From positions 1-53,988 of the IMG/VR virus record IMGVR_UViG_3300037502_002706: a stretch of DNA of 53,988 nucleotides, one strand, 5' to 3'. This DNA is from a virus. Shown piece after piece: positions 1 through 53,988 of the stretch. Each line of letters begins with the position of its first letter. Position 1 is the stretch's first letter. Under the pieces are notes generated by a model, which saw only the letters and a list, made by a program, of their open reading frames with translations, ran no database searches and was not told the origin of the DNA. Both the position numbers and the translations under genes were made by a program.

Positions 1-560
1 TCAAGGTATATGCGTTGCGTTCCTAAATCAGAAGCAAAATTTAATTGCGTATCGGTAGACTTGCTGCCAGAACCAAGGTTGGCGTTACCAGTCGTCGCAA
101 AATTAGTCCCATCAAACGTCAGCGCACTCCCGCTCGTCGCCACCTTACTGCCGTTGAGGTACAGGACGCCGTTGGCGGTGCCGCCGGAGAGGGTGAGGTC
201 GGAGGACAGCGTTAGCGCCGCTGCGCCAATAGTGCCCGTCAGCGTCGGGCTGGCCGACAGCACGTTGTTGCCCGTGCCGGTGTTGGTCACCGAGACCACC
301 GCCTTGCTCGCGTTCAAGGCCAGCGCGGTTGAGGCCGTCAGCGCCGACAGCGTGGTGGTGCCTGCCACCGTGAGGGCCGAAGGGTTGGTGCCCAGTTCCA
401 CCACGGAGCCGCCCGAGTCCTTGGTGAACAGGCGCTTGTCGGCGGTGTTGACGGCCAACTCCGCGCCGTTGGCGCTGTTGGTCAGATTGCCCGCGCTGGG
501 CAGGCTGGTGGCAGTGTTGCTCGCGTAGAGCAGGATGGGGGTGAAGCCGGATTGTGCCAT
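1..560 (-). CDS. Tail fibre-like protein, partial (C terminus beyond window)
   Basis: Open from an ATG at 560 to the left edge with no stop, so about 186 N-terminal residues are visible. The start is MAQSGFTPILLYASNTATSL. It continues with a low-complexity Ala/Ser/Thr/Gly-rich beta-repeat pattern that includes the phrases NTADKRLFTKDSGG and TNTGTGNNVLSASPTLTGT, typical of phage fibre stems. The NTADKRLFTKD phrase is common at the start of phage fibre/spike proteins. It follows the 115-residue gene by 6 bp and closes the visible end of the morphogenesis operon. The receptor-binding or chaperone tip, if present, is outside the window. Fibre assignment rests on composition and context; sugar-binding or cleaving activity cannot be judged. 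Confidence 0.75.
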   Translation of the reverse strand, partial: MAQSGFTPILLYASNTATSLPSAGNLTNSANGAELAVNTADKRLFTKDSGGSVVELGTNPSALTVAGTTTLSALTASTALALNASKAVVSVTNTGTGNNVLSASPTLTGTIGAAALTLSSDLTLSGGTANGVLYLNGSKVATSGSALTFDGTNFATTGNANLGSGSKSTDTQLNFASDLGTQRIYL

Positions 561-566
561 AGCGTG

Positions 567-914
567 TTACCTCAGATTTTCCAGTTTGTACAGCGTGCGC
601 AGGTGCAGCGCCACCAGCTCGTCCAGGATGTTCTCCAACGCGGGCACCCCGCGGGCGATCTCGCCCCGGTGTTCCGTTATCCACAGCATGTCCTTGCGCA
701 TGGACTCGGTGGCGTCCTCGGCGGGCTCTTTAACCGCCACGCCGAACGCGCCCTGGTACGCCTCGACGTACTTGTCCAGCTGGGTGATGAGTTCTTCATA
801 GAACTCGCCCAGTGCCTCGTGTCGCGCAAACGAGCCCGCGCCCGTTGCGCTCCAGTGCGCCAGGTGCGCGGTGTTGCGCAGCTTGAACCCGCGCTCAATC
901 AGTTTGTCAATCAT
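567..914 (-). CDS. Small helical phage protein, ferritin/Dps-like pattern (DUF5856-like)
   Basis: 115 residues from an ATG at 914. A GGAGGAG ribosome site about 10 bases upstream favours this start over a TTG at 935 that would extend into the preceding fibre gene. The protein is helical, with HLAHWSATGAGSFARHEALG followed by EFYEELITQLDKYVEAYQG. This H-x2-HW ... HE ... E-Y spacing resembles Dps/ferritin-like four-helix proteins and the phage family DUF5856. It sits between two fibre genes. I cannot tell whether it binds metal or is a virion or assembly factor; the family assignment is by eye. Confidence 0.6.
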   Translation of the reverse strand: MIDKLIERGFKLRNTAHLAHWSATGAGSFARHEALGEFYEELITQLDKYVEAYQGAFGVAVKEPAEDATESMRKDMLWITEHRGEIARGVPALENILDELVALHLRTLYKLENLR

Positions 915-915
915 C

Positions 916-3774
916 TCAGAACACTCCTCCGCCAATACCGCCCGTGGCGGTGAGCACCCCCGTCGAGGGGTTGAACGTCAACTTGGTCGAGCTCACCTTC
1001 TGCGGTAAGTTGCCAGTGTTGGCTGTGACCCAGGTCGGGTACACGGTCGCCGCGGCGCTTGTGTCGTCGGTGATGCCGGTGTTCACTGCGTTGGTTGCCG
1101 TGCCAACAGTGACTGATGATGGAGAAGTCCATTCCGGGGCCGAGTTCAAAACAGTGAGAAGGCTACCGTTGCTCCCGATTGATCTTGTAGCCAAAGAACT
1201 TGTGCCTGTAGCGAACAAAATGTCGCCAGACACATAAGACGTAATTCCTGTGCCGCCGGCGCTTGGCATGACATAAGACCATTCCGGCTGCGCATTGCCC
1301 GCAACAAGCACAAGACCGGAAGCGCCTATCGCTTTTTTGGACAAAGTTGTCGCGCCGCTTGCATACAAAATGTCGCCCGCGGTGTAGCTGCTCAGCCCCG
1401 TGCCGCCGTTGGTGGTGATGAGCGTGCCGGCCACCGTGATTGCGCCCTGCGTCGCCGTGCTGGGCGTCAGCCCCGTGGTGCCGAAGCTCAGCGACGTGAC
1501 CGCCACGCTGGTGGCCGCCGACCAGCTGGGTGCCGCGCCGGTGTTGCCCACTAGCATCTGCCCGGTGGTGCCAGCCGCCGTCACCTGCAGAGCGCTGGCG
1601 GTGTTGCCGTACACCACGCCGTTAGCGGTGAACGCGCTGGCTCCGGTGCCGCCGCGAGCCACCGACAGCTGGCCCGTCCAGCCCAACGTGAGCGAGGCCG
1701 CAGCGAGCAGCGCGGTGCTCGGCGCGCCGCCCAGCGTGAGCGTGACGTTGGTGTCGTCCACCTTGCTCAGCGCGGCCCCAGTGACCCACTCTGGCGCCGT
1801 GGCCCCGGCGTTGACCTTAAGCACCTGCAGCCCCGAGCCGATGCCGAGGAACGTCGTAGCCCCCGCGCCAGACTGGTAAGGCAGCGAGCCCGCCGCCCCG
1901 CCGGCGAGGTTGGTCGCCGTGCCCACCGCCAAAGCCGACTGCGCGGCGTTCTCCCAGCGTTGCTGGGGGCCGTCATAGACGATGACGTCGCCGTTGGTCA
2001 ACGTGCTGAACTGCACGTTTCCATCAGTGCCCCCCAAAACCGACCCGTAGGTAGGTCTGACAAACAAAATGCCGTTGGACGTGCCGACGTTGACCACCGC
2101 GGCCATCAACACAATCGCGTTGGGAACCGTTGGTTTGATCTTGGTCAGCCCGCCAGTCACCGCGGGGTTATAATACAGTTCGTCGCCCTGCACCCAAGTT
2201 TCAGCGCCGCCCGTGGTGTTCAGGTTTTTGACCTCGCCAAAAGCCACCACGAAAATCCAGTCGTTGTTGTTGCCAGATTCGGCTGCTAACCCCAAAACAT
2301 ACTGCGCCTGGTCTTTCGTCAGGCCCGTAGCTGGTGCTGCGGTCAGACCACCGGATGACCCCAAAGTACCGGTGAACATCACCACCTGGCCTTTGGTAAC
2401 CGCTGACGAACACTTGACGCGGTAAAACTGTTCTTCGCCGATCTTCTGCACCACGTTGCCATTCATCTGGAAGGCAAGGGTCTGGAATTGGTCGGTGTAG
2501 TCGTAGTACAGGCGCCCCGTGGCGTCAGAGGGCAGCGGGTTCTGCGTGGTGTTGAATTCGATGTAGAGCGGGCTGTCAATGCCAGCCGGAATCACGACCT
2601 CACCCGTGCCGTTGGGGTCGAGGGTGATGTTGCCGTTGGTGTTGGTGCTGCTCAGCGTGTTGCCGTCCAGCCGCAAGTTGTCCACGTTGAGCAGCGTGGA
2701 CACCGTGACCGCGCCGGTTGAGTCAGCGATGCTGGCTGCGACCGTGCCGTCCTTAGCCTTGAGGTTCGTCACCTCCAAGTTGGTCGTGTCCACCGTGGTG
2801 GCGTTGACGTCAGTAGCGTTGGCGGTGGTGAACGTGCCCGCGGCCGGCACGCTGCCGCCAATCACCGTGCTGTCAACGGTGCTGCCGGTGATGGTGGCGG
2901 AGGTTAGCGTCTTGCCGGTCAGCGTGGTCGGCACGTCCGCGTTGACCAGGGCGCGGAACGTCGGGTCAGCCGCACTGCCGGCGGCCGGGCCCGCAAACAC
3001 CGTGTTCGCCAACTGCGGCGACACCACCAGCGCCGAGCCCCACGTGGGCGCCCCGGTGCCGCCCGACACGAGCACCTGCCCCAGGTTGCCGGCGGGGCCG
3101 ATGTACAACCCGTCACCCCCGCTCCAAACTACCGCACCCGCATTTGGCACCAGCGACCGGGCAGTGCCGCCCTGGTCCAGCGGCAGAATACCGTCAACCT
3201 GAGTCTGGTCAGCCAGGTCCACCGCCGGGTGCCGGTGATCGGCGCGGGACAACGTGATGGCCACACCCGCCGAGCCAGTGCCGCTGAGCGCCAGCGGGGT
3301 CGCGCTGCTGAAGTCAGCCCCCAGCGTGACGTTGGTGTTCAACGCGCCGCCGCCCGTCAAGCCCGGCCCGGCAATAACCTGCCGGCTTTCAGGCACGTAG
3401 CCCGACACCGTCACCGCGGCCGAGGTAGCCGCCATGACTCGGCCCGTAGCGTCCACGGTCAGCACCGGCACCTGCGTGCTGCTGCCGTAGGTGCCAGGCG
3501 TGACGCCCGAGCTCGCGAGCTGGGTGGTGCCGATGCCGCCCGGGGCCACGCTCAGCGTGACGTTGCTGCTCAGCTGGCCGCCACCCTGCAGCCCCGTGCC
3601 CGCAATCACCTGCCGCGTGGTGGGCACCCCGGCCACCTGCAGCAGGTCGCCGGCGTAAATCTTGTACGACACCCCGTTCAGCGTGTACAGCAGCAAACCC
3701 TGCGCCGAAGCCTCCGGCGCGAACGGCAGCTGCGTGACGGTGGACGGGATGAGGTTGCTTGGTACCTGGGCCAT
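916..3774 (-). CDS. Large tail fibre protein
   Basis: 952 residues starting MAQVPSNLIPSTVTQLPFAP at an ATG at 3774, 5 bases after the stop of the upstream zinc-finger-like gene. Nearly the whole length is Gly/Thr/Ala/Val-rich beta-repeat. The repeated phrases RQVIAGTGLQGGGQLSSNVT and RQVIAGPGLTGGGALNTNVT occur near residues 50-160, and GGTGxSSYxxGDILxAxGxxxLxxxxIGxxGxxL occurs at least twice near the C terminus. These are hallmarks of phage fibre shafts and trimeric beta-structures. A mid-region (around residues 400-600) looks like a globular insert. It probably forms host-binding fibres. No enzymatic motif, C-terminal chaperone or intramolecular cleavage site was recognised. Confidence 0.8.
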   Translation of the reverse strand: MAQVPSNLIPSTVTQLPFAPEASAQGLLLYTLNGVSYKIYAGDLLQVAGVPTTRQVIAGTGLQGGGQLSSNVTLSVAPGGIGTTQLASSGVTPGTYGSSTQVPVLTVDATGRVMAATSAAVTVSGYVPESRQVIAGPGLTGGGALNTNVTLGADFSSATPLALSGTGSAGVAITLSRADHRHPAVDLADQTQVDGILPLDQGGTARSLVPNAGAVVWSGGDGLYIGPAGNLGQVLVSGGTGAPTWGSALVVSPQLANTVFAGPAAGSAADPTFRALVNADVPTTLTGKTLTSATITGSTVDSTVIGGSVPAAGTFTTANATDVNATTVDTTNLEVTNLKAKDGTVAASIADSTGAVTVSTLLNVDNLRLDGNTLSSTNTNGNITLDPNGTGEVVIPAGIDSPLYIEFNTTQNPLPSDATGRLYYDYTDQFQTLAFQMNGNVVQKIGEEQFYRVKCSSAVTKGQVVMFTGTLGSSGGLTAAPATGLTKDQAQYVLGLAAESGNNNDWIFVVAFGEVKNLNTTGGAETWVQGDELYYNPAVTGGLTKIKPTVPNAIVLMAAVVNVGTSNGILFVRPTYGSVLGGTDGNVQFSTLTNGDVIVYDGPQQRWENAAQSALAVGTATNLAGGAAGSLPYQSGAGATTFLGIGSGLQVLKVNAGATAPEWVTGAALSKVDDTNVTLTLGGAPSTALLAAASLTLGWTGQLSVARGGTGASAFTANGVVYGNTASALQVTAAGTTGQMLVGNTGAAPSWSAATSVAVTSLSFGTTGLTPSTATQGAITVAGTLITTNGGTGLSSYTAGDILYASGATTLSKKAIGASGLVLVAGNAQPEWSYVMPSAGGTGITSYVSGDILFATGTSSLATRSIGSNGSLLTVLNSAPEWTSPSSVTVGTATNAVNTGITDDTSAAATVYPTWVTANTGNLPQKVSSTKLTFNPSTGVLTATGGIGGGVF

Positions 3775-3779
3775 GGCGC

Positions 3780-4088
3780 TCAGTCAATGACGAACAGGAA
3801 CCGCTGGCCGTCTTCCGACACGATGAACTGGGTGCCGTCCTGCGTGATGAGACCCGAGGGGTGCGTGTTCAGCGGCGTGTCGGGCCGGTTGAATGGCAGC
3901 ACGATCTGGTCCTCAGCGCGAGGCGCGAGCCGGTACGGGTCGTAGTCGTCCGAGTCCTCTCGGCAGACCATCAAGTTGGGGTAGTTGGGGTCAGGCGTGA
4001 GCTCGGCTAGGCGCATTTTGCGCGAGCACCGGCCGCAGATGCCCAGGCCAAACGTGGACTCGCCCGCCGGGTCAATAAAAACGCTCAT
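3780..4088 (-). CDS. Small virion-associated protein with CxxC motif
   Basis: 102 residues. The ATG at 4088 overlaps the stop of the preceding adaptor-like gene as ATGA, indicating translational coupling. The N-terminal part has GLGICGRCSRKMRLAELTPD and a third cysteine in MVCREDSDDYDPYR, a pattern that could hold zinc or a structural metal. The C-terminal half has TPLNTHPSGLITQDGTQFIV, a beta-rich stretch. Genes of this shape are commonly found beside adaptor/tail genes in environmental podoviruses. A role in the connector or tail is inferred from position only. Confidence 0.7.
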   Translation of the reverse strand: MSVFIDPAGESTFGLGICGRCSRKMRLAELTPDPNYPNLMVCREDSDDYDPYRLAPRAEDQIVLPFNRPDTPLNTHPSGLITQDGTQFIVSEDGQRFLFVID

Positions 4089-5086
4089 TTGGTGTAGTAC
4101 CCGATGCGCGGCTGGATGAACGTCGGCGAGCCGTCGTTGTCACCGTCCCAGGCGCGCTGCAGCGAGGCCGCCGCCCGCTGCTCCAGCACGGGCACCAGCC
4201 CAGCGTCCACCTGCGGCGACTCGGCCGCCACCCGGGCCGCAAGCCCGTTGACTATCGCCTCCAGCCAGCGCTGCGGCACGTTCACGTCCTGGCGCAAGTT
4301 GGCGGTGTCCATGATGTGCCGATGGCGCCAGACGATGAGCTGCTGGTGCTCGGCGGCGCGGTTGGGCGCGGGCCACAGGTGCATGACCGGGCGGTTGATG
4401 TCGCGCTGGAACCAGTAAGTCAGCGGCCGCCCGAGGAACACCTTGTTGTTCTGCGCCACGTAGGTGTCGCGGTTGAGCACCCCCATCGGGATTTCCTGCG
4501 GCATCGTGCCCAGGTACACCTCGCTCGCCAGCCAAGGCGACGTGGTCGTGAAGCGGAAGTAGCGGTGCGGCTTGGCCGGAAAGATGTCGGTCCACGTCCA
4601 CTCGCCCGCACTTGCCGCTGTGGTCTGCGTGCCTACCGTGGTCCACACCAAGTCGTCGTCCGACACTTGGAACGTCAACGTCACGGCCGCCGCCAGCCAC
4701 TTGACACCCACCGTGTTCACCGTGGCCTCGCTGCCGTCCGCGTCAGCAAAGTCCACCTTGTACAGCGTGGTGGTGATGGTGGTGTTGTCAACGCCGGGGT
4801 CAAGCTCCTGCAGCGTGCGCAGGTTGGCGTTCAGCACCTCCACCGTGCCCAGGTCCAGCTCAACCTCGGGCTGGCCCTCGTAGAACGGGTAAATCTGCTC
4901 CTCAATGCACCAGCTGGGGGTTTTGATGCTCGCTAGGTCGCTGAGCAGCAAGTACAGCGACTCCAGCGCGTAGGTCTGCATCTCAGCGGTGATGCTCTGC
5001 GCGGGCAGGCGGCAGCGCCGAAAAGCATGGTCGACCACCTTCAACGCATTGAAGGAGGTCTCACTAATGGTGCCAGAAAACGCCAT
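4085..5086 (-). CDS. Adaptor/tail-tube-like protein with discoidin-like insert
   Basis: 333 residues when started at ATG 5086 (MAFSGTISETSFNALKVVDH), which has a GGAG site five bases upstream. A longer frame from 5104 lacks one. The N- and C-terminal helical parts (residues about 1-70 and 210-333) resemble head-tail adaptor proteins, with an ALESLYLLLSDLASIKTPSW segment near the start and HLWPAPNRAAEHQQLIVWR later. Between about residues 120 and 190 lies a beta-rich insert (LTFQVSDDDLVWTTVGTQTT, then W-T-W and PHRYFRFTTTSPW) resembling F5/8 type C (discoidin) carbohydrate-binding folds. It probably builds the neck/tail and may carry a sugar-binding decoration. The 110 bp before it (5087-5196) hold no gene. 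Confidence 0.7.
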   Translation of the reverse strand: MAFSGTISETSFNALKVVDHAFRRCRLPAQSITAEMQTYALESLYLLLSDLASIKTPSWCIEEQIYPFYEGQPEVELDLGTVEVLNANLRTLQELDPGVDNTTITTTLYKVDFADADGSEATVNTVGVKWLAAAVTLTFQVSDDDLVWTTVGTQTTAASAGEWTWTDIFPAKPHRYFRFTTTSPWLASEVYLGTMPQEIPMGVLNRDTYVAQNNKVFLGRPLTYWFQRDINRPVMHLWPAPNRAAEHQQLIVWRHRHIMDTANLRQDVNVPQRWLEAIVNGLAARVAAESPQVDAGLVPVLEQRAAASLQRAWDGDNDGSPTFIQPRIGYYTK

Positions 5087-5196
5087 ATCAACTCCGGTGT
5101 GCAACCCGGTCTCGCTATGGCTGCGCTGGTGCAGCGCGCCCCTGGTCAGGGTGCGTGAATTTTAGCCCCACGCGGTGCCGGGCAGCAAGGCTGCTC

Positions 5197-5583
5197 TCAG
5201 CGCTTGCCCGCTTTGCGGGCCTCGCTCAGGGCGATGGCCACGGCTTGCTTGCGGTTGGTGACCGTGGGGCCCGACTTGCTGCCGCTGTGCAACTCACCTG
5301 CCTTGTACTCGCCCATGACCTTGCCCACCTTAGCGGCGCCCGCCTTGGATACCGCTCCACCAACCTTGAAGCCGGCCCGCACATTGGGCACCGGACTGTC
5401 AACCATCTTGCGGTTGATGACGGCCGGCGCGCCGCCGCGCAGCGTGGCCTCGGGCGCTGGGGAGCGCTGGGTCTTGCCCGGGGCGGCGGGATGCGCACCC
5501 GAGACCGAACCCCCGCGGGCGTAGCCCTTGACGTAAGTCTTCTCAGGCCCGAAGTCGAACTCTTTGACGTAGGTGCAACCCAT
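5197..5583 (-). CDS. DUF6496-like small basic virion protein
   Basis: 128 residues, very basic. The C-terminal third reads VMGEYKAGELHSGSKSGPTV followed by TNRKQAVAIALSEARKAGKR, which matches the DUF6496 pattern (EyKaGeLhSGs...vknrkQAiAIALSEArkaGk) found in many phage and bacterial small proteins. The N-terminal part carries GYARGGSV at residues 20-27, a motif repeated in other predicted virion proteins of this genome. Start ATG 5583 is preceded by GGGAGC. Function is unknown; a DNA- or capsid-associated role is suggested by charge and by its place between capsid and tail genes. Confidence 0.75.
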   Translation of the reverse strand: MGCTYVKEFDFGPEKTYVKGYARGGSVSGAHPAAPGKTQRSPAPEATLRGGAPAVINRKMVDSPVPNVRAGFKVGGAVSKAGAAKVGKVMGEYKAGELHSGSKSGPTVTNRKQAVAIALSEARKAGKR

Positions 5584-5599
5584 GATGCGTGCTCCCGGT

Positions 5600-6010
5600 T
5601 TACGCCGTGGCGTAGGTCTTGATGGCCTCGATGACTATTGTGTAGCGGTCGCCAGCGGCGGCCCCCACCGTGCTGAACAGCACGTCGCCGGTCTTGCCCG
5701 CGCCCGCGTTGTTCGGCAGCCCGCCAAACGAGCTGTAGTCCATCAGGTAGAACTGGTTCTCAGGAATCGTCTCGCAGAGCAAGTCCGTAGACGCATCCCA
5801 CAAAATGTCCACCCCCATGCCCCAGGTCTGCACCCAGAGCTTGTTGATCTTCACCCCATTGCAGGCCAACCCCGCAGCGTTCGGGTTCAGCGCTGAGACG
5901 TCAATCTTGACGACCCCGCTCTCGCCCGTGCTGTCGCTGATGTTGGTGAACTTGCCGATGAACAGCCGCTCACCGTCAAGAATTGTCTGTGACGTTACTG
6001 CGTCAGCCAT
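5600..6010 (-). CDS. Predicted virion structural protein
   Basis: 136 residues, start MADAVTSQTILDGERLFIGK at ATG 6010. The ATG lies 8 bases inside the end of the upstream 57-residue gene, so translation is probably coupled. The composition is beta-rich (IGKFTNISDSTGESGVVKID; KINKLWVQTWGMGVDILWD) with no charged helices, like capsid decoration or head-completion proteins. No known domain was recognised. It sits in the block between the capsid and adaptor genes. Confidence 0.65.
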   Translation of the reverse strand: MADAVTSQTILDGERLFIGKFTNISDSTGESGVVKIDVSALNPNAAGLACNGVKINKLWVQTWGMGVDILWDASTDLLCETIPENQFYLMDYSSFGGLPNNAGAGKTGDVLFSTVGAAAGDRYTIVIEAIKTYATA

Positions 6011-6176
6011 GTTGCTGCTCCTCGGCCGCCGGGGGCTCCGGCGCCGCTAGTCGGTTTATCAGCATTCCATACGCCTCGATCGTGCCCTGGGCCTTGAGCA
6101 TGAAGGCTTGCGCCTTCTGCATCTCGGCCTCTAGGTCACGAATCTCGGCGCGGAGGAACTCCTCAGTGATTTGCAT
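6003..6176 (-). CDS. 57-residue coiled-coil protein
   Basis: Short gene. Start ATG 6176 overlaps the upstream stop as TGATG, and the stop lies at 6003-6005 inside the next gene. Translation gives MQITEEFLRAEIRDLEAEMQ followed by KAQAFMLKAQGTIEAYGMLI and a Pro/Ala/Glu-rich tail. Heptad-like Leu/Ala/Met spacing predicts a coiled coil over most of the length. Tight overlap on both sides supports that it is translated. Likely a small assembly or structural factor; no homolog family recognised. Confidence 0.65.
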   Translation of the reverse strand: MQITEEFLRAEIRDLEAEMQKAQAFMLKAQGTIEAYGMLINRLAAPEPPAAEEQQHG

Positions 6177-6778
6177 CAGGGAGTGAAGGTTGCGTAAGCG
6201 GGAACGTAGTAGTCCGTGCCACCCACGCGCACCTTGATCGCCTTGGAAACTGTGGTGACCGCGCTTGCCGCGGGGGCAATGGTCGCGGCGGGGCCGGTCT
6301 CAATGTTCAGCAGGTTCTGCACCTCGCCCGTCTGTGAGCCGCTGTCGGTGACGCGGATGAACGCCGAAGCCGCCCCCAGCGTCACGTTGGAGCTGTAGTC
6401 GGTGTCCAGCTGCAGCACGGCCAGCGTGCCGCCCGGGGTAGTGGCCGAGCCGCCCAGCGTGGCGCGAATCGCGTTTGCCGCACCGGAAATGCTACCCCCG
6501 GTGTTGATTGAGGTGGAAATGTGGGCTCCGTTAATGGTGCCGCCGGCGGCTGCGCCTGCCCCGCTAACCACCGAGAAAGCTCGCAGCGTCTCACCTGAGC
6601 CGGTCGAGGTGAACGCCAAGCGGCTGTAGTTCAGGCGCGTGTCGCCGGTGGCAGCTGACGTCGTGCCGTAGGAGCTGGAGATGTTGCCCGCGGCGGTGAC
6701 CGCAATGGGCGCGGCGGAGGTGCCGCCAACGAACCCGTTCAGCGATGCGACCGGGCCGGTGAAGGTAGTGGTAGCCAT
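6176..6778 (-). CDS. Predicted structural (fibre/decoration-like) protein
   Basis: 200 residues from ATG 6778 with a GAGAGGAAC ribosome site. The sequence is Ala/Gly/Ser/Thr-rich and beta-like, beginning MATTTFTGPVASLNGFVGGT and ending with KVRVGGTDYYVPAYATFTP. The pattern of evenly spaced hydrophobic strands and the C-terminal YYVPAY phrase resemble phage surface, decoration or tail-spike head-binding proteins. It is the first gene after the capsid gene, separated by a 131-bp hairpin-bearing gap, which fits an abundant capsid-decorating role. This role is inference. Confidence 0.6.
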   Translation of the reverse strand: MATTTFTGPVASLNGFVGGTSAAPIAVTAAGNISSSYGTTSAATGDTRLNYSRLAFTSTGSGETLRAFSVVSGAGAAAGGTINGAHISTSINTGGSISGAANAIRATLGGSATTPGGTLAVLQLDTDYSSNVTLGAASAFIRVTDSGSQTGEVQNLLNIETGPAATIAPAASAVTTVSKAIKVRVGGTDYYVPAYATFTP

Positions 6779-6803
6779 TGTTCAGTTCCTCTCATGCGAG
6801 ATC

Positions 6804-6863
6804 GGCAGCGCAGTCTGCATGACGTCAGCCGGGGGCTGTCTGCGCTGCCGGGGGGTTCCCCGG
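6804..6863 (-). terminator. Hairpins downstream of the capsid gene
   Basis: The 131-bp gap after the capsid gene holds two inverted repeats. GGCAGCGCAG at 6804-6813 pairs perfectly with CTGCGCTGCC at 6840-6849, and CCGGGG at 6848-6853 pairs with CCCCGG at 6858-6863 around a four-base loop; they overlap by two bases. No T-run follows on the minus strand, so this is more likely a leaky attenuator or an mRNA-stabilising/processing structure than a strong terminator. It would let capsid transcript exceed that of the downstream tail genes. Confidence 0.5.
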
Positions 6864-6909
6864 AGGAGCGGCGGGCTTCTGACCCACCGCCCCGTGCACC
6901 GGACGCGGA

Positions 6910-7824
6910 TTAGACGCCCGGAGTCCCGTACACGCCGCGCGGGTCGGTCCAGCCGAGCACATAACGCTCGGTGGCCTTGTAGCGCATGCTGTCCGTTTCG
7001 AAGTCGCCTTCCATGGACTTCTCCAACCCACGACGCATCATGAGCTTGAGGCCCTCGGGGGCGTCGGTCTGCACCCACCAGGCGGTGGTCGACGTGATAC
7101 GCGACAGGTTGGCTTGACCCTCGGCCAGCAGCCCCATCGACTTGACGGGGTTGATGTCGTTGTCAGCCGTGCCGGTGCGCAGCGCGCTCTTGAGCAGCAC
7201 TTCGGCCTGGAACACGTTGGACGGGCCGGTGACGATCTTGCGCGGGGTGAGCCGGATGCGCTTGCCGTTGTTGTCAACAGCGTTGCGAATCTGGATCAGC
7301 ATCTGCTCAAGGGACGTCTGGCTCAGCGCCGCGGGCGTGGTCAGCAGGTTGCTGAACGTGCCGTTGACGATGGGGTGGTTGCTGACGTTCAGCGCCACGC
7401 CGTCGCCACCCGTGTACGAGCCGTTGAAGGCCCTGTTCAGGATGTTCGCGGCCAGCGTCTCCTTCGTCTCGATCAGCGACTGCGCCAAGTGCTTGGCGTA
7501 GGTCTGTCCGATACGAATGTGATCGCCGTCCTCGACCAGCACCTTGGTCAAAGCGAAGGCCAAGCCGTACACCTTGTACAGGTAGCGCTGCAAGAACAAC
7601 ACCCCACCCGACTGGTACGTCACCGCCATGCCGTCAGGCAGCTCGGGTGCCGCGCCGAACCCGTACAGGACGGGCTCTTCGTGGTAGTTGCGGGGAATGC
7701 CCTTCTGCTCGCGGAAGACACCCTTCCACTCGTCAGCGCGCTGCTCGTAAACGCCGTCGAACACCTCGTTCAGAATCGGCTCAACAACTGACCTAAAGTC
7801 AGTACTACGCATTGGGGTTGCCAT
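6910..7824 (-). CDS. Major capsid protein
   Basis: 304 residues. Start ATG 7824 has a near-perfect AAGGAGGT site, the strongest in this operon along with the scaffold's, consistent with an abundant protein. The content matches an HK97-fold head protein of the Mu gpT type: an N-terminal helical region (FRSVVEPILNEVFDGVYEQR), a P-domain-like long helix (YAKHLAQSLIETKETLAANI), and the late segment DAPEGLKLMMRRGLEKSMEG before the C-terminal strands. It lies downstream of scaffold and portal, in the expected order. It should form the icosahedral shell. Confidence 0.85.
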   Translation of the reverse strand: MATPMRSTDFRSVVEPILNEVFDGVYEQRADEWKGVFREQKGIPRNYHEEPVLYGFGAAPELPDGMAVTYQSGGVLFLQRYLYKVYGLAFALTKVLVEDGDHIRIGQTYAKHLAQSLIETKETLAANILNRAFNGSYTGGDGVALNVSNHPIVNGTFSNLLTTPAALSQTSLEQMLIQIRNAVDNNGKRIRLTPRKIVTGPSNVFQAEVLLKSALRTGTADNDINPVKSMGLLAEGQANLSRITSTTAWWVQTDAPEGLKLMMRRGLEKSMEGDFETDSMRYKATERYVLGWTDPRGVYGTPGV

Positions 7825-7846
7825 TTTGTGGTACCTCCTTCAGGGG

Positions 7847-8449
7847 TTAGACCGAGTTGACCGCAGCCTTGTAGTGGTGTTCGTTGATGCGAACAGTGGC
7901 CACTACGTAAGCGTCGGTCAGCGAGTCGTTGATGTTATAGGCGAAGCCGGTGATCTGGAACTGGCCCGAGGTCGCCTGGATCACGCCCAAGCGGGTGTTG
8001 CTCAAGCCGGTCTGGGTGCTGCCGCCGGGTGAGGCCACAGTCCAGTCGCACTCCTCGCCCACCGCGGTTTGCACCGTGGTGACGCCCGGAGTGCCCGGGT
8101 TGTTGTACTGCACGTCGAAGAGCGTTTCCGGGTCGTCGTAGACCCAGGCCACGATCTGCGTCGCGCCGGAAACCGCCCCCGGCCAGAACGGCGAGATGGT
8201 CGGCTTGCCGGTGGAGTCCAGGTACTGGCAACCGGCAAAAATGCCCAGCAGCGCGATGCCGTCCGTAGTGCCGGAGCGGGTACCGTCGCTGGAGCCGAGC
8301 TCGACGACGCCGGCGTCGGTGAGCTTCACGGGGTCGCCCGAGAAGACATTCACGTTGTACGTGGCGTCGATGGTGTAGGCCTTGGGCCGCATCTGTCCAC
8401 TGTTGTGGAACGAGGGCCTAAAGCCGAAAGGTGCGCTAGTCGATGACAT
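7847..8449 (-). CDS. Capsid-associated structural protein
   Basis: 200 residues, start MSSTSAPFGFRPSFHNSGQM at ATG 8449 with a GAGGAT site. It opens with the phrase S-APFGFRP-FH-SG, very common in small phage structural proteins encoded just before the capsid gene. The rest is beta-rich, with FAYNINDSLTDAYVVATVRI near the end. It is probably a head decoration or minor capsid protein; context rather than a named domain supports this. Confidence 0.7.
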   Translation of the reverse strand: MSSTSAPFGFRPSFHNSGQMRPKAYTIDATYNVNVFSGDPVKLTDAGVVELGSSDGTRSGTTDGIALLGIFAGCQYLDSTGKPTISPFWPGAVSGATQIVAWVYDDPETLFDVQYNNPGTPGVTTVQTAVGEECDWTVASPGGSTQTGLSNTRLGVIQATSGQFQITGFAYNINDSLTDAYVVATVRINEHHYKAAVNSV

Positions 8450-8486
8450 GGCAAATCCTCACGGTGGAGATGATTGAAACGTGCGG

Positions 8487-9017
8487 TCACGCGAGGTCGA
8501 AGACCGGCTCGCGCTCCCTTCCAATCTCTGCACTGCCGTCGCCCATTGTGATGCGGCTCTTGGAGTTGCGGGCCTGGGCCTCCATGAACTCGGCGGTTTC
8601 CCTGAGCTTGTCCTCCTCGCGCTGGGGGGCGTCGTGGTGGGCTTCGCGCATGTACTTCTCGTAGAGCGAAATGGGGAGCTTGAAGGCGAGCATCTCATTC
8701 ACACCAATGAACCCGGCCCAATCGCCAGTCTTCAGCGTTGCGTACTCCCAGCCGGGAACGTCTTCCGGCTTCACGGGCTGGTAGCCCAGACGCATGCGAG
8801 TCTGAATTGAGTCGCGGGGGTTCGTGGTGGTGAGCCAGCACAAGTGCCATCCGGGCAGCTTGGGTAAGTCGGGCAATGAAGAGTTGAAGAACTGTTGACG
8901 GAACATTTCAACCCGCTCATCGTCGGAGATTTCGCGATTCTCAACCACAGCGCGATCTACCATCGCGCGGCTTTCGCGTCCCTCACCAGCGGATTTCTTC
9001 AGGCGTTCGTCGGACAT
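8487..9017 (-). CDS. Conserved phage protein next to scaffold
   Basis: 176 residues with an AAAGGAG site before ATG 9017. The N-terminal part is charged and helical. The middle holds KLPGWHLCWLTTTNPRDSIQ and RMRLGYQPVKPEDVPGWEYA, a pattern conserved in proteins that sit between scaffold and capsid genes of podovirus-like phages. The C-terminal part is charged again. It lies exactly between the scaffold and the capsid-associated gene, so a role in prohead assembly is likely. No enzyme motif seen. Confidence 0.6.
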   Translation of the reverse strand: MSDERLKKSAGEGRESRAMVDRAVVENREISDDERVEMFRQQFFNSSLPDLPKLPGWHLCWLTTTNPRDSIQTRMRLGYQPVKPEDVPGWEYATLKTGDWAGFIGVNEMLAFKLPISLYEKYMREAHHDAPQREEDKLRETAEFMEAQARNSKSRITMGDGSAEIGREREPVFDLA

Positions 9018-9092
9018 TTTGTATCGCTCCTTTCAGCGATTGGGGTGAATTATGGTGTCTTTCAAGGCGTAAGGCAAGCCGGGTTGCGCTTT

Positions 9093-10049
9093 TCACGCCC
9101 CGGTGCGCTGCGTGCGGTCGTACTCGGCGTAGCGCTTTACGTACTTCATGCGCAGCACCGGGTCGTCCCAGACGCCGGCCTCGATGAGCGCTTGCTTGCG
9201 CTCGGGGCTGATGTAGACCTCGCGCCGGGTGCTCTCGGGGGCGTGCTCGCGGCCGGATCCCACCGCCGGCCCACCCCGCGGGGTGCGCGCCGGAGCTGAT
9301 TTGAACCGATCCGGCAGGCGCCGGGCCGCACGGCGGCGCAGCTCGTCCCAGTACTCGGCGGAGCGCGGGTCAAACCCGTCCCGCACCAGCGCGTTGTCAA
9401 TGGCCAAAACCACCGAGGAGTCCTCGTCGCGGCCCTGCGGGTCGTACCAGGCGTTCTCTTTGATGAACCGCTGGGCGTGGTCCAGCACCGAGGGGTCTAC
9501 TGGCGGGGCGGCCTGCTGGGCGGCTTGCTGCTGGGCTTTGAAGGCGTTGAGCTGCTGTGCGCGGGCCATGGCCTCGTCGCGGAAGCGCATCGCCTGGGTT
9601 ACGTCCTCGCCGTTGCCCGCGGCCACCGCCTTGGCGATGACGGTCTCAGCCGTTTGCGCGTCGCGCAGCGCTTGCTGCAGCCGGGCGTCCACGGCGCTGA
9701 GGTCTTGCTGCTGGGCGCGCTGCTCCTGCGCGGTGAGGCGGCGCTCAAGGTCGTCGTTCCGCTTGCGCAGGAAGTCCAACTCCACCTTGTCGCGCTTGAT
9801 GGCCTCCTCGCGGCGCTGCTTGCGCTCGACCTTCTCCAACCGGCGGCGCTCGCGAATCGCTTCCCGCTCGTCGCCGTCCGGGTCGTCGGGGTCGATGTCT
9901 TGCTCGTCGTCAGCGGCCGCGCGACCTCGGGGGTCGTCGGCTCCGTCTTCGCCGGCGTCGTCGGCGCGCGCCTTGGGGTCGTCCTCGACGATGACGAGCT
10001 CTTCGCCCGCGCCGGGCTTCTCGTCGTCTTCTTTCATGATGTCAGCCAT
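9093..10049 (-). CDS. Scaffolding protein
   Basis: 318 residues. The N-terminal third is strongly acidic (VEDDPKARADDAGEDGADDP), followed by a charged coiled coil rich in Arg/Glu/Gln around residues 60-170 (ERRRLEKVERKQRREEAIKR and similar). The C-terminal part ends REVYISPERKQALIEAGVWD plus a basic tail. This acidic-coil-basic layout, the strong AAGGAGGT site before ATG 10049 and the place between portal and capsid genes are classic for a capsid scaffold. It should guide shell assembly and then leave or be degraded; no protease domain is visible in it. Confidence 0.8.
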   Translation of the reverse strand: MADIMKEDDEKPGAGEELVIVEDDPKARADDAGEDGADDPRGRAAADDEQDIDPDDPDGDEREAIRERRRLEKVERKQRREEAIKRDKVELDFLRKRNDDLERRLTAQEQRAQQQDLSAVDARLQQALRDAQTAETVIAKAVAAGNGEDVTQAMRFRDEAMARAQQLNAFKAQQQAAQQAAPPVDPSVLDHAQRFIKENAWYDPQGRDEDSSVVLAIDNALVRDGFDPRSAEYWDELRRRAARRLPDRFKSAPARTPRGGPAVGSGREHAPESTRREVYISPERKQALIEAGVWDDPVLRMKYVKRYAEYDRTQRTGA

Positions 10050-10064
10050 GATTGTTCACCTCCT

Positions 10065-10478
10065 TCAGATGAAAGCGCGAATCGCCAACGGGTCGCCCGT
10101 CACGCGACCGATGATGTCCAGGTCGTTGAAGATGACGAACAGCGCGGACTCGCCGTTGCCTCCAGGCAAGGGCACCTCCCACCGGTCGCCGCCGTACTTG
10201 GCCACGCGCACGTACTCGCCCGGGCCACACCAGCTGCCCTCGGGCCAGTCGGCCATCGTGTTGCGGTTCTTGAACGCGAGCGGGCCCACCGCGATGACCT
10301 TGGCCACCTGGGTGTTCCACTTCTCAGTGTCGCGGCTACCGCTGTCGATGATGATGCCGGAGGCGGTCTTGGTCTTCGGCGTGCGTATCTGCACCAGAAC
10401 GCGGCTACCGAACGGCTGAATTCCGGCTTCTGCAGCCGGGAAAGCCTCCGCCATAGCGTTCTCAAAGGTCACGGTCAC
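10065..10478 (-). CDS. GroES-like co-chaperonin
   Basis: 137 residues from GTG 10478, chosen because GGAGAAG lies five bases upstream. It overlaps the preceding gene by 17 bp. The body matches the Cpn10/GroES beta-barrel: PFGSRVLVQIRTPKTKTASG, then a mobile-loop-like segment, VAKVIAVGPLAF, and a C-terminal PGEYVRVAKYGG with ALFVIFNDLDIIGRV. The mobile loop, which contacts GroEL, is diverged (IIIDSGSRDTEKWNT). It would act with host GroEL on the capsid protein. A phage GroES substitute next to scaffold/capsid genes recalls T4 gp31, but no GroEL gene is present here. Confidence 0.8.
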   Translation of the reverse strand: MTVTFENAMAEAFPAAEAGIQPFGSRVLVQIRTPKTKTASGIIIDSGSRDTEKWNTQVAKVIAVGPLAFKNRNTMADWPEGSWCGPGEYVRVAKYGGDRWEVPLPGGNGESALFVIFNDLDIIGRVTGDPLAIRAFI

Positions 10479-10659
10479 TATTCTTCTCCTCGTCAAGCAG
10501 GGACAACAAACAAGCGATCGCGGCCTCATAACCCGCGACCACGCCTACGCGATAGCCGTACTCAAAGCCATCGCGCTGCACCGGACGCTTCAGCGCGTCC
10601 AGCGCAAACTGCGCCTGCTCGGCCTTCAACCGGGCGAGCAGCGCGGAGTCAAAGTTCAC
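10462..10659 (-). CDS. Small helical phage protein
   Basis: 65 residues starting MNFDSALLARLKAEQAQFAL from GTG 10659, which overlaps the previous stop as GTGA. The continuation EYGYRVGVVAGYEAAIACLL resembles a conserved small phage family with a G-x3-G-x5-A pattern found near portal and scaffold genes. Helical, slightly acidic tail ending in a run of Asp/Glu/Asn. The overlaps on both sides suggest coupled translation. No function assigned. Confidence 0.65.
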   Translation of the reverse strand: MNFDSALLARLKAEQAQFALDALKRPVQRDGFEYGYRVGVVAGYEAAIACLLSLLDEEKNSDRDL

Positions 10660-10802
10660 GCCGGGGTCTTGGGCGCTGTGGTGCCGGGCGAGCCGGGCAC
10701 GGTCTGCCCGTTCTCCTTGCTGCCGGCGGCCATGCGGTGCTTCTGCCGCACGTAAGGGCCAGTCATCGGCACGGTGCCGCCGGGGGTGGGTTTGTCAGCC
10801 AT
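10656..10802 (-). CDS. 48-residue Gly/Pro-rich protein
   Basis: ATG 10802 with an AAAGGA site; translation MADKPTPGGTVPMTGPYVRQ followed by KHRMAAGSKENGQTVPGSPG and a short tail. The stop forms a GTGA overlap with the next gene. It lies between portal and the 65-residue gene. The basic, disordered composition is typical of minor virion or assembly proteins. Real because of the ribosome site and the overlap; function unknown. Confidence 0.6.
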   Translation of the reverse strand: MADKPTPGGTVPMTGPYVRQKHRMAAGSKENGQTVPGSPGTTAPKTPA

Positions 10803-10815
10803 GGTTTGAGTCCTT

Positions 10816-13338
10816 TCAACGTGTGCCGGGGTTTATGCCTGTACCGGTCGAGACGGCCACCTTCTCGCCCGAAGCAATCTCCGCGGCTGCCAGCTGCAGC
10901 GCGGTGTTGTTGTCGTCGGTGTTCATCTGGTAGCGCACCGCGTCGGACTGCTGCGCGCGCTGGGCGTCCGCCGCCAGCCGTAGCTGCTCGCGCTGGAGCT
11001 CCGCGGCGCGGTCCTGCTGCCGGTCGGCCAGCTTTTGCTGCTCGAGCTGGGCTTGTTGCGCTAGGCGGGCTTGGTCGCTCTGGGCTTGCTGCTGCAGGCG
11101 AGCCTGGTCCAGCTGTGCGCGCTGCTGCGCGATCTGCCCCTGCAGCTGCGCGTTGAGTTGCGCGACCTGCATGGTGTTGTCGGGTGGCATCGGCGGCTGG
11201 GGCTTGAACTGCTGGGCGGCTTGGTCAATCGCGGCCAGTTCCTGCCCGAAGTTGCCCATTTGCTGCTCAATCAGCTGCTGCACGCGGGCAATGAGCTCGG
11301 CCTGCTTGTCCGCCTCGTCCGGGATGAAGCCCTGCTTCTGCGCCTCGGTCACCGCCTCGTGCGCCTCGGTCAGGTAGTAGTTGAGCAGGTGGTCACGCAG
11401 GTGCTGCGCCATGGGGAACAGGTAGGTCTTGACGATCGCCGGGTTCTGCCCGAACAGCGGCGACTTGAGGAAGGCCAAGTGCGTGCGCAGGTGCGCCAGA
11501 TGGTCCTGCCGGGGCAGCACGTACACCGGCCGGCCCATAGCGGCGGCGACGTTCTCGCTGACGGGGTCGACGTCCTCCTGCCCGGGCACCGGCTGCAACA
11601 CGTCGTCGGGCGACATCTTCATGTTGCGCAGGAAGATCTCCTCCACCTTGCGCGCGTCGTACATCTGCGGCAACTGCTGCGACCGCTGCAGTATGGCCTG
11701 CGTCTGCGCGAACCGCTGCGCCTCGCTGAAGATGGCCGGGTCGCTCACCGGCACCACGTCCAGCGGGCCGTCAAAGTCCTCGGGCTTGACCTCCAGCCCG
11801 GCGTCGTGCGCCTCAAGGTCTTCGGTGGTCAGGTAGGCGCTGTTGAGCCGGTGCAGCACGCGGAACACCCGCGCCATCGCCGAGTGCAGCCGCGAGTGAA
11901 TGCTACTGAACACCACCATGCCCTGCTCGATGAGCGCCATGGTGGTGCCGACGGGCTGGTTGGGGTTCTGGTCGGACAGCTTCTCAAACGAGGTCTGCAC
12001 CACGCCCTTGCCCGCGTCCACCAAGAAGCCCAGCAGCTGGAACAGCACCGGGCTGGGCGGGTTGAAAGGCATCGGCATGGCCAACTTGCGGATGTCATCC
12101 ACCAGCGCCCCACCCTCCATCTCCACCACCTCGGTGGGCTGCACGCTGATGGTCTGGCCGCCGGGGCCGCCCTTCAGCTTGAGCATGGTCGGGATGTTCT
12201 GAATGTGCGCCGAGTCCAGCAGGGCGCGCAGCGCGCCGGTAGCCGCACCGCTGAGCCCGCCAATCATGTGCGTCAGGCCGATGGGGTAGGCGCCGCGCCA
12301 GGGCACAAAGGGGAACTCGACTATCCAGTCCAGCTCCTGCCGCTGGTCGTCGTCCGGCTCCCAGTTGCGGTACAAGCTCAGCGCCGCGCGCGTGGACTTG
12401 TCGATGCTGAGAATGTAGGGCTCGGGCCCGTCGCCGAAGTCAAGATCGGTATACACCTCGAACACCGTGCGCAGCCCGTCCTCGTTGTAAGAGGTCGACT
12501 CGCGCCCCTCAATCTTGTTGTTCGCCACCTCGGCTCGGCTGAACTCGGGCTCCGCCCCCGGCGGCGCTAGGTCCACGTCGCGGTACATTCCCCGGCGCAC
12601 TCTCTTGGCGTACTCAGCGGCGGTAATGTACTGCACGTGCGTCTTGCGCTCGGCGGAGTAGAAGTTGGTGGCCGCAAAGGGCAGGTAGATGTCGTCTACC
12701 GCCACAAACTCGGCCACCGGCCGCCGGCGCTGCACGTCCCACGTGAGCTTGAGAAACTGCACCCCACCCAGCGGCACCTGCGTGGTCAGCTGCTCCAGCT
12801 CGCCCCGGAACTCCTGCATCTGCTCCGTGGTCTGCCAGTTCATGAACTCGGCCTTGCGCTGGGCCTTGCGCAGCTTTTCGGGCTCCTGCTCGCCGTGGAT
12901 CTTGCTGCGCACGGGGCCCGAGGGCGGGAACACCTCCTTCATCACCCGGGCGCTGAAGTCCACGCAGGCCTCCACGAGCAGCGGGTGCACTACCTTGTTG
13001 GCGCCCGTGAACTGCGCCCCGCCCGGCGCGTCGTCGCCCAGGCCCGTGCGGCGCAGTCCTTCCTCGTAGAGCTTGTCGCGCTTTTCGCGGGCGTCCTTGT
13101 CGCGGCTGATTTTGTCCATCAGGTCCGCCACCGCCTCGCCCAGTTCGCGCTGGTCTACCTCGTCCACGATGTTGGCAAAGTGCTCGGTCTGGCGCTCCGA
13201 GTCCGCCGCGTTCTCGCGCTCGCGGATGATGGCGCCGCCGTCCTCGGTGTCCTCCACCTCGGAGTCTTCGGCCTCCAGCGGCACCATGGCGCCCTGGTCT
13301 TCGTCGTCTTCTTCAATCGGTCGGTTTTGGTCAGCCAT
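10816..13338 (-). CDS. Portal protein
   Basis: 840 residues. The first ~60 residues are highly acidic. The core carries FTGANKVVHPLLVEACVDFS, PVAEFVAVDDIYLPFAATNF, WIVEFPFVPWRGAYPIGLTH and NQPVGTTMALIEQGMVVFSS, a set seen in large podoviral portals (the kind found in environmental N4/P22-like and related phages). The last ~160 residues form a Gln/Ala/Arg-rich coiled coil (QQRAQLDQARLQQQAQSDQA), likely the internal barrel. The portal is the dodecameric DNA entry ring that docks the terminase and later the adaptor. Length is at the upper end for portals. It lies upstream of scaffold and capsid as expected. Confidence 0.85.
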   Translation of the reverse strand: MADQNRPIEEDDEDQGAMVPLEAEDSEVEDTEDGGAIIRERENAADSERQTEHFANIVDEVDQRELGEAVADLMDKISRDKDAREKRDKLYEEGLRRTGLGDDAPGGAQFTGANKVVHPLLVEACVDFSARVMKEVFPPSGPVRSKIHGEQEPEKLRKAQRKAEFMNWQTTEQMQEFRGELEQLTTQVPLGGVQFLKLTWDVQRRRPVAEFVAVDDIYLPFAATNFYSAERKTHVQYITAAEYAKRVRRGMYRDVDLAPPGAEPEFSRAEVANNKIEGRESTSYNEDGLRTVFEVYTDLDFGDGPEPYILSIDKSTRAALSLYRNWEPDDDQRQELDWIVEFPFVPWRGAYPIGLTHMIGGLSGAATGALRALLDSAHIQNIPTMLKLKGGPGGQTISVQPTEVVEMEGGALVDDIRKLAMPMPFNPPSPVLFQLLGFLVDAGKGVVQTSFEKLSDQNPNQPVGTTMALIEQGMVVFSSIHSRLHSAMARVFRVLHRLNSAYLTTEDLEAHDAGLEVKPEDFDGPLDVVPVSDPAIFSEAQRFAQTQAILQRSQQLPQMYDARKVEEIFLRNMKMSPDDVLQPVPGQEDVDPVSENVAAAMGRPVYVLPRQDHLAHLRTHLAFLKSPLFGQNPAIVKTYLFPMAQHLRDHLLNYYLTEAHEAVTEAQKQGFIPDEADKQAELIARVQQLIEQQMGNFGQELAAIDQAAQQFKPQPPMPPDNTMQVAQLNAQLQGQIAQQRAQLDQARLQQQAQSDQARLAQQAQLEQQKLADRQQDRAAELQREQLRLAADAQRAQQSDAVRYQMNTDDNNTALQLAAAEIASGEKVAVSTGTGINPGTR

Positions 13339-13349
13339 CGGTTAAGCCT

Positions 13350-14015
13350 TCAGCGCTGCTGCGCGTTCTGTTGGGCGAGGAAGCGGGGGTCAACCTGCGG
13401 CGCCTGCGGCCACCACACTCCCCCGCTCGCCTCGTCAGTTTCCTCCTCCGCGGTGGCCGGCTGCTCAGCGTAACGGGCAGCGAGGCGTTCAAGCTCCTCG
13501 TTGACGCTTTCAACTGGCACCGCGCTGGGCAGGCCTTGCGCCAGGTCCGGCATACCCACCCGCGGCAAAGACCAAGACGGAAACTCCTGCGCCGACGCAC
13601 CCATCGATATCTGCGAAGGAATGTTGCCCGCGTCATTCATGGAGTAGTTCCAAGGCATGGGGGGCTCGTAACGAGGCTCCTCAAACCCGCGGGAGCCGTA
13701 CTGATTTTCGGGCTGGAACCCTGACACACCCTGCCCCGTAACCATCCGCTCACCCTCAGAGCTGAGCACTTGCCCCTGCGGACCGACGTAGTAATCGGCG
13801 GGTAGGTTGTAGTTGGGCCGCTCTTCGGGCAGCAGGCCCATCAGGCGCCCCATCGGCTCGGCGGCCCGCGCTAGCGTGCTGCCCAAAGACTGGCCGTAAA
13901 TCAGCCGTTCCACGTTAGGATCCAGCGCGCCGCTAGAAACCAGCTTGTTTATAACCGGCTGGACCAGCTCGCTGCCCAGCAGCGCCCGCCCCACAGCCAT
14001 TAACGGTCCAGCCAT
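13350..14015 (-). CDS. Hypothetical virion-block protein
   Basis: 221 residues from ATG 14015; GGAGG lies eight bases upstream within the end of the preceding gene. The N-terminal helix MAGPLMAVGRALLGSELVQP resembles the starts of phage proteins that bind membranes or DNA. The middle is Pro/Tyr/Gly-rich and disordered, and the C-terminal end is Gln/Ala-rich. No domain recognised. Position between the large unknown protein and the portal suggests a packaged minor protein. Confidence 0.6.
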   Translation of the reverse strand: MAGPLMAVGRALLGSELVQPVINKLVSSGALDPNVERLIYGQSLGSTLARAAEPMGRLMGLLPEERPNYNLPADYYVGPQGQVLSSEGERMVTGQGVSGFQPENQYGSRGFEEPRYEPPMPWNYSMNDAGNIPSQISMGASAQEFPSWSLPRVGMPDLAQGLPSAVPVESVNEELERLAARYAEQPATAEEETDEASGGVWWPQAPQVDPRFLAQQNAQQR

Positions 14016-14018
14016 CGC

Positions 14019-16034
14019 TCAGGCCTCCATGAGTAGTTGCTCAGCCAGTCGCTCGATGTGCGCCGGGTCGTATTGCGCGGGGCCGGCGGCGGACACCATG
14101 CCCCCGCGGGCGTAGTTGGCGCTCTCCGAGCCGACCACGTTGCCCCGGGCGTCGTACTTTAGTCGCTGCCCCTCGGGCATTATCAGGTTGTGCAGCCGCT
14201 GGATGTCCTCGCCGCTGAGCACGTCCGGAATGTAATCCTCGCCCAACCGCTTCAGCATCTGCAGCTCGTTAAAGTTGAACACTTCCCGCGTCGGGCGCAT
14301 GCCGGTGTTCTGCACATCGCCGATGCGGCCCCACTTCTGGCTCTTGACGAAGTCCTGCACGTATGGCAGGTGCTCGGCCTTCGGCGCCTTGTTGAACTTG
14401 CCCTTGATCTCGACGATTTCCGGCACCGGCTGAACGAGCGGGCGGCCCGTGTCGCGCGCCCACTGCTCGTACCAAACTTCAAGCCCCTGGCGCCCCGCGT
14501 CCTTTATGTCGCGCAGGCGGTCGCGGTTCTGGTTCAAATAACGTTCGAACTCTTGCAGCTCGGGCGAGCCGATCTGCTGCCGCTGATACCAGGCGTCGTA
14601 AGGCGACAAGCCCGAGGGCTTCACCGCCACCTGCACCACCGCGTTACCTTCCGGGTCGTGCAGCACGTAAAGCTGGCGCCCACCGCTGCCGTAATGCTGC
14701 GCCATGCCCTCGCTCTGCGTGCACCAGCCGCCCTCGCAGCCGACGTCAGTCACGTACTTGAGCGACTTGGGGTCCAAGGTGTCCGGCGCGGCCAGCCAGC
14801 GGAACCCCTCGGGGTATTCCTTCTGCACCGGGATGCCCTCGCGGGCGGCACGAGTGGCGGCGGCCGCTTGAGCCTCACGCCACTTGTTGATGCGGTCGAC
14901 CAACTCCACCGCCTGCGGCATGCTCACCTTGCTCAGCTGCTCGGGCTTGAGCCGCAGCTCGGCGGGCAAGTCCGAGGTCGCCGCTGTCGCGTTGCGCAGC
15001 TCGTCGATGAGGTGGCTAAAGCCGAGGTCCGCCTCACCGAGGCCTTTGGACGAGTACACCGGCGTCTCAGGCGGCACTTTGGCGAGCCAAGGGTTCTCGC
15101 GAATCGTTGGGCTGTTTTCACCCAGGCGCATCAAATCACCGGCGCGCTCGCCGCGTATAAGCGTGTCGGCCGCGGTCTCCCAGCCCGAGGCCGCCCGCTG
15201 CAGGTCGCTCAGGTCGCCGTACAACACGCCGGATCCCTCCTCAACCATGCCGATCTCGGGATAGCCGGCTTGCTTCCTAGCCCGCGCCACCTCATCAGGA
15301 ATGAAGCCCGCGCCCTCCTCCAACTCCTGAAGCGGCATGTGGCTCACGCCGCGCTCCTGAATCAGCGCCCGCAGCGGGTCCTCCGGGGTGCCCATCTCGT
15401 TGCGGATGTACTTGGCGAGCTTTTGGTCGATCCAGGTGTTGAGCGGGTCCGGTCGGGAAAGGGCTCCGGTCTCGGGGTCGTAGCGCGTGTAGCCCTGCGC
15501 CCGGTAAGCCGCCATCTCGGCGTCATCCATTGGTATCGCGACCGGCTCCTCAGGTCTCTTCAACCCCCGCACAGCCTCCTCCGGCGAGCCGGCACCGCTG
15601 ATCCAGTTGCCGCCCTTGGGCTTCACCACCGCCGTGCCCGGCAGCCCAGACATGCCCTGCGTAGCGCGCACGTAGTCGCGGATGGCGTTGAGGTCAGTGG
15701 CGCGCTTCACAGCGCCAAGGCCCCCGCGCACCACCCGGGTAGCCCCAGCCCCGCCGGCGAGGGCCGCGAGCCCAGACATGGCGCGGGCGGCGGGCCGCTC
15801 GTCGTACCCGGGCAGGTACTCGCGGTAGAAGTCCGAGGTGGGCAGGCGAGGGGTCTCGTCCAACCCGGGCAGCATGCGCACCAATCCCTCCACGTCGCCG
15901 GGCAGCCCCAGCAGCCCCGCTGCCCACCCCCGCGCCAGCTGTAGCGGGGCGTTCACGTTGCGGGACTGGTTCAGCCGCTCGGGGCGGCGCCCGGCGGAGG
16001 GGTAGATGCCGAACGCGGCGCGGTCTTCAGCCAT
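14019..16034 (-). CDS. Large virion-associated protein with widespread unnamed domain
   Basis: 671 residues, AAGGAG ten bases before ATG 16034. The middle (about residues 430-570) contains VGCEGGWCTQSEGMAQHYGS then RQLYVLHDPEGNAVVQVAVK, and later IKGKFNKAPKAEHLPYVQDF with KSQKWGRIGDVQNTGM. I recognise this pair of blocks (Gly/Cys-rich GxGWC / LYxLxDxxGxxxVxV, then IKGKxNxxPxxxYxPxVQDFV) from internal proteins of many phages and from polyvalent/PcfJ-like proteins, but it has no assigned biochemical role. The N terminus starts with a Gly/Leu-rich helix, and NYARGGMVSAAG lies near the C terminus. It is a candidate ejected effector or packaged enzyme; this is inference. Confidence 0.65.
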   Translation of the reverse strand: MAEDRAAFGIYPSAGRRPERLNQSRNVNAPLQLARGWAAGLLGLPGDVEGLVRMLPGLDETPRLPTSDFYREYLPGYDERPAARAMSGLAALAGGAGATRVVRGGLGAVKRATDLNAIRDYVRATQGMSGLPGTAVVKPKGGNWISGAGSPEEAVRGLKRPEEPVAIPMDDAEMAAYRAQGYTRYDPETGALSRPDPLNTWIDQKLAKYIRNEMGTPEDPLRALIQERGVSHMPLQELEEGAGFIPDEVARARKQAGYPEIGMVEEGSGVLYGDLSDLQRAASGWETAADTLIRGERAGDLMRLGENSPTIRENPWLAKVPPETPVYSSKGLGEADLGFSHLIDELRNATAATSDLPAELRLKPEQLSKVSMPQAVELVDRINKWREAQAAAATRAAREGIPVQKEYPEGFRWLAAPDTLDPKSLKYVTDVGCEGGWCTQSEGMAQHYGSGGRQLYVLHDPEGNAVVQVAVKPSGLSPYDAWYQRQQIGSPELQEFERYLNQNRDRLRDIKDAGRQGLEVWYEQWARDTGRPLVQPVPEIVEIKGKFNKAPKAEHLPYVQDFVKSQKWGRIGDVQNTGMRPTREVFNFNELQMLKRLGEDYIPDVLSGEDIQRLHNLIMPEGQRLKYDARGNVVGSESANYARGGMVSAAGPAQYDPAHIERLAEQLLMEA

Positions 16035-16569
16035 GGCAGTTGCACTCCTTTGCTTGGGCGAGGCCGCCGCGGGCCTTGGCGTCGTACCGGGTGTCGGTGT
16101 CGGGCCTGAGCGACGGGCGACCCGGCGTCAGCTCAATAGTGCCGGAATCCACCGCCTGCTGAATCGCACGCAGCAACTCATCAGTGCTCAGCCCACGGCG
16201 GCCGCCCAGCTCCGCGCCCAGCGCGTTGTTGTGGGTGTCGGTGGGGTAGTCGGCTCGCGGCCGGCCCAGCCCCAGCCAATGGCCCGCGGTGCGGAGCGGG
16301 GCCTCCTTGAACTCGTACAACCGGCCCAGCAGTTCGGCCACCCCGGGCGACAACCTGCGCGAGGCCAGCGCGGAAGCAATCATGTGCCGCGCGGCGTCGC
16401 GCTGGGCGGCTTGGTCTTCGTCCGGGTACATGCCACGCGAGACGGTGTCCGCGTACAGCGTGAAGTTGGCCAGCGACGGCTCGGGCAGCCCCCGCGCCGC
16501 AGCGTGCCGCACGCGACCACCGTCAGCATATGCACGCCGAACCGCTGAAAGCCCGGGCTCGCGGTTCAT
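16027..16569 (-). CDS. Protein with RH...E...D-NN pattern (DUF6973-like)
   Basis: 180 residues from ATG 16569, which overlaps the previous stop as TGATG; AAGGTGA lies eight bases upstream. A GTG at 16575 is an alternative. The N-terminal part has AYADGGRVRHAAARG, a version of the GG motif seen in other virion proteins. The central region has RDAARHMIASALASRRLSPG, LLGRLYEFKEAPLRTAGHWL and then DTHNNALGAELGG. This order, R-H, E, D-x2-NN-x2-G, resembles DUF6973-like domains, in which His/Glu/Asp/Asn appear to form an active or metal site. Function is unknown; a packaged effector or cell-wall enzyme is possible. Confidence 0.55.
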   Translation of the reverse strand: MNREPGLSAVRRAYADGGRVRHAAARGLPEPSLANFTLYADTVSRGMYPDEDQAAQRDAARHMIASALASRRLSPGVAELLGRLYEFKEAPLRTAGHWLGLGRPRADYPTDTHNNALGAELGGRRGLSTDELLRAIQQAVDSGTIELTPGRPSLRPDTDTRYDAKARGGLAQAKECNCHG

Positions 16570-16820
16570 CACCACTTCACCTTGTCAGCCCAGTAGGCCG
16601 CGCTCATTTTGCCCTTGGCGATGTTCTTCGCGTGCCGGGCCTTGAACGCCTCGTTGCGCGCCGAGCCCTCGGGCGAGCCCTTGACGCCGGCCTGCCCAAA
16701 GCGAATCACTTTCTCCTGCCCGCCGGAGCACGCCTTGACGACGTGCGACTTGGTCGGGTGGCCAGGAGTGGCCCGCGGCCGGTTGCAGGCCATCTTGCCC
16801 TTGTCCACGCGGACTGTCAT
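16569..16820 (-). CDS. Conserved small basic phage protein
   Basis: 83 residues; ATG 16820 overlaps the previous stop as ATGA. It carries KSHVVKACSGGQEKVIRFGQ, GVKGSPEGSARNEAFKARHA and a C terminus AKGKMSAAYWADKVKW. The ending (KG-MSAAYWA-KVKW) is a strongly conserved signature of a small basic protein widespread in tailed phages beside terminase or portal genes. Net positive charge suggests nucleic acid contact. No function has been assigned to this family as far as I know. Confidence 0.75.
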   Translation of the reverse strand: MTVRVDKGKMACNRPRATPGHPTKSHVVKACSGGQEKVIRFGQAGVKGSPEGSARNEAFKARHAKNIAKGKMSAAYWADKVKW

Positions 16821-16990
16821 CGCTTACCCTTTGCCGCGGCGCGCATGTTGTCCACGAGGTTGGGGTAGGGGCGCCCCGCGGCCTTGGCTGCAGCCTTGGC
16901 GCTGGACTTCTGACCCTTGCTCAGCGGCTCGGATTCACCCAGGCCTTTGGGCCGGGCCTTGCTCCACACGGGCTTCGTCTTAAGCGGCAT
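16817..16990 (-). CDS. 57-residue basic protein
   Basis: The best start is ATG 16990 (MPLKTKPVWSKARPKGLGES), preceded by AAAGGAG, rather than a longer frame from 17032. It overlaps the terminase end by 11 bp and the next gene as ATGA. Lys/Ala/Pro-rich, ending in MRAAAKGKR. Very likely a minor DNA-binding or virion protein together with its neighbour; function unknown. Confidence 0.65.
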   Translation of the reverse strand: MPLKTKPVWSKARPKGLGESEPLSKGQKSSAKAAAKAAGRPYPNLVDNMRAAAKGKR

Positions 16991-18566
16991 ACGGGTTGCT
17001 CCTTTCACGGGTGGGGGCGCGCCTAGGCGCATCGTCCACGTCGCGCGCCTGCGGTAGCGTGAACCAGCCTTCGTTCTTCAGGAATATAACCGCCTGCGTG
17101 AAGCAGTCCACGTATTCGTCGTGCTCGGCGGCGGGGAACTTGGCGAGCTGCTTCATGAACGGTTGCGCCCAGCTGGCGGGTTGGCCCGGGTTGGCGGCGG
17201 ACTCAGGCACCCACAGCAGCCCCAGCTCAAGAGTGGGGGCGGCCTGGTGGGCGCGTGATACTTTGTCCGCCTGGCCAGGATTGTACCCCACCGCGGGCAC
17301 CCGGGCAAGCCGCAGGTCCTGCAGCAACGATTGCCCGCTCGCCTTCGCCTCCACCAGCACGCGGTCGGGCCGGCGGGGCTTGACGGGTGGGCCGCGGCGC
17401 GGCTGCTTGTCCCCTCCGTACTCGGTGCGCCAGTCGTCCACCACGCGCTTGCGCAGCTCGGGGTAGCTGAGGTGCTCGTCCCACGCGTCGAGCAGCAGCG
17501 CGTGCCGCTCGCCCTCGTACGTGAACACGCCCCACACCTCGCAGCCGGTGGGGTCGTTCTGGGTCTTCTCGCTGAACGCGGTGTCGTAGCTCTGCAGCAC
17601 GTACTCCAGCGGCGGCAGCCCCCGCTCGGCCACGGGCCACAGGCGGAAGTGCTTGGTTTTGAGAATGCCGCCCTCGGCCGGGGTCGGGTCCTGCTGTAGC
17701 TGGCCCGCGGTGCCGTAGGTGCCGAGCAGCTGCTTCAGCTCGGTGATTTCCTTCGGCCCGAACCGCTCGGGGCAAATCAGCTCGCCCGGCTCCTTGCGCG
17801 GGTCGTAGGGGCCGAGCACAGTCCGCCGGCGCACGCCGTCCCACTCGGCCGGAATCATCAGGTGCTCCCACCCGCCGATGTCTTCAAGAATGTGTCCGCT
17901 GATGTCTTTCTCGTGCAGACGCTGCATGATTGTGACCATCGCGTCGCGCTTGGGGTCGTTCAGCCGCGTCGACCACACCACGTCAAACCACTCCAGCGCG
18001 CTCTCGCGGATGAGGTCGCTCTGCGCCTCCTGTGCGCTGTGGGGGTCGTCCAGCAGCAACCGCGAGCCGCCCTCGCCCGTGGCCGTGCCACCCACCGAGG
18101 TCGCGATGCGGTAGCCGGTGCGGTCGTTCTCGAAGCGCTGCTTGGCGTTCTGGTCGCCGGCGAGCGCAAACAGGTGCCCCCAGCGCTCCTGGTACCAGGG
18201 CGACTGCACCAACCGCCGCGCCTTCAAGTTGTCGCGGATGCTGAGGTTGCTGCTGTACGAGGCGCAGAGGTACTTGTGCGCCGGGTCGGTGAGCCACTCC
18301 CACATCGGCCACATCACCGAGACGATCGTCGACTTGCTGTGCCGCGGGGGAATGTTGATTAGCAGCTTGCGCAGCTCGCCCGCGGTTATGGCCTCCAGGT
18401 GCTCACATATTTCCCGTATGTGCCAGCTCGGTATGAACGGCACCCCCGGCTCCACCGTGGGCCACGCCTGGCGCACGAACTCGTACAGGTTGGCCCCCGC
18501 GGCCCGGCGCTCGCGCTCCCGCCGCACCATGTCCAGCAGCGCCGCGGGGCTCAGCGGGGCGTTCAT
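16980..18566 (-). CDS. Terminase large subunit
   Basis: 528 residues from ATG 18566, chosen over the longer frame because AAGGAG lies just upstream and the start overlaps the MazG stop as ATGA. The ATPase half has a Walker A-like PPRHSKST at residues 73-80, the phrase IATSVGGTATGEGGSRLLLD with Walker B LLLDDP at 170-175, and the coupling segment VTIMQRLHEKDISGHILEDI. The nuclease half has SYDTAFS, VLVEAKASGQSLLQDL and EYVDCFTQAVIFL with the metal-binding acids expected in the RNase H fold. It packages and cuts genome DNA with the small subunit and portal. Length is normal for the family. Confidence 0.92.
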   Translation of the reverse strand: MNAPLSPAALLDMVRRERERRAAGANLYEFVRQAWPTVEPGVPFIPSWHIREICEHLEAITAGELRKLLINIPPRHSKSTIVSVMWPMWEWLTDPAHKYLCASYSSNLSIRDNLKARRLVQSPWYQERWGHLFALAGDQNAKQRFENDRTGYRIATSVGGTATGEGGSRLLLDDPHSAQEAQSDLIRESALEWFDVVWSTRLNDPKRDAMVTIMQRLHEKDISGHILEDIGGWEHLMIPAEWDGVRRRTVLGPYDPRKEPGELICPERFGPKEITELKQLLGTYGTAGQLQQDPTPAEGGILKTKHFRLWPVAERGLPPLEYVLQSYDTAFSEKTQNDPTGCEVWGVFTYEGERHALLLDAWDEHLSYPELRKRVVDDWRTEYGGDKQPRRGPPVKPRRPDRVLVEAKASGQSLLQDLRLARVPAVGYNPGQADKVSRAHQAAPTLELGLLWVPESAANPGQPASWAQPFMKQLAKFPAAEHDEYVDCFTQAVIFLKNEGWFTLPQARDVDDAPRRAPTRERSNPYAA

Positions 18567-18910
18567 GGCTCCTTGACGAACGTGCCGTCGGGCATGAGCC
18601 GCCCGCGCCGGTCCTTGATCTGCGCATACGCCCCCACCAGGCACTGCGTCACGTCCAGGTCGCGCAGCGCGCAGTAGTTAATCAGGCACACCAGCACATC
18701 GCCCACCGCGTCGGCGGTGGCCTCGCGGTCGCGCTTGCCCTCGGCGTCGCACAGCTCGCCCACCTCGGACACGAGCTTGAGCAGCTGGGAGGCCGGAGCC
18801 GCGTGCGGAATGATGCCTCGGGCCTCGGCCCAGCGGATGACGTGCAGCTCGGCCTCGCGGAACGTGTACATGCGCAGCGCGCGCATTGCCTCGTCGGTTT
18901 GTTGCGTCAT
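18563..18910 (-). CDS. mazG-like: MazG-like nucleotide pyrophosphohydrolase
   Basis: 115 residues. The all-alpha NTP-PPase core shows LLKLVSEVGELCDAEGKRDR with the E-x2-E element, then DAVGDVLVCLINYCALRDLD with D-x3-D, and a C-terminal QIKDRRGRLMPDGTFVKE typical of phage MazG. It would hydrolyse (d)NTPs or ppGpp-like nucleotides to monophosphates. Its placement between small and large terminase genes, with ATGA overlaps on both sides, is unusual; MazG genes normally sit with replication genes. It is therefore expressed with late packaging genes. Confidence 0.82.
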   Translation of the reverse strand: MTQQTDEAMRALRMYTFREAELHVIRWAEARGIIPHAAPASQLLKLVSEVGELCDAEGKRDREATADAVGDVLVCLINYCALRDLDVTQCLVGAYAQIKDRRGRLMPDGTFVKEP

Positions 18911-19413
18911 GGTGTGGGGGTGCTCCCGCTCGCGGCCTTGCTCAGCAGCGCCTGCATGCGCTGCAGCTCCTCATCGCTCAGCCCCTTGAGGTCCACCGCG
19001 GCGAGCGCGATTGGGCCCCCGCCGGCGCCGGTGTGCTCCTGCGTCACGCGGTCGCCGTACTCGCGCGGGGCCACCGCCTTGGCGCGCCAGCGGTAGTGGT
19101 GGGCGAGCTCCTTGGCGCGGCTGAGCTCAAAGGGGTCGGTGGCGGCGGCCAGCCCGAGCTCGGCCTTCTCGTCCCAGACGCGGGCGGCGTTCTCCCGAGC
19201 AGCGCGCATGCGCGCGGTGCGCTGGGGATCGTCCTGCGTCCACTCGATCAGCGTCGAAATGTGCACCCCGATCGCCGCGGAAATAGCGGTCATGCTCTCG
19301 CCCGCGGTAATCCGCGCGCAGATCTCATCCAACCCGAACGCGGTGCACCGCTCGCGCGCCACTGGCGGGCGGGTGAGCTGCTTTTTACCTGCAGTGTTCA
19401 TGTCGCCGCGCAT
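18907..19413 (-). CDS. Terminase small subunit
   Basis: 168 residues from ATG 19413, where TAATG links it to the previous stop; an internal ATG at 19401 is an alternative. N-terminal helix-turn-helix: LDEICARITAGESMTAISAA followed by IGVHISTLIEWTQDDPQRTA. A helical middle (RENAARVWDEKAELGLAAAT) and the diagnostic end HYRWRAKAVAPREYGDRVTQ with EHTG follow. This matches the small terminase family that recognises the packaging start. It lies directly upstream of MazG and the large subunit. Confidence 0.82.
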   Translation of the reverse strand: MRGDMNTAGKKQLTRPPVARERCTAFGLDEICARITAGESMTAISAAIGVHISTLIEWTQDDPQRTARMRAARENAARVWDEKAELGLAAATDPFELSRAKELAHHYRWRAKAVAPREYGDRVTQEHTGAGGGPIALAAVDLKGLSDEELQRMQALLSKAASGSTPTP

Positions 19414-19928
19414 TATACCCCCGAGCGCGCCGGGTAAACCCCCACCCGCTGCCGCCCCACCGGCCGCTCCAGCGGCTGTAGCCGCAACAGCCCCTCGGCG
19501 AGCAGCGCGGCGAGCGTGCGCTCTTTGCGCTCTTGCGCGCCGGTGGGGCCGCCCTGATGCGCCGGCAGCCGGCAGTAGTAAGACTGCGAGCGGCCCGGCT
19601 CGCGGCGCACCAGCGTTATTAATTCCGCGCGTAATGCGTCCGCGGGGGTTATTTGTGCGTCGGGGTGCCCCGCGGGATATATTCCGGGCACGTCCTTGCG
19701 CCGCCCGCGACTAAAACCCAACTCCAGCTCGCCGCGCGTAAATAGCAAGTCGAGCGCTTGGTATTTGTCTTCGGCCAGTCCGCGTAGGCCGCCCTCCGCC
19801 ACCGGCCAGTAGATGTAGTGCGTCTTGGGCAGACCGGGCTGGGCCCGCACCAGCGCCAGCAGCGCCCCGGGCATCGCCGCCCGCACCTCCGCTATCCATT
19901 CCTCAGTGACTCGCTTTACTGTTTCCAC
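19413..19928 (-). CDS. Two-copy winged-helix protein related to the primase C terminus
   Basis: 171 residues from GTG 19928, chosen because AAAGGGGTGAG lies seven bases upstream; an ATG at 19997 would add a basic leader. Two related segments are visible: ALVRAQPGLPKTHYIYWPVA...GLRGLAEDKYQALDLLFTRG and TLVRREPGRSQSYYCRLPAH...GAQERKERTLAALLAEG. The second closely matches the primase-helicase C terminus (ELVRRDPGRSRSHYERLTVS...SQERKERAVTSLLEDG). Both look like winged helices that bind DNA. As the first gene of the morphogenesis operon it may regulate late transcription or guide packaging; the role is inference. No family name known to me. Confidence 0.65.
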   Translation of the reverse strand: METVKRVTEEWIAEVRAAMPGALLALVRAQPGLPKTHYIYWPVAEGGLRGLAEDKYQALDLLFTRGELELGFSRGRRKDVPGIYPAGHPDAQITPADALRAELITLVRREPGRSQSYYCRLPAHQGGPTGAQERKERTLAALLAEGLLRLQPLERPVGRQRVGVYPARSGV

Positions 19929-19956
19929 GGTTCTCACCCCTTTGCTGAGCGTTGAC

Positions 19957-19997
19957 AAAGACCTTATTATAGGTCTTTTTCTCTTCTTAGGCGTCAT
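19957..19997 (-). promoter_or_regulatory. Candidate late promoter with an 8-bp palindrome
   Basis: A perfect inverted repeat AAAGACCT (19957-19964) / AGGTCTTT (19971-19978) flanks the six bases TATTAT. On the minus strand, TATAAT lies at 19971-19966, a consensus -10 about 38 bases upstream of the GTG of the winged-helix gene. The best upstream element, ATGACG at 19997-19992, is 20 bases away, so the -35 is weak. AT-rich sequence here stands out in a GC-rich genome. The palindrome could be an operator over the -10. On the plus strand the same stem is followed by TTCTCTTCTT and could act as a terminator, although no plus gene reads into it. Confidence 0.5.
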
Positions 19998-20027
19998 AAA
20001 CAACTCGATGACACCTTTAACCCAATC

Positions 20028-20217
20028 GGCGTTCGCACACGAAGTGTGTAGAAGACGAACGACCCTAACACCAGAGCGTTCGCCCCACACCTGCTGATCG
20101 TCTACGGAGGAGGCCCCGCGGGGCCCCTCCTCCGACAGATCGAGCGGTGTAAAGCGGTGGTCGCTCGCGCCACGAACGTTCGAACGTTCGGCCCGAACGA
20201 TTACCCCGAACGATTAC
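20028..20217. promoter_or_regulatory. GAACG/CGTTC operator-like array
   Basis: The gene-free stretch from 19998 to 20231 holds at least seven GAACG or CGTTC cores. Two overlapping palindromes (CGAACGTTCG repeated with shared ends) lie at 20173-20190. An exact 13-bp tandem repeat CCCGAACGATTAC lies at 20192-20204 and 20205-20217. Further cores are near 20028, 20055 and 20077, and a small hairpin CACAC-GAA-GTGTG lies near 20036-20048. The arrangement looks like a protein-binding array upstream of the morphogenesis operon. The bound protein is unknown. Confidence 0.5.
20105..20134 (-). terminator. Strong GC hairpin ending the minus early operon
   Basis: CGGAGGAGG at 20105-20113 pairs with CCTCCTCCG at 20126-20134, nine base pairs, with a further self-complementary CCCCGCGGGG inside. 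It lies about 100 bp beyond the last gene of the 26.7-20.2 kb operon. There is no following T-run, so an intrinsic terminator is not certain; it may be a bidirectional block or an RNA-stabilising stem separating early and late transcription units. Confidence 0.45.
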
Positions 20218-20231
20218 CCCGCCCCTGGTTT

Positions 20232-20468
20232 TCATTGGTCGTCCTCGCCCGCGCTTTCATGCCGCGGTGGGGGTTGGTAGTCGGGGCAGGGGCCGTGCCC
20301 CGCCCATGGCTGCAGCAGCGCTCGGGGGCCGCCCGGCGCGGGCCGGGTGAGCAGCGTGCGGCGCGCGCAGCTGGCGCACTCGGCGCGGCCCGGCGCCCCG
20401 TTACACAGCCAAACCACGGCGGGTTTTGCCGGTGGCGGGTTCAGGTATATTCGGCTGGCGGTGAACAT
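20232..20468 (-). CDS. Small cysteine-containing protein
   Basis: 78 residues; ATG 20468 follows the previous stop directly. Cysteines fall as VWLCNGAPGRAECASCARRT and a later GPCPDYQP, a C-x9-C-x2-C pattern that could bind zinc. The rest is Pro/Arg-rich and disordered. It is the last gene of the minus early operon and lies before the GAACG array. No known family recognised; moderate confidence that it is translated. Confidence 0.5.
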   Translation of the reverse strand: MFTASRIYLNPPPAKPAVVWLCNGAPGRAECASCARRTLLTRPAPGGPRALLQPWAGHGPCPDYQPPPRHESAGEDDQ

Positions 20469-20469
20469 A

Positions 20470-20700
20470 TTACTCCTGTTGTGGCTGGGCGGGGTTTTCG
20501 GTTAACATCCACTGCGGCTTCTTTGGCAGCGGGGCCCAGCCCAGGTAGCCCGGTGCGCCGCGCGAGTATTGGCCGTAGACCGCCACGCCGCCCTGCGTCA
20601 GGAGTTGCACCTTGGCGCTGAGCGGGCAGGTGTCCAACGGGCGCCAGAAGTAGTCCTGGTCCACCGCGGCCGCCCGGTCGTTAGTGAGCTTGACAGTCAT
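20470..20700 (-). CDS. Small early protein, unknown
   Basis: 76 residues from ATG 20700 (MTVKLTNDRAAAVDQDYFWR), which overlaps the previous stop as ATGA; the longer frame from 20796 has no support. Contains RPLDTCPLSAKVQLLTQGGV and YGQYSRGAPGYLGWAPLPKK, resembling small phage proteins with an FWxPxDTCPxxxKxxLL phrase. Function unknown. Confidence 0.65.
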   Translation of the reverse strand: MTVKLTNDRAAAVDQDYFWRPLDTCPLSAKVQLLTQGGVAVYGQYSRGAPGYLGWAPLPKKPQWMLTENPAQPQQE

Positions 20701-21083
20701 GGTGTGATGCCATGCGCCCGCTCGACGGCACGGGCAAATGCGTGTTGCTGCGTAGTGGCTGTGCGCTCTGCTTCTGCTGTCATTGCCCATGACCACAGGT
20801 CTCGTATCTCCTCCTCCGTCAGCGGCTTGCGCTGGGGTGGGGCGACATACAACGGCACCGTTGCTGCGTACAAGCTCGGCTCTCGGTTCTGAATCAAACT
20901 CACCATCTGGCGCAGCCCACTACCGGGGTACGGTACGTGCATCCACGCCACCGGCTCCTGCACCGGCTCTGCCAGCGCGGCTTTGAGTGACCTGATAGAT
21001 TCAAACATCTCGTCGGATATGTCGCTTGGACAGTTCAGTAACGCCTCCAGCGCCTGCTGGGCGGCTTCTCTAAGTTCTGTCAT
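20697..21083 (-). CDS. Conserved phage protein (EPVAW...PLTEEEI type)
   Basis: 128 residues; ATGA overlaps at both ends. An N-terminal helix (MTELREAAQQALEALLNCPS) is followed by EPVQEPVAWMHVPYPGSGL, then TVPLYVAPPQRKPLTEEEIR and a helical tail DLWSWAMTAEAERTATTQQH. This modular layout is very common in phages of Burkholderiales and Pseudomonadales, where the EPVAWM/PLYxxPPQRxPLTxEEI block recurs in many small proteins of unknown role. It supports a betaproteobacterial host, weakly. Confidence 0.75.
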   Translation of the reverse strand: MTELREAAQQALEALLNCPSDISDEMFESIRSLKAALAEPVQEPVAWMHVPYPGSGLRQMVSLIQNREPSLYAATVPLYVAPPQRKPLTEEEIRDLWSWAMTAEAERTATTQQHAFARAVERAHGITP

Positions 21084-21175
21084 ACCAACCCCGCCATCGC
21101 AAAAGCAACCTCAGTCGGCACCAAGGCATAGACATACGCCCGATACACCGGGCACCAGTAATGGATGCGGGTCAT
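21080..21175 (-). CDS. 31-residue protein
   Basis: MTRIHYWCPVYRAYVYALVP followed by TEVAFAMAGLV. The start forms ATGA with the upstream stop and the stop forms ATGA with the next start, so it sits perfectly in the translation chain although it is tiny. Mildly hydrophobic with aromatic residues. Function unknown; the exact fit on both sides is the main evidence. Confidence 0.55.
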   Translation of the reverse strand: MTRIHYWCPVYRAYVYALVPTEVAFAMAGLV

Positions 21176-21546
21176 TTGTTCTCCTCTGCTGCCTTGATGG
21201 CGGCGCGGGCTACCTTTTGATACTCGTAGTCCATTGCGTTAACCGTGGCTATCCACCGCAGGGCTCTCAGAAGCGCATCACGCTGGGCAACCGCCTCCTC
21301 AAGCGCCTTGATGTGCGCGTTGATCTTCTCAATCTCTGGCGCGTTCTGGGCAATGATACGTTCGCGCTCGGCAGCGGCGACAAGGGCGGCGAATGGCGCA
21401 AGCATCTCAACAAGCCTGTCATCCCAACGATTTTTGTCTTCGTCTACCAAGCGCGCATCTGTGATGCCGGTGCAATGTCCTTCGCTGTCGTAGAAGTGAT
21501 AAAGCGCCGCCTCCCGCGCCATGCGGATGATGTCGTCGCGGGTCAT
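21172..21546 (-). CDS. Conserved phage protein (TRDDIIRMAREA type)
   Basis: 124 residues from ATG 21546 (MTRDDIIRMAREAALYHFYD), again in ATGA overlap; a longer frame from 21585 runs into the previous gene. Continues TDARLVDEDKNRWDDRLVEM and a long helix rich in Ala/Glu (HIKALEEAVAQRDALLRALR). The N-terminal phrase is widespread in small phage proteins. Likely a coiled-coil accessory protein; function unknown. Confidence 0.7.
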   Translation of the reverse strand: MTRDDIIRMAREAALYHFYDSEGHCTGITDARLVDEDKNRWDDRLVEMLAPFAALVAAAERERIIAQNAPEIEKINAHIKALEEAVAQRDALLRALRWIATVNAMDYEYQKVARAAIKAAEENK

Positions 21547-21872
21547 GTGTTCTCCTTTCGTGCGCAGCGTTGCGCGTAATGCCATACGCTGGACACTTGT
21601 TCAAGCAGCGCGGGCGGGTGGGGTTTGGGGGCGGGGGGTGGGGGTGGCTCAGCGCCGTCCGCCGTGCAGCGCCAGCGGGCAAACCGGCCGGAGCTACTCG
21701 GGTAGATGAGCCCCGCGGTGCGCAGCTCGGCGGTGTACTGCGCGGCGGTGTTGGGCGAGCATTTGAGCTTTGAGGCCAGCTCGGCGCGGTTGGGGTTGCG
21801 CAGCTCGCGAATCAGGCGCAGCGTCTCGGCCACGCGGGGGGTGAGCTCGGGCGGCAGCGGTTCAGTAGCCAT
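21543..21872 (-). CDS. Winged-helix DNA-binding protein
   Basis: 109 residues from ATG 21872 (MATEPLPPELTPRVAETLRL). Residues about 13-65 form a winged helix: IRELRNPNRAELASKLKCSP then NTAAQYTAELRTAGLIYPSS, with a wing SGRFARWRC. A Pro-rich linker and a short C-terminal tail ending in AQRCARKENT follow. It resembles MarR/ArsR-like phage transcription factors, so it may regulate early or late transcription. Start overlaps the previous gene by 11 bp. Confidence 0.7.
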   Translation of the reverse strand: MATEPLPPELTPRVAETLRLIRELRNPNRAELASKLKCSPNTAAQYTAELRTAGLIYPSSSGRFARWRCTADGAEPPPPPAPKPHPPALLEQVSSVWHYAQRCARKENT

Positions 21873-22548
21873 GGGGTACGCTCGCGTAACGTAGGGGGTC
21901 GGGCGCGGGCTCGGCGCGGTCGTCGTAGGTGACCGTCGCGGTGTCGCCCAGGCGCCACTTGGCGCGCTGCTCGACGCGGTGCTTCTTGGTGGCCACCCGG
22001 AAGTCCGGCGCGAGCAGCTCCTGCGGGTTGAACGCGGGGTCAAAGAACCTGCATCTGTTGTTCGGCTGCAGCGCGAACTGCCCGTTGTCCAGCTTGAGCA
22101 CGTTGTAGCTCTTGTGCTCGTCGACCGACTCGCTAAAAGTGAAGTCCGGAATGCGCGGGTCCGGCGCGCAGGTGTCCAGCGTGAACAGGTACTCGCCGGG
22201 GTGCGTGCGGCGGTCCTTGCCGTAGAACTCGGCGCGCAACCCCTTGAGCAGCGGCTTGTCAATCACCTCCACGTGGTACGCCAGCGCGTCCCAGATCTGC
22301 AACACGTCCAGCGGCAGCTGGGTGTCCTCCTCGATGACGTCGTGCCAGGTGAACGCCGACACGGGCAGCTTGTCGTACAGCGCGGCGTACTGGGGGAGGT
22401 AGGTCTCAAATCGGAACGCCTCGCCCTTGAGGGCTTTGACGCTGCACCAAATGCCCTCGACCAGCTCGCCGTGGCGGGCTTGGTGGTCGTACAGGTACTC
22501 GGCGCGGACCCAGACTTTGACGGGGGGTAGGGGGCAAACGAAGCTCAT
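21862..22548 (-). CDS. Conserved phage protein of unknown function
   Basis: 228 residues; ATGA overlap at the start. Mixed alpha/beta sequence: KVWVRAEYLYDHQARHGELV, GIWCSVKALKGEAFRFETYL, PVSAFTWHDVIEEDTQLPLD, DTCAPDPRIPDFTFSESVDE and KSYNVLKLDNGQFALQPNNR with RCRFFDPAFNP. This gene type is recurrent beside replication genes in environmental and Burkholderiales phages. No catalytic signature recognised. Conserved Trp/Phe/Asp blocks imply a folded enzyme or binding protein rather than a filler. Confidence 0.7.
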   Translation of the reverse strand: MSFVCPLPPVKVWVRAEYLYDHQARHGELVEGIWCSVKALKGEAFRFETYLPQYAALYDKLPVSAFTWHDVIEEDTQLPLDVLQIWDALAYHVEVIDKPLLKGLRAEFYGKDRRTHPGEYLFTLDTCAPDPRIPDFTFSESVDEHKSYNVLKLDNGQFALQPNNRCRFFDPAFNPQELLAPDFRVATKKHRVEQRAKWRLGDTATVTYDDRAEPAPDPLRYASVPHGY

Positions 22549-22796
22549 GCCAGCCCCCTACTCACCAGCACCCCGACCAGCAGCGCCGAGCCCGCCAGCA
22601 CGGCGACCAGCACCACCCCGCGCAGCAGGTCCAGCCACTCCTCGCGGCCGTAGAAGTCGGGGTCGTCCTCCAGCCAGCAGGCCTCGCGGTTGGGGCAGGG
22701 GGCGCGGCCCTGCTGGCAGGGGCCCGAGCAGCGCGGCGCCGCCATGTGCGGCAGGTGCGTCGGCTCGGTGCCGTCGGCGTACTCACGAGTGGTCAT
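22545..22796 (-). CDS. Cysteine-rich small membrane protein
   Basis: 83 residues from ATG 22796 with GAAAGGAGA upstream, overlapping the previous gene by 14 bp. Residues ~18-42 hold four cysteines in APRCSGPCQQGRAPCPNREA-CW, and the last 27 residues are one transmembrane helix (LLRGVVLVAVLAGSALLVGV). The C-x3-C-x2-GR-x-CP-x-AC motif before or after a membrane helix is common in small phage proteins of Burkholderiales. It would be a C-tail-anchored inner-membrane protein, Cys head in the cytoplasm. Function unknown; a holin is conceivable but unproven. Confidence 0.65.
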   Translation of the reverse strand: MTTREYADGTEPTHLPHMAAPRCSGPCQQGRAPCPNREACWLEDDPDFYGREEWLDLLRGVVLVAVLAGSALLVGVLVSRGLA

Positions 22797-22992
22797 CGGG
22801 TTCTCCTTTCTCGGCCAGCGTAGCGCGCAGCCGAGCAATGCGGGTGGTGTGGTAACGGACCATGGCGTCGGCGTACTCGCGGGCGGAGTGCGCCTCGAGC
22901 AGCGAGCGCCGGGCGGAGTCGAGCTCCTGCGCGGCGAGGGCCTCGGCCGGCGGCGGCCGCAGCAGGTTACGTATCGTACTCGTCAGGCTCAT
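22783..22992 (-). CDS. Small helical protein
   Basis: 69 residues, AAAGGAA before ATG 22992. Long amphipathic helix pattern: LAAQELDSARRSLLEAHSAR and EYADAMVRYHTTRIARLRAT. This arrangement (L-A-x-EL-x2-ARR-x-LL-x3-x-x3-YA) is frequent in small early proteins of Burkholderia-type phages. Probably a coiled-coil. Function unknown. The 61 bp before it hold only its ribosome site. Confidence 0.65.
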   Translation of the reverse strand: MSLTSTIRNLLRPPPAEALAAQELDSARRSLLEAHSAREYADAMVRYHTTRIARLRATLAEKGEPDDHS

Positions 22993-23053
22993 GATTGTGT
23001 GTTTCCTTTCTCTCTACGTTATCGCGTTATGCGCTCTGTTCGCTCTCTCTCTC

Positions 23054-25192
23054 TCAAACCCCGAGCCGGCCCCGCTCCACCGCCGCAGCCACCGCCTCGT
23101 TCACACGGAGGTAGTGGTTGGCGCGGCCTTGCGGCTTCTCCAGCTCGACCCGCTCGAGCGCCCCGTCCTCCAGCAGGCTGGTGACGGCGCGCTCTTTGCG
23201 CTCCTGTGAGGCGCGCACCCCGCCCGCGCTCACCGTTAATCGTTCGTAGTGCGAGCGAGAGCGGCCGGGGTCGCGCCGCACCAACTCTAGCATCTCCAAG
23301 CACAACCGCTGCCACTCGAGCTGCTGCCGGTGCTCCTCGCGGTCGGCCTTGAGTTGGTCGCGCTCGCCGGCGGCCAACGGCCGCGCCACCGAGTGCGCGA
23401 ACCACACCTCGCGCTCGTAGCCGAGCACGTCGGCGTGCTGCTCGCGGTTGCGCACGAGGTCGAAGGTCAGCTCGGCGTGCGCGGTGGGGAACCGCACTTT
23501 GGTCGCCTTGAGCACCCGCGGGGCCTCGGGCGTGTCGCCGTCCTTAAACACGGTGTACACACCCTGCGCGTCCCCGGTCCAGGCACTCGCCCCCCGCGGC
23601 GACAGGTAGTCCGACTCGGCCATGCCGAGTACCTTCGCGGTGTGGCTGATGATGAGCACCGGGAAGTCGGCAAACGCCTGCTTCAAGCTCGCCATCGCCC
23701 GGCCCACCTCGGCGTTGTCGTTCTCGTTCTCGAGGTCGAACACCGCGTTGGCGGTGTCAAACACGACGAGCGGCAGCGCGGGGTGCTCGGTGCCGTCGGC
23801 GCGGCGGTTGCCCACTGTCCAGCCGCGGTACTCGGCCGCCACCTGCGCCACTACCCGGGGCGCCAGCCGCTGCGCCGGCAGCACCCGCACCCGCGCCTCA
23901 AAGTCCGCCACCGCCGCACCGGTATAGCCCCAGGTGTACAGCGAGTAAATGACCCGCTGCACCTGCAACGGCGACTCGGTGACGATGACGACGTTGCGGC
24001 GCACCGTGGGGCGCAACCCGTAACCCACGGGGCACAAGTGCGCCGCGGCGAGCGCCATAGGCACAGCGAGTGTGGTCTTGCCGACGCCGGGCGCCCCGGC
24101 GAGCACGTTTACCCCGGTGGACATGAAGTCGTCAAAGATGAACTCTATGGGCTGCACCGTGCCCGCCCCGCTGGGCAGCGCCCGCTCCAGGCTCAGCGGG
24201 TGCGGGGCGGAGGGGTCGGCGGGCTTGTCGGCTCCTGCGGCGGGCAGGTTGCCCGGCCAGCCGTTGTCCAGCGCAAGGCGGAACAGGCTGCGGTAGGTGA
24301 TGCTGTGGGGGGAGCTAATGTCCCGCTCCCACTTGCGGCGCTGGGCCACGGCGTCAAATTTGTCGCTCCGCGCCGACCACTCGGTCCAGATGCGGTAGCC
24401 GTTCTCGCCATACGGCTTGAGCACCATACCCACATTCACCCAGTTGTTGTAGTCGTCGGCGTCGATGTGCTGCAGCGCGGAGCGCAGGTCGTCAAACGTC
24501 TGCGCCGTCGCCACCGGCACCCCCGCCCGCTCGGTGAGCGAGTAGCTCGCCGGGGTGCGCGCCCGGCTGCTAATTAGCCCCGGCAGCGGTGAGGGCTGCG
24601 CCGGGGCCGAGCGGCTGAGCGGCGAGCGGCCGTCGGCCCAGCGGTAGTCGCCCAGCGGCCCCAGCGTGGGCGCGACGCAGATGTAGCCGTGGTGCTTGAG
24701 GTCAAGCCCTTCGCCCAGCGTGGGCGGGTAGCTGAGCTCCGGGTCGGCGCGGAACAGCCGGTGCTCGCCGCCGCCCTGCGTCACCGCGGTGCAGTCCGAG
24801 TGCAGCACGCCGTGCGCGGCCTCCAGCTCGGCCAGCGTCTCGCGCCCGCCGTTGCGCGGGTCGATGTCCAGCGCGAGCAGCCCCGACTCCGCCAGGCTGA
24901 CGCCTATGCCCGCCTCGGGGTCTTGCGCCCACCAGTCGCGAATCCGCTGCTCGTCGGTGGTGGCGTCGTGGTGGCCCCGGGGGGCGAGCGCGGCGTGGGG
25001 GTGCTTGCCGGGGTTGTGGCCTTTGTCGTCGTTCGGGCGGCCGCAGCGGCACCGACCCTCCGAGTCCACCGACCACACCGGCAGCACGTGCCAGCCCAGC
25101 CGGGCGTAGGCCAGCGCGTAGTCCAAGTTGCTCGGAGCGGAGTCCACCGCCCACACGTGCCGGGGGGCCGGCCGGTTACTCATTGTCGCCAT
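23054..25192 (-). CDS. Primase-polymerase/helicase fusion with C-terminal winged helix
   Basis: 712 residues from ATG 25192, where GGAGGA lies nine bases upstream; 17-bp overlap with the helicase gene. Residues ~20-200 form an archaeo-eukaryotic Prim-Pol domain: LLALDIDPRNGG with catalytic D109/D111 and GGGEHRLFRA around H144. Residues ~235-315 match a PriCT-2-like helical linker (HIDADDYNNWVNVGMVLKPY). Residues ~350-560 are an AAA_25/RepA-like ATPase with Walker A GAPGVGKTT near 364 and LVVFDTANAVFDLENENDN as Walker B-like. Residues ~630-695 form a winged helix shared with the 171-residue protein at 19413-19928. It should prime and unwind DNA at the fork. Confidence 0.88.
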   Translation of the reverse strand: MATMSNRPAPRHVWAVDSAPSNLDYALAYARLGWHVLPVWSVDSEGRCRCGRPNDDKGHNPGKHPHAALAPRGHHDATTDEQRIRDWWAQDPEAGIGVSLAESGLLALDIDPRNGGRETLAELEAAHGVLHSDCTAVTQGGGEHRLFRADPELSYPPTLGEGLDLKHHGYICVAPTLGPLGDYRWADGRSPLSRSAPAQPSPLPGLISSRARTPASYSLTERAGVPVATAQTFDDLRSALQHIDADDYNNWVNVGMVLKPYGENGYRIWTEWSARSDKFDAVAQRRKWERDISSPHSITYRSLFRLALDNGWPGNLPAAGADKPADPSAPHPLSLERALPSGAGTVQPIEFIFDDFMSTGVNVLAGAPGVGKTTLAVPMALAAAHLCPVGYGLRPTVRRNVVIVTESPLQVQRVIYSLYTWGYTGAAVADFEARVRVLPAQRLAPRVVAQVAAEYRGWTVGNRRADGTEHPALPLVVFDTANAVFDLENENDNAEVGRAMASLKQAFADFPVLIISHTAKVLGMAESDYLSPRGASAWTGDAQGVYTVFKDGDTPEAPRVLKATKVRFPTAHAELTFDLVRNREQHADVLGYEREVWFAHSVARPLAAGERDQLKADREEHRQQLEWQRLCLEMLELVRRDPGRSRSHYERLTVSAGGVRASQERKERAVTSLLEDGALERVELEKPQGRANHYLRVNEAVAAAVERGRLGV

Positions 25193-26741
25193 GCGTGGCG
25201 TCCTCCTCAAAGTGTTCGGCCACCACGTTCCAGTATCGCCCCTGGCGGCGCACCAGCGCCCCCGCGGGCAGCCGCGCCCCGCGCAGCTGCCAAGTGACGG
25301 CGCGCGCCGGAGCCGGCAAGTTTACGGCCAGCCGGCGCTGCCTGAAAAACGCAGCCGCGGCGGAGTCGGGCTGCTGGGTGTTGATGAACCGCGAGGCGTC
25401 GATGCGGGCGCCTTCGCGCGTGGTGCAGGCGTACTGCACGAGCAGCACCGGGTGCGGCCCCCGCCGCGTGACCAGCGCCACCGCCGACACCGCATGCACC
25501 GCCACCGGCAGCTCGGCGCCGTCGGCCGCGGCGGTGCCGGTCATGGGGTCAATGGGCGTCAGCGTGCGCACCCCGGGCAACACCCGCCGCTCGCGGCGCA
25601 CGTAGGGGCGCCGGGGCTCGGCCGCGGGTAGCTGCTCGAGCGCGCCGCCGGGCCCCTGCCGGTAGTAGGTGTCGTACATGTCCACCCCGCCCAGCCGCTG
25701 CAGGTTGCCCACGTAGTCGAGAACGAGGCAGTTCTTCTTGCCCTCGGCCAGGCGCGTGCCCCGCCCCTGCATCTGCACCCACAGCGACGAGGACAGCGTG
25801 GGCCGCAGGCAGGCGATGCAGTCCAGCGCGGGCAGGTCGAACCCCGTGGTGAGCATGTCCACCGAGCACAACACCCGGAGCCGCCCCGCGGCAAACCGCC
25901 CGAGCACGTCGTCGCGCAGCGCCTGCGACGCCCCACCGGTGAGCACCTCCGCCGACCAGCCCGCCTCGCGGGTGATGAGGTCCGCCGCGCGGCGCGCCGC
26001 AGCCACCGTGGGGCAGTAGACCGCAACGTGCCGCCGCGCGCCGGCCAGCCCGGGCAGCGAGCGTGCCACCGCGGCGAGCCACTTTTCGGTTTGCAGCCGG
26101 GCCACGGCGGCCTGCGCAAAGTCCCCACCCTGCAACTCCACCGCCTCAACGTCCAGCTGCGTCTCGGTGTCCACCCCCACCAGCGGGCTGAGGTAGCCCT
26201 CGGCCACCGCCCGGGGCACGTTGTAGGTGTACGCCAGCGTGTCGAACCAGTACTGCGCGCCCGCACCGTAGATGAGCCCATTGTCCATGCGCCACGGCGT
26301 AGCGGTCATAGCCAGGCGCCGAGCCTGCGGGTGCCGCGCGAGCAGCCCCGCGTACATGCCCGGCTCGCCCTCGCGGTGGGGCACGCGGTGCGCCTCGTCA
26401 ATGATGATGAGCTGCGGCGGGGGCATGCCCACCTGCGCGCGTATCATCGTTTGCAGCGAGCCGAACGTGACCTCGCCCTCGCGCTCCCGGCGGTTGAGCC
26501 CCGCGCACACCACCGCCGGCCGGCGGCCGGTGTGGCGCTCGTAGGTGTCGGCGTTCTGCTGCACCAGCTGCTGCACGTGAGTGAGTACCCACACCCCGGC
26601 GCTGCGCGCCTGGTGCGCTAGCTCGGCCATAATGAGCGACTTGCCGGTGCCGGTGGCCAGCGCGAGCACCGGGTTTGCGCCCTCGGCGAGCGCGGCCTGC
26701 GCGGCGTGCACCGCCTCAAGCTGGTACGGTCGGAGTTGCAT
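25176..26741 (-). CDS. SF2 DNA helicase (DEAH box)
   Basis: 521 residues. Motif I ATGTGKS at residues 29-35, motif II DEAH at 115-118, motif III AMTATPWRMD, and C-terminal motifs VLCSVDMLTTGFDLPALDCI and VQMQGRGTRLAEGKKNCLVL. This places it with the RecG/UvsW/SSL2-type group of SF2 helicases. The last ~120 residues contain an extra beta-rich region (VTWQLRGARLPAGALVRRQG) that resembles a DUF in similar phage helicases. It is the first gene of the minus early operon, divergently transcribed from the plus arm. Likely role: branch migration, replication restart or origin remodelling. Confidence 0.88.
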   Translation of the reverse strand: MQLRPYQLEAVHAAQAALAEGANPVLALATGTGKSLIMAELAHQARSAGVWVLTHVQQLVQQNADTYERHTGRRPAVVCAGLNRREREGEVTFGSLQTMIRAQVGMPPPQLIIIDEAHRVPHREGEPGMYAGLLARHPQARRLAMTATPWRMDNGLIYGAGAQYWFDTLAYTYNVPRAVAEGYLSPLVGVDTETQLDVEAVELQGGDFAQAAVARLQTEKWLAAVARSLPGLAGARRHVAVYCPTVAAARRAADLITREAGWSAEVLTGGASQALRDDVLGRFAAGRLRVLCSVDMLTTGFDLPALDCIACLRPTLSSSLWVQMQGRGTRLAEGKKNCLVLDYVGNLQRLGGVDMYDTYYRQGPGGALEQLPAAEPRRPYVRRERRVLPGVRTLTPIDPMTGTAAADGAELPVAVHAVSAVALVTRRGPHPVLLVQYACTTREGARIDASRFINTQQPDSAAAAFFRQRRLAVNLPAPARAVTWQLRGARLPAGALVRRQGRYWNVVAEHFEEDATHGDNE

Positions 26742-26919
26742 TCTGAGGTTCTTGAGTTATACGCTATGCCTTCTATTTTGCCTGCGGAAAGCCCGCCCCG
26801 GGGCACAAGACCAACCGCCGTGAGTGGGCTTCCGCCCGCAGCCATGAATTCTTATGCTAAAATTCTTTCACGGTTGAGAAACCGTGATAACTCGATAACT
26901 GAACAACTGGAGAACTGAC
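26742..26919. promoter_or_regulatory. Divergent early promoter region and plus leader
   Basis: Gap between the two diverging early operons. Plus side: TAAAAT at 26858-26863 (with an extended TG element) as candidate -10, a hairpin CACGGTT (26869-26875) / AACCGTG (26880-26886), then tandem GATAACT units and GGAGAACTGAC before ATG 26920. Minus side: CAAAAT and TATAACTC precede ATG 26741, the same vocabulary. In the middle, GCGGAAAGCCC near 26784 and GGGCTTCCGC near 26827 form a long inverted repeat. The symmetry suggests shared recognition by one factor. Confidence 0.6.
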
Positions 26920-27135
26920 ATGAACACCGCCGAACTCGACTTCCTGAGCAGTAGTGCCGCAGGCCTCAACCTGGCAGATTCTGAAGACCGCGCAATCTTC
27001 CGCGCTCGTGTTGCTTACCGGCTGCGCGCCACCTCCGTTGAAGCTATGCGCGAGTGGGTCGCCGGAACCATGCGCGACCGCGCAACTGCCGCTCGCGCTG
27101 TTGCCGACGCTTACATTGCCAAGGCCGCCGCCTGA
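26920..27135 (+). CDS. Small early protein, unknown
   Basis: 71 residues, first gene of the plus arm, with GGAGAA eight bases before the ATG. Helical, Ala/Arg-rich (FRARVAYRLRATSVEAMREW; DRATAARAVADAYIAKAAA). No family recognised. First position after the strong early leader suggests a takeover or regulatory role in the first minutes of infection, which is inference. Confidence 0.7.
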   Translation: MNTAELDFLSSSAAGLNLADSEDRAIFRARVAYRLRATSVEAMREWVAGTMRDRATAARAVADAYIAKAAA

Positions 27136-27163
27136 CAACCAACCCAACAACCGGAGAACTGTC

Positions 27164-27457
27164 ATGACCCTCACCATCCGCTCCGAAGACTTCGACACCT
27201 TCGAAGATTACTGCGACGCGCTGCGCCGCTGCAAGTGGCTGACCCCCAGCGAGTACGCCACCCTGCTGTCGCAGGAGATTGACGCGGGCGAAGAGTACTA
27301 CGGCGAGATCTACGCGCAGTACCGCAGCGAGTGCGCCATGTTTGGCGACGCCGGCCCGGGTCAAGGTCTCGCTGTGCGCGACACCGGACGCCAGCTGGCC
27401 GAGTCCCGTGCTAGGCTTGCCACTGTGCGTCGCATCATCGCGAACCTCGCTGCTTAA
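27164..27457 (+). CDS. Small early protein, unknown
   Basis: 97 residues from ATG 27164, preceded by CCGGAGAACTGTC, the same ribosome-site context as other early leaders. An upstream in-frame extension is out of place. The sequence is acidic and helical: MTLTIRSEDFDTFEDYCDAL, RKCKWLTPSEY-like segment RRCKWLTPSEYATLLSQEID and a helical end ARLATVRRIIANLAA. Function unknown. Confidence 0.7.
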   Translation: MTLTIRSEDFDTFEDYCDALRRCKWLTPSEYATLLSQEIDAGEEYYGEIYAQYRSECAMFGDAGPGQGLAVRDTGRQLAESRARLATVRRIIANLAA

Positions 27458-27475
27458 ATCTAACCGAAGCCTAAC

Positions 27476-27646
27476 ATGAGCAAGACGCAACAATTGATCG
27501 CCGCGTACGAAGCCAAGCGCGCCGCTCGCGGCAAGCCAGTACAGGTCCGCCACAACGGTAACGGCACTTACACGATAAAGCCCGCCGGCTCAACCTGCAC
27601 GTACACCGTCACGACAGCCGAGCTGAAAGCAAAGATCGCCGCCTAA
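27476..27646 (+). CDS. 56-residue small early protein
   Basis: MSKTQQLIAAYEAKRAARGK followed by PVQVRHNGNGTYTIKPAGST and a helix ending AELKAKIAA. Basic helix, a short beta hairpin and a second helix; the centre looks like a small nucleic-acid-binding fold. Tight spacing (19 bp after the previous stop) supports it. No homolog recognised. Confidence 0.6.
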   Translation: MSKTQQLIAAYEAKRAARGKPVQVRHNGNGTYTIKPAGSTCTYTVTTAELKAKIAA

Positions 27647-27662
27647 ACCCAACCGCCGCGCA

Positions 27663-27675
27663 GGGGCTTTGCCCC
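27663..27675 (+). terminator. Short GC hairpin before the second early leader
   Basis: GGGGC (27663-27667) TTT GCCCC (27671-27675) folds as a five-pair stem inside a wider imperfect stem. It lies 17 bases after the stop of the 56-residue gene. There is no T-run, so it is at best a weak terminator; its place about 20 bases upstream of the candidate -10 CAAAAT may instead make it part of a promoter, as a similar GGGC hairpin occurs before the first leader. Confidence 0.35.
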
Positions 27676-27690
27676 GTGCGGCTGAAAGTT

Positions 27691-27748
27691 GTGCCAAAAT
27701 TCGCACTACGGTAAACCACCGTGATAACTTGATAACTGGAGAACTGAC
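27691..27748 (+). promoter_or_regulatory. Second early leader cassette
   Basis: TGCCAAAAT with -10-like CAAAAT at 27695-27700, a hairpin ACGGT (27708-27712) / ACCGT (27718-27722), then GATAACTTGATAACTGGAG and AACTGAC directly before ATG 27749. From CCGTGATAACT onward it is almost identical to the leader before 26920. A third, shorter version stands before 33899. This points to one class of early promoter and leader. No -35 consensus is visible. Confidence 0.55.
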
Positions 27749-28162
27749 ATGACAAAGCCCGAGTTCAAGAAAGGCCAGCTGGTCAACGTGTACTACGGCA
27801 GCTTCGAGACCGCCGCCGTCACGTACCGCACGTACCGCGTCGCCGCCTGCGGCTTGAAGCAGATGCACCTTCTGCGCGTTGACGACGGCAGCAACGCCGA
27901 GTTCCGCTTTAGCGCACCCTTCCGCGGCGAGCGCCGTTGGCACGACGCCCAGTGCGCCAGCGTTGACCCCGTTGAGCACGCCGCCCGGCTGCGCCGCCAG
28001 TTTGCCGGCTGGACCGCCGAGCACTACGCCGACCGCACGCAGTGCGCCGAGAAGCTGCTGAGCGAAGGCGCCCGCGGCGCCGAGGGTTTTGCCCGCGCAA
28101 TCGCTGAGGGCAAGGCCAAGTTCGAGCTCGCGACCGCTGACCTGCTGGAGCCGGCAGCGTGA
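27749..28162 (+). CDS. Small early protein, unknown
   Basis: 137 residues. N-terminal half is beta-rich, beginning MTKPEFKKGQLVNVYYGSFE with YRTYRVAACGLKQMHLLRVD, like a Tudor/SH3-like barrel. The C-terminal half is helical (RRQFAGWTAEHYADRTQCAE and ARAIAEGKAKFELATADLL). It has its own early leader. Function unknown; a KGQLV-type beta-barrel plus helical tail would fit an adaptor or inhibitor of a host factor, but this is a guess. Confidence 0.65.
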   Translation: MTKPEFKKGQLVNVYYGSFETAAVTYRTYRVAACGLKQMHLLRVDDGSNAEFRFSAPFRGERRWHDAQCASVDPVEHAARLRRQFAGWTAEHYADRTQCAEKLLSEGARGAEGFARAIAEGKAKFELATADLLEPAA

Positions 28163-28314
28163 GCCCCGCCGCGCACCTGCCACAACCTGTGCGCGGCCCG
28201 GTGTGGCCGTTCCCGCTCGCCCCGAGCGAGTACACGACCGCACCGCCCGAGCCTGAGCACGTGCCCACGCCGCCCTGGCGCCCCACGGGTGACGAGCCCG
28301 CCGCCCCGTTCTGA
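28159..28314 (+). CDS. 51-residue proline-rich protein
   Basis: GTG 28159 overlaps the previous stop as GTGA. The product is Pro-rich and largely disordered: MSPAAHLPQPVRGPVWPFPL then APSEYTTAPPEPEHVPTPPW. Spacing to the next gene is 11 bp with a GGAGA site. Codon third positions are GC-rich as in real genes, but composition bias means it may be spurious. Confidence 0.45.
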   Translation: MSPAAHLPQPVRGPVWPFPLAPSEYTTAPPEPEHVPTPPWRPTGDEPAAPF

Positions 28315-28325
28315 GGAGACCGCGC

Positions 28326-28421
28326 ATGCACAACGTACCGCTCCGCCCCGCTGACGTGCTCTTCGCCGTCGCGTTCGGTTTTGCCCTCGGGCTGCTCGTC
28401 GCTGCGGGGGTGCCCGCATGA
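28326..28421 (+). CDS. 31-residue membrane peptide
   Basis: MHNVPLRPADVLFAVAFGFA then LGLLVAAGVPA. One hydrophobic helix of about 20 residues spans most of the peptide. GAGGAGAC lies before the ATG and the stop overlaps the next start as ATGA. A single-span membrane micropeptide is likely; function unknown. Confidence 0.55.
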   Translation: MHNVPLRPADVLFAVAFGFALGLLVAAGVPA

Positions 28422-28702
28422 GCGCCGGCCACGTCGCCGTGTTTGACAGCCACGTTGACGGCATACCCTGCCGGGTGGGGGTGCTCAGCTACCTCAACGT
28501 GCCGGGCAGCTTCAGCTTTAACGCGCCGAGCGACATCGACTACTACGGCTACTTTGAGTGCGAGTGGGAGGTGCTTGACCGGCGCGGCCGGCCCGCCGCC
28601 TGGCTCGAGCGCAAACTGCGCAGCCGTGACCGCGAACGCATCGAGTGCGAGGTGCGCGAGCACTTTGACCACCTGCGCGACAGCGCAGATTGCGACTACT
28701 GA
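28418..28702 (+). CDS. Conserved small phage protein
   Basis: 94 residues. MSAGHVAVFDSHVDGIPCRV, GVLSYLNVPGSFSFNAPSDI, YYGYFECEWEVLDRRGRPAA and WLERKLRSRDRERIECEVRE. The pattern of VLDRRGRPAAWLERK is familiar from small phage proteins. Beta strands then a long charged helix. Function unknown. Confidence 0.65.
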   Translation: MSAGHVAVFDSHVDGIPCRVGVLSYLNVPGSFSFNAPSDIDYYGYFECEWEVLDRRGRPAAWLERKLRSRDRERIECEVREHFDHLRDSADCDY

Positions 28703-28727
28703 CCCTTTTCGTAAAGGAGACCCCAAC

Positions 28728-29177
28728 ATGATAGACTCCGCCATCAACTGGAGCGCGATGACCATGCCGCAGCTGGTCGCGTTCTACAACCGACACGCCG
28801 AAAAAGCGGTGCGCCGGTTTGCCGACCGCTCCACCGCCGAGCGCCGCTGCCGCGAGGTGCTCACCGCGCTGCGTGTGCCTTCGGCCAAGATGCTGAAGCA
28901 GAAGCTCAGCGCCACCGAGTCCGCGGCCGGCGCGGCGGCCCCCCGCCCCGCCATGCGCGCCTCGCTCGCGCTGGACCGCACACTGTTGTGCGTTGAGACG
29001 GGCGAGACCTGGAAGAACGCATTCCGCATGTGGCGGGCGCACCCTGACTGGCTCACCGGGGCGCAGGTCGACCGGCTGACGCTCACGCTGTACGCGGCTG
29101 CCAAGCGCGGCGAGGCCGCCGCAGTGACAATCAATGGGCGCGCTTTCCGCCTGCTCAACGTGGCGGGGGCAGCATGA
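28728..29177 (+). CDS. Small protein with YNxxxEKxVxRFxDRxTAERR pattern
   Basis: 149 residues from ATG 28728 with AAAGGAGA upstream (a longer frame reads through the previous gene). The N-terminal part MPQLVAFYNRHAEKAVRRFA with DRSTAERRCREVLTAL is a motif found in many phage and plasmid proteins (LVxxYNxxxxKxVKRFxDRxTAxRR), often near DNA-modifying genes. The C-terminal half is helical with LTGAQVDRLTLTLYAAAKRG. Function unknown; it overlaps the hypermodification cluster by ATGA and may belong to it. Confidence 0.65.
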   Translation: MIDSAINWSAMTMPQLVAFYNRHAEKAVRRFADRSTAERRCREVLTALRVPSAKMLKQKLSATESAAGAAAPRPAMRASLALDRTLLCVETGETWKNAFRMWRAHPDWLTGAQVDRLTLTLYAAAKRGEAAAVTINGRAFRLLNVAGAA

Positions 29178-30148
29178 GCGGCACGGTCTTTACCGAACTG
29201 TCGCTAGACCGCGGCCGCGTCCGCTGGGAGCAGCACCTGGGCACGCTCACCCCGTGGGAGCTGCGCGGCGGGGTGTGGTTCAAGCGCGATGACTACTTCG
29301 CTCCGCTGGGCTACGGCGGCCCGAATGGCAGCAAGATGCGCCAGCTGATCTGGTACGTCAACCGGTTCCGCCCGGGCAAGTCGCACATCGTCACCGGGGC
29401 GAGCATTCAGAGCCCCCAGCTCAGCATGTCGGCGATTGTCGGCGCGCACTACGGGCTGCCCGCCCGGCAGGTCGTCTACAGCAAGCCCGACACCGTGCTC
29501 CGGCACGAGAACCCGCGCATAGCCTACGGGTTCGGCGCCGGGTTCGAGTACGCGAGCGGGCCGTACAACCCGATCATCCAGCGCCGGGTGACGGACCTCA
29601 CGCTGCCCGATTCGCTAGTCGTCGAGTACGGCATCACCGTGCCTCACGAGCGGTACGACGCCGACACGGTGCGCAAGTTCCACGAGGTCGGCGCCCACCA
29701 GCTGCAGAACCTGCCCCCCGAGGTGACTAAGCTGATTGTGCCCGCCGGCTCGTGCAACTCGCTGTGCAGCATACTGCTCGGGCTATCGCGTGACCCGAAG
29801 AACGTGAGCGAGCTGCTCACCATCGGCATCGGCCCCGACAAGCTGCCCTGGGTGCGCGCTCGGCTACGGCACATCGGCGTCGACCCCGAGCGGCTGCCGT
29901 TCCAGTGGGACCACCGCAGCCTGCACACCACCGGCTACAGCAAGTACAGCGACAAGTTCACTGGCGAGCAGTACGAGGGCATCGCCTTCCACCCCACCTA
30001 CGAGGCGAAGATGTGGCGCTGGCTGCGCCAGCACGACCCGCTCGGCAACGTGCTACCGCGTAACGGCTCGGCCGGGTTCTGGATCGTCGGCTCGGCCCCC
30101 AACCCCAAGGTGATTGAACCGTTCTACACACGGAAGGAACAACCATGA
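29174..30148 (+). CDS. PLP-dependent enzyme, ACC-deaminase/D-Cys desulfhydrase type, predicted DNA hypermodification
   Basis: 324 residues, close to the usual 330-340 of this fold-type II family. The PLP lysine is K54 in GGPNGSKMRQL, corresponding to the GGNKxRKL site. SIQSPQ at 77-82 matches the substrate-binding SIQSNQ element, and VPAGSCNS at 190-197 is the phosphate loop. It overlaps neighbours by ATGA on both sides and sits before a predicted amino acid:DNA transferase, kinase and hydroxymethylase, so it probably acts on an amino acid attached to DNA or on the free amino acid donor. Known thymidine hypermodification pathways use PLP decarboxylases of other fold type; this enzyme class favours beta-elimination, deamination or racemisation. 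Exact reaction unknown. Confidence 0.75.
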   Translation: MSGTVFTELSLDRGRVRWEQHLGTLTPWELRGGVWFKRDDYFAPLGYGGPNGSKMRQLIWYVNRFRPGKSHIVTGASIQSPQLSMSAIVGAHYGLPARQVVYSKPDTVLRHENPRIAYGFGAGFEYASGPYNPIIQRRVTDLTLPDSLVVEYGITVPHERYDADTVRKFHEVGAHQLQNLPPEVTKLIVPAGSCNSLCSILLGLSRDPKNVSELLTIGIGPDKLPWVRARLRHIGVDPERLPFQWDHRSLHTTGYSKYSDKFTGEQYEGIAFHPTYEAKMWRWLRQHDPLGNVLPRNGSAGFWIVGSAPNPKVIEPFYTRKEQP

Positions 30149-30330
30149 CCGTAGTTTCGACCTGGCCGCTCACCCCCGCCGAGCGCGAGCTCCGCGACGA
30201 GGTGGCGCTGCGGCTTTATGTGCAGATGCATAACAACCCCGAGACAACCTATGCCGAGGACGCTGAGGATGCATTCAGCGCCGCCAACGCATTCATCAAA
30301 GTGAGGCGCGAATGGAACAACGTGTTTTGA
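30145..30330 (+). CDS. Small protein within the modification cluster
   Basis: 61 residues (MTVVSTWPLTPAERELRDEV, ALRLYVQMHNNPETTYAEDA, ANAFIKVRREWNNVF). ATGA overlap at its start and a 19-bp overlap with the next gene. All-helical, acidic. It resembles small phage helical proteins with LRDxVALRxxxxMxxN. Unknown role, but translation coupling places it in the modification operon. Confidence 0.6.
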   Translation: MTVVSTWPLTPAERELRDEVALRLYVQMHNNPETTYAEDAEDAFSAANAFIKVRREWNNVF

Positions 30331-31328
30331 CCGATTACCGAGCGCCCGAGCACCGGCGCGAGTACTTTCACTCGCTGTACCGGCTGAACCTGCAACACGG
30401 GGTCATGCCCGGATTGGTCTACCTGTACATGCCTGCGCTGGCGCAGGAGCACGGCTGGGGTGCGGAGCAGCGGCTGTGGTTTGCCTTTCTGAACGGCATG
30501 ACGCAGAACCCCATCACCTCGCTGCGGTTGATGCACCGGCTGCCCGCGGTGCCCCCAGCGGGCGCGCCGCTCACGGGGTTTAGCGAGTGGTTCAACGCGG
30601 AGTGGGACACGCTCCAGTTTGACACCGACCGCCGGTACCAGAAGCGCGACACCGTCGACTCGATCAAGGCCTACGCCGCCGCGGTGGCCCGCCACGGCAC
30701 GCAGGAGGCAATGCTCACCGGCAAGACCTACGCCGAGCTCTGGGCGCTCGTGCGCGACGAGTACCGCTCGTTCGGCCGGCTGTCGGCGTTCAGCTACCTG
30801 GAGTACGTCTACTTGAACGGGTTCGGCGCCGACTGCGATGACTTGCTCTTCCACGACAAGAGCGGCAGCAAGTCGCACCGCAACGGTATGCTGTTCCTGC
30901 TCGGGCAGGACGCGCTGGTCTGGGACCGGCGGCAGCCCGAATCGCACAGCGGCGACTACCCCGAGTTCAAGAAGATGTGCCGCTGGCTCAACGACCAGGC
31001 CGAGGCGTACCTGCGGGAGTTCTACACCACCCGCTACCCGCACCACACGGTGAGCAAGTTCACGCTCGAGAGCAACCTGTGCACGTTCAAGAATCACTTC
31101 TTCGGTCGGCGCTACCCGGGCGTGTACGCCGACATGGCCTGGGAGCGGATACTGTGGGCAGAGGCGCGAGGCCAGGCCGAGTTCGCCGCGCCGTTCCGCC
31201 GCCTGCGCGAGGAGCTGCTGCCCGAGTGGCTGCGCGCCGAGTGCGAACACCAACCACTGACGCTGGTACAGAAGGCCGCGCTGTTCCCGCAGACCGGCTA
31301 CCCGTACCGGGGGGAGCACTTCCTGTGA
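30312..31328 (+). CDS. Predicted amino acid:DNA transferase (AADT-like), thymidine hypermodification
   Basis: 338 residues. Helical protein with REYFHSLYRLNLQHGVMPGL, EQRLWFAFLNGMTQNPITSL, WFNAEWDTLQFDTDRRYQKR and WLRAECEHQPLTLVQKAALF. The early FHxLYxxNLxHG block, the WxxFLxGxTQNPxTS block and the DTDRRY signature resemble the ADDT/aGPT-PPlase-type proteins predicted and later tested in 5-hmdU hypermodifying phages such as ViI and M6, which attach an amino acid to phosphorylated 5-hydroxymethyl-dU in DNA. Its place directly upstream of the kinase supports this. Assignment is by pattern memory; the amino acid used is unknown. Confidence 0.6.
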   Translation: MEQRVLTDYRAPEHRREYFHSLYRLNLQHGVMPGLVYLYMPALAQEHGWGAEQRLWFAFLNGMTQNPITSLRLMHRLPAVPPAGAPLTGFSEWFNAEWDTLQFDTDRRYQKRDTVDSIKAYAAAVARHGTQEAMLTGKTYAELWALVRDEYRSFGRLSAFSYLEYVYLNGFGADCDDLLFHDKSGSKSHRNGMLFLLGQDALVWDRRQPESHSGDYPEFKKMCRWLNDQAEAYLREFYTTRYPHHTVSKFTLESNLCTFKNHFFGRRYPGVYADMAWERILWAEARGQAEFAAPFRRLREELLPEWLRAECEHQPLTLVQKAALFPQTGYPYRGEHFL

Positions 31329-31906
31329 GGCACCAAGTCATCAACATCCGCGGCTGCAACGGCAGCGGCAAGACTACGATCGTGCGGCGATTCCTCGAGC
31401 GGTTGCCCGCGGTGCCGCTGGGCGGCCGGCCCGAGCGCCCGCTGGGCTACGCGGTGACCGCCAACGCCTGGGGCATCGCCGCTCCGGTGTACGTTGTGGG
31501 CTCGTACGAGAACGCCTGCGGCGGCACCGACGGCATCAAGACTCAGGACGAGATTGTTGACCGTGTGCGCCGCGCCCATGCCTGCGGGCATGTGCTGGTG
31601 GAGGGGCTGCTTATGAGCAAGAGCAGCGACGGGGGCACCTGCGCCCCGGCGTTGCGCGAGCTGGGGGGCATATTCGCCTTCCTGGACACGCCGTGGGAGG
31701 TCTGCCTCGAGCGGGTGCTCGGCCGGCGCGCCGCCGCAGGTAATGACAAGCCGTTCGACCCCGACAAGACCATGCGCACCGCGTACGACCAGTGCCACCG
31801 CTCGGCCGAGCTGCTCACTGCGGCGGGCGGCTACGACGTGCGCCGCCTGCCCTGGCAGGATCCCGTCACGCGGGTGGTCGAATGGCTGCGGGAGGCCGAG
31901 CAATGA
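31325..31906 (+). CDS. P-loop kinase, predicted 5-hydroxymethyl-dU DNA kinase
   Basis: 193 residues from GTG 31325, overlapping the previous stop as GTGA; the upstream in-frame extension is a shadow. Walker A GCNGSGKTT at residues 10-18 in VINIRGCNGSGKTTIVRRFL. Later elements are GHVLVEGLLMSKSSDGGTCA, IFAFLDTPWEVCLERVLGRR (LID/Walker B-like) and a helical end. The fold is adenylate-kinase-like. In the ViI/M6 pathways such kinases phosphorylate 5-hmdU in DNA to form the leaving group. ATGA links it to the next gene, which carries the matching helical domain. Confidence 0.75.
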   Translation: MRHQVINIRGCNGSGKTTIVRRFLERLPAVPLGGRPERPLGYAVTANAWGIAAPVYVVGSYENACGGTDGIKTQDEIVDRVRRAHACGHVLVEGLLMSKSSDGGTCAPALRELGGIFAFLDTPWEVCLERVLGRRAAAGNDKPFDPDKTMRTAYDQCHRSAELLTAAGGYDVRRLPWQDPVTRVVEWLREAEQ

Positions 31907-32817
31907 TCGGCAGCTGCCCTTTCAAAATGCCCGAGCAGGCCGACGCGGTGCGCTCGCTGGACACGTTCTTGTACTTCGTTTGGGAGCGCGAGGCCATACG
32001 CCTCGCTCGCGAGAACGACATCCCCCGCGAGCGCTGGACCGCGGACCCGGTTCTCGGCGCGCTGAAGTTCTGCAACATCCGCCGCCGGGACGACCGCGTC
32101 ACGCAGTGGGTCGTGCGGCACGTCATTCGGCCGCACTACCAGCGCGCCGACTTATGGTTCACGCTGCTCGCGGTGCGGCTCATCAACTGGCCGCCCACGC
32201 TGGCGGAGCTGCTGGAGCGCGGGGTGTTGCCCTGCAGGCCGGCGGATTTTGATGCCGACCGGTTCGTGCGTACGATTGAGGACCGCAAACGCCAGCAGCC
32301 CAAGGTGTACTCCAGCGCGTACATGGTGTACCCGACGGGCGCCGTCGGCCGTCTCAAGTCCGAGTCGCTCGCCCGTGTAATTCTGCCCGCGGCGGCGGGT
32401 GTAGCGAGCGAGGTGCACGCTGCGCTCCGCGAGCCGAGCGTAGAGCGGTTCACCGTAGCCCTGGCCAGCGCCTATGGCGTGAGCACGTTTATGTCTGGGC
32501 AGGTGGCGGCGGACCTCACCTACTCGCTCGGCCAGCTGGGCCGCGCTACCGACCTCTACACCTGGGCGCCGGTGGGCCCGGGCAGCAGCCGAGGGCTAAA
32601 CTACCTGCGCGGGCGGCCGCTGGGCGCGCAGTGGGCGCAGGCGGACTTCAACAGCGAGCTCATCGAGCTGCGGTCGGCCATCGTGCGCGAGCTACACATT
32701 ATGGACCTCACGCTGCACGACGTGCAAAACTGCCTCTGCGAGTATAGCAAATACGCGCGGGCCATGCTGGGCGACGGCGCGGCGCGCAACCTTTACCACC
32801 CTGAGACGGAGTTCTAA
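31903..32817 (+). CDS. HMUDK helical-domain-like protein
   Basis: 304 residues, ATGA overlap with the kinase. The segment FLYFVWEREAIRLARENDIP, WTADPVLGALKFCNIRRRDD then RVTQWVVRHVIRP and LWFTLLAVRLINWPPTLAEL matches the domain called 5-hmdU DNA kinase helical domain (an HhH-glycosylase-like fold) in thymidine hypermodifying phages. The C-terminal half is all helical with MDLTLHDVQNCLCEYSKYAR. It may dock the kinase on DNA or flip the base. Here it is a separate protein rather than part of the kinase chain. An aGPT-PPlase assignment is an alternative. Confidence 0.65.
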   Translation: MIGSCPFKMPEQADAVRSLDTFLYFVWEREAIRLARENDIPRERWTADPVLGALKFCNIRRRDDRVTQWVVRHVIRPHYQRADLWFTLLAVRLINWPPTLAELLERGVLPCRPADFDADRFVRTIEDRKRQQPKVYSSAYMVYPTGAVGRLKSESLARVILPAAAGVASEVHAALREPSVERFTVALASAYGVSTFMSGQVAADLTYSLGQLGRATDLYTWAPVGPGSSRGLNYLRGRPLGAQWAQADFNSELIELRSAIVRELHIMDLTLHDVQNCLCEYSKYARAMLGDGAARNLYHPETEF

Positions 32818-32820
32818 GCC

Positions 32821-33831
32821 ATGGAATTCAAAGTGCGTAACGTCAACCAGGCCTTCGGCGAGATATTCTGGAAGTTCAAAACGCTGAACTTGCAGCCCGA
32901 ACCGACGCGTAACGGCCCCGCGCTTGTGTACCCGGAGCTGGTGACCACGGTGTACGCCTGCCCGGCGGAGCGGGTGTTGTTTCACGCGGGGCGGGACTGC
33001 AACCCGGTGTTTCACCTGCTGGAGGCGGTGTGGATGCTCGCCGGACGCAACGATGTCGCATTCCTCAAGCAGTTCAACCATCGCATGGGTGACTTCAGCG
33101 ACGACGGCAAGACCTTTAACGCGGCCTACGGCCACCGTTGGCGCTCGCACTTCGGCCGCGACCAGCTGGACGAAGTGATAAGGCTGCTGCGGCGAGACCC
33201 CACCACGCGCCAGGCGGTGGTGCAGATGTGGGACGCGGCGGACCTCAGCCGCAAGACCCGCGACAAGGCCTGCAACACGCAAGTCGTCTTCGACATCCGG
33301 CAGGACCGGTTGAACATGACGGTATTCAACCGCAGCAACGACCTGTGGTGGGGCGCCTACGGCGCCAACGCGGTGCACTTTAGCATGCTGCAGGAGCTGG
33401 TCGCCGCGGCCACCGGCCACCGCATCGGCGTGTACCGCCAGGTTTCGAACAACTTGCACCTGTACACCGAGCTGTACGACGCCGCGCGCTACCTGCACTC
33501 GCCCCCCGCCGCCGACGAGTACGATCACTACTCCGCCGGGGCGGTGCGTCCCGCGCCGCTAATGCTCGGGGCGGAGTACCGGTTGTTCCTCACCGAGTGT
33601 GAGATGTTCTGCGAGGACCCATTTAACGAGCGGCTGCGGTATGCGAACCCGTTCTTCGAGCACGTGGCACGGCCCGCGGCGCTGGTGTCGCGCACTCGCC
33701 GCACGCACTCGGGCGACGGCCGCAGCTACGCCGCCAAGATTCGCGCCGAGGACTGGCGCCGGGCGGTGCTCGAGTGGATCGACCGGCGTGAAAACGCCCG
33801 CCGCTTGAGCGAGGAGGCAGTGAAAAAATAA
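32821..33831 (+). CDS. Diverged thymidylate synthase, probable dUMP hydroxymethylase
   Basis: 336 residues. TS-like blocks: FNAAYGHRWRSHFGRDQLDE (substrate contact N-x2-YG-x-RW), nucleophile region DKACNTQVVFDIRQDRLN, NRSNDLWWGAYGANAVHFSM (the R-x-ND dUMP site) and VYRQVSNNLHLYTELYDAAR. Canonical TS has PC-H and RS-D; here AC-N and RSND with WWGAYGANAVHFS match phage dUMP hydroxymethylases that make 5-hydroxymethyl-dUMP instead of dTMP. Predicted to supply 5-hmdUTP so that thymine in the genome is replaced before hypermodification. No separate hmdUMP kinase was found; the host's may be used. Confidence 0.85.
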   Translation: MEFKVRNVNQAFGEIFWKFKTLNLQPEPTRNGPALVYPELVTTVYACPAERVLFHAGRDCNPVFHLLEAVWMLAGRNDVAFLKQFNHRMGDFSDDGKTFNAAYGHRWRSHFGRDQLDEVIRLLRRDPTTRQAVVQMWDAADLSRKTRDKACNTQVVFDIRQDRLNMTVFNRSNDLWWGAYGANAVHFSMLQELVAAATGHRIGVYRQVSNNLHLYTELYDAARYLHSPPAADEYDHYSAGAVRPAPLMLGAEYRLFLTECEMFCEDPFNERLRYANPFFEHVARPAALVSRTRRTHSGDGRSYAAKIRAEDWRRAVLEWIDRRENARRLSEEAVKK

Positions 33832-33840
33832 CGCTTGCCT

Positions 33841-33898
33841 TCGGCGCGCGGGCGCCCCTAAAATTGCCCGCATAACTTCTAACTGGAGAACTCCGACT
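33841..33898 (+). promoter_or_regulatory. Third early leader
   Basis: After a GC-rich GGGCGCCC palindrome, TAAAAT at 33859-33864 is followed by ATAACTTCTAACTGGAGAAC before GTG 33899. It shares TAAAATT, ATAACT and CTGGAGAAC with the leaders at 26858 and 27695 but lacks the ACCGTG hairpin. TTGCCT lies 18 bases upstream of TAAAAT and may serve as a -35. It would start a separate transcript for the replication genes. Confidence 0.5.
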
Positions 33899-34396
33899 GT
33901 GAAAAAATCACTTGAATTCATACTTGGTGGTGCGGAGGTCGTGCGCTACCACACCGTGCACACACTGCAGCGCGAGACCGTGGGGCACCACTCGCACGGG
34001 GTGGCCTGCTTGGCGTTGGTGCTGGACGAACACGCCAGCCGCGAGCTGCTTATGGCGGCGCTGATGCATGACCTGGCGGAGCAGCACACCGGCGACATCC
34101 CCTCCCCCGCCAAGCGCGAGTACGGCATCGGTGACCAAGTGGACCGGCTTGAGCGCCGGCTCATGGAGGAGGCCGGGCTGCGCTATCCGCGGCTAACCGC
34201 CGATGACGCCCGCACCCTCAAGCTGGCGGACATAGCGCATGGGGCGCTTTTCTGCGTGCGCGAGATGAGCCTGGGCAACCGGCGGCTCCGCGCCGTGTAC
34301 GACCGCTACATGAGCTACGCGCAGCAGATGTTGCTCAAGGGGGTGGAGTGGGACCTGTTCAACCTCATCGGGGAGATGCGCCGTGAGTGCGAATGA
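33899..34396 (+). CDS. HD-domain phosphohydrolase (YfbR-like 5'-nucleotidase)
   Basis: 165 residues from GTG 33899 with GGAGAA ten bases upstream. HD metal site: VRYHTVHTLQRETVGHHSHG, MAALMHDLAEQHTGDIPSPA (HD plus E), and DARTLKLADIAHGALF (distal D). This matches YfbR/HD-superfamily deoxynucleoside monophosphatases. In a phage that replaces thymine, such an enzyme could destroy dTMP or another competing nucleotide; that role is inference. It is placed between the TS homolog and the polymerase. Confidence 0.78.
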   Translation: MKKSLEFILGGAEVVRYHTVHTLQRETVGHHSHGVACLALVLDEHASRELLMAALMHDLAEQHTGDIPSPAKREYGIGDQVDRLERRLMEEAGLRYPRLTADDARTLKLADIAHGALFCVREMSLGNRRLRAVYDRYMSYAQQMLLKGVEWDLFNLIGEMRRECE

Positions 34397-34640
34397 GAAG
34401 CAAGTGGCCGGGCAGCACTACCGCGCCGCAATACAACACTGGGACTACGTGGTGTCGAACGACCTGGACTACTTCCAGGGGCAGATCACAAAGTACGTGA
34501 CGCGGTGGAAAAAGAAGAACGGCCTCACTGACCTGCTGAAGGCGCAGCACTTCCTCGAGAAGTACATCGAGGTCGCGCGCGCCGCGGCCGAGGACGACGG
34601 CAGCGCCCCCAGCGCGGGCTACGTGAACCAAGACCGATGA
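34383..34640 (+). CDS. DUF3310-like protein
   Basis: 85 residues from GTG 34383, 14-bp overlap. GQHYRAAIQHWDYVVSNDLD, YFQGQITKYVTRWKKKNGLT and DLLKAQHFLEKYIEVARAAA match DUF3310 (HYxxxIQxWDxxxxNxLxYxxGxxxKYxxRxxxKxGxxDLxKAxHYLEK), a small phage family sometimes called a nucleotide kinase-like protein without proof. ATGA overlap with the polymerase gene. Confidence 0.82.
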   Translation: MSANEKQVAGQHYRAAIQHWDYVVSNDLDYFQGQITKYVTRWKKKNGLTDLLKAQHFLEKYIEVARAAAEDDGSAPSAGYVNQDR

Positions 34641-36487
34641 GCACCTGGGTGTTTGACACCGAAACGCTACCCAATCGCACGCTGTTCTGCGCCCTGAACG
34701 CGGACAGCGGCGAGTGGTTCGACCTCTGGCGTCACGAGCCGGAAGCGCCGGCGCGGCTGCGCGAGTTCTTGCAGCAGCCGGACGCCACGTTCGTCGGGTT
34801 CAACAGCCGAGAGTTTGACAACGTGGTGGTTGCGGCGTTCTGCGCCGGCCGTTCCGAGTCGGAGATAAAGCGCATCGCCGACGCGATCATCAACCAGCGG
34901 CTCGCCCCTTGGGCGGCGCTGCGCCAGTTCATGCTGCCGGAGCTGAAGTTCGACTGGATCGACCTCATCGAGGTCGCGCCTTCGTTCGTCGGGCTGAAGG
35001 CCTACGGCGCGCGCATGCACATGCCCCAGCTGCAGGACATGCCGATCGAGCACGACCAGCCGCTGCCCCCGGAGCGTGAGGTGGAGCTGCTCGGCTACTG
35101 CCATAACGACGTGGAGACCACCGCGGAGCTGCTGCGGCGGCTGGACGCGGAGCTTATGCTCCGGGTGGAGATGAGCCGCCGGTACGGCGTCGACATGCGC
35201 AGCAAGTCCGACGCGCAGATGGCCGAGCAGGCCTACGTCACGAGCATGGGCCTGCGCCGGCAGGACCAGCCTATACCGCCCACGGTGCGCTACCGGCCGC
35301 CGGAGTTCCTGCGGTTTGCGGACCCCACGCTACAAGCGCTGCTCGAGCGCGTATCCGAGCACACCTTTGACGTGAACAGCAAGACCGGGCACGTGGTGCT
35401 GCCGGACTTTCTGGGCGGGGTGACGGTGCGGTTCGGCGCCGGGGAGTACCAGCTCGGCGTGGGCGGCATTCACAGCGTGCACGACCGCCAGGTGTGCTAT
35501 GTCGCCGGGGAGGACGTCATATGCGACCTGGACGCGGCGTCGTTCTATCCGAGCATCATTCTTGAGTGCGGGTTCGTGCCTGCGGCGCTCGGCCAGCCGT
35601 TCATCGACGAGTACCGCAAGATTTACGAGCGCCGCCTAGCCGCCAAGCGTTCGGGCGACAAGGTGACCGACGCCACGCTGAAGATCGCACTCAACGGCAC
35701 ATTCGGCAAGCTCGCCAGCCGGTACTCGGTGTTGTACTCGCCGGACCTGATGCTCGCGGTGACGCTCACCGGGCAGTTCACGCTGCTGATGCTAATCGAG
35801 CGGCTCGAGGCCGCCGGAGCCACCACCCTGTCAGCCAACACCGACGGCATCGCTGTGCGCTATTCTCGGCAACTGGAGAGCGAGATTCAGCGCGTGGTGG
35901 CTGAGTTCGGTGCGCTGTCGCGGTTTTCGTTCGAGTTCACGCCGTATCGCGTGTTGGCGATGAAGGACGTTAACAACTACATCGCCGTCAAGCCCGACCG
36001 CTCGCTCAAGGTCAAGGGCATCTATGCTCCGTTGTCGCTCAAGAAGAACCCCACCGCGCAGGTCGCGGCCGATGCGGTAGGGCAGTGGCTCGCGCACGGC
36101 ACCCCGCTGGAGCAGACAGTTCGCGCGGCGCCGTTCTGCGACTTCATCAGTGCGCGCAACGTCACCGGCGGCGGCGAGCAGCTCGGCCAGCGGCTGGGTC
36201 GCGTGGTGCGCTGGTATCAGAGCAACGACCCCGCGCTGGAGCCCATCCGGTACAGCAAGAACGGCAACAAAGTGCCCAAGACCGACGGCGCCCGCGCCTG
36301 CATGCAGCTGCCCGACAAGGTGGCGCACCCGGCCGACTTGGACTACGAATGGTATCGCCGCGAGGCGGTGAAGATCGCCGTCGCGGTCGGCTGCGAGCGT
36401 TACCTGAGCGCCGAGGAGCTCGCGCTCATCGCCCCACCACCCAAGCAACGCAATCAACGCAACAAGGCTGAAAATGGAACCCGGTAA
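34637..36487 (+). CDS. DNA polymerase, family B
   Basis: 616 residues. N-terminal 3'-5' exonuclease: FDTE at residues 6-9, FVGFNSREFDN near 53 and YCHNDVETT near 155. Polymerase: motif A CDLDAASFYPSIIL near 297, motif B KIALNGTFGKLASRYSV near 350, motif C SANTDGIAVRY near 400, and KVKGIY. Motif C has N-T-D in place of D-T-D; the second Asp, which binds metal with the motif A Asp, is kept, and similar NTDG forms occur in short phage family B enzymes. Compact (616 vs 800-900 for T4-like). It replicates the phage genome with the primase-helicase. Confidence 0.92.
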   Translation: MSTWVFDTETLPNRTLFCALNADSGEWFDLWRHEPEAPARLREFLQQPDATFVGFNSREFDNVVVAAFCAGRSESEIKRIADAIINQRLAPWAALRQFMLPELKFDWIDLIEVAPSFVGLKAYGARMHMPQLQDMPIEHDQPLPPEREVELLGYCHNDVETTAELLRRLDAELMLRVEMSRRYGVDMRSKSDAQMAEQAYVTSMGLRRQDQPIPPTVRYRPPEFLRFADPTLQALLERVSEHTFDVNSKTGHVVLPDFLGGVTVRFGAGEYQLGVGGIHSVHDRQVCYVAGEDVICDLDAASFYPSIILECGFVPAALGQPFIDEYRKIYERRLAAKRSGDKVTDATLKIALNGTFGKLASRYSVLYSPDLMLAVTLTGQFTLLMLIERLEAAGATTLSANTDGIAVRYSRQLESEIQRVVAEFGALSRFSFEFTPYRVLAMKDVNNYIAVKPDRSLKVKGIYAPLSLKKNPTAQVAADAVGQWLAHGTPLEQTVRAAPFCDFISARNVTGGGEQLGQRLGRVVRWYQSNDPALEPIRYSKNGNKVPKTDGARACMQLPDKVAHPADLDYEWYRREAVKIAVAVGCERYLSAEELALIAPPPKQRNQRNKAENGTR

Positions 36488-36845
36488 CACTCGCACCGTC
36501 TTCGTGGTGCAAGTCGACAACAGCAAAGACCTCAGCGACGCCAAGCGCTACGGCCAGCTGCGCGCTGTGTTTGGCAATCCGCGCAAGCCGTACGAAACCG
36601 ACCGCATGGTGCGCGCGGCGCGGCGGGTGCTCCGCGACTACCAGCCGGGCGACTACCTGCTGATGATTGGTGACCCGGCGCTCTGTGCGGTGTGTGCGGC
36701 GCTGGTAGCTGAGGTCAGCCCGGTGGTGCAGCTGCTCAGCTGGGACCGCAACCTGTTCCGCTACCTGCCCCAGCGGTGGGACCTGGACTATGCCGCGTTC
36801 GCCGACGACGAACCGGCCGACGATTTCCCCATGGCGGATGACTAA
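36474..36845 (+). CDS. Conserved phage protein beside polymerase
   Basis: 123 residues; overlaps the polymerase end by 14 bp. FVVQVDNSKDLSDAKRYGQL, YQPGDYLLMIGDPALCAVCA and LSWDRNLFRYLPQRWDLDY. The GDPALCAVCAALV / LLSWDRxxxRYxPxRWDLD pattern recurs next to family B polymerases in phages of this kind; function unknown. Acidic C terminus (DDEPADDFPMADD) resembles an SSB-type protein-interaction tail. Confidence 0.7.
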   Translation: MEPGNTRTVFVVQVDNSKDLSDAKRYGQLRAVFGNPRKPYETDRMVRAARRVLRDYQPGDYLLMIGDPALCAVCAALVAEVSPVVQLLSWDRNLFRYLPQRWDLDYAAFADDEPADDFPMADD

Positions 36846-36873
36846 CCGCCTCACTTCAGAAAGGAGAAACAAA

Positions 36874-37659
36874 ATGTCAAAAGAGAAGAGTGCAACTGCA
36901 GCGGCAGCCGCGCCGCCCCCGCCCGCCTGGCAGGCCGCCCTGCGTCGTGGCCCCCAGGCCGTACCCCCGCGGGTGGTCATTTACGGCGGCCACGGCATCG
37001 GCAAGTCCACGCTGGCGAGCCGCTTTCCGGATCCGATCTTCATTAGCACCGAGGACGGTCTCGACTCGCTGGACGTGACGAGCTTTCCCCGCGCGCAGCA
37101 GATCAGCGACGTAGTGGAAAACATCAAGACCCTGATCAAGGAGGAGCACTCGTTCCGCACCGTGGTCATCGACTCGGTGGACTGGCTCATTGAGCCGCTC
37201 ATCGTGAGCCACGTTGAGGCCTCGCACGAGGCGAAGGACCTGGCCTACGGCAAGGGCCAGATGCTCGTCGCGGAGGAGTTCCGCGAGATACTGCAGGGGT
37301 TGGACGTGCTGCGTCACAAGCGCGGCATGAACGTGGTGCTCATCGCTCACGCGGCGGTGGTGCGGTTTGAAGACCCCCGCACCGAGCCCTACGACCGCTA
37401 TCAGCCTAAGCTGCCCAACCGCTGCAACGCGCTGCTGCAGGAGTGGGCGGACGTGATCGCCTTCGCGGCGTTCAAGGTCATCATTCGCAAGTCGGACACC
37501 GGGTTCAACAACCAGAAAACCCGCGGCGTCACCACCGGCGAGCGGCTGCTGCACTTCACTGACAACCCCGCCTTCGCGGCCAAGAACCGCTTCAACTGCC
37601 CGGACGAGGTCGAGATGTCGATCGAGAACCTGGAAAAGCTGATCCCCATCGCTAAGTGA
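36874..37659 (+). CDS. RecA-like ATPase (AAA_24/Sak4-type recombination protein)
   Basis: 261 residues from ATG 36874 with AAAGGAGA upstream; an in-frame extension upstream is not needed. Walker A YGGHGIGKSTLA near residue 40, FRTVVIDSVDWLIEPL as Walker B, and HKRGMNVVLIAHAAVVRFED as sensor. These are typical of phage nucleotide-binding AAA_24 proteins and Sak4 single-strand annealing/strand-exchange ATPases. A DUF669 protein follows, as is common for Sak4-SSB pairs. It probably works with that protein and the exonuclease in phage recombination. Confidence 0.85.
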   Translation: MSKEKSATAAAAAPPPPAWQAALRRGPQAVPPRVVIYGGHGIGKSTLASRFPDPIFISTEDGLDSLDVTSFPRAQQISDVVENIKTLIKEEHSFRTVVIDSVDWLIEPLIVSHVEASHEAKDLAYGKGQMLVAEEFREILQGLDVLRHKRGMNVVLIAHAAVVRFEDPRTEPYDRYQPKLPNRCNALLQEWADVIAFAAFKVIIRKSDTGFNNQKTRGVTTGERLLHFTDNPAFAAKNRFNCPDEVEMSIENLEKLIPIAK

Positions 37660-37683
37660 ACCCCAACGAAAGGACAAATTACC

Positions 37684-38199
37684 ATGGCTAAGTTTGGCTT
37701 CGACGTCGCTGACGTCACCCCCGACTCCGGCGCCCCCGCCGGCGGCAATTACGACCCCATTCCCGAGGGCGAGTACCATCTCAAGGCTATCGACGCCGAG
37801 GAGCGCCCCACCAGCCGCGGCGACGGCAGCTACATTAAGGTGAAGTTCGAGGTGCTCAAGGGCGAGCACGCCGGCCGCTGGCTGTGGCAGAACTTCAACA
37901 TCAACAACCCCAGCCCCCGCGCGCAGCAGATCGGCCGCCAGCAGCTCGTGGCCTGGGCGGCGGCCTGCGGCCGGCCCGAGGCCGACGACACCGACAAGCT
38001 GCTCGAGCGGCCGTTCCGCGCCGATGTGATGATCGAGAAGGGTAACGCCGGGTACAAGGACAGCAACCGCATTCGGGCGTTCCTGTTTGAGCAGGCGGGC
38101 GCGGCGCCGGCCCCTGCGCCCCGGACCCCGGCCGCGCCGCGGGCAGCCGCTCCGGCGCCGGCACCCGCCGCCGGTGGTGCAAAGAACCCCTGGGACTGA
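37684..38199 (+). CDS. DUF669-like ssDNA-binding protein
   Basis: 171 residues. MAKFGFDVADVTPDSGAPAG, YDPIPEGEYHLKAIDAEERP and VKFEVLKGEHAGRWLWQNFN match DUF669, a family thought to be an OB-fold SSB of phages. The C-terminal third is a Pro/Ala linker that ends in AKNPWD, recalling the acidic, aromatic tip by which SSBs recruit partners. It follows the Sak4-like ATPase by 24 bp. Confidence 0.85.
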   Translation: MAKFGFDVADVTPDSGAPAGGNYDPIPEGEYHLKAIDAEERPTSRGDGSYIKVKFEVLKGEHAGRWLWQNFNINNPSPRAQQIGRQQLVAWAAACGRPEADDTDKLLERPFRADVMIEKGNAGYKDSNRIRAFLFEQAGAAPAPAPRTPAAPRAAAPAPAPAAGGAKNPWD

Positions 38200-38209
38200 G
38201 CGCGCCGCC

Positions 38210-38302
38210 GTGCTCGAGCATGCTCTCTGCCTGGTGCTCGCTGCGGCGGCCGCGTACGCGGGTTACCGCTGCGGGCGCTGGGTTGAGAGCTGCAAGCGCT
38301 GA
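38210..38302 (+). CDS. Possible 30-residue membrane peptide
   Basis: GTG 38210 gives MLEHALCLVLAAAAAYAGYR followed by CGRWVESCKR, a single membrane span and a Cys-containing basic end. No clear ribosome site is present (GAGCGCGCC upstream). The composition is plausible for a small membrane protein but short. A second 37-codon frame from ATG 38309 also exists without a ribosome site. Low confidence. Confidence 0.3.
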   Translation: MLEHALCLVLAAAAAYAGYRCGRWVESCKR

Positions 38303-38489
38303 AACACTATGAGGTGGCCTAGAGCACAGCGGTCAGCCTACACGCGTAAGCCGGCGTTGATCGGCGTCGTTACCTTTACCCAACACGCTTACGGTGGCGT
38401 TTCCTGTGCTGCGGCGTCCTGAGCGGAGGGGGCGGGTGGGCGCCCGCCCGACCCCCTGGCGCTCGAATTGACTTAGGAGTTCAAGGACC
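38303..38489 (+). promoter_or_regulatory. Intergenic region with GC hairpin before the exonuclease gene
   Basis: No convincing gene. GGGCGGG (38430-38436) pairs with CCCGCCC (38443-38449) around TGGGCG, with flanking GG/CC pairs out to about 38456. A 37-codon frame (38309-38422) has no ribosome site. ATTGACTTAGGAG at 38467-38479 and TTCAAGGACC supply the ribosome site for the exonuclease. The stem may end the transcript of the SSB gene or protect the next mRNA. No promoter consensus is convincing. Confidence 0.4.
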
Positions 38490-39326
38490 ATGGTAGCTAT
38501 TCCGCCCAAGCCCGAGCAGCAAGTGATTGACCGGGTGTACATGGCGATCGAGAAAGAAAAGACAAAGCCCGAGCTGTACCTGGGTCGGCTGGGGTCGTCG
38601 TTCATCGGCGAGGAGTGCCTGCGCCAGGTGTGGCTCGACTGGCGGGGGTTCGCCCGGGAGGAGTTCGAGGGGCGGATGCTCAGGTTGTTTGAGACCGGCC
38701 ACCTGCAGGAGGCGCGCATCGTAGCCGACCTGCGCCGGGCGGGGTTTGCGGTCTGGGACCAGCAGCCCGACGGCCGCCAGTACGAGTGGCAAGACGCCTC
38801 GGGGCACTTCATAACCAAGGTGGACGGCGTCGTCAAGGACGTACCCGAGAGCGACAAGCCGCACCTGCTTGAGGTTAAGACGCACAACAAGAACAGCTTC
38901 TCCGCGCTGCAGAAGAAGGGCGTGCAGGAGGCCAAACCCACCCACTACGCGCAGATGCAGATCAGCATGGCGCTCGGCGGCTTTACCCGTGCGCTCTACG
39001 TCGCGGTGTGCAAGGACGACGAGCAGTTCTACGTTGAGCGCATCCGCGAAGACAAACCCGAGCAGGAGAAGCTGCAGCGCAAGGTCGTCAGACTGGTTGA
39101 GGCGCGGCTCCGCCCCGCGGGCATCAGCGACGACGGCAGCAGCTTCGGCTGCAAGTACTGCGCCCAGCGCCGGGTTTGCACCCGCGAGGTTGAACCGCTA
39201 CGCCACTGCCGCACGTGCACGATGTGCACCCCGGGGCCGGAGGGCAAGTGGGTTTGCGAGCTGAACAAGGACACGCTCAGCCTAGACCGCCAGCGCCTGG
39301 GCTGCGAACACTACGAGGCGCTATGA
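38490..39326 (+). CDS. PD-(D/E)XK exonuclease (Cas4-like) with cysteine cluster
   Basis: 278 residues. Catalytic core: HFITKVDGVVKDVPESDKPH then LLEVKTHNKNSFSALQKKGV (D...E-x-K). The N-terminal GLSSFIGEECLRQVWLDW-like stretch RLGSSFIGEECLRQVWLDWR includes a first cysteine. C-terminal CKYCAQRRVC and CRTCTMC with a final C near the end could hold an iron-sulfur cluster, as in Cas4/AddB-type nucleases. It probably resects DNA ends for the Sak4-like ATPase and SSB. No CRISPR genes are nearby. ATGA overlap with the next gene. Confidence 0.82.
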   Translation: MVAIPPKPEQQVIDRVYMAIEKEKTKPELYLGRLGSSFIGEECLRQVWLDWRGFAREEFEGRMLRLFETGHLQEARIVADLRRAGFAVWDQQPDGRQYEWQDASGHFITKVDGVVKDVPESDKPHLLEVKTHNKNSFSALQKKGVQEAKPTHYAQMQISMALGGFTRALYVAVCKDDEQFYVERIREDKPEQEKLQRKVVRLVEARLRPAGISDDGSSFGCKYCAQRRVCTREVEPLRHCRTCTMCTPGPEGKWVCELNKDTLSLDRQRLGCEHYEAL

Positions 39327-39802
39327 TGATCACCGTCGGCATAGACCCCGGCCTGGACGGCGCGGTGGGCATACTGCGCGACGGCGCCTACCTCGCCGTT
39401 GAGGACATGCCGGTCGTCACCAAGGGCGCGGGCACCGTCAAGCGGGAGGTAGACCCCGCGGGGCTCATCGCGCTGCTGCGGCAGCACGTGCCGGCCGACT
39501 CGGCCGCGGCGGTGGCGCTTGAGCGGGTGAACGCCCGGCCCGGGCAGGGCACCTCGTCGGTGTTCAGCCTCGGCGACTCGTTCGGCTGTGCGCGTTCGGC
39601 GGTGGCGGCCTGCCGGTTCGAGCTCGTGTACGTGGTCCCCGCGCAGTGGAAAAAACACTTCAAGCTGCCGAGCGACAAAGAGGTCGCCCGGGCGTTGGCG
39701 GTGCGGCTGTTTCCCGGTGCGCCGCTACACCTCAAGAAGCACGCAGATCGTGCCGAGGCGCTCCTGCTCGCCCGTTGGCTACACGAGGCCCACCACGCGT
39801 GA
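39323..39802 (+). CDS. RuvC-like Holliday junction resolvase
   Basis: 159 residues from ATG 39323 in ATGA overlap. ITVGIDPGLDGAVGILRDGA gives the first catalytic Asp of the RNase H fold, AAVALERVNARPGQGTSSVF the second acid, and KKHADRAEALLLARWLHEAH the last Asp. This is the phage-type RuvC family. It resolves branched DNA before packaging. It closes the recombination set: ATPase, SSB, exonuclease, resolvase. Confidence 0.88.
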   Translation: MMITVGIDPGLDGAVGILRDGAYLAVEDMPVVTKGAGTVKREVDPAGLIALLRQHVPADSAAAVALERVNARPGQGTSSVFSLGDSFGCARSAVAACRFELVYVVPAQWKKHFKLPSDKEVARALAVRLFPGAPLHLKKHADRAEALLLARWLHEAHHA

Positions 39803-40068
39803 GCTGGGAGCTTATACGGCAGCTGCTAGGCCCGGGGCTGCACTGGGGCCGGACGCAGGCCGAGCTGCGCGCAGCGATTGCCGAGGCCGAGCGCCTGGGC
39901 GAGGCGGACGCCGCCGAGCACTTACGCATCATCCTGCGCCTGCGCAACGACGTCTGCATGGAGCGGGAAGAAAAGACCCCCGCAGCCCAGGAGAGGGAAA
40001 GCTGCGGGGGCCAAAACCCGGGCGCCTCGAGGGGAGACAAACCTGCGCCCGGGGCAACTGCAAGCTGA
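39799..40068 (+). CDS. Small protein at the end of the plus arm
   Basis: 89 residues from GTG 39799 in GTGA overlap with the resolvase. WELIRQLLGPGLHWGRTQAE, LRAAIAEAERLGEADAAEHL and RIILRLRNDVCMEREEKT form helices; the remaining third is a disordered tail encoded by the terminator hairpins, so it may be shorter in effect. Function unknown. The coupling supports translation. Confidence 0.5.
   Translation: MSWELIRQLLGPGLHWGRTQAELRAAIAEAERLGEADAAEHLRIILRLRNDVCMEREEKTPAAQERESCGGQNPGASRGDKPAPGATAS
39967..40010 (-). terminator. Rho-independent terminator at the convergent junction
   Basis: CCCCCGCAGC (39977-39986) and GCTGCGGGGG (40001-40010) form a perfect ten-pair stem with a 14-base loop. On the minus strand it is followed by TCTTTTCTTCCC, a T-rich tract, so it ends the 54-40 kb virion operon. 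On the plus strand there is no T-run. A second stem, CCCGGGCGC (40017-40025) / GCGCCCGGG (40045-40053), lies just beside it and may stop plus-strand transcription. Confidence 0.7.
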
Positions 40069-40070
40069 GT

Positions 40071-42074
40071 TTAACGCTGGCCGGCGCGCTGGCGATCTTC
40101 GGCGGCGACGTCTTCCTCCAGGCTGCGGCTGAGCGGCAAGTTTTCTTCTTTGCCAACGTCGCGCTCAAGCCTGCGCTCGGGCCCCTCGGGCAGCGGCGCC
40201 GGGGGTAGAGCTGCGGTGGTGCCTGTCACTGCGCCGGCCTCAGCCGCCGAGGCACGCACCGCCCGCGGCACGGCCGCGGCGTTCATCTTCTCCAGCGCCT
40301 GCACCACTGCAGCTACTTCGGCCGGGTCGCGCGCCGTGAGCATGCGCGCCAGCTGCTCAGCGGTTTTCTCGGTCATCTGCGCCTTGCTAATCGCGCCCAG
40401 CACCAGTGAGGACAAGCCCCCGCGAGCGCCACCGGTCACGGTGCTCTCAATGGCCTCGCCCAGGCTTGAGCCGCTGCCCTGAATGGCCGCGATCAGCTGC
40501 TGGTTCTCGGCGGTGTCCGAGCCGCCCAGAATGCGGCTGGCCTGCGTGTAGAGCTGCGACTCGCGCTCCAGCGCCGCCTTGAACAGCTTGAACTCGGCCG
40601 GGCTGTCAAACAGCGGCTGCATCTTCGCTTGAAGTTCGGGCGAGCCGATGAGCCGCTGCGCGGCGTTGAAGTTGCCCGACGGGTCCATCACCTTGGAGTA
40701 CAGGTTGCGCGCCACCCCGGTGCGGAAGGCTTCTTTCTCGCTGGGCGTCATACCCGCCACCATCTTGATGACCTGCTCATGGTCGAGCTTGTTAAAGTCG
40801 TTGAACCCGCGGCGCAGCGAGTCAATCACCTCCATGTCGCCCGCGTAGCCCTTGAGCGCGGTGCCGTACTCGGGCACGGTAGTCTTCAGCGTGTCGCGCA
40901 GTTCGTTGCGGATGTCTTTGAGCACGCCGATGTTGGCGCGGGTGGCGGCGTTCTCCGAGGCGTAGCCGGTCTTGATCTGCGCATCCAGCGCCCGCTTCAT
41001 GTAGTCCAGTGTACGCACATCGGGCACTTCCTTAGTGCGTAGCCCCACCACGCTGCCGTCCGGCGCGGTGATGAACTCGTAAACCTCGCGCAGCTTGAAC
41101 TGGCTGGGATCTTCACCACGAATCTTGGCCAGCGAGGCCTCGGCGTCAGCAATCTTGCGGGCGGTGTCCCAGGCGCTCTTCATCTCCGGGGTGTCCACGA
41201 TGCGCATGATCTTCGGGTCTGACACCTCGCCCACCGCGTAGGCCGCGTCGTACATGCCACGGGCTTTGTTGCGCAGGTCGCTGACGAGTTGCTCCTCCTC
41301 GGCGTAGAAATCCTTAGGCTTGAGCCCTCGGACCGTCTGCTGGTAGGCGCGCTCGCGGGCGCCCAGCTTCTGGCGGCCGAGTTGCTCCTCCAGGCGCTCG
41401 GTGCCGGGGCCGCCCACCTTGGCGGCGCCCCGGGCCAGCCGGGCAGTGGCGGGGCTGACGTTGGCCACCATGGACGGCACCCCCATGGCGCGGTCGGCGG
41501 CCATTGCCGCCTCCATCTGCTGCGGGGTCATGCCGGTGCGCTGCTGTACCGCCTCGCCCAGCAGCCGGGTGGCGCGCTCCTTGGCGGCGCCTTCGGTGGG
41601 GAAAAGTCGCTCTCGGGTCCAGTTCAAGCCACCTTTCACCGTGCGCATAACGGCCGGCGTGGCCACCCCGAGCACCCCACCGATGAGCGTGCCGGTGCCC
41701 GCCCCGCTGAGGCGGTCACCCTCCTCAGCCGAGCCGGCTCCGGACACCGCTCCCGTGGCAGCACCCATGGCGCCCAGCCGCGCCAGCGCCCCGGCGGTGC
41801 TGCGGGTGAGCTGCGCGGCGCCGGCCGGCTGCCCCCCGGGCACCAGCATGGCCGCCACCCCGGGCAACGCCCCGCCGGCGAACTCCAAGGCTCCCGAGGT
41901 GAACGGGTTCCGCGCCGCATATTGCGCGTACTCGCCGCGGATCTTCTTGAGCTGGTCCTCATAGCTGCCCTGGCCCATGCGCGAGCGCAGCCACGCTTCG
42001 GCCTCGTCGCCCCAGCCCATGCCGAGGCCCTGGCCCAACGCGGCGCGGGCCGCTCCGGTGAGGTTGTCTGCCAT
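40071..42074 (-). CDS. Internal virion/ejection protein
   Basis: 667 residues, last gene of the right minus operon. Begins MADNLTGAARAALGQGLGMG, with Gly/Ala-rich segments GALEFAGGALPGVAAMLVPG and GTLIGGVLGVATPAVMRTVK in the first 150 residues, like membrane-inserting parts of ejected proteins. The remainder is a charged helical rod (ARERAYQQTVRGLKPKDFYA; EEEQLVSDLRNKARGMYDAA). A Pro/Glu/Arg-rich tail follows. This layout and the block of four large neighbours fit podoviral DNA-ejection proteins that leave the capsid with DNA. No lysozyme motif seen. Confidence 0.75.
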   Translation of the reverse strand: MADNLTGAARAALGQGLGMGWGDEAEAWLRSRMGQGSYEDQLKKIRGEYAQYAARNPFTSGALEFAGGALPGVAAMLVPGGQPAGAAQLTRSTAGALARLGAMGAATGAVSGAGSAEEGDRLSGAGTGTLIGGVLGVATPAVMRTVKGGLNWTRERLFPTEGAAKERATRLLGEAVQQRTGMTPQQMEAAMAADRAMGVPSMVANVSPATARLARGAAKVGGPGTERLEEQLGRQKLGARERAYQQTVRGLKPKDFYAEEEQLVSDLRNKARGMYDAAYAVGEVSDPKIMRIVDTPEMKSAWDTARKIADAEASLAKIRGEDPSQFKLREVYEFITAPDGSVVGLRTKEVPDVRTLDYMKRALDAQIKTGYASENAATRANIGVLKDIRNELRDTLKTTVPEYGTALKGYAGDMEVIDSLRRGFNDFNKLDHEQVIKMVAGMTPSEKEAFRTGVARNLYSKVMDPSGNFNAAQRLIGSPELQAKMQPLFDSPAEFKLFKAALERESQLYTQASRILGGSDTAENQQLIAAIQGSGSSLGEAIESTVTGGARGGLSSLVLGAISKAQMTEKTAEQLARMLTARDPAEVAAVVQALEKMNAAAVPRAVRASAAEAGAVTGTTAALPPAPLPEGPERRLERDVGKEENLPLSRSLEEDVAAEDRQRAGQR

Positions 42075-42075
42075 G

Positions 42076-45000
42076 TTACTCGGCCTCCGTCTTCTCGCCG
42101 TACAAACCGGCCTTGATGTCTTCCAGGCGCCGGCGGTGGGCCGCCCGGCGGTCGCGCAGCACGCGGAAGGCGTTCTTCAGAATCTGCTCGCGCTCCTCGC
42201 GGCTCTTGGCGCCGATGCCCGAGAGGTCCATCAAGATGGCCCGCTCGCCTTCGGTCGGCGCACCGCCGAACGTGGCGCGGAGCTTGGCCAGCGCCTGCTC
42301 GCCCAGCAGGTTCTCCATTTCTCGCGTGGCGATGAGCTTCTTGTCCTTGCTGCCCGCGGCCTCCAACACCTTGCGCTGCGCCATGTCGGGCAGCGAGGCG
42401 TCGAACGCCTTAGGGCTGAGCTCGTAAGCCCGCTGCAGCATGCTGAGCGCGGAGTCGGCCGACTGTACAAGGTCTTCCGTCTCAGTCTTGAGCTTGACCT
42501 CACCCGGGGTGAGCTTCTTGGTCGCGGCCTCGGCGCGCACATCTTTCTTCTGCGCCAGCGCGAGCTGCGCAGCTGCGGTGCTCATCTGCGCCACCATGGC
42601 GTTGATCTGCGTCATCTGCTGGTCGATGCGGGTGTCGCTGATCTGCTTGACGCGGGCCTGGAACTCCGGCGTGCCGGGGGTGAGGCCTTCGTCCTGCGCC
42701 TGCTTGCCTGCCGAGCTGACGGGGTCGTTCTTCTTGACCCACTCCTTGAGCAGCTCGGTGGCCACGGCGCGTTTGGATTCCTCTTCCTTTGCGGCCAGCC
42801 CGCGCAGGGTGGTGACGTCCTCCTTGGCGCCCTGCATGCGTGCCTGCTGCGCGGTGAGCCCGAGCTGCAGCTTTTGCGCGGCGGAGGCCCGGGCGGCTTC
42901 GCGCTCGGCTTTCTTTTGCTCGGCCACTGCGCCTGCGGCCTTGCCCAGGCCCTCGCCAAAGCTGCCGGTCTTGCCCGGGTCGGCGAACGCCGCCGCAAGC
43001 CGGAAGTACAGCTCGGATTTGGACGGCGCTTGCTCCGGCTGCGCAATCGCCTGCTGCAGCAGCCGCTCAAACGCAGCCGTCTCGCGCTGCGCGGCCTGCC
43101 TGGCAGCCGCCAGCTCCTGCCCGTAGTTCATGCCGCCGGCACCAGGCTGCATGTACTTGGCGAGCATGCTCTCTAGGTTCATCGGCTGCGGGGCGGCCGC
43201 GGGTGCTCCCGTAGCTGCTGGAGCCGTTATGGGCGCAGCACCCACCCCGGACGGCGGCTGGGCGCCATACTCTTCGGCCAAAGTTGCGAAGTCTTTGTCC
43301 CGGTCGCTGTCGGTGTTCAGCCCACCGATCTGGAACCGCTTGAGCTTCACTGCGCCGCCCTTGGCAAAGTTGTACCCCTGGCCACGCATCCAGTCAATGT
43401 CAGCCTGCGAAGTGCCCTGCGCCATCAGCTGGTCGGGCCTTACCCCCTGCGCGTTGAACCAGGAGATCTTCTTGGCCGGGTCGTAGCTACCCCAGTCAGA
43501 CGGCAGCAATGACATCAAATCCCTGGGTCCCGCAACTTGTGCCGCGGGGGAAGTGGTGGGTTGAGTCACGGGCAGCGAAGTAGTAGCGGCCTGGGTGGCG
43601 GGCAGGGCAGTTGTTGCCGTTTCACCTGGCGGCAAGAAACTTTGTATATTTCCCGCCCGGGCGTTGGGGTTGTCCGCGTTTACGGTCGGCAACGCAGACA
43701 GGTCGTTTACGGTTCCACCAAACTCAGAAGCATATTTCCGTGCCTCGGCCAACGTGCCAAAAGAAGCGGCGCTGCCTCCTCTGTTCACGATATAAGGCCG
43801 GTGCCCAGCCTTCATGCTTATCGTGGGGGCCAGCTTTTCGGGCAAAATTTGCGCGCTGGATCTTGTCAGGGCTGAGGGCTTGAGGCCGAGAGACCGCGCC
43901 AGCTCTTGGTCAGCTTTAAGCCCCTCTAAGGCTCCGGGGCCTTTGATTGCAGCGAGCGGGTCTTTGGTCCAGTCGTACACGGTTCCGTAACCGCCCGCGG
44001 CGAGATCTTCAAAATCTATTCCATGGTCGGATCCGGATCCTCGGTATAGGTCTCCCGGTTTATAGCCTATCTTATTAAACTCCAGTCCCTGCCCTATCCC
44101 CAAGGCGTCGTTGATGTTGATTCCGTACTTTTGAGCGTTACGCAAAAGTTCGGGGGCGCTGAATACAGAAGAAGAGAGCTTTTCACCGGCTTCGTTGTAA
44201 TAGCTAATAGCTTGAGGCTGTCCTCTGAGGTCCAACGTTACCCCCAACCTGCCGGACCGCAGAACGGGCGTTTTGTAGTCTGCCCCCACGTACCAGCTAG
44301 CGCCGGTTTGAGCGGCGGGCATTGCTTGGGTTTCTTGAGCGGCAGAAACGCCCCCCGCCGGCTGCTCACTCGGCGTTTGTGCTGCCGGCTGCCCCGCGCC
44401 GCCGGCCGCGCTGGCGGTGCGCACGGTAGGTGTACCGGTATAGCGTTCGGCCATCTGCCCCAGCGTTTGCACCGGCTCGGCCGATGCAGCCGATTGGGCA
44501 GCGGGTACGGCACTGGCAGCACCAACCGCTGTTCCGCCGGCTGCCGCCGCGGACGGGTTGTAGCCGTTGCTGGCCATCCAGTCGATGTCGGCCTGGGGCA
44601 CGCCGGCGGCGCGCAGTTCGGTCGCGGTGACTCGGTTCTGGTTAAACCAGCGGATTTTCTCCTGCGGATCGGTAATCCCGCTCCACCCCGCAGGGAGCAT
44701 GGCTTTGACGTCGCGCACCGATGCCGCAGCCGGAGCAGCGACCACCGCGGGGGCGGCGGTGACAACGCCTAACGGCTTGACGGTGGGTTGTGTTCTGACG
44801 TCGGGTTGTGCCGGGGCGGGTGTGGGTGCGGGCGTGCCGAACCGCGATTTGCTCACCAGGTAGGCCCAGTCAGCGTCCGATTGCCTGCCGTAGGCTTGTT
44901 CAGCCATGGTGCGCGCCTGGGCATCGGTCAGCCCCGCAGCGCGCAGGCGTTCGTACTCGGCAATCTTTTGCGCCTCGGTGGTCAGCCCGGTGCGAATGGT

Positions 45001-45921
45001 CAGCCCGGCGCTCGGCGCCGGAGTGGGCGACGGGGCAGGCGTGGCGCCCGGGGCAGGGGCCGGAGTGGGCGCGGGCGGGAACGCCTTACCGCGCAGGTAT
45101 GCCCAGTCCGCGTCCGTCTGCGGACCAATCGTCCGCCCCACCTCGGCGCGCACCTCGGCGTCGGTGTAGCCCTGATTGATGAGCGAACGGTACAGCGAGA
45201 TTTTCTGCGCCTCAGAGAAGTTCCGCGCCACAGGGTCAATGTTGCCGTAGGTCGGCGAGCGCAGCTGGTTGCCGAAGTAGCTGCCCATGGCGCGGTACAA
45301 GTCCTCGCCGCCCAGCCCCCAGCGGGCCATCTCAGCGCCGATCGCTTGGTCGCCGACGTAGGGGTTCTCGCCAAAATACTTGCGGATGTTGGCGTTCATG
45401 CCTTCCAGGCCGATGCCCCCCGGGGCGGTAGCCGCCCGGTAGGCGGCCGAGCGCGGCGGCTGTAGGCCCATCGCGTTGCGAATGTCCAAGTCGGACACGC
45501 CCCACTCGTTCTGCGCCTCCCGCACCTGCGCGGGAGTGGCGTTGGGGTTAGCCGCAAACCAGTCCCGAATCTTGCGGTTCATCTCATCTTGCCCCACGCC
45601 ACCCGGCGCCATGGCGGCCCGCTGCGCGGTTGAGAATGTCACCGCCGGCGGGGTGGTAGGAGTACCAGTCTGGAACTGCTCCTGCAGGTACATCGGCGTG
45701 CTCGCGAGCCTCCGCTGGTAGTCCTTGACGTACTGGTCGTAGACAGACTGGTCGGTCGCGTAGCGCTGCTGCAGCTGCTCAAACTGCGCCGGCGTGAGCT
45801 TACCCTCACCGGTGCCCACCATTTCAGCATACGCCCCCGGCGGCAGCGCGCCGCTGTAAGGCGCGATGGTCGGGGTGGACACCCCGTACTGCTGCATCAG
45901 CCGATTGAGTTCGAATCCCAT
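42076..45921 (-). CDS. Very large internal virion protein with WFN-D-W repeats
   Basis: 1281 residues, GGAGAA before ATG 45921. The N-terminal part repeats a ~45-residue unit: IRDWFAANPNATPAQVREAQ with VSDLDIRNAMG, IRKYFGENPYVGDQ with GGEDLYRAMG, then KIRWFNQNRVTATELRAAGV with PQADIDWMASNGYN, and KISWFNAQGVRPDQLMAQGT with SQADIDWMRGQGYN. A second unit contains QSDADWAYL and QTDADWAYL. NFAKGGAVKLKRFQIGG lies near residue 855. The C-terminal third is a long coiled coil. Probably ejected with DNA or lining the portal; function unknown. Confidence 0.75.
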   Translation of the reverse strand: MGFELNRLMQQYGVSTPTIAPYSGALPPGAYAEMVGTGEGKLTPAQFEQLQQRYATDQSVYDQYVKDYQRRLASTPMYLQEQFQTGTPTTPPAVTFSTAQRAAMAPGGVGQDEMNRKIRDWFAANPNATPAQVREAQNEWGVSDLDIRNAMGLQPPRSAAYRAATAPGGIGLEGMNANIRKYFGENPYVGDQAIGAEMARWGLGGEDLYRAMGSYFGNQLRSPTYGNIDPVARNFSEAQKISLYRSLINQGYTDAEVRAEVGRTIGPQTDADWAYLRGKAFPPAPTPAPAPGATPAPSPTPAPSAGLTIRTGLTTEAQKIAEYERLRAAGLTDAQARTMAEQAYGRQSDADWAYLVSKSRFGTPAPTPAPAQPDVRTQPTVKPLGVVTAAPAVVAAPAAASVRDVKAMLPAGWSGITDPQEKIRWFNQNRVTATELRAAGVPQADIDWMASNGYNPSAAAAGGTAVGAASAVPAAQSAASAEPVQTLGQMAERYTGTPTVRTASAAGGAGQPAAQTPSEQPAGGVSAAQETQAMPAAQTGASWYVGADYKTPVLRSGRLGVTLDLRGQPQAISYYNEAGEKLSSSVFSAPELLRNAQKYGININDALGIGQGLEFNKIGYKPGDLYRGSGSDHGIDFEDLAAGGYGTVYDWTKDPLAAIKGPGALEGLKADQELARSLGLKPSALTRSSAQILPEKLAPTISMKAGHRPYIVNRGGSAASFGTLAEARKYASEFGGTVNDLSALPTVNADNPNARAGNIQSFLPPGETATTALPATQAATTSLPVTQPTTSPAAQVAGPRDLMSLLPSDWGSYDPAKKISWFNAQGVRPDQLMAQGTSQADIDWMRGQGYNFAKGGAVKLKRFQIGGLNTDSDRDKDFATLAEEYGAQPPSGVGAAPITAPAATGAPAAAPQPMNLESMLAKYMQPGAGGMNYGQELAAARQAAQRETAAFERLLQQAIAQPEQAPSKSELYFRLAAAFADPGKTGSFGEGLGKAAGAVAEQKKAEREAARASAAQKLQLGLTAQQARMQGAKEDVTTLRGLAAKEEESKRAVATELLKEWVKKNDPVSSAGKQAQDEGLTPGTPEFQARVKQISDTRIDQQMTQINAMVAQMSTAAAQLALAQKKDVRAEAATKKLTPGEVKLKTETEDLVQSADSALSMLQRAYELSPKAFDASLPDMAQRKVLEAAGSKDKKLIATREMENLLGEQALAKLRATFGGAPTEGERAILMDLSGIGAKSREEREQILKNAFRVLRDRRAAHRRRLEDIKAGLYGEKTEAE

Positions 45922-45946
45922 ACCGTGTTCTCCTACTGTGCCGACT

Positions 45947-48808
45947 TTAGCCGCCCGTCAGACCCTTGTACGCAAACAACCCGGAAGCCAGCTGCGACAG
46001 CGGAGACGGCGCAAATTGCGTCGTGTAGCCTTGCTGCGTGGTGGTCTGCGGCGTGATGGGCGCCATGCCGCGAATCTGCGTGCTCAGGAAGTCAAGCTGC
46101 TGCCGGGGGTACAACTGCTGCTCCATGAACTGCTGGTAAGCCATGTCTAGCTGGCGTTGTTGCTGCGCCTGCTGTGCGCCACCGGCGGTCTCCAGCGCGG
46201 CCACGTCCGCAGCGCGCATGCCTTGGCCCATCTGCGCCATGTTGGCTAGTTGGCCCAGCGCGCCAGCCTGGCGCTGGTAGTCTGCCGCCTGCGCACCCTG
46301 CACCGCCCCTGCGGCGCCCAGGCCGAACTGCTGCTGCGCTTGGCCGGCGCCCATGCGCGCCTGCCCCAGCGCGGCGAGGTTCTGCATCTGCTGCGCGGTG
46401 AGCTGGCCTTGCGCCTGCCCGATGTTGGTGAGGTTGGCCATACGCTGGCCCGCCAACTGCCCGGCGGTCTGGCCCAGGTTGGCGTACAGGTTGGCCTGCT
46501 GTGCGGCGGCGCCGGTCTGCGCTTGGCCTAGGTTGGTGAGCGCGGCCATCTGCTGCCCCGTGAGCTGGCCGCGGGTTTGCGCAATGTTGGCGAGCGCTTG
46601 CTGCTCCTGAGCGGTGAGCTGGCCTCGGGCCTGCCCAGCAGCGAGCAGGTTTTGCGCCTGCTGCCCCGTGAGCTGTCCGGTGGCCTGACCCAGCGCGGTG
46701 AGCGCGCCGGCCTGCTGTGCGGCTGCGGCGGTTTGCGCCTGCCCCAGGTTGGTCATGGCGGCGGCTTGCTGTGCGGTGAGCTGTCCGCGAGCCTGCCCCA
46801 GGTTGGCTAGGTTCTGCTGCTCTTGCGCAGTGAGCTGCCCGGCGGCCTGACCGGCGGCCAGTTGCGACTGAGCCTGCTGAGCGGTGAGTGCGCCGCGAGT
46901 CTGAGCGATGTTGGCCAGGGCTTGTTGGTCCTGTGCGGTAAGCTGGCCTGCGGCCTGCCCGGCGGCCAGCCGGGACTGAGCCTGCTGCGCCGTGAGTTGC
47001 CCACGCGACTGCGCAATGTTAGCCAGGGCTTGCTGCTCCTGAGCTGTAAGCTGTCCGGTGGCTTGGCCCGCGGCGAGAAGGCTCTGCGCCTGTTGTGCGG
47101 AGAGTTGGCCCCGGGTCTGGCCGATGTTAGCCAGCGCTTGTTGCTCTTGAGCGGTGAGTTGGCCGGCCGCCTGCCCGGTGGCAAGGCGGCTTTGCGCCTG
47201 CTGGGCAGCTAGCTGGCCCGCAGTCTGGCCCAATGCGCCGAGCTGCTGTGCGCCTTCCAGCTGACGTTGGATGTCCGCCCCGGCAAGCCCGCCGGCCGTG
47301 CTAGCCAGCTGAGCCTGCCGCGCCAAGTCCGCCTGCGAGGCCTGCAGCGCTTGGCCGTAGCCCTGCTGCAGCGCCTGCGACTGCTCGCGCAGCACGGCTT
47401 CCTGCGTGTCGCGTAGGGCTCGAGCACCAAACTCGCCCATGCGCGAACCGCCGAACTGCCCAGCGCGGATGAACGCATCGGACACCGCGGATAGCAGGTT
47501 CTCGCTCAGGTTACGGGCGCCCTGTCTAGCGATCTGGTCAGCCACCGCCTGCTGGTAGGGGCTCATGTACTGCCCGATGCCGGTGGCGCCGGACTGCGCA
47601 GCGCCCTGCAGGTACGGCTGCGCAGCACCCATAGCGCGCTGGCCCATGGCGCCCTGCAGCGCGCCGGCCGCTTGCCCCATGTACGGCTGCGCCGCGCCAG
47701 CAATGTTCGCCGCGCCCGCTTCAGCTAGCAAAGGCTGCGCCGCGCCGTACGCGCTCAACCCGGCCGCCCGACCCAGCTCAGGGGCTGCGGCGCCGGTAAT
47801 GTCTTGCGCGGCGGCCCGCCCAATCATCGGCGCGGCGGCCTGAGCTCCGCTCAGCGCTTCAGCACGGCCGAGCCCGGGAGCGGCTGCACCGTAAATGTCA
47901 GCTGCGCCCGCTTGGCCCAGCAGCGGACCCGCCGCCCCGTAGGCGCTCATGCCAGCGGCTTGGCCCAGCTCGGGGGCGGCCGCACCGTAGATGTCGGCTG
48001 CGCCGGCCCTGCCAATGTAGGGCGACGCGGCGCCGTAGCCGCTCAGCCCGGCTGCGCGAGCAAAGTCCCCCGCCCCCGCGCCGTAGATGTCAGCCCCGCC
48101 GGCACGCCCGAACGCGCCAGCCCCCGCCCCGGCTATGTTGCCGGCGCCGGCCTGCTGAAAGTACGGAGCCGCCGCGCCCGGAATGTTCAACGCGGTGGCG
48201 GCTGAAATGTCAGTGCCTGCGGCACGAGAACCGCTCAGCGCTTCGGCCGCGGTTAGTCCGCGCTCGGCCGCGCCCGGCGCGTTCAACAACTGCGCCGAGT
48301 AAAACGAACCCCCACCGGCGTTGCCGATGTTTTCGTTCTGCGCCAACATCATGTAGTTGGCCGCTGCGGCCCCCGGGTCAATACCCTGAGCAGTGTTGAA
48401 TGCGCCCTGCGCCGCGCCGGGAATGTTGTACCCCTCGGCCGCGCTAAACAGGCGCTGCCCCGCGGCGAGCTCGGTAGCCGGCGTGCCCGGCTGCAGGTAG
48501 CCCGCCTGGGCGGTCTTCAGCGCCTCGGCGGTGCCCGCTCCAGTCAAACCCTGCATGCCGTACTGCGCGGTCTGCATGGCGGGAGCCCAAGTGCCCTGGT
48601 TGGCTTGCACGTTGGTGTAGGCCTGTTGCTGCAGCGGCGAAAGCTCCGCCACGCGGGGCATCGCGTACTGCTGGAAGGGCTGGTTGGCGATGTTCTGCGA
48701 CCACTGAATCTGGTTGTAGATCGCATCCTGCATCCACTTGGGCGTCTCGCTGGTGGATGTGGTGTAAGAGGGCGCCTGCTGCGGCGTGCCGGAAAACAAA
48801 CCAGCCAT
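45947..48808 (-). CDS. Internal virion protein with two tandem-repeat arrays
   Basis: 953 residues. Residues about 190-390 carry a ~16-residue repeat such as AGAADIYGAAAPELGQ and AAGMSAYGAAGPLLGQ. Residues about 520-825 carry roughly seventeen 18-residue repeats such as QQAQSLLAAGQATGQLTA alternating with QEQQALANIAQSRGQLTA. Eighteen residues are five helical turns, so the second array should form a long regular helix with a Gln/Ala face. Between them lies SPYQQAVADQIARQGARNLS, a phrase found in similar phage proteins. Likely a DNA-ejection or tube-forming protein. Confidence 0.75.
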   Translation of the reverse strand: MAGLFSGTPQQAPSYTTSTSETPKWMQDAIYNQIQWSQNIANQPFQQYAMPRVAELSPLQQQAYTNVQANQGTWAPAMQTAQYGMQGLTGAGTAEALKTAQAGYLQPGTPATELAAGQRLFSAAEGYNIPGAAQGAFNTAQGIDPGAAAANYMMLAQNENIGNAGGGSFYSAQLLNAPGAAERGLTAAEALSGSRAAGTDISAATALNIPGAAAPYFQQAGAGNIAGAGAGAFGRAGGADIYGAGAGDFARAAGLSGYGAASPYIGRAGAADIYGAAAPELGQAAGMSAYGAAGPLLGQAGAADIYGAAAPGLGRAEALSGAQAAAPMIGRAAAQDITGAAAPELGRAAGLSAYGAAQPLLAEAGAANIAGAAQPYMGQAAGALQGAMGQRAMGAAQPYLQGAAQSGATGIGQYMSPYQQAVADQIARQGARNLSENLLSAVSDAFIRAGQFGGSRMGEFGARALRDTQEAVLREQSQALQQGYGQALQASQADLARQAQLASTAGGLAGADIQRQLEGAQQLGALGQTAGQLAAQQAQSRLATGQAAGQLTAQEQQALANIGQTRGQLSAQQAQSLLAAGQATGQLTAQEQQALANIAQSRGQLTAQQAQSRLAAGQAAGQLTAQDQQALANIAQTRGALTAQQAQSQLAAGQAAGQLTAQEQQNLANLGQARGQLTAQQAAAMTNLGQAQTAAAAQQAGALTALGQATGQLTGQQAQNLLAAGQARGQLTAQEQQALANIAQTRGQLTGQQMAALTNLGQAQTGAAAQQANLYANLGQTAGQLAGQRMANLTNIGQAQGQLTAQQMQNLAALGQARMGAGQAQQQFGLGAAGAVQGAQAADYQRQAGALGQLANMAQMGQGMRAADVAALETAGGAQQAQQQRQLDMAYQQFMEQQLYPRQQLDFLSTQIRGMAPITPQTTTQQGYTTQFAPSPLSQLASGLFAYKGLTGG

Positions 48809-48812
48809 GATG

Positions 48813-50675
48813 TCACATTCCCTTCATGTAAGCGGCCAACGACTTGGCGTTGGGGCTGAACTTGCCCCGCGCCAGCGCTCGGCCCTTGTGGCGCCGCACT
48901 TGGGCGCGGAACTCGTCCAGGCGCTTGGCGCCGGCCTGCGTGGAGCCGTCGCCCAGCAGGGCCACCGTCTCGGCGTCCATCACGTACTCGCCGTCAGACA
49001 GCCGGGCGTTGACTGTGTCGTCGCGGCCCGTGCCGCCACCCCGCACCAGCCGCGCCACCTCGCCCAGGCCCCCACGGGCGTAACCGCCGGGTGGCTGCTC
49101 CACCGGCTGCTCGGCAGGAGCCGCAGGGCTCGCGGCTGAGGTGGCAGGCGACTTGGCGCCCGGGACGTTGTACGCGCCGGAGGTAACCTGCGGCCAGTAG
49201 GTGGCCATGAACTGCGCCAGCGACATGTTGCGCATGTTGGCGTCGTTCTGCATCTTGCTCCAGTCCCACTGAATGCTAGGGCGGTTGAAGTACTCTTGCT
49301 GCGCGGGGCTGAGCTGCTGAATGGCTTGCTGTGCGGCGGGCGGGCGCGCCCCTGCTAGGCTGCTGAGCGTTGCAAGTTGGCCTAGCGTCTTGAGCGGCGA
49401 GCTAGGTGCGGTGGCGCGTGCCGAACCGACGCTGGTCGGCAGTTGCGTGCCGGGAGGAAGTTTCAAACCCTCACCCGTCGGCACCCCGGCGCTGGTGACG
49501 CCTTGCGTGGCCAAGTCGCTAGCTTGCGCCAGCGGAGACTGAGCAGGTACGCGCAGTTCCGAGCCGGTAATTCCTTCTGCGTTGGCGGGTATTGTGGTGG
49601 CGGGGCTGAGACTGTAGTCCGCTGAGCCACCCGCAGGCGCACTGCGCATGGACTCCACCGCCGCCTGCGAGGGCCTGAGTCCCGGGCCCGCCGGCCGGTA
49701 CATTGCCCCAGCGGCCAAGCCAGACAGCGCTCCGCCGGCCAGCGCCTCCTTGGGCGAGTAGCCCGCGGTGAGCATGTTGCCCGCCATGCGGCCGCCGGCG
49801 CCGATGCCGGCACCCACCGCGCCTTCGCCCACGCCCTGCGCCAGTTGCCCCAGCCCGGCACCCGCAGCCCCGGTGAGCGCCCCTTTGACAAAGCCCTGGC
49901 CGGTCAGCGCGCCGGCGGCCCCGCCGACCAGCGCCCCGCCCAGCACCTGCTGTCCCGTCTGGCCGAGCCCGAGGCCCAAGGCCTCGCTGGCGCTGGAGCC
50001 CACCGCACCACCCAGCCCGCCACCCAACCCGCCGAGCACCGCGCCTTGCAGCACGTTGCCTCCGGTCAGGCCGGCGGTGACGCCACCAATGACCGCCTGA
50101 CCGAGGACCGCTGCGGTGGTGCCGGCTGCGCCCAGCGCGGTGCCGATGGCGGCGCCCAATCCAGGCACGACAAAGTTCAAGGCGATGGGCAGCACCGCGG
50201 CGAACAACTTCTTCAGGCTGAAGTACTGCGGCAGCCCGGTGTCGGGGTTTACAGTGCCCGCGCCGCCGCGCGCCTTGAGCAGTGCGGCCTCTTCGGGGCT
50301 GATGTGCGCCAGCATGGTATCGCCCAGACGCCCCCGGCTGGCCAGTGTGCGCATGCTCGCCAGTCCGCCACGGCGCATCGCCACCTGCTCGGGCGAGGGG
50401 CGCTCGCGCAGTTTGTACAGCACCACCAGCACCGCCATCAGCACCTGCGCGTCAAACCGCTCGGGCAGGTCGCCGGGCTCCACCATGTCGTCCCGCACCG
50501 CAGCGGCGCGAATCTCAGGGTAAGCCTTGGGCTGCTGGAGCGCAAACTCCAGCATGCTGATCAGCTCCTCTACCTGCTCCGGGGCGACGTCGGCGAGTTC
50601 GTCCTGCACCGCGTTCAGCGCGGGGGCAAACTGCTCGTCCTGGCTGGCCGCTCGGGTAACTTGCAAAATGTCCAT
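48813..50675 (-). CDS. Internal virion protein with glycine-zipper core
   Basis: 620 residues. N-terminal helical domain (DELADVAPEQVEELISMLEF). Residues ~150-330 are extremely Gly/Ala/Leu-rich (ALNFVVPGLGAAIGTALGAA; GGLGGGLGGAVGSSASEALG), a glycine-zipper membrane-active region. Near the C terminus GGYARGGLGEVARLVRGGG and RDDTVNARLSDGEYVMDAET lead into DGSTQAGAKRLDEFRAQVRR, a signature widespread in phage internal proteins. It probably inserts into the host membrane during DNA ejection. Confidence 0.78.
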   Translation of the reverse strand: MDILQVTRAASQDEQFAPALNAVQDELADVAPEQVEELISMLEFALQQPKAYPEIRAAAVRDDMVEPGDLPERFDAQVLMAVLVVLYKLRERPSPEQVAMRRGGLASMRTLASRGRLGDTMLAHISPEEAALLKARGGAGTVNPDTGLPQYFSLKKLFAAVLPIALNFVVPGLGAAIGTALGAAGTTAAVLGQAVIGGVTAGLTGGNVLQGAVLGGLGGGLGGAVGSSASEALGLGLGQTGQQVLGGALVGGAAGALTGQGFVKGALTGAAGAGLGQLAQGVGEGAVGAGIGAGGRMAGNMLTAGYSPKEALAGGALSGLAAGAMYRPAGPGLRPSQAAVESMRSAPAGGSADYSLSPATTIPANAEGITGSELRVPAQSPLAQASDLATQGVTSAGVPTGEGLKLPPGTQLPTSVGSARATAPSSPLKTLGQLATLSSLAGARPPAAQQAIQQLSPAQQEYFNRPSIQWDWSKMQNDANMRNMSLAQFMATYWPQVTSGAYNVPGAKSPATSAASPAAPAEQPVEQPPGGYARGGLGEVARLVRGGGTGRDDTVNARLSDGEYVMDAETVALLGDGSTQAGAKRLDEFRAQVRRHKGRALARGKFSPNAKSLAAYMKGM

Positions 50676-50690
50676 GGTGTGGTGCCTCTC

Positions 50691-50921
50691 TCAGGCCAAC
50701 ATCTGAATGAACCGCTCGGCCCATTCGCGCCAGTCGGTGAATTGGTACGGGTTGGGGAAGTTCCGCCCCAGCGTGGTGTTGTTGAAGAACTGCACCGCCC
50801 AGTCTTGCCACTTGGACTCGTCCATCAACTTGCCGAACGCGCCATAGTTGTCCAGGTCCAGCACGATCTGGTCGGCCCAGTCGCGCAGCGCCATGCCGGT
50901 GGGGCGGGTGACGGTGGTCAT
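50691..50921 (-). CDS. Small virion protein
   Basis: 76 residues in ATGA overlap with the stabilisation protein gene. MTTVTRPTGMALRDWADQIV, DESKWQDWAVQFFNNTTLGR and TDWREWAERFIQML: many Trp/Asp and two helices. This Trp-rich small protein is conserved between tail stabilisation and internal protein genes of related podoviruses. Probably a minor tail or assembly factor. Confidence 0.7.
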   Translation of the reverse strand: MTTVTRPTGMALRDWADQIVLDLDNYGAFGKLMDESKWQDWAVQFFNNTTLGRNFPNPYQFTDWREWAERFIQMLA

Positions 50922-52456
50922 CCGAGCACCGTCCCGTCCGCAGGTCCAATGTGGCCGATGATCTGCCCCATCTGGTAGTCGCCGCCCACCTCAAAGCTCT
51001 CAAACCGCACACGCAGCTCGCGCCGCTGCTGCTTGAGCATGACAATTTGCTCGTAGGGTTGCGTCGCACTGGCCGGGAACGTCACGGCCGAGCTCACCAC
51101 CTCAGGCGCGCGAGCGTTGGCCCGGCCCGTAATGCGCACACTCATCGCGCCGGACTGCACAAAGTCGGGCTCGATTGAGGTGATGCGCAGCGCGGCGTCT
51201 GCCCCCTGCGGCAGCGAGGACAAGTCGGCCGTTTCAAAGTACGACTGCACAGGCTCAATGCGCTGGCCGTCGATCTGGTCAGCGCCCTGCTCGTGAATCC
51301 AAACCCGGTAGCCGTCCGGCGTGGGCACCGCATCGGTGAGCAGCGGCGCTGCAAAGCCGTTGTTAAAGGTGCCCGCCGAGCGGAACGAGGCCGGCAGCGC
51401 AGTGTCGTACCACGTGTTCTCGCGCACGTTGTAGATGACCGCGTGCGTGCACTCCGAGGCATCGCCCCGCGGGTAGCACCACCAGATTTCACCGTAGCGC
51501 GGCACCTTGAATGCAAACACCTTGCTGTGCTGGTTCGGGTTCAGCCCGTCGTAGAAGTAGTTCAAGTTCAACGAGTTGGGCACGTCGCGCACCACCCCGT
51601 TGAACATGAGGAAGCGGTCCACCCCGGCCCAGTAGAACACCCCGTCGTAGTCCACTACGCAGTCGGCTGACAGAATAGACGTGTCAGTAGCAATGACGTC
51701 GTACTGGAAGACGGTGGGGCTGCCGGTGAACGTGGCGCGCAGCACCGCATCCCACGCCCAAAACAACCCCGCCGGGGCCGAGCCCGCCCCCGCCCGCAGC
51801 GGCATGCCCTTGATGATCTTCTGCCCCCAGGGGCGGGAAATACCGCTACCCACGCCAGACAGGTCGGTCGGGTCGCCGGGCACCGAGTGGCCGATGACGC
51901 CCGCCGTGCCGTAGTAGAACAGGTACGGGTGCAGCACCACGATGCCGCCCGTGGCGTTGGCGCCGGCGGGCAGCGTGATAGCGCTCAGGGCGGCGGTGCC
52001 CAGCACGTCGCCAATGTAGATTTCGCCTCCCACGTCATTGCACGCGCAGGAGCCGTTGGGCGCTACATGGGCGATGATGGAGTTGTCGGTCGACGAACTG
52101 TCGTACATGTACTGGAACATCCAGCGGTTCTCGGCCGAGGCGGTGAGCCCGGCCGGCGTGCGATCGCTGACGATGGACGAGTTCTTGCTCGCATCAATGG
52201 TGAACCGCTCCAGCAGCGTGGCGCTGCCCGAGTGGCAGTACTGTAGGCGCTGCTGCGTGAACGTGGTGAACCCGCGGCTGATCTCGGTCAGGTACTTGCT
52301 GATTGAGCGGTAGCCGCCGATCTTGCGAGGCAGCCCGCGCTGAAACCGCACCCACTGCCCGTCAACGTAGAAGTCGCCGTCGTACTTGGTGCCGTCGCGC
52401 TTGATGCCCGGCTGCGACCGCAGCACGGTGGGGGTGGTGGCTTCGCCTGCTGCCAT
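50918..52456 (-). CDS. Tail stabilisation/nozzle protein, P22 gp10-like
   Basis: 512 residues. Beta-propeller-like pattern of repeated strands: KYDGDFYVDGQWVRFQRGLP, RKIGGYRSISKYLTEISRGF, VLHPYLFYYGTAGVIGHSVP, SADCVVDYDGVFYWAGVDRF and RYGEIWWCYPRGDASECTHA. The start YVDGQWVRFQRGLPRKIGGY is a reliable mark of the phage stabilisation protein family (P22 gp10). It closes the tail and holds DNA after packaging, contacting adaptor and fibre. Between a fibre-like gene and the small Trp-rich gene. Confidence 0.82.
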   Translation of the reverse strand: MAAGEATTPTVLRSQPGIKRDGTKYDGDFYVDGQWVRFQRGLPRKIGGYRSISKYLTEISRGFTTFTQQRLQYCHSGSATLLERFTIDASKNSSIVSDRTPAGLTASAENRWMFQYMYDSSSTDNSIIAHVAPNGSCACNDVGGEIYIGDVLGTAALSAITLPAGANATGGIVVLHPYLFYYGTAGVIGHSVPGDPTDLSGVGSGISRPWGQKIIKGMPLRAGAGSAPAGLFWAWDAVLRATFTGSPTVFQYDVIATDTSILSADCVVDYDGVFYWAGVDRFLMFNGVVRDVPNSLNLNYFYDGLNPNQHSKVFAFKVPRYGEIWWCYPRGDASECTHAVIYNVRENTWYDTALPASFRSAGTFNNGFAAPLLTDAVPTPDGYRVWIHEQGADQIDGQRIEPVQSYFETADLSSLPQGADAALRITSIEPDFVQSGAMSVRITGRANARAPEVVSSAVTFPASATQPYEQIVMLKQQRRELRVRFESFEVGGDYQMGQIIGHIGPADGTVLG

Positions 52457-52466
52457 GATCGCCTAG

Positions 52467-53663
52467 TCAGAACGCGCCGCCCTGCACCACGCCGGCCGGA
52501 GCCACGCCCAGCGCGGCGTAAGCGGCCGACTGCGAGGCCGCCGTAAACAGCGCGTCGCCCGTCGCGGTGGCGCCCAGGTTGATTCGAGCAGCCGAGGCGG
52601 TGGTAGCGCCGGTGCCGCCCTGCGACACCGTGAGCGGCAGCGAGATGCCCGCGGTGTTGCCGTTGAGCACGTCTGTGCCGTCGCAGAACAGGATGGCCCG
52701 CTCACCCTGCGCCACAATGACACCCGTGCCCGCTGCGGTCTTCACCTCCAGCGTGTAAGCGCCGGTGGTGTCGTTGCCCACCCAGTACTGCTGCACCGTA
52801 GCGGGCACCACCACGTCGCGGTTGCCAGTCAGCACGCCCGTGAACGAATAGGCGATGCGGTTCAACTCAGCCCCGGCCAGCGTGTAGGTGCCCGTGCCCG
52901 CCACGTCAATGGACGTGTAGTCGAACGCGAACACCGCGTCCTGGCCAAAGCCGATAGTGTAGTACGCGGCGCCGTCGGTGGCGATGATGGCCGAGTCGCC
53001 TGGCTGAAAACTCTTGGACGACAACCCGTCAATCAGAATTCCGCCCGCGGGGTCCGCCACAATCGCGCCCGAACCCTCATTGCGCAGGTACAAGAACCAG
53101 TTGTCGCCCACCGTGGGCGCCGAGGGCAAGGTGAGCGTGCCGCCCGCGCCGCCCCAAACAAACAGTTTGGCCCGGTCGCTGACGCCGGCGGTGTAGTTGC
53201 TGTTGAAGTTGTTCACCGGCACCGACTGCGACAGCGCAGTGCCCACCGCCACAATGCCCGTGCCGGCCAGCGAGCTGGCGTCCACGGTGGAGGCGCCCAC
53301 CCCGTACTGCAGCGCCCGCCAGGTGCCCGCCGGGTTGGCGTTGCCCGCGAGGTACACCTGCCACTGCACCCCCGGGGCGATGACCGCTACCTGTGTGCCG
53401 ACGCTGTTGCGCACCGTGAAGCTGTCGCCACCCCGGTTGTTGAACAGTATCGTCTGCCCCGGAGCTGCCTTGTCCGCCTCGGGCAGGTAGATGCTCAGCC
53501 CGGCCGCAGCCGGGGTGATGTCCATGATCTTGGCGGCTAGATTGTTGCTAGCGGAGGTCTCCTCCGGCCAGCTGAGCGTGATGTCGGCGCTGAGCGCCAC
53601 CGCGAGGTAGCTGACCTCGCTGGGGTAGATGTTGGCGCCGCCAAAGACGTCGGTGTAGCTCAT
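52467..53663 (-). CDS. Tail fibre/spike-like protein
   Basis: 398 residues. N-terminal beta-rich domain (TDVFGGANIYPSEVSYLAVA; LSWPEETSASNNLAAKIMDI). Middle region with GAGGTLTLPSAPTVGDNWFL and SAIIATDGAAYYTIGFGQDA. C-terminal LPLTVSQGGTGATTASAARI with NLGATATGDALFTA is a well-known phage fibre motif (SQGGTGAxTxxxARxNLG). It follows the adaptor by 4 bp and probably attaches a fibre to the tail hub. Confidence 0.78.
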   Translation of the reverse strand: MSYTDVFGGANIYPSEVSYLAVALSADITLSWPEETSASNNLAAKIMDITPAAAGLSIYLPEADKAAPGQTILFNNRGGDSFTVRNSVGTQVAVIAPGVQWQVYLAGNANPAGTWRALQYGVGASTVDASSLAGTGIVAVGTALSQSVPVNNFNSNYTAGVSDRAKLFVWGGAGGTLTLPSAPTVGDNWFLYLRNEGSGAIVADPAGGILIDGLSSKSFQPGDSAIIATDGAAYYTIGFGQDAVFAFDYTSIDVAGTGTYTLAGAELNRIAYSFTGVLTGNRDVVVPATVQQYWVGNDTTGAYTLEVKTAAGTGVIVAQGERAILFCDGTDVLNGNTAGISLPLTVSQGGTGATTASAARINLGATATGDALFTAASQSAAYAALGVAPAGVVQGGAF

Positions 53664-53667
53664 GGTG

Positions 53668-53988
53668 TCAGTTCTCGCTGCGAGTGGCGGTGCGGTCGGT
53701 AATGCGCTTCAGGTCTTCGCCGGAGAGCGCCTGCGCCGCCCGGTCAAACATCGCCTGCCACGTGCCGATGCGTTGATCGTTCTTGAGGAACGGCTGCGCC
53801 TCAAGCAGCGTGCCGTACAGCAGCAGGTCAGGCGCGTACCCGGTGAGCCAGTTGTCCTGGTACTCGTCGTCAAGGAACCGGGGCTGCTCGTAGTACAGGA
53901 TCTCCAGCGTGCTGGCGGCCACAGGCGTAGGCGCGAGCAGCCAGTGCTGGTAGTCGTAGTCGGCGTAGAACTCCGGCGCCGCGGTGGC
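53668..53988 (-). CDS. Adaptor-like protein, partial (N terminus beyond window)
   Basis: The reading frame is open to the right edge, so the start lies outside. The visible C-terminal 106 residues include YADYDYQHWLLAPTPVAAST, LEILYYEQPRFLDDEYQDNW, GYAPDLLLYGTLLEAQPFLK and NDQRIGTWQAMFDRAAQALS. The LEILYYxxPxxLxxxxxxNWLxxxAPDLLLYGxLLEAxPFLKxDxRIxxW pattern is the phage adaptor/head-tail connector family. A GTG at 53922 inside it is not the start. It is the upstream end of the right structural operon. Confidence 0.75.
   Translation of the reverse strand, partial: ATAAPEFYADYDYQHWLLAPTPVAASTLEILYYEQPRFLDDEYQDNWLTGYAPDLLLYGTLLEAQPFLKNDQRIGTWQAMFDRAAQALSGEDLKRITDRTATRSEN

What the first reader, a model, noticed from the sequence alone, without database searches (positions are those of the whole stretch)
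29174..33831. Predicted thymidine hypermodification cluster with a new combination of enzymes
Five overlapping genes encode a fold-type II PLP enzyme, an AADT-like protein, a P-loop kinase, an HMUDK-helical-domain protein and a dUMP-hydroxymethylase-like TS. Known 5-hmdU pathways (phages M6, ViI, SP10, phiW-14) share the hydroxymethylase-kinase-transferase logic and differ in the final shaping enzyme. This set suggests phage DNA carrying an amino-acid-derived thymidine not yet described. Members are linked by ATGA or GTGA overlaps, and a small 61-residue protein is embedded.
Basis: partly seen in the sequence, partly recalled or inferred. Interest (0 to 1): 0.92.

Follow-up and report, generated by a model that had tools for sequence, protein, structure and literature searches.

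The report
Phage thymidine hypermodification cluster, ViI-like chemistry
A bacterial virus carries a compact set of genes that most likely attach an amino acid to its DNA thymidines and then trim it, disguising the DNA from host enzymes; the set matches the one used by the known phage ViI, on an M6-like gene backbone, so it is a well-supported new example and not a new chemistry.

Summary
29174-33831 is one co-directional block: fold-type II PLP enzyme, 61-aa ORF, amino acid:DNA transferase (AADT), P-loop kinase, HMUDK helical protein and thymidylate-synthase-like hydroxymethylase, supported by Pfam, structure models and conservation in dozens of IMG/VR contigs. A 5-hmdU-derived thymidine hypermodification pathway is well supported; a 'new combination of enzymes' and an 'undescribed' base are not. 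Salmonella phage ViI, whose DNA carries 5-(2-aminoethoxy)methyluridine (5-NeOmdU), has members of all five families. The window is a mosaic: core genes (kinase, helical protein, hydroxymethylase, HD hydrolase) and gene order are M6-like, but PLP enzyme and AADT group with ViI and not with M6 gp52/gp51 (100/100 tree support), and M6's radical-SAM enzyme is absent from the window and 19 relatives. Best prediction: hydroxymethylate dUMP, replicate with 5-hmdU, phosphorylate it in DNA, replace the phosphate with serine, decarboxylate with PLP, giving 5-NeOmdU. The serine step is inferred: the AADT is only 26% identical to ViI's, so another amino acid is possible. New member of a known kind. More unusual permutations occur in relatives (L066, L078/Pam4, a sub-clade with an extra gene).

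The parts
29174..30148 (+). Fold-type II PLP enzyme; predicted decarboxylase of the amino acid attached to thymidine (ViI gp226 type)
   Evidence: 36% identical to ViI Vi01_182/orf00226, E 1e-62; model matches ACC deaminase and D-cysteine desulfhydrase; Schiff-base Lys54 in GSKxR, QSP and GSCNS phosphate loop kept in relatives
30145..30330 (+). 61-aa ORF of unknown function between PLP and AADT, overlapping both; optional
   Evidence: 63% identical homologue in L001; many relatives have a 150-215 nt gap with a small ORF, others have none
30312..31328 (+). Amino acid:DNA transferase (AADT), predicted to replace the phosphate of 5-phosphomethyl-dU with an amino acid, most likely serine
   Evidence: PF18724 E 3.9e-15; 26% identical to ViI Vi01_199/orf00247, E 5e-26; best PDB fold match is PaMx11 gp46 glycinyltransferase 8z2n
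31325..31906 (+). P-loop kinase, predicted 5-hmdU DNA kinase nucleotide-binding subunit
   Evidence: 33% identical to M6 gp54; Walker A GCNGSGKT; HMUDK_HMUD1 E 3.7e-4, below cut-off
31903..32817 (+). HMUDK helical-domain protein, predicted kinase partner
   Evidence: PF18723 E 4.3e-38; 33% identical to M6 gp55
32821..33831 (+). TS-like dUMP hydroxymethylase
   Evidence: 46% identical to M6 gp58; phrog_5131 E 7.8e-104; best PDB sequence match is CMP 5-hydroxymethylase 5b6d; Cys151, and Asn183 near the position of that enzyme's Asp, pointing to uracil
33899..34396 (+). HD-domain 5'-deoxynucleotidase (YfbR-like), likely nucleotide-pool accessory (e.g. removing dTMP); same place as M6 gp59
   Evidence: PF12917 E 1.1e-11; 36% identical to M6 gp59
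34383..34640 (+). DUF3310 small protein, syntenic with M6-like phages
   Evidence: PF11753 E 2.2e-6; conserved after the HD gene in relatives
34637..36487 (+). Phage DNA polymerase that follows the cluster, as in M6
   Evidence: phrog_1252 E 7.7e-157; M6 gp62 DNA polymerase in the same position

Best explanation
This is a 5-hmdU-based thymidine hypermodification cluster of an uncultivated tailed phage with an M6/YuA-like gene neighbourhood. Predicted order: (1) the TS-like enzyme hydroxymethylates dUMP, and after further phosphorylation 5-hmdU is put into DNA by the polymerase; (2) the P-loop kinase with its helical partner phosphorylates the hydroxymethyl group in DNA, probably at a subset of sites; (3) the AADT displaces the phosphate with an amino acid, most likely serine through its side-chain oxygen; (4) the fold-type II PLP enzyme decarboxylates it, leaving 5-(2-aminoethoxy)methyl-dU (5-NeOmdU), a positively charged base that blocks many restriction enzymes. 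Shown here: gene identities, intact motifs, conserved linkage, ViI-type AADT and PLP on an M6-type core, no radical-SAM enzyme. Inferred: reactions, amino acid, product, biological role.
For: Family hits. Both tailoring enzymes score far better with ViI than with M6: PLP 193 vs 27 bits, AADT 98 vs 26 bits; profile comparison E 1e-70 and 2e-25 with ViI against 1.6e-3 and 0.16 with M6. Core enzymes go the other way: hel 134 vs 49 bits, TS 266 vs 136, kinase 54 vs 42. Trees separate M6-type from window+ViI with 100/100 support for both tailoring proteins. Radical SAM absent in the window and 19 relatives, found in the M6 control. AADT model fits PaMx11 gp46 glycinyltransferase, probability 1.00; PLP model fits ACC deaminase and D-cysteine desulfhydrase. 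ViI has the same five families. The ViI and M6 bases and the shared hydroxymethylase-kinase-transferase logic are stated in PMC6449724 and PMC11721090.
Against: The AADT is only 26% identical to ViI's and is closer to homologues in Zemanar (37%) and Montesquieu (36%), whose amino acid is unknown, so serine is not secure. The ViI branch in the AADT tree is long (3.5 changes per column). No chemical data. The primary papers (Lee 2018, Lee 2022, Iyer 2013) are not in the library, so ViI's serine route and PLP decarboxylation rest on my own knowledge of them. ViI's second kinase HMUD2 has no counterpart here, although M6 lacks it too.
Confidence: 0.68

Rival explanations
1. Same pathway logic, but the AADT uses an amino acid other than serine (or glycine), so that after decarboxylation the base is not yet described.
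For: AADT only 26% identical to ViI's and closer to Zemanar and Montesquieu homologues of unknown substrate; the AADT family includes a glycine user, PaMx11 gp46, so substrate choice varies within the fold.
Against: The PLP enzyme, which must fit the same side chain, is close to ViI's along its full length (36%). The AADT motifs FDTDxxY, FGRLSA, GSxSxRNG and the RYxG region are shared with ViI.
Confidence: 0.2
2. An M6-type pathway ending in 5-NedU: glycine transfer, radical isomerisation, decarboxylation.
For: Core genes and gene order are M6-like; M6 gp52 is a distant homologue of the PLP enzyme (FWxxG and PxYxxK motifs aligned).
Against: No radical-SAM gene in the window or 19 relatives; AADT and PLP fall outside the M6 groups.
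Confidence: 0.03
3. The DNA carries only 5-hmdU or an amino-acid-thymidine intermediate, because the PLP enzyme is inactive or serves host metabolism.
For: The PLP fold resembles amino-acid catabolic enzymes.
Against: PLP catalytic motifs kept in relatives and the gene is linked to the AADT in most; the same pairing recurs in phage Montesquieu and in an Actinomycetota MAG contig.
Confidence: 0.07
4. The grouping is chance or the families are misassigned.
For: Two of the Pfam hits (kinase, PLP) are below curated cut-offs.
Against: Structure models, M6/ViI homology and conserved linkage.
Confidence: 0.02

Closest known systems
Salmonella phage ViI (Vi01) 5-NeOmdU pathway
   Same: Members of all five families: TS-like hydroxymethylase, HMUDK P-loop kinase (PF18748), HMUDK helical protein (PF18723), ADDT-family transferase (orf00247), fold-type II PLP enzyme (orf00226)
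   Different: In ViI the genes are scattered over a 157-kb genome and there is a second kinase (HMUD2); here they are one tight block in a ~54-kb record, and the core proteins are closer to M6
Pseudomonas phage M6 / YuA-like (Rabinowitzvirinae) 5-NedU pathway
   Same: Gene neighbourhood and order (tailoring genes, kinase, hel, TS, HD hydrolase, DNA polymerase); kinase, hel, TS and HD match M6 better than ViI
   Different: M6 gp51 (AADT) and gp52 (PLP) belong to other branches; M6 has a radical-SAM enzyme (gp53) and an Nmad5 protein (gp56), both absent here; PLP and AADT order is swapped
Pseudomonas phage PaMx11 gp46 glycinyltransferase (PDB 8z2m/8z2n)
   Same: AADT fold (Foldseek probability 1.00, TM 0.54/0.62)
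   Different: 14% identity; described as a glycinyltransferase
Glutamicibacter phage Montesquieu cluster (OV696619)
   Same: AADT (36%) next to an ACC-deaminase-like PLP enzyme (31%), two P-loop kinases, hel and TS
   Different: Kinases of the Ploopntkinase3 family; TS and hel some kilobases away; base unknown

Membership tests
5-hmdU-derived thymidine hypermodification pathway (M6/ViI class) | TS-like dUMP hydroxymethylase | tested here: met
   46% to M6 gp58; closest PDB match is a CMP hydroxymethylase; Asn at the base-recognition position
5-hmdU-derived thymidine hypermodification pathway (M6/ViI class) | 5-hmdU DNA kinase (P-loop protein plus HMUDK_hel) | tested here: met
   hel PF18723 E 4e-38; kinase 33% to M6 gp54 with Walker A; the PF18748 score itself is below cut-off
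5-hmdU-derived thymidine hypermodification pathway (M6/ViI class) | Amino acid:DNA transferase | tested here: met
   PF18724 above cut-off; fold match to PaMx11 gp46
5-hmdU-derived thymidine hypermodification pathway (M6/ViI class) | Modified thymidine in virion DNA | not testable with these tools
   Needs nucleoside LC-MS
ViI-type 5-NeOmdU sub-pathway | gp226-type PLP enzyme, full length with catalytic motifs | tested here: met
   36% over nearly the whole protein; K54 and phosphate loop intact; 100/100 split from M6 gp52
ViI-type 5-NeOmdU sub-pathway | gp247-type AADT | tested here: met
   26%, E 5e-26; same side as ViI of a 100/100 split from M6 gp51, though ViI is not its closest relative
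ViI-type 5-NeOmdU sub-pathway | Serine as transferred amino acid | not testable with these tools
   Inferred from homology only
M6-type 5-NedU sub-pathway | Radical-SAM enzyme (gp53) | tested here: not met
   No match in the window or 19 relatives; Radical_SAM family found in the M6 control
M6-type 5-NedU sub-pathway | gp51/gp52-type AADT and PLP | tested here: not met
   Profile comparison E 0.16 and 1.6e-3; trees 100/100
Fold-type II PLP enzymes (ACC deaminase / D-cysteine desulfhydrase superfamily) | Fold and Schiff-base lysine | tested here: met
   Top PDB fold matches, Foldseek probability 1.00; invariant Lys54

The most novel reading that the evidence does not exclude
The AADT of this clade transfers an amino acid other than serine or glycine, so these widespread uncultivated phages carry an aminoalkyl-thymidine not yet described.
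Probability: 0.2. Interest if true: 0.6.

Novelty: new member of a known kind. Interest (0 to 1): 0.33.

Why it matters
It suggests that the enzymes that choose the amino acid (AADT plus PLP enzyme) move between phage backbones while the 5-hmdU core stays in place, so the DNA base of a phage cannot be predicted from its relatives' backbone alone. The compact block is a convenient source for making aminoethoxy-thymidine DNA in vitro, and dozens of environmental contigs carry it.

Tried and rejected
An M6-type 5-NedU prediction was rejected (no radical SAM; AADT and PLP of the other branch). A 'new combination' was rejected because ViI has the same five families. Chance assembly was rejected. 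The primary literature (Lee 2018 PNAS, Lee 2022 NAR, Iyer 2013 NAR, Wen 2024 NAR, Hutinet 2021) was looked up but is not held. A search of bacterial and archaeal genome contigs for a host or prophage gave one Actinomycetota MAG contig only. A direct PDB sequence search with the AADT profile found nothing; only the fold search did. An extra tailoring gene inside the window's own cluster was looked for: only the 61-aa ORF is present, and its function stays unknown.

Full report
OBSERVATION. The window is an IMG/VR virus record of 53,988 bases. The claimed block exists at the stated coordinates with the stated overlaps: PLP 29174-30148, 61-aa ORF 30145-30330, AADT 30312-31328, kinase 31325-31906, helical protein 31903-32817, TS-like 32821-33831. 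Four of the five junctions overlap; the last has a 3-nt gap. An HD hydrolase, a DUF3310 protein and a DNA polymerase follow.

IDENTITIES. Pfam gives ADDT (3.9e-15), HMUDK_hel (4.3e-38) and thymidylate synthase (4.3e-23); the kinase and PLP hits are below cut-off. Both are settled otherwise: the kinase by 33% identity to M6 gp54 and a Walker A motif, the PLP enzyme by phrog_3650 and by a confident AlphaFold model whose best PDB matches are ACC deaminase and D-cysteine desulfhydrase, with the Schiff-base lysine invariant. The AADT model (pLDDT 92.3) finds as its only credible PDB match the 5-phosphomethyl-dU glycinyltransferase gp46 of phage PaMx11. The TS-like protein is closest in the PDB to CMP 5-hydroxymethylase, with asparagine near where that enzyme has aspartate, which points to dUMP.

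CONSERVATION. A scan of viral contigs returned 79 loci; most of those long enough carry PLP-AADT-kinase-hel-TS-HD-DUF3310 in this order. The main PLP and AADT motifs are present in 70 to 72 of 72 near-complete copies. The kinase comes in two types (GCNGSGKT, as here, and GTFGSGKT), so it is exchanged within the block.

WHICH PATHWAY. M6 has the same neighbourhood, but with gp51 (AADT), gp52 (PLP), gp53 (radical SAM), gp54, gp55, gp56 (Nmad5) and gp58 (TS). The window's core proteins match M6 better than ViI (hel 134 vs 49 bits; TS 266 vs 136; kinase 54 vs 42), while PLP (193 vs 27) and AADT (98 vs 26) match ViI. Profile comparisons agree, and trees of both tailoring proteins split M6-type from window+ViI with full support. 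The radical-SAM enzyme is missing from the window and 19 relatives, with M6 as positive control for the family search. ViI has all five families: hel, HMUD1 kinase and TS, ADDT and PLP. So the enzyme set is ViI's, laid on an M6-like backbone.

MECHANISM. From PMC6449724 and PMC11721090: M6 carries 5-(2-aminoethyl)-dU, ViI 5-(2-aminoethoxy)methyl-dU, both through 5-hmdU, its phosphorylation in DNA and further enzymes. From my own knowledge of Lee et al. 2022 (not held here): ViI attaches serine and a PLP enzyme decarboxylates it, whereas M6 attaches glycine, rearranges it with a radical-SAM enzyme and decarboxylates it. The absence of the radical-SAM enzyme together with ViI-type AADT and PLP therefore predicts 5-NeOmdU. 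The amino acid is the weakest step: the AADT is only 26% identical to ViI's and closer to the Zemanar and Montesquieu proteins.

NOVELTY. The abstract of Lee et al. 2022, as I recall it, already reports combinatorial permutations of these genes in viral metagenomes, so this block is a new member of a known kind.

SIDE FINDINGS. L066 combines a TET/JBP-like oxygenase, an M6-type AADT, a window-type PLP and a window-type AADT with a Ploopntkinase3-like kinase. L078 and Pseudanabaena phage Pam4 carry a PLP domain inserted in a ParB plus N6/N4 DNA methyltransferase protein. A sub-clade (L047, L048, L053, L060, L061, L065 and probably others with the same spacing) has a ~256-aa protein with no family match between PLP and AADT, with a methyltransferase-like motif. 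These are more unusual than the window itself.

Noticed in passing
L066:894-5672: Two different AADTs (M6-type and window-type) with a window-type PLP enzyme, a TET/JBP-like oxygenase and a Ploopntkinase3-like kinase: 5-hmU would be made by oxidation in DNA and two amino-acid transfers could occur.
   Followed up: partly
L078:7035-9230; L089:7786-10275 (phage Pam4): A fold-type II PLP domain inserted in the middle of a ParB plus N6/N4 DNA methyltransferase protein, suggesting PLP chemistry coupled to base methylation.
   Followed up: partly
L047:1631-2413; L048:2877-3659; L053:3723-4490; L060:2279-3058; L061:8957-9724; L065:8915-9712: A ~256-aa protein without Pfam, PHROG or PDB match between PLP and AADT, with a methyltransferase-like EPFGGCGVFSVA motif; possible extra tailoring enzyme.
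   Followed up: partly
window 30145-30330: The 61-aa ORF is optional: many relatives have a small, often unrelated ORF there and others none.
   Followed up: partly
kinase gene of loci L001-L079: The kinase within the conserved block occurs in two types (GCNGSGKT and GTFGSGKT, about 42% identical), so it is replaced independently of its neighbours.
   Followed up: no
L088 (Actinomycetota MAG contig RGDC01000007): Adjacent AADT (38%) and PLP (41%) genes in a bacterial MAG contig, probably a viral contig or prophage.
   Followed up: no
window 21862-22548 (-): 228-aa protein of phrog_3704, labelled 'ferredoxin', with no Pfam match; role unknown.
   Followed up: no
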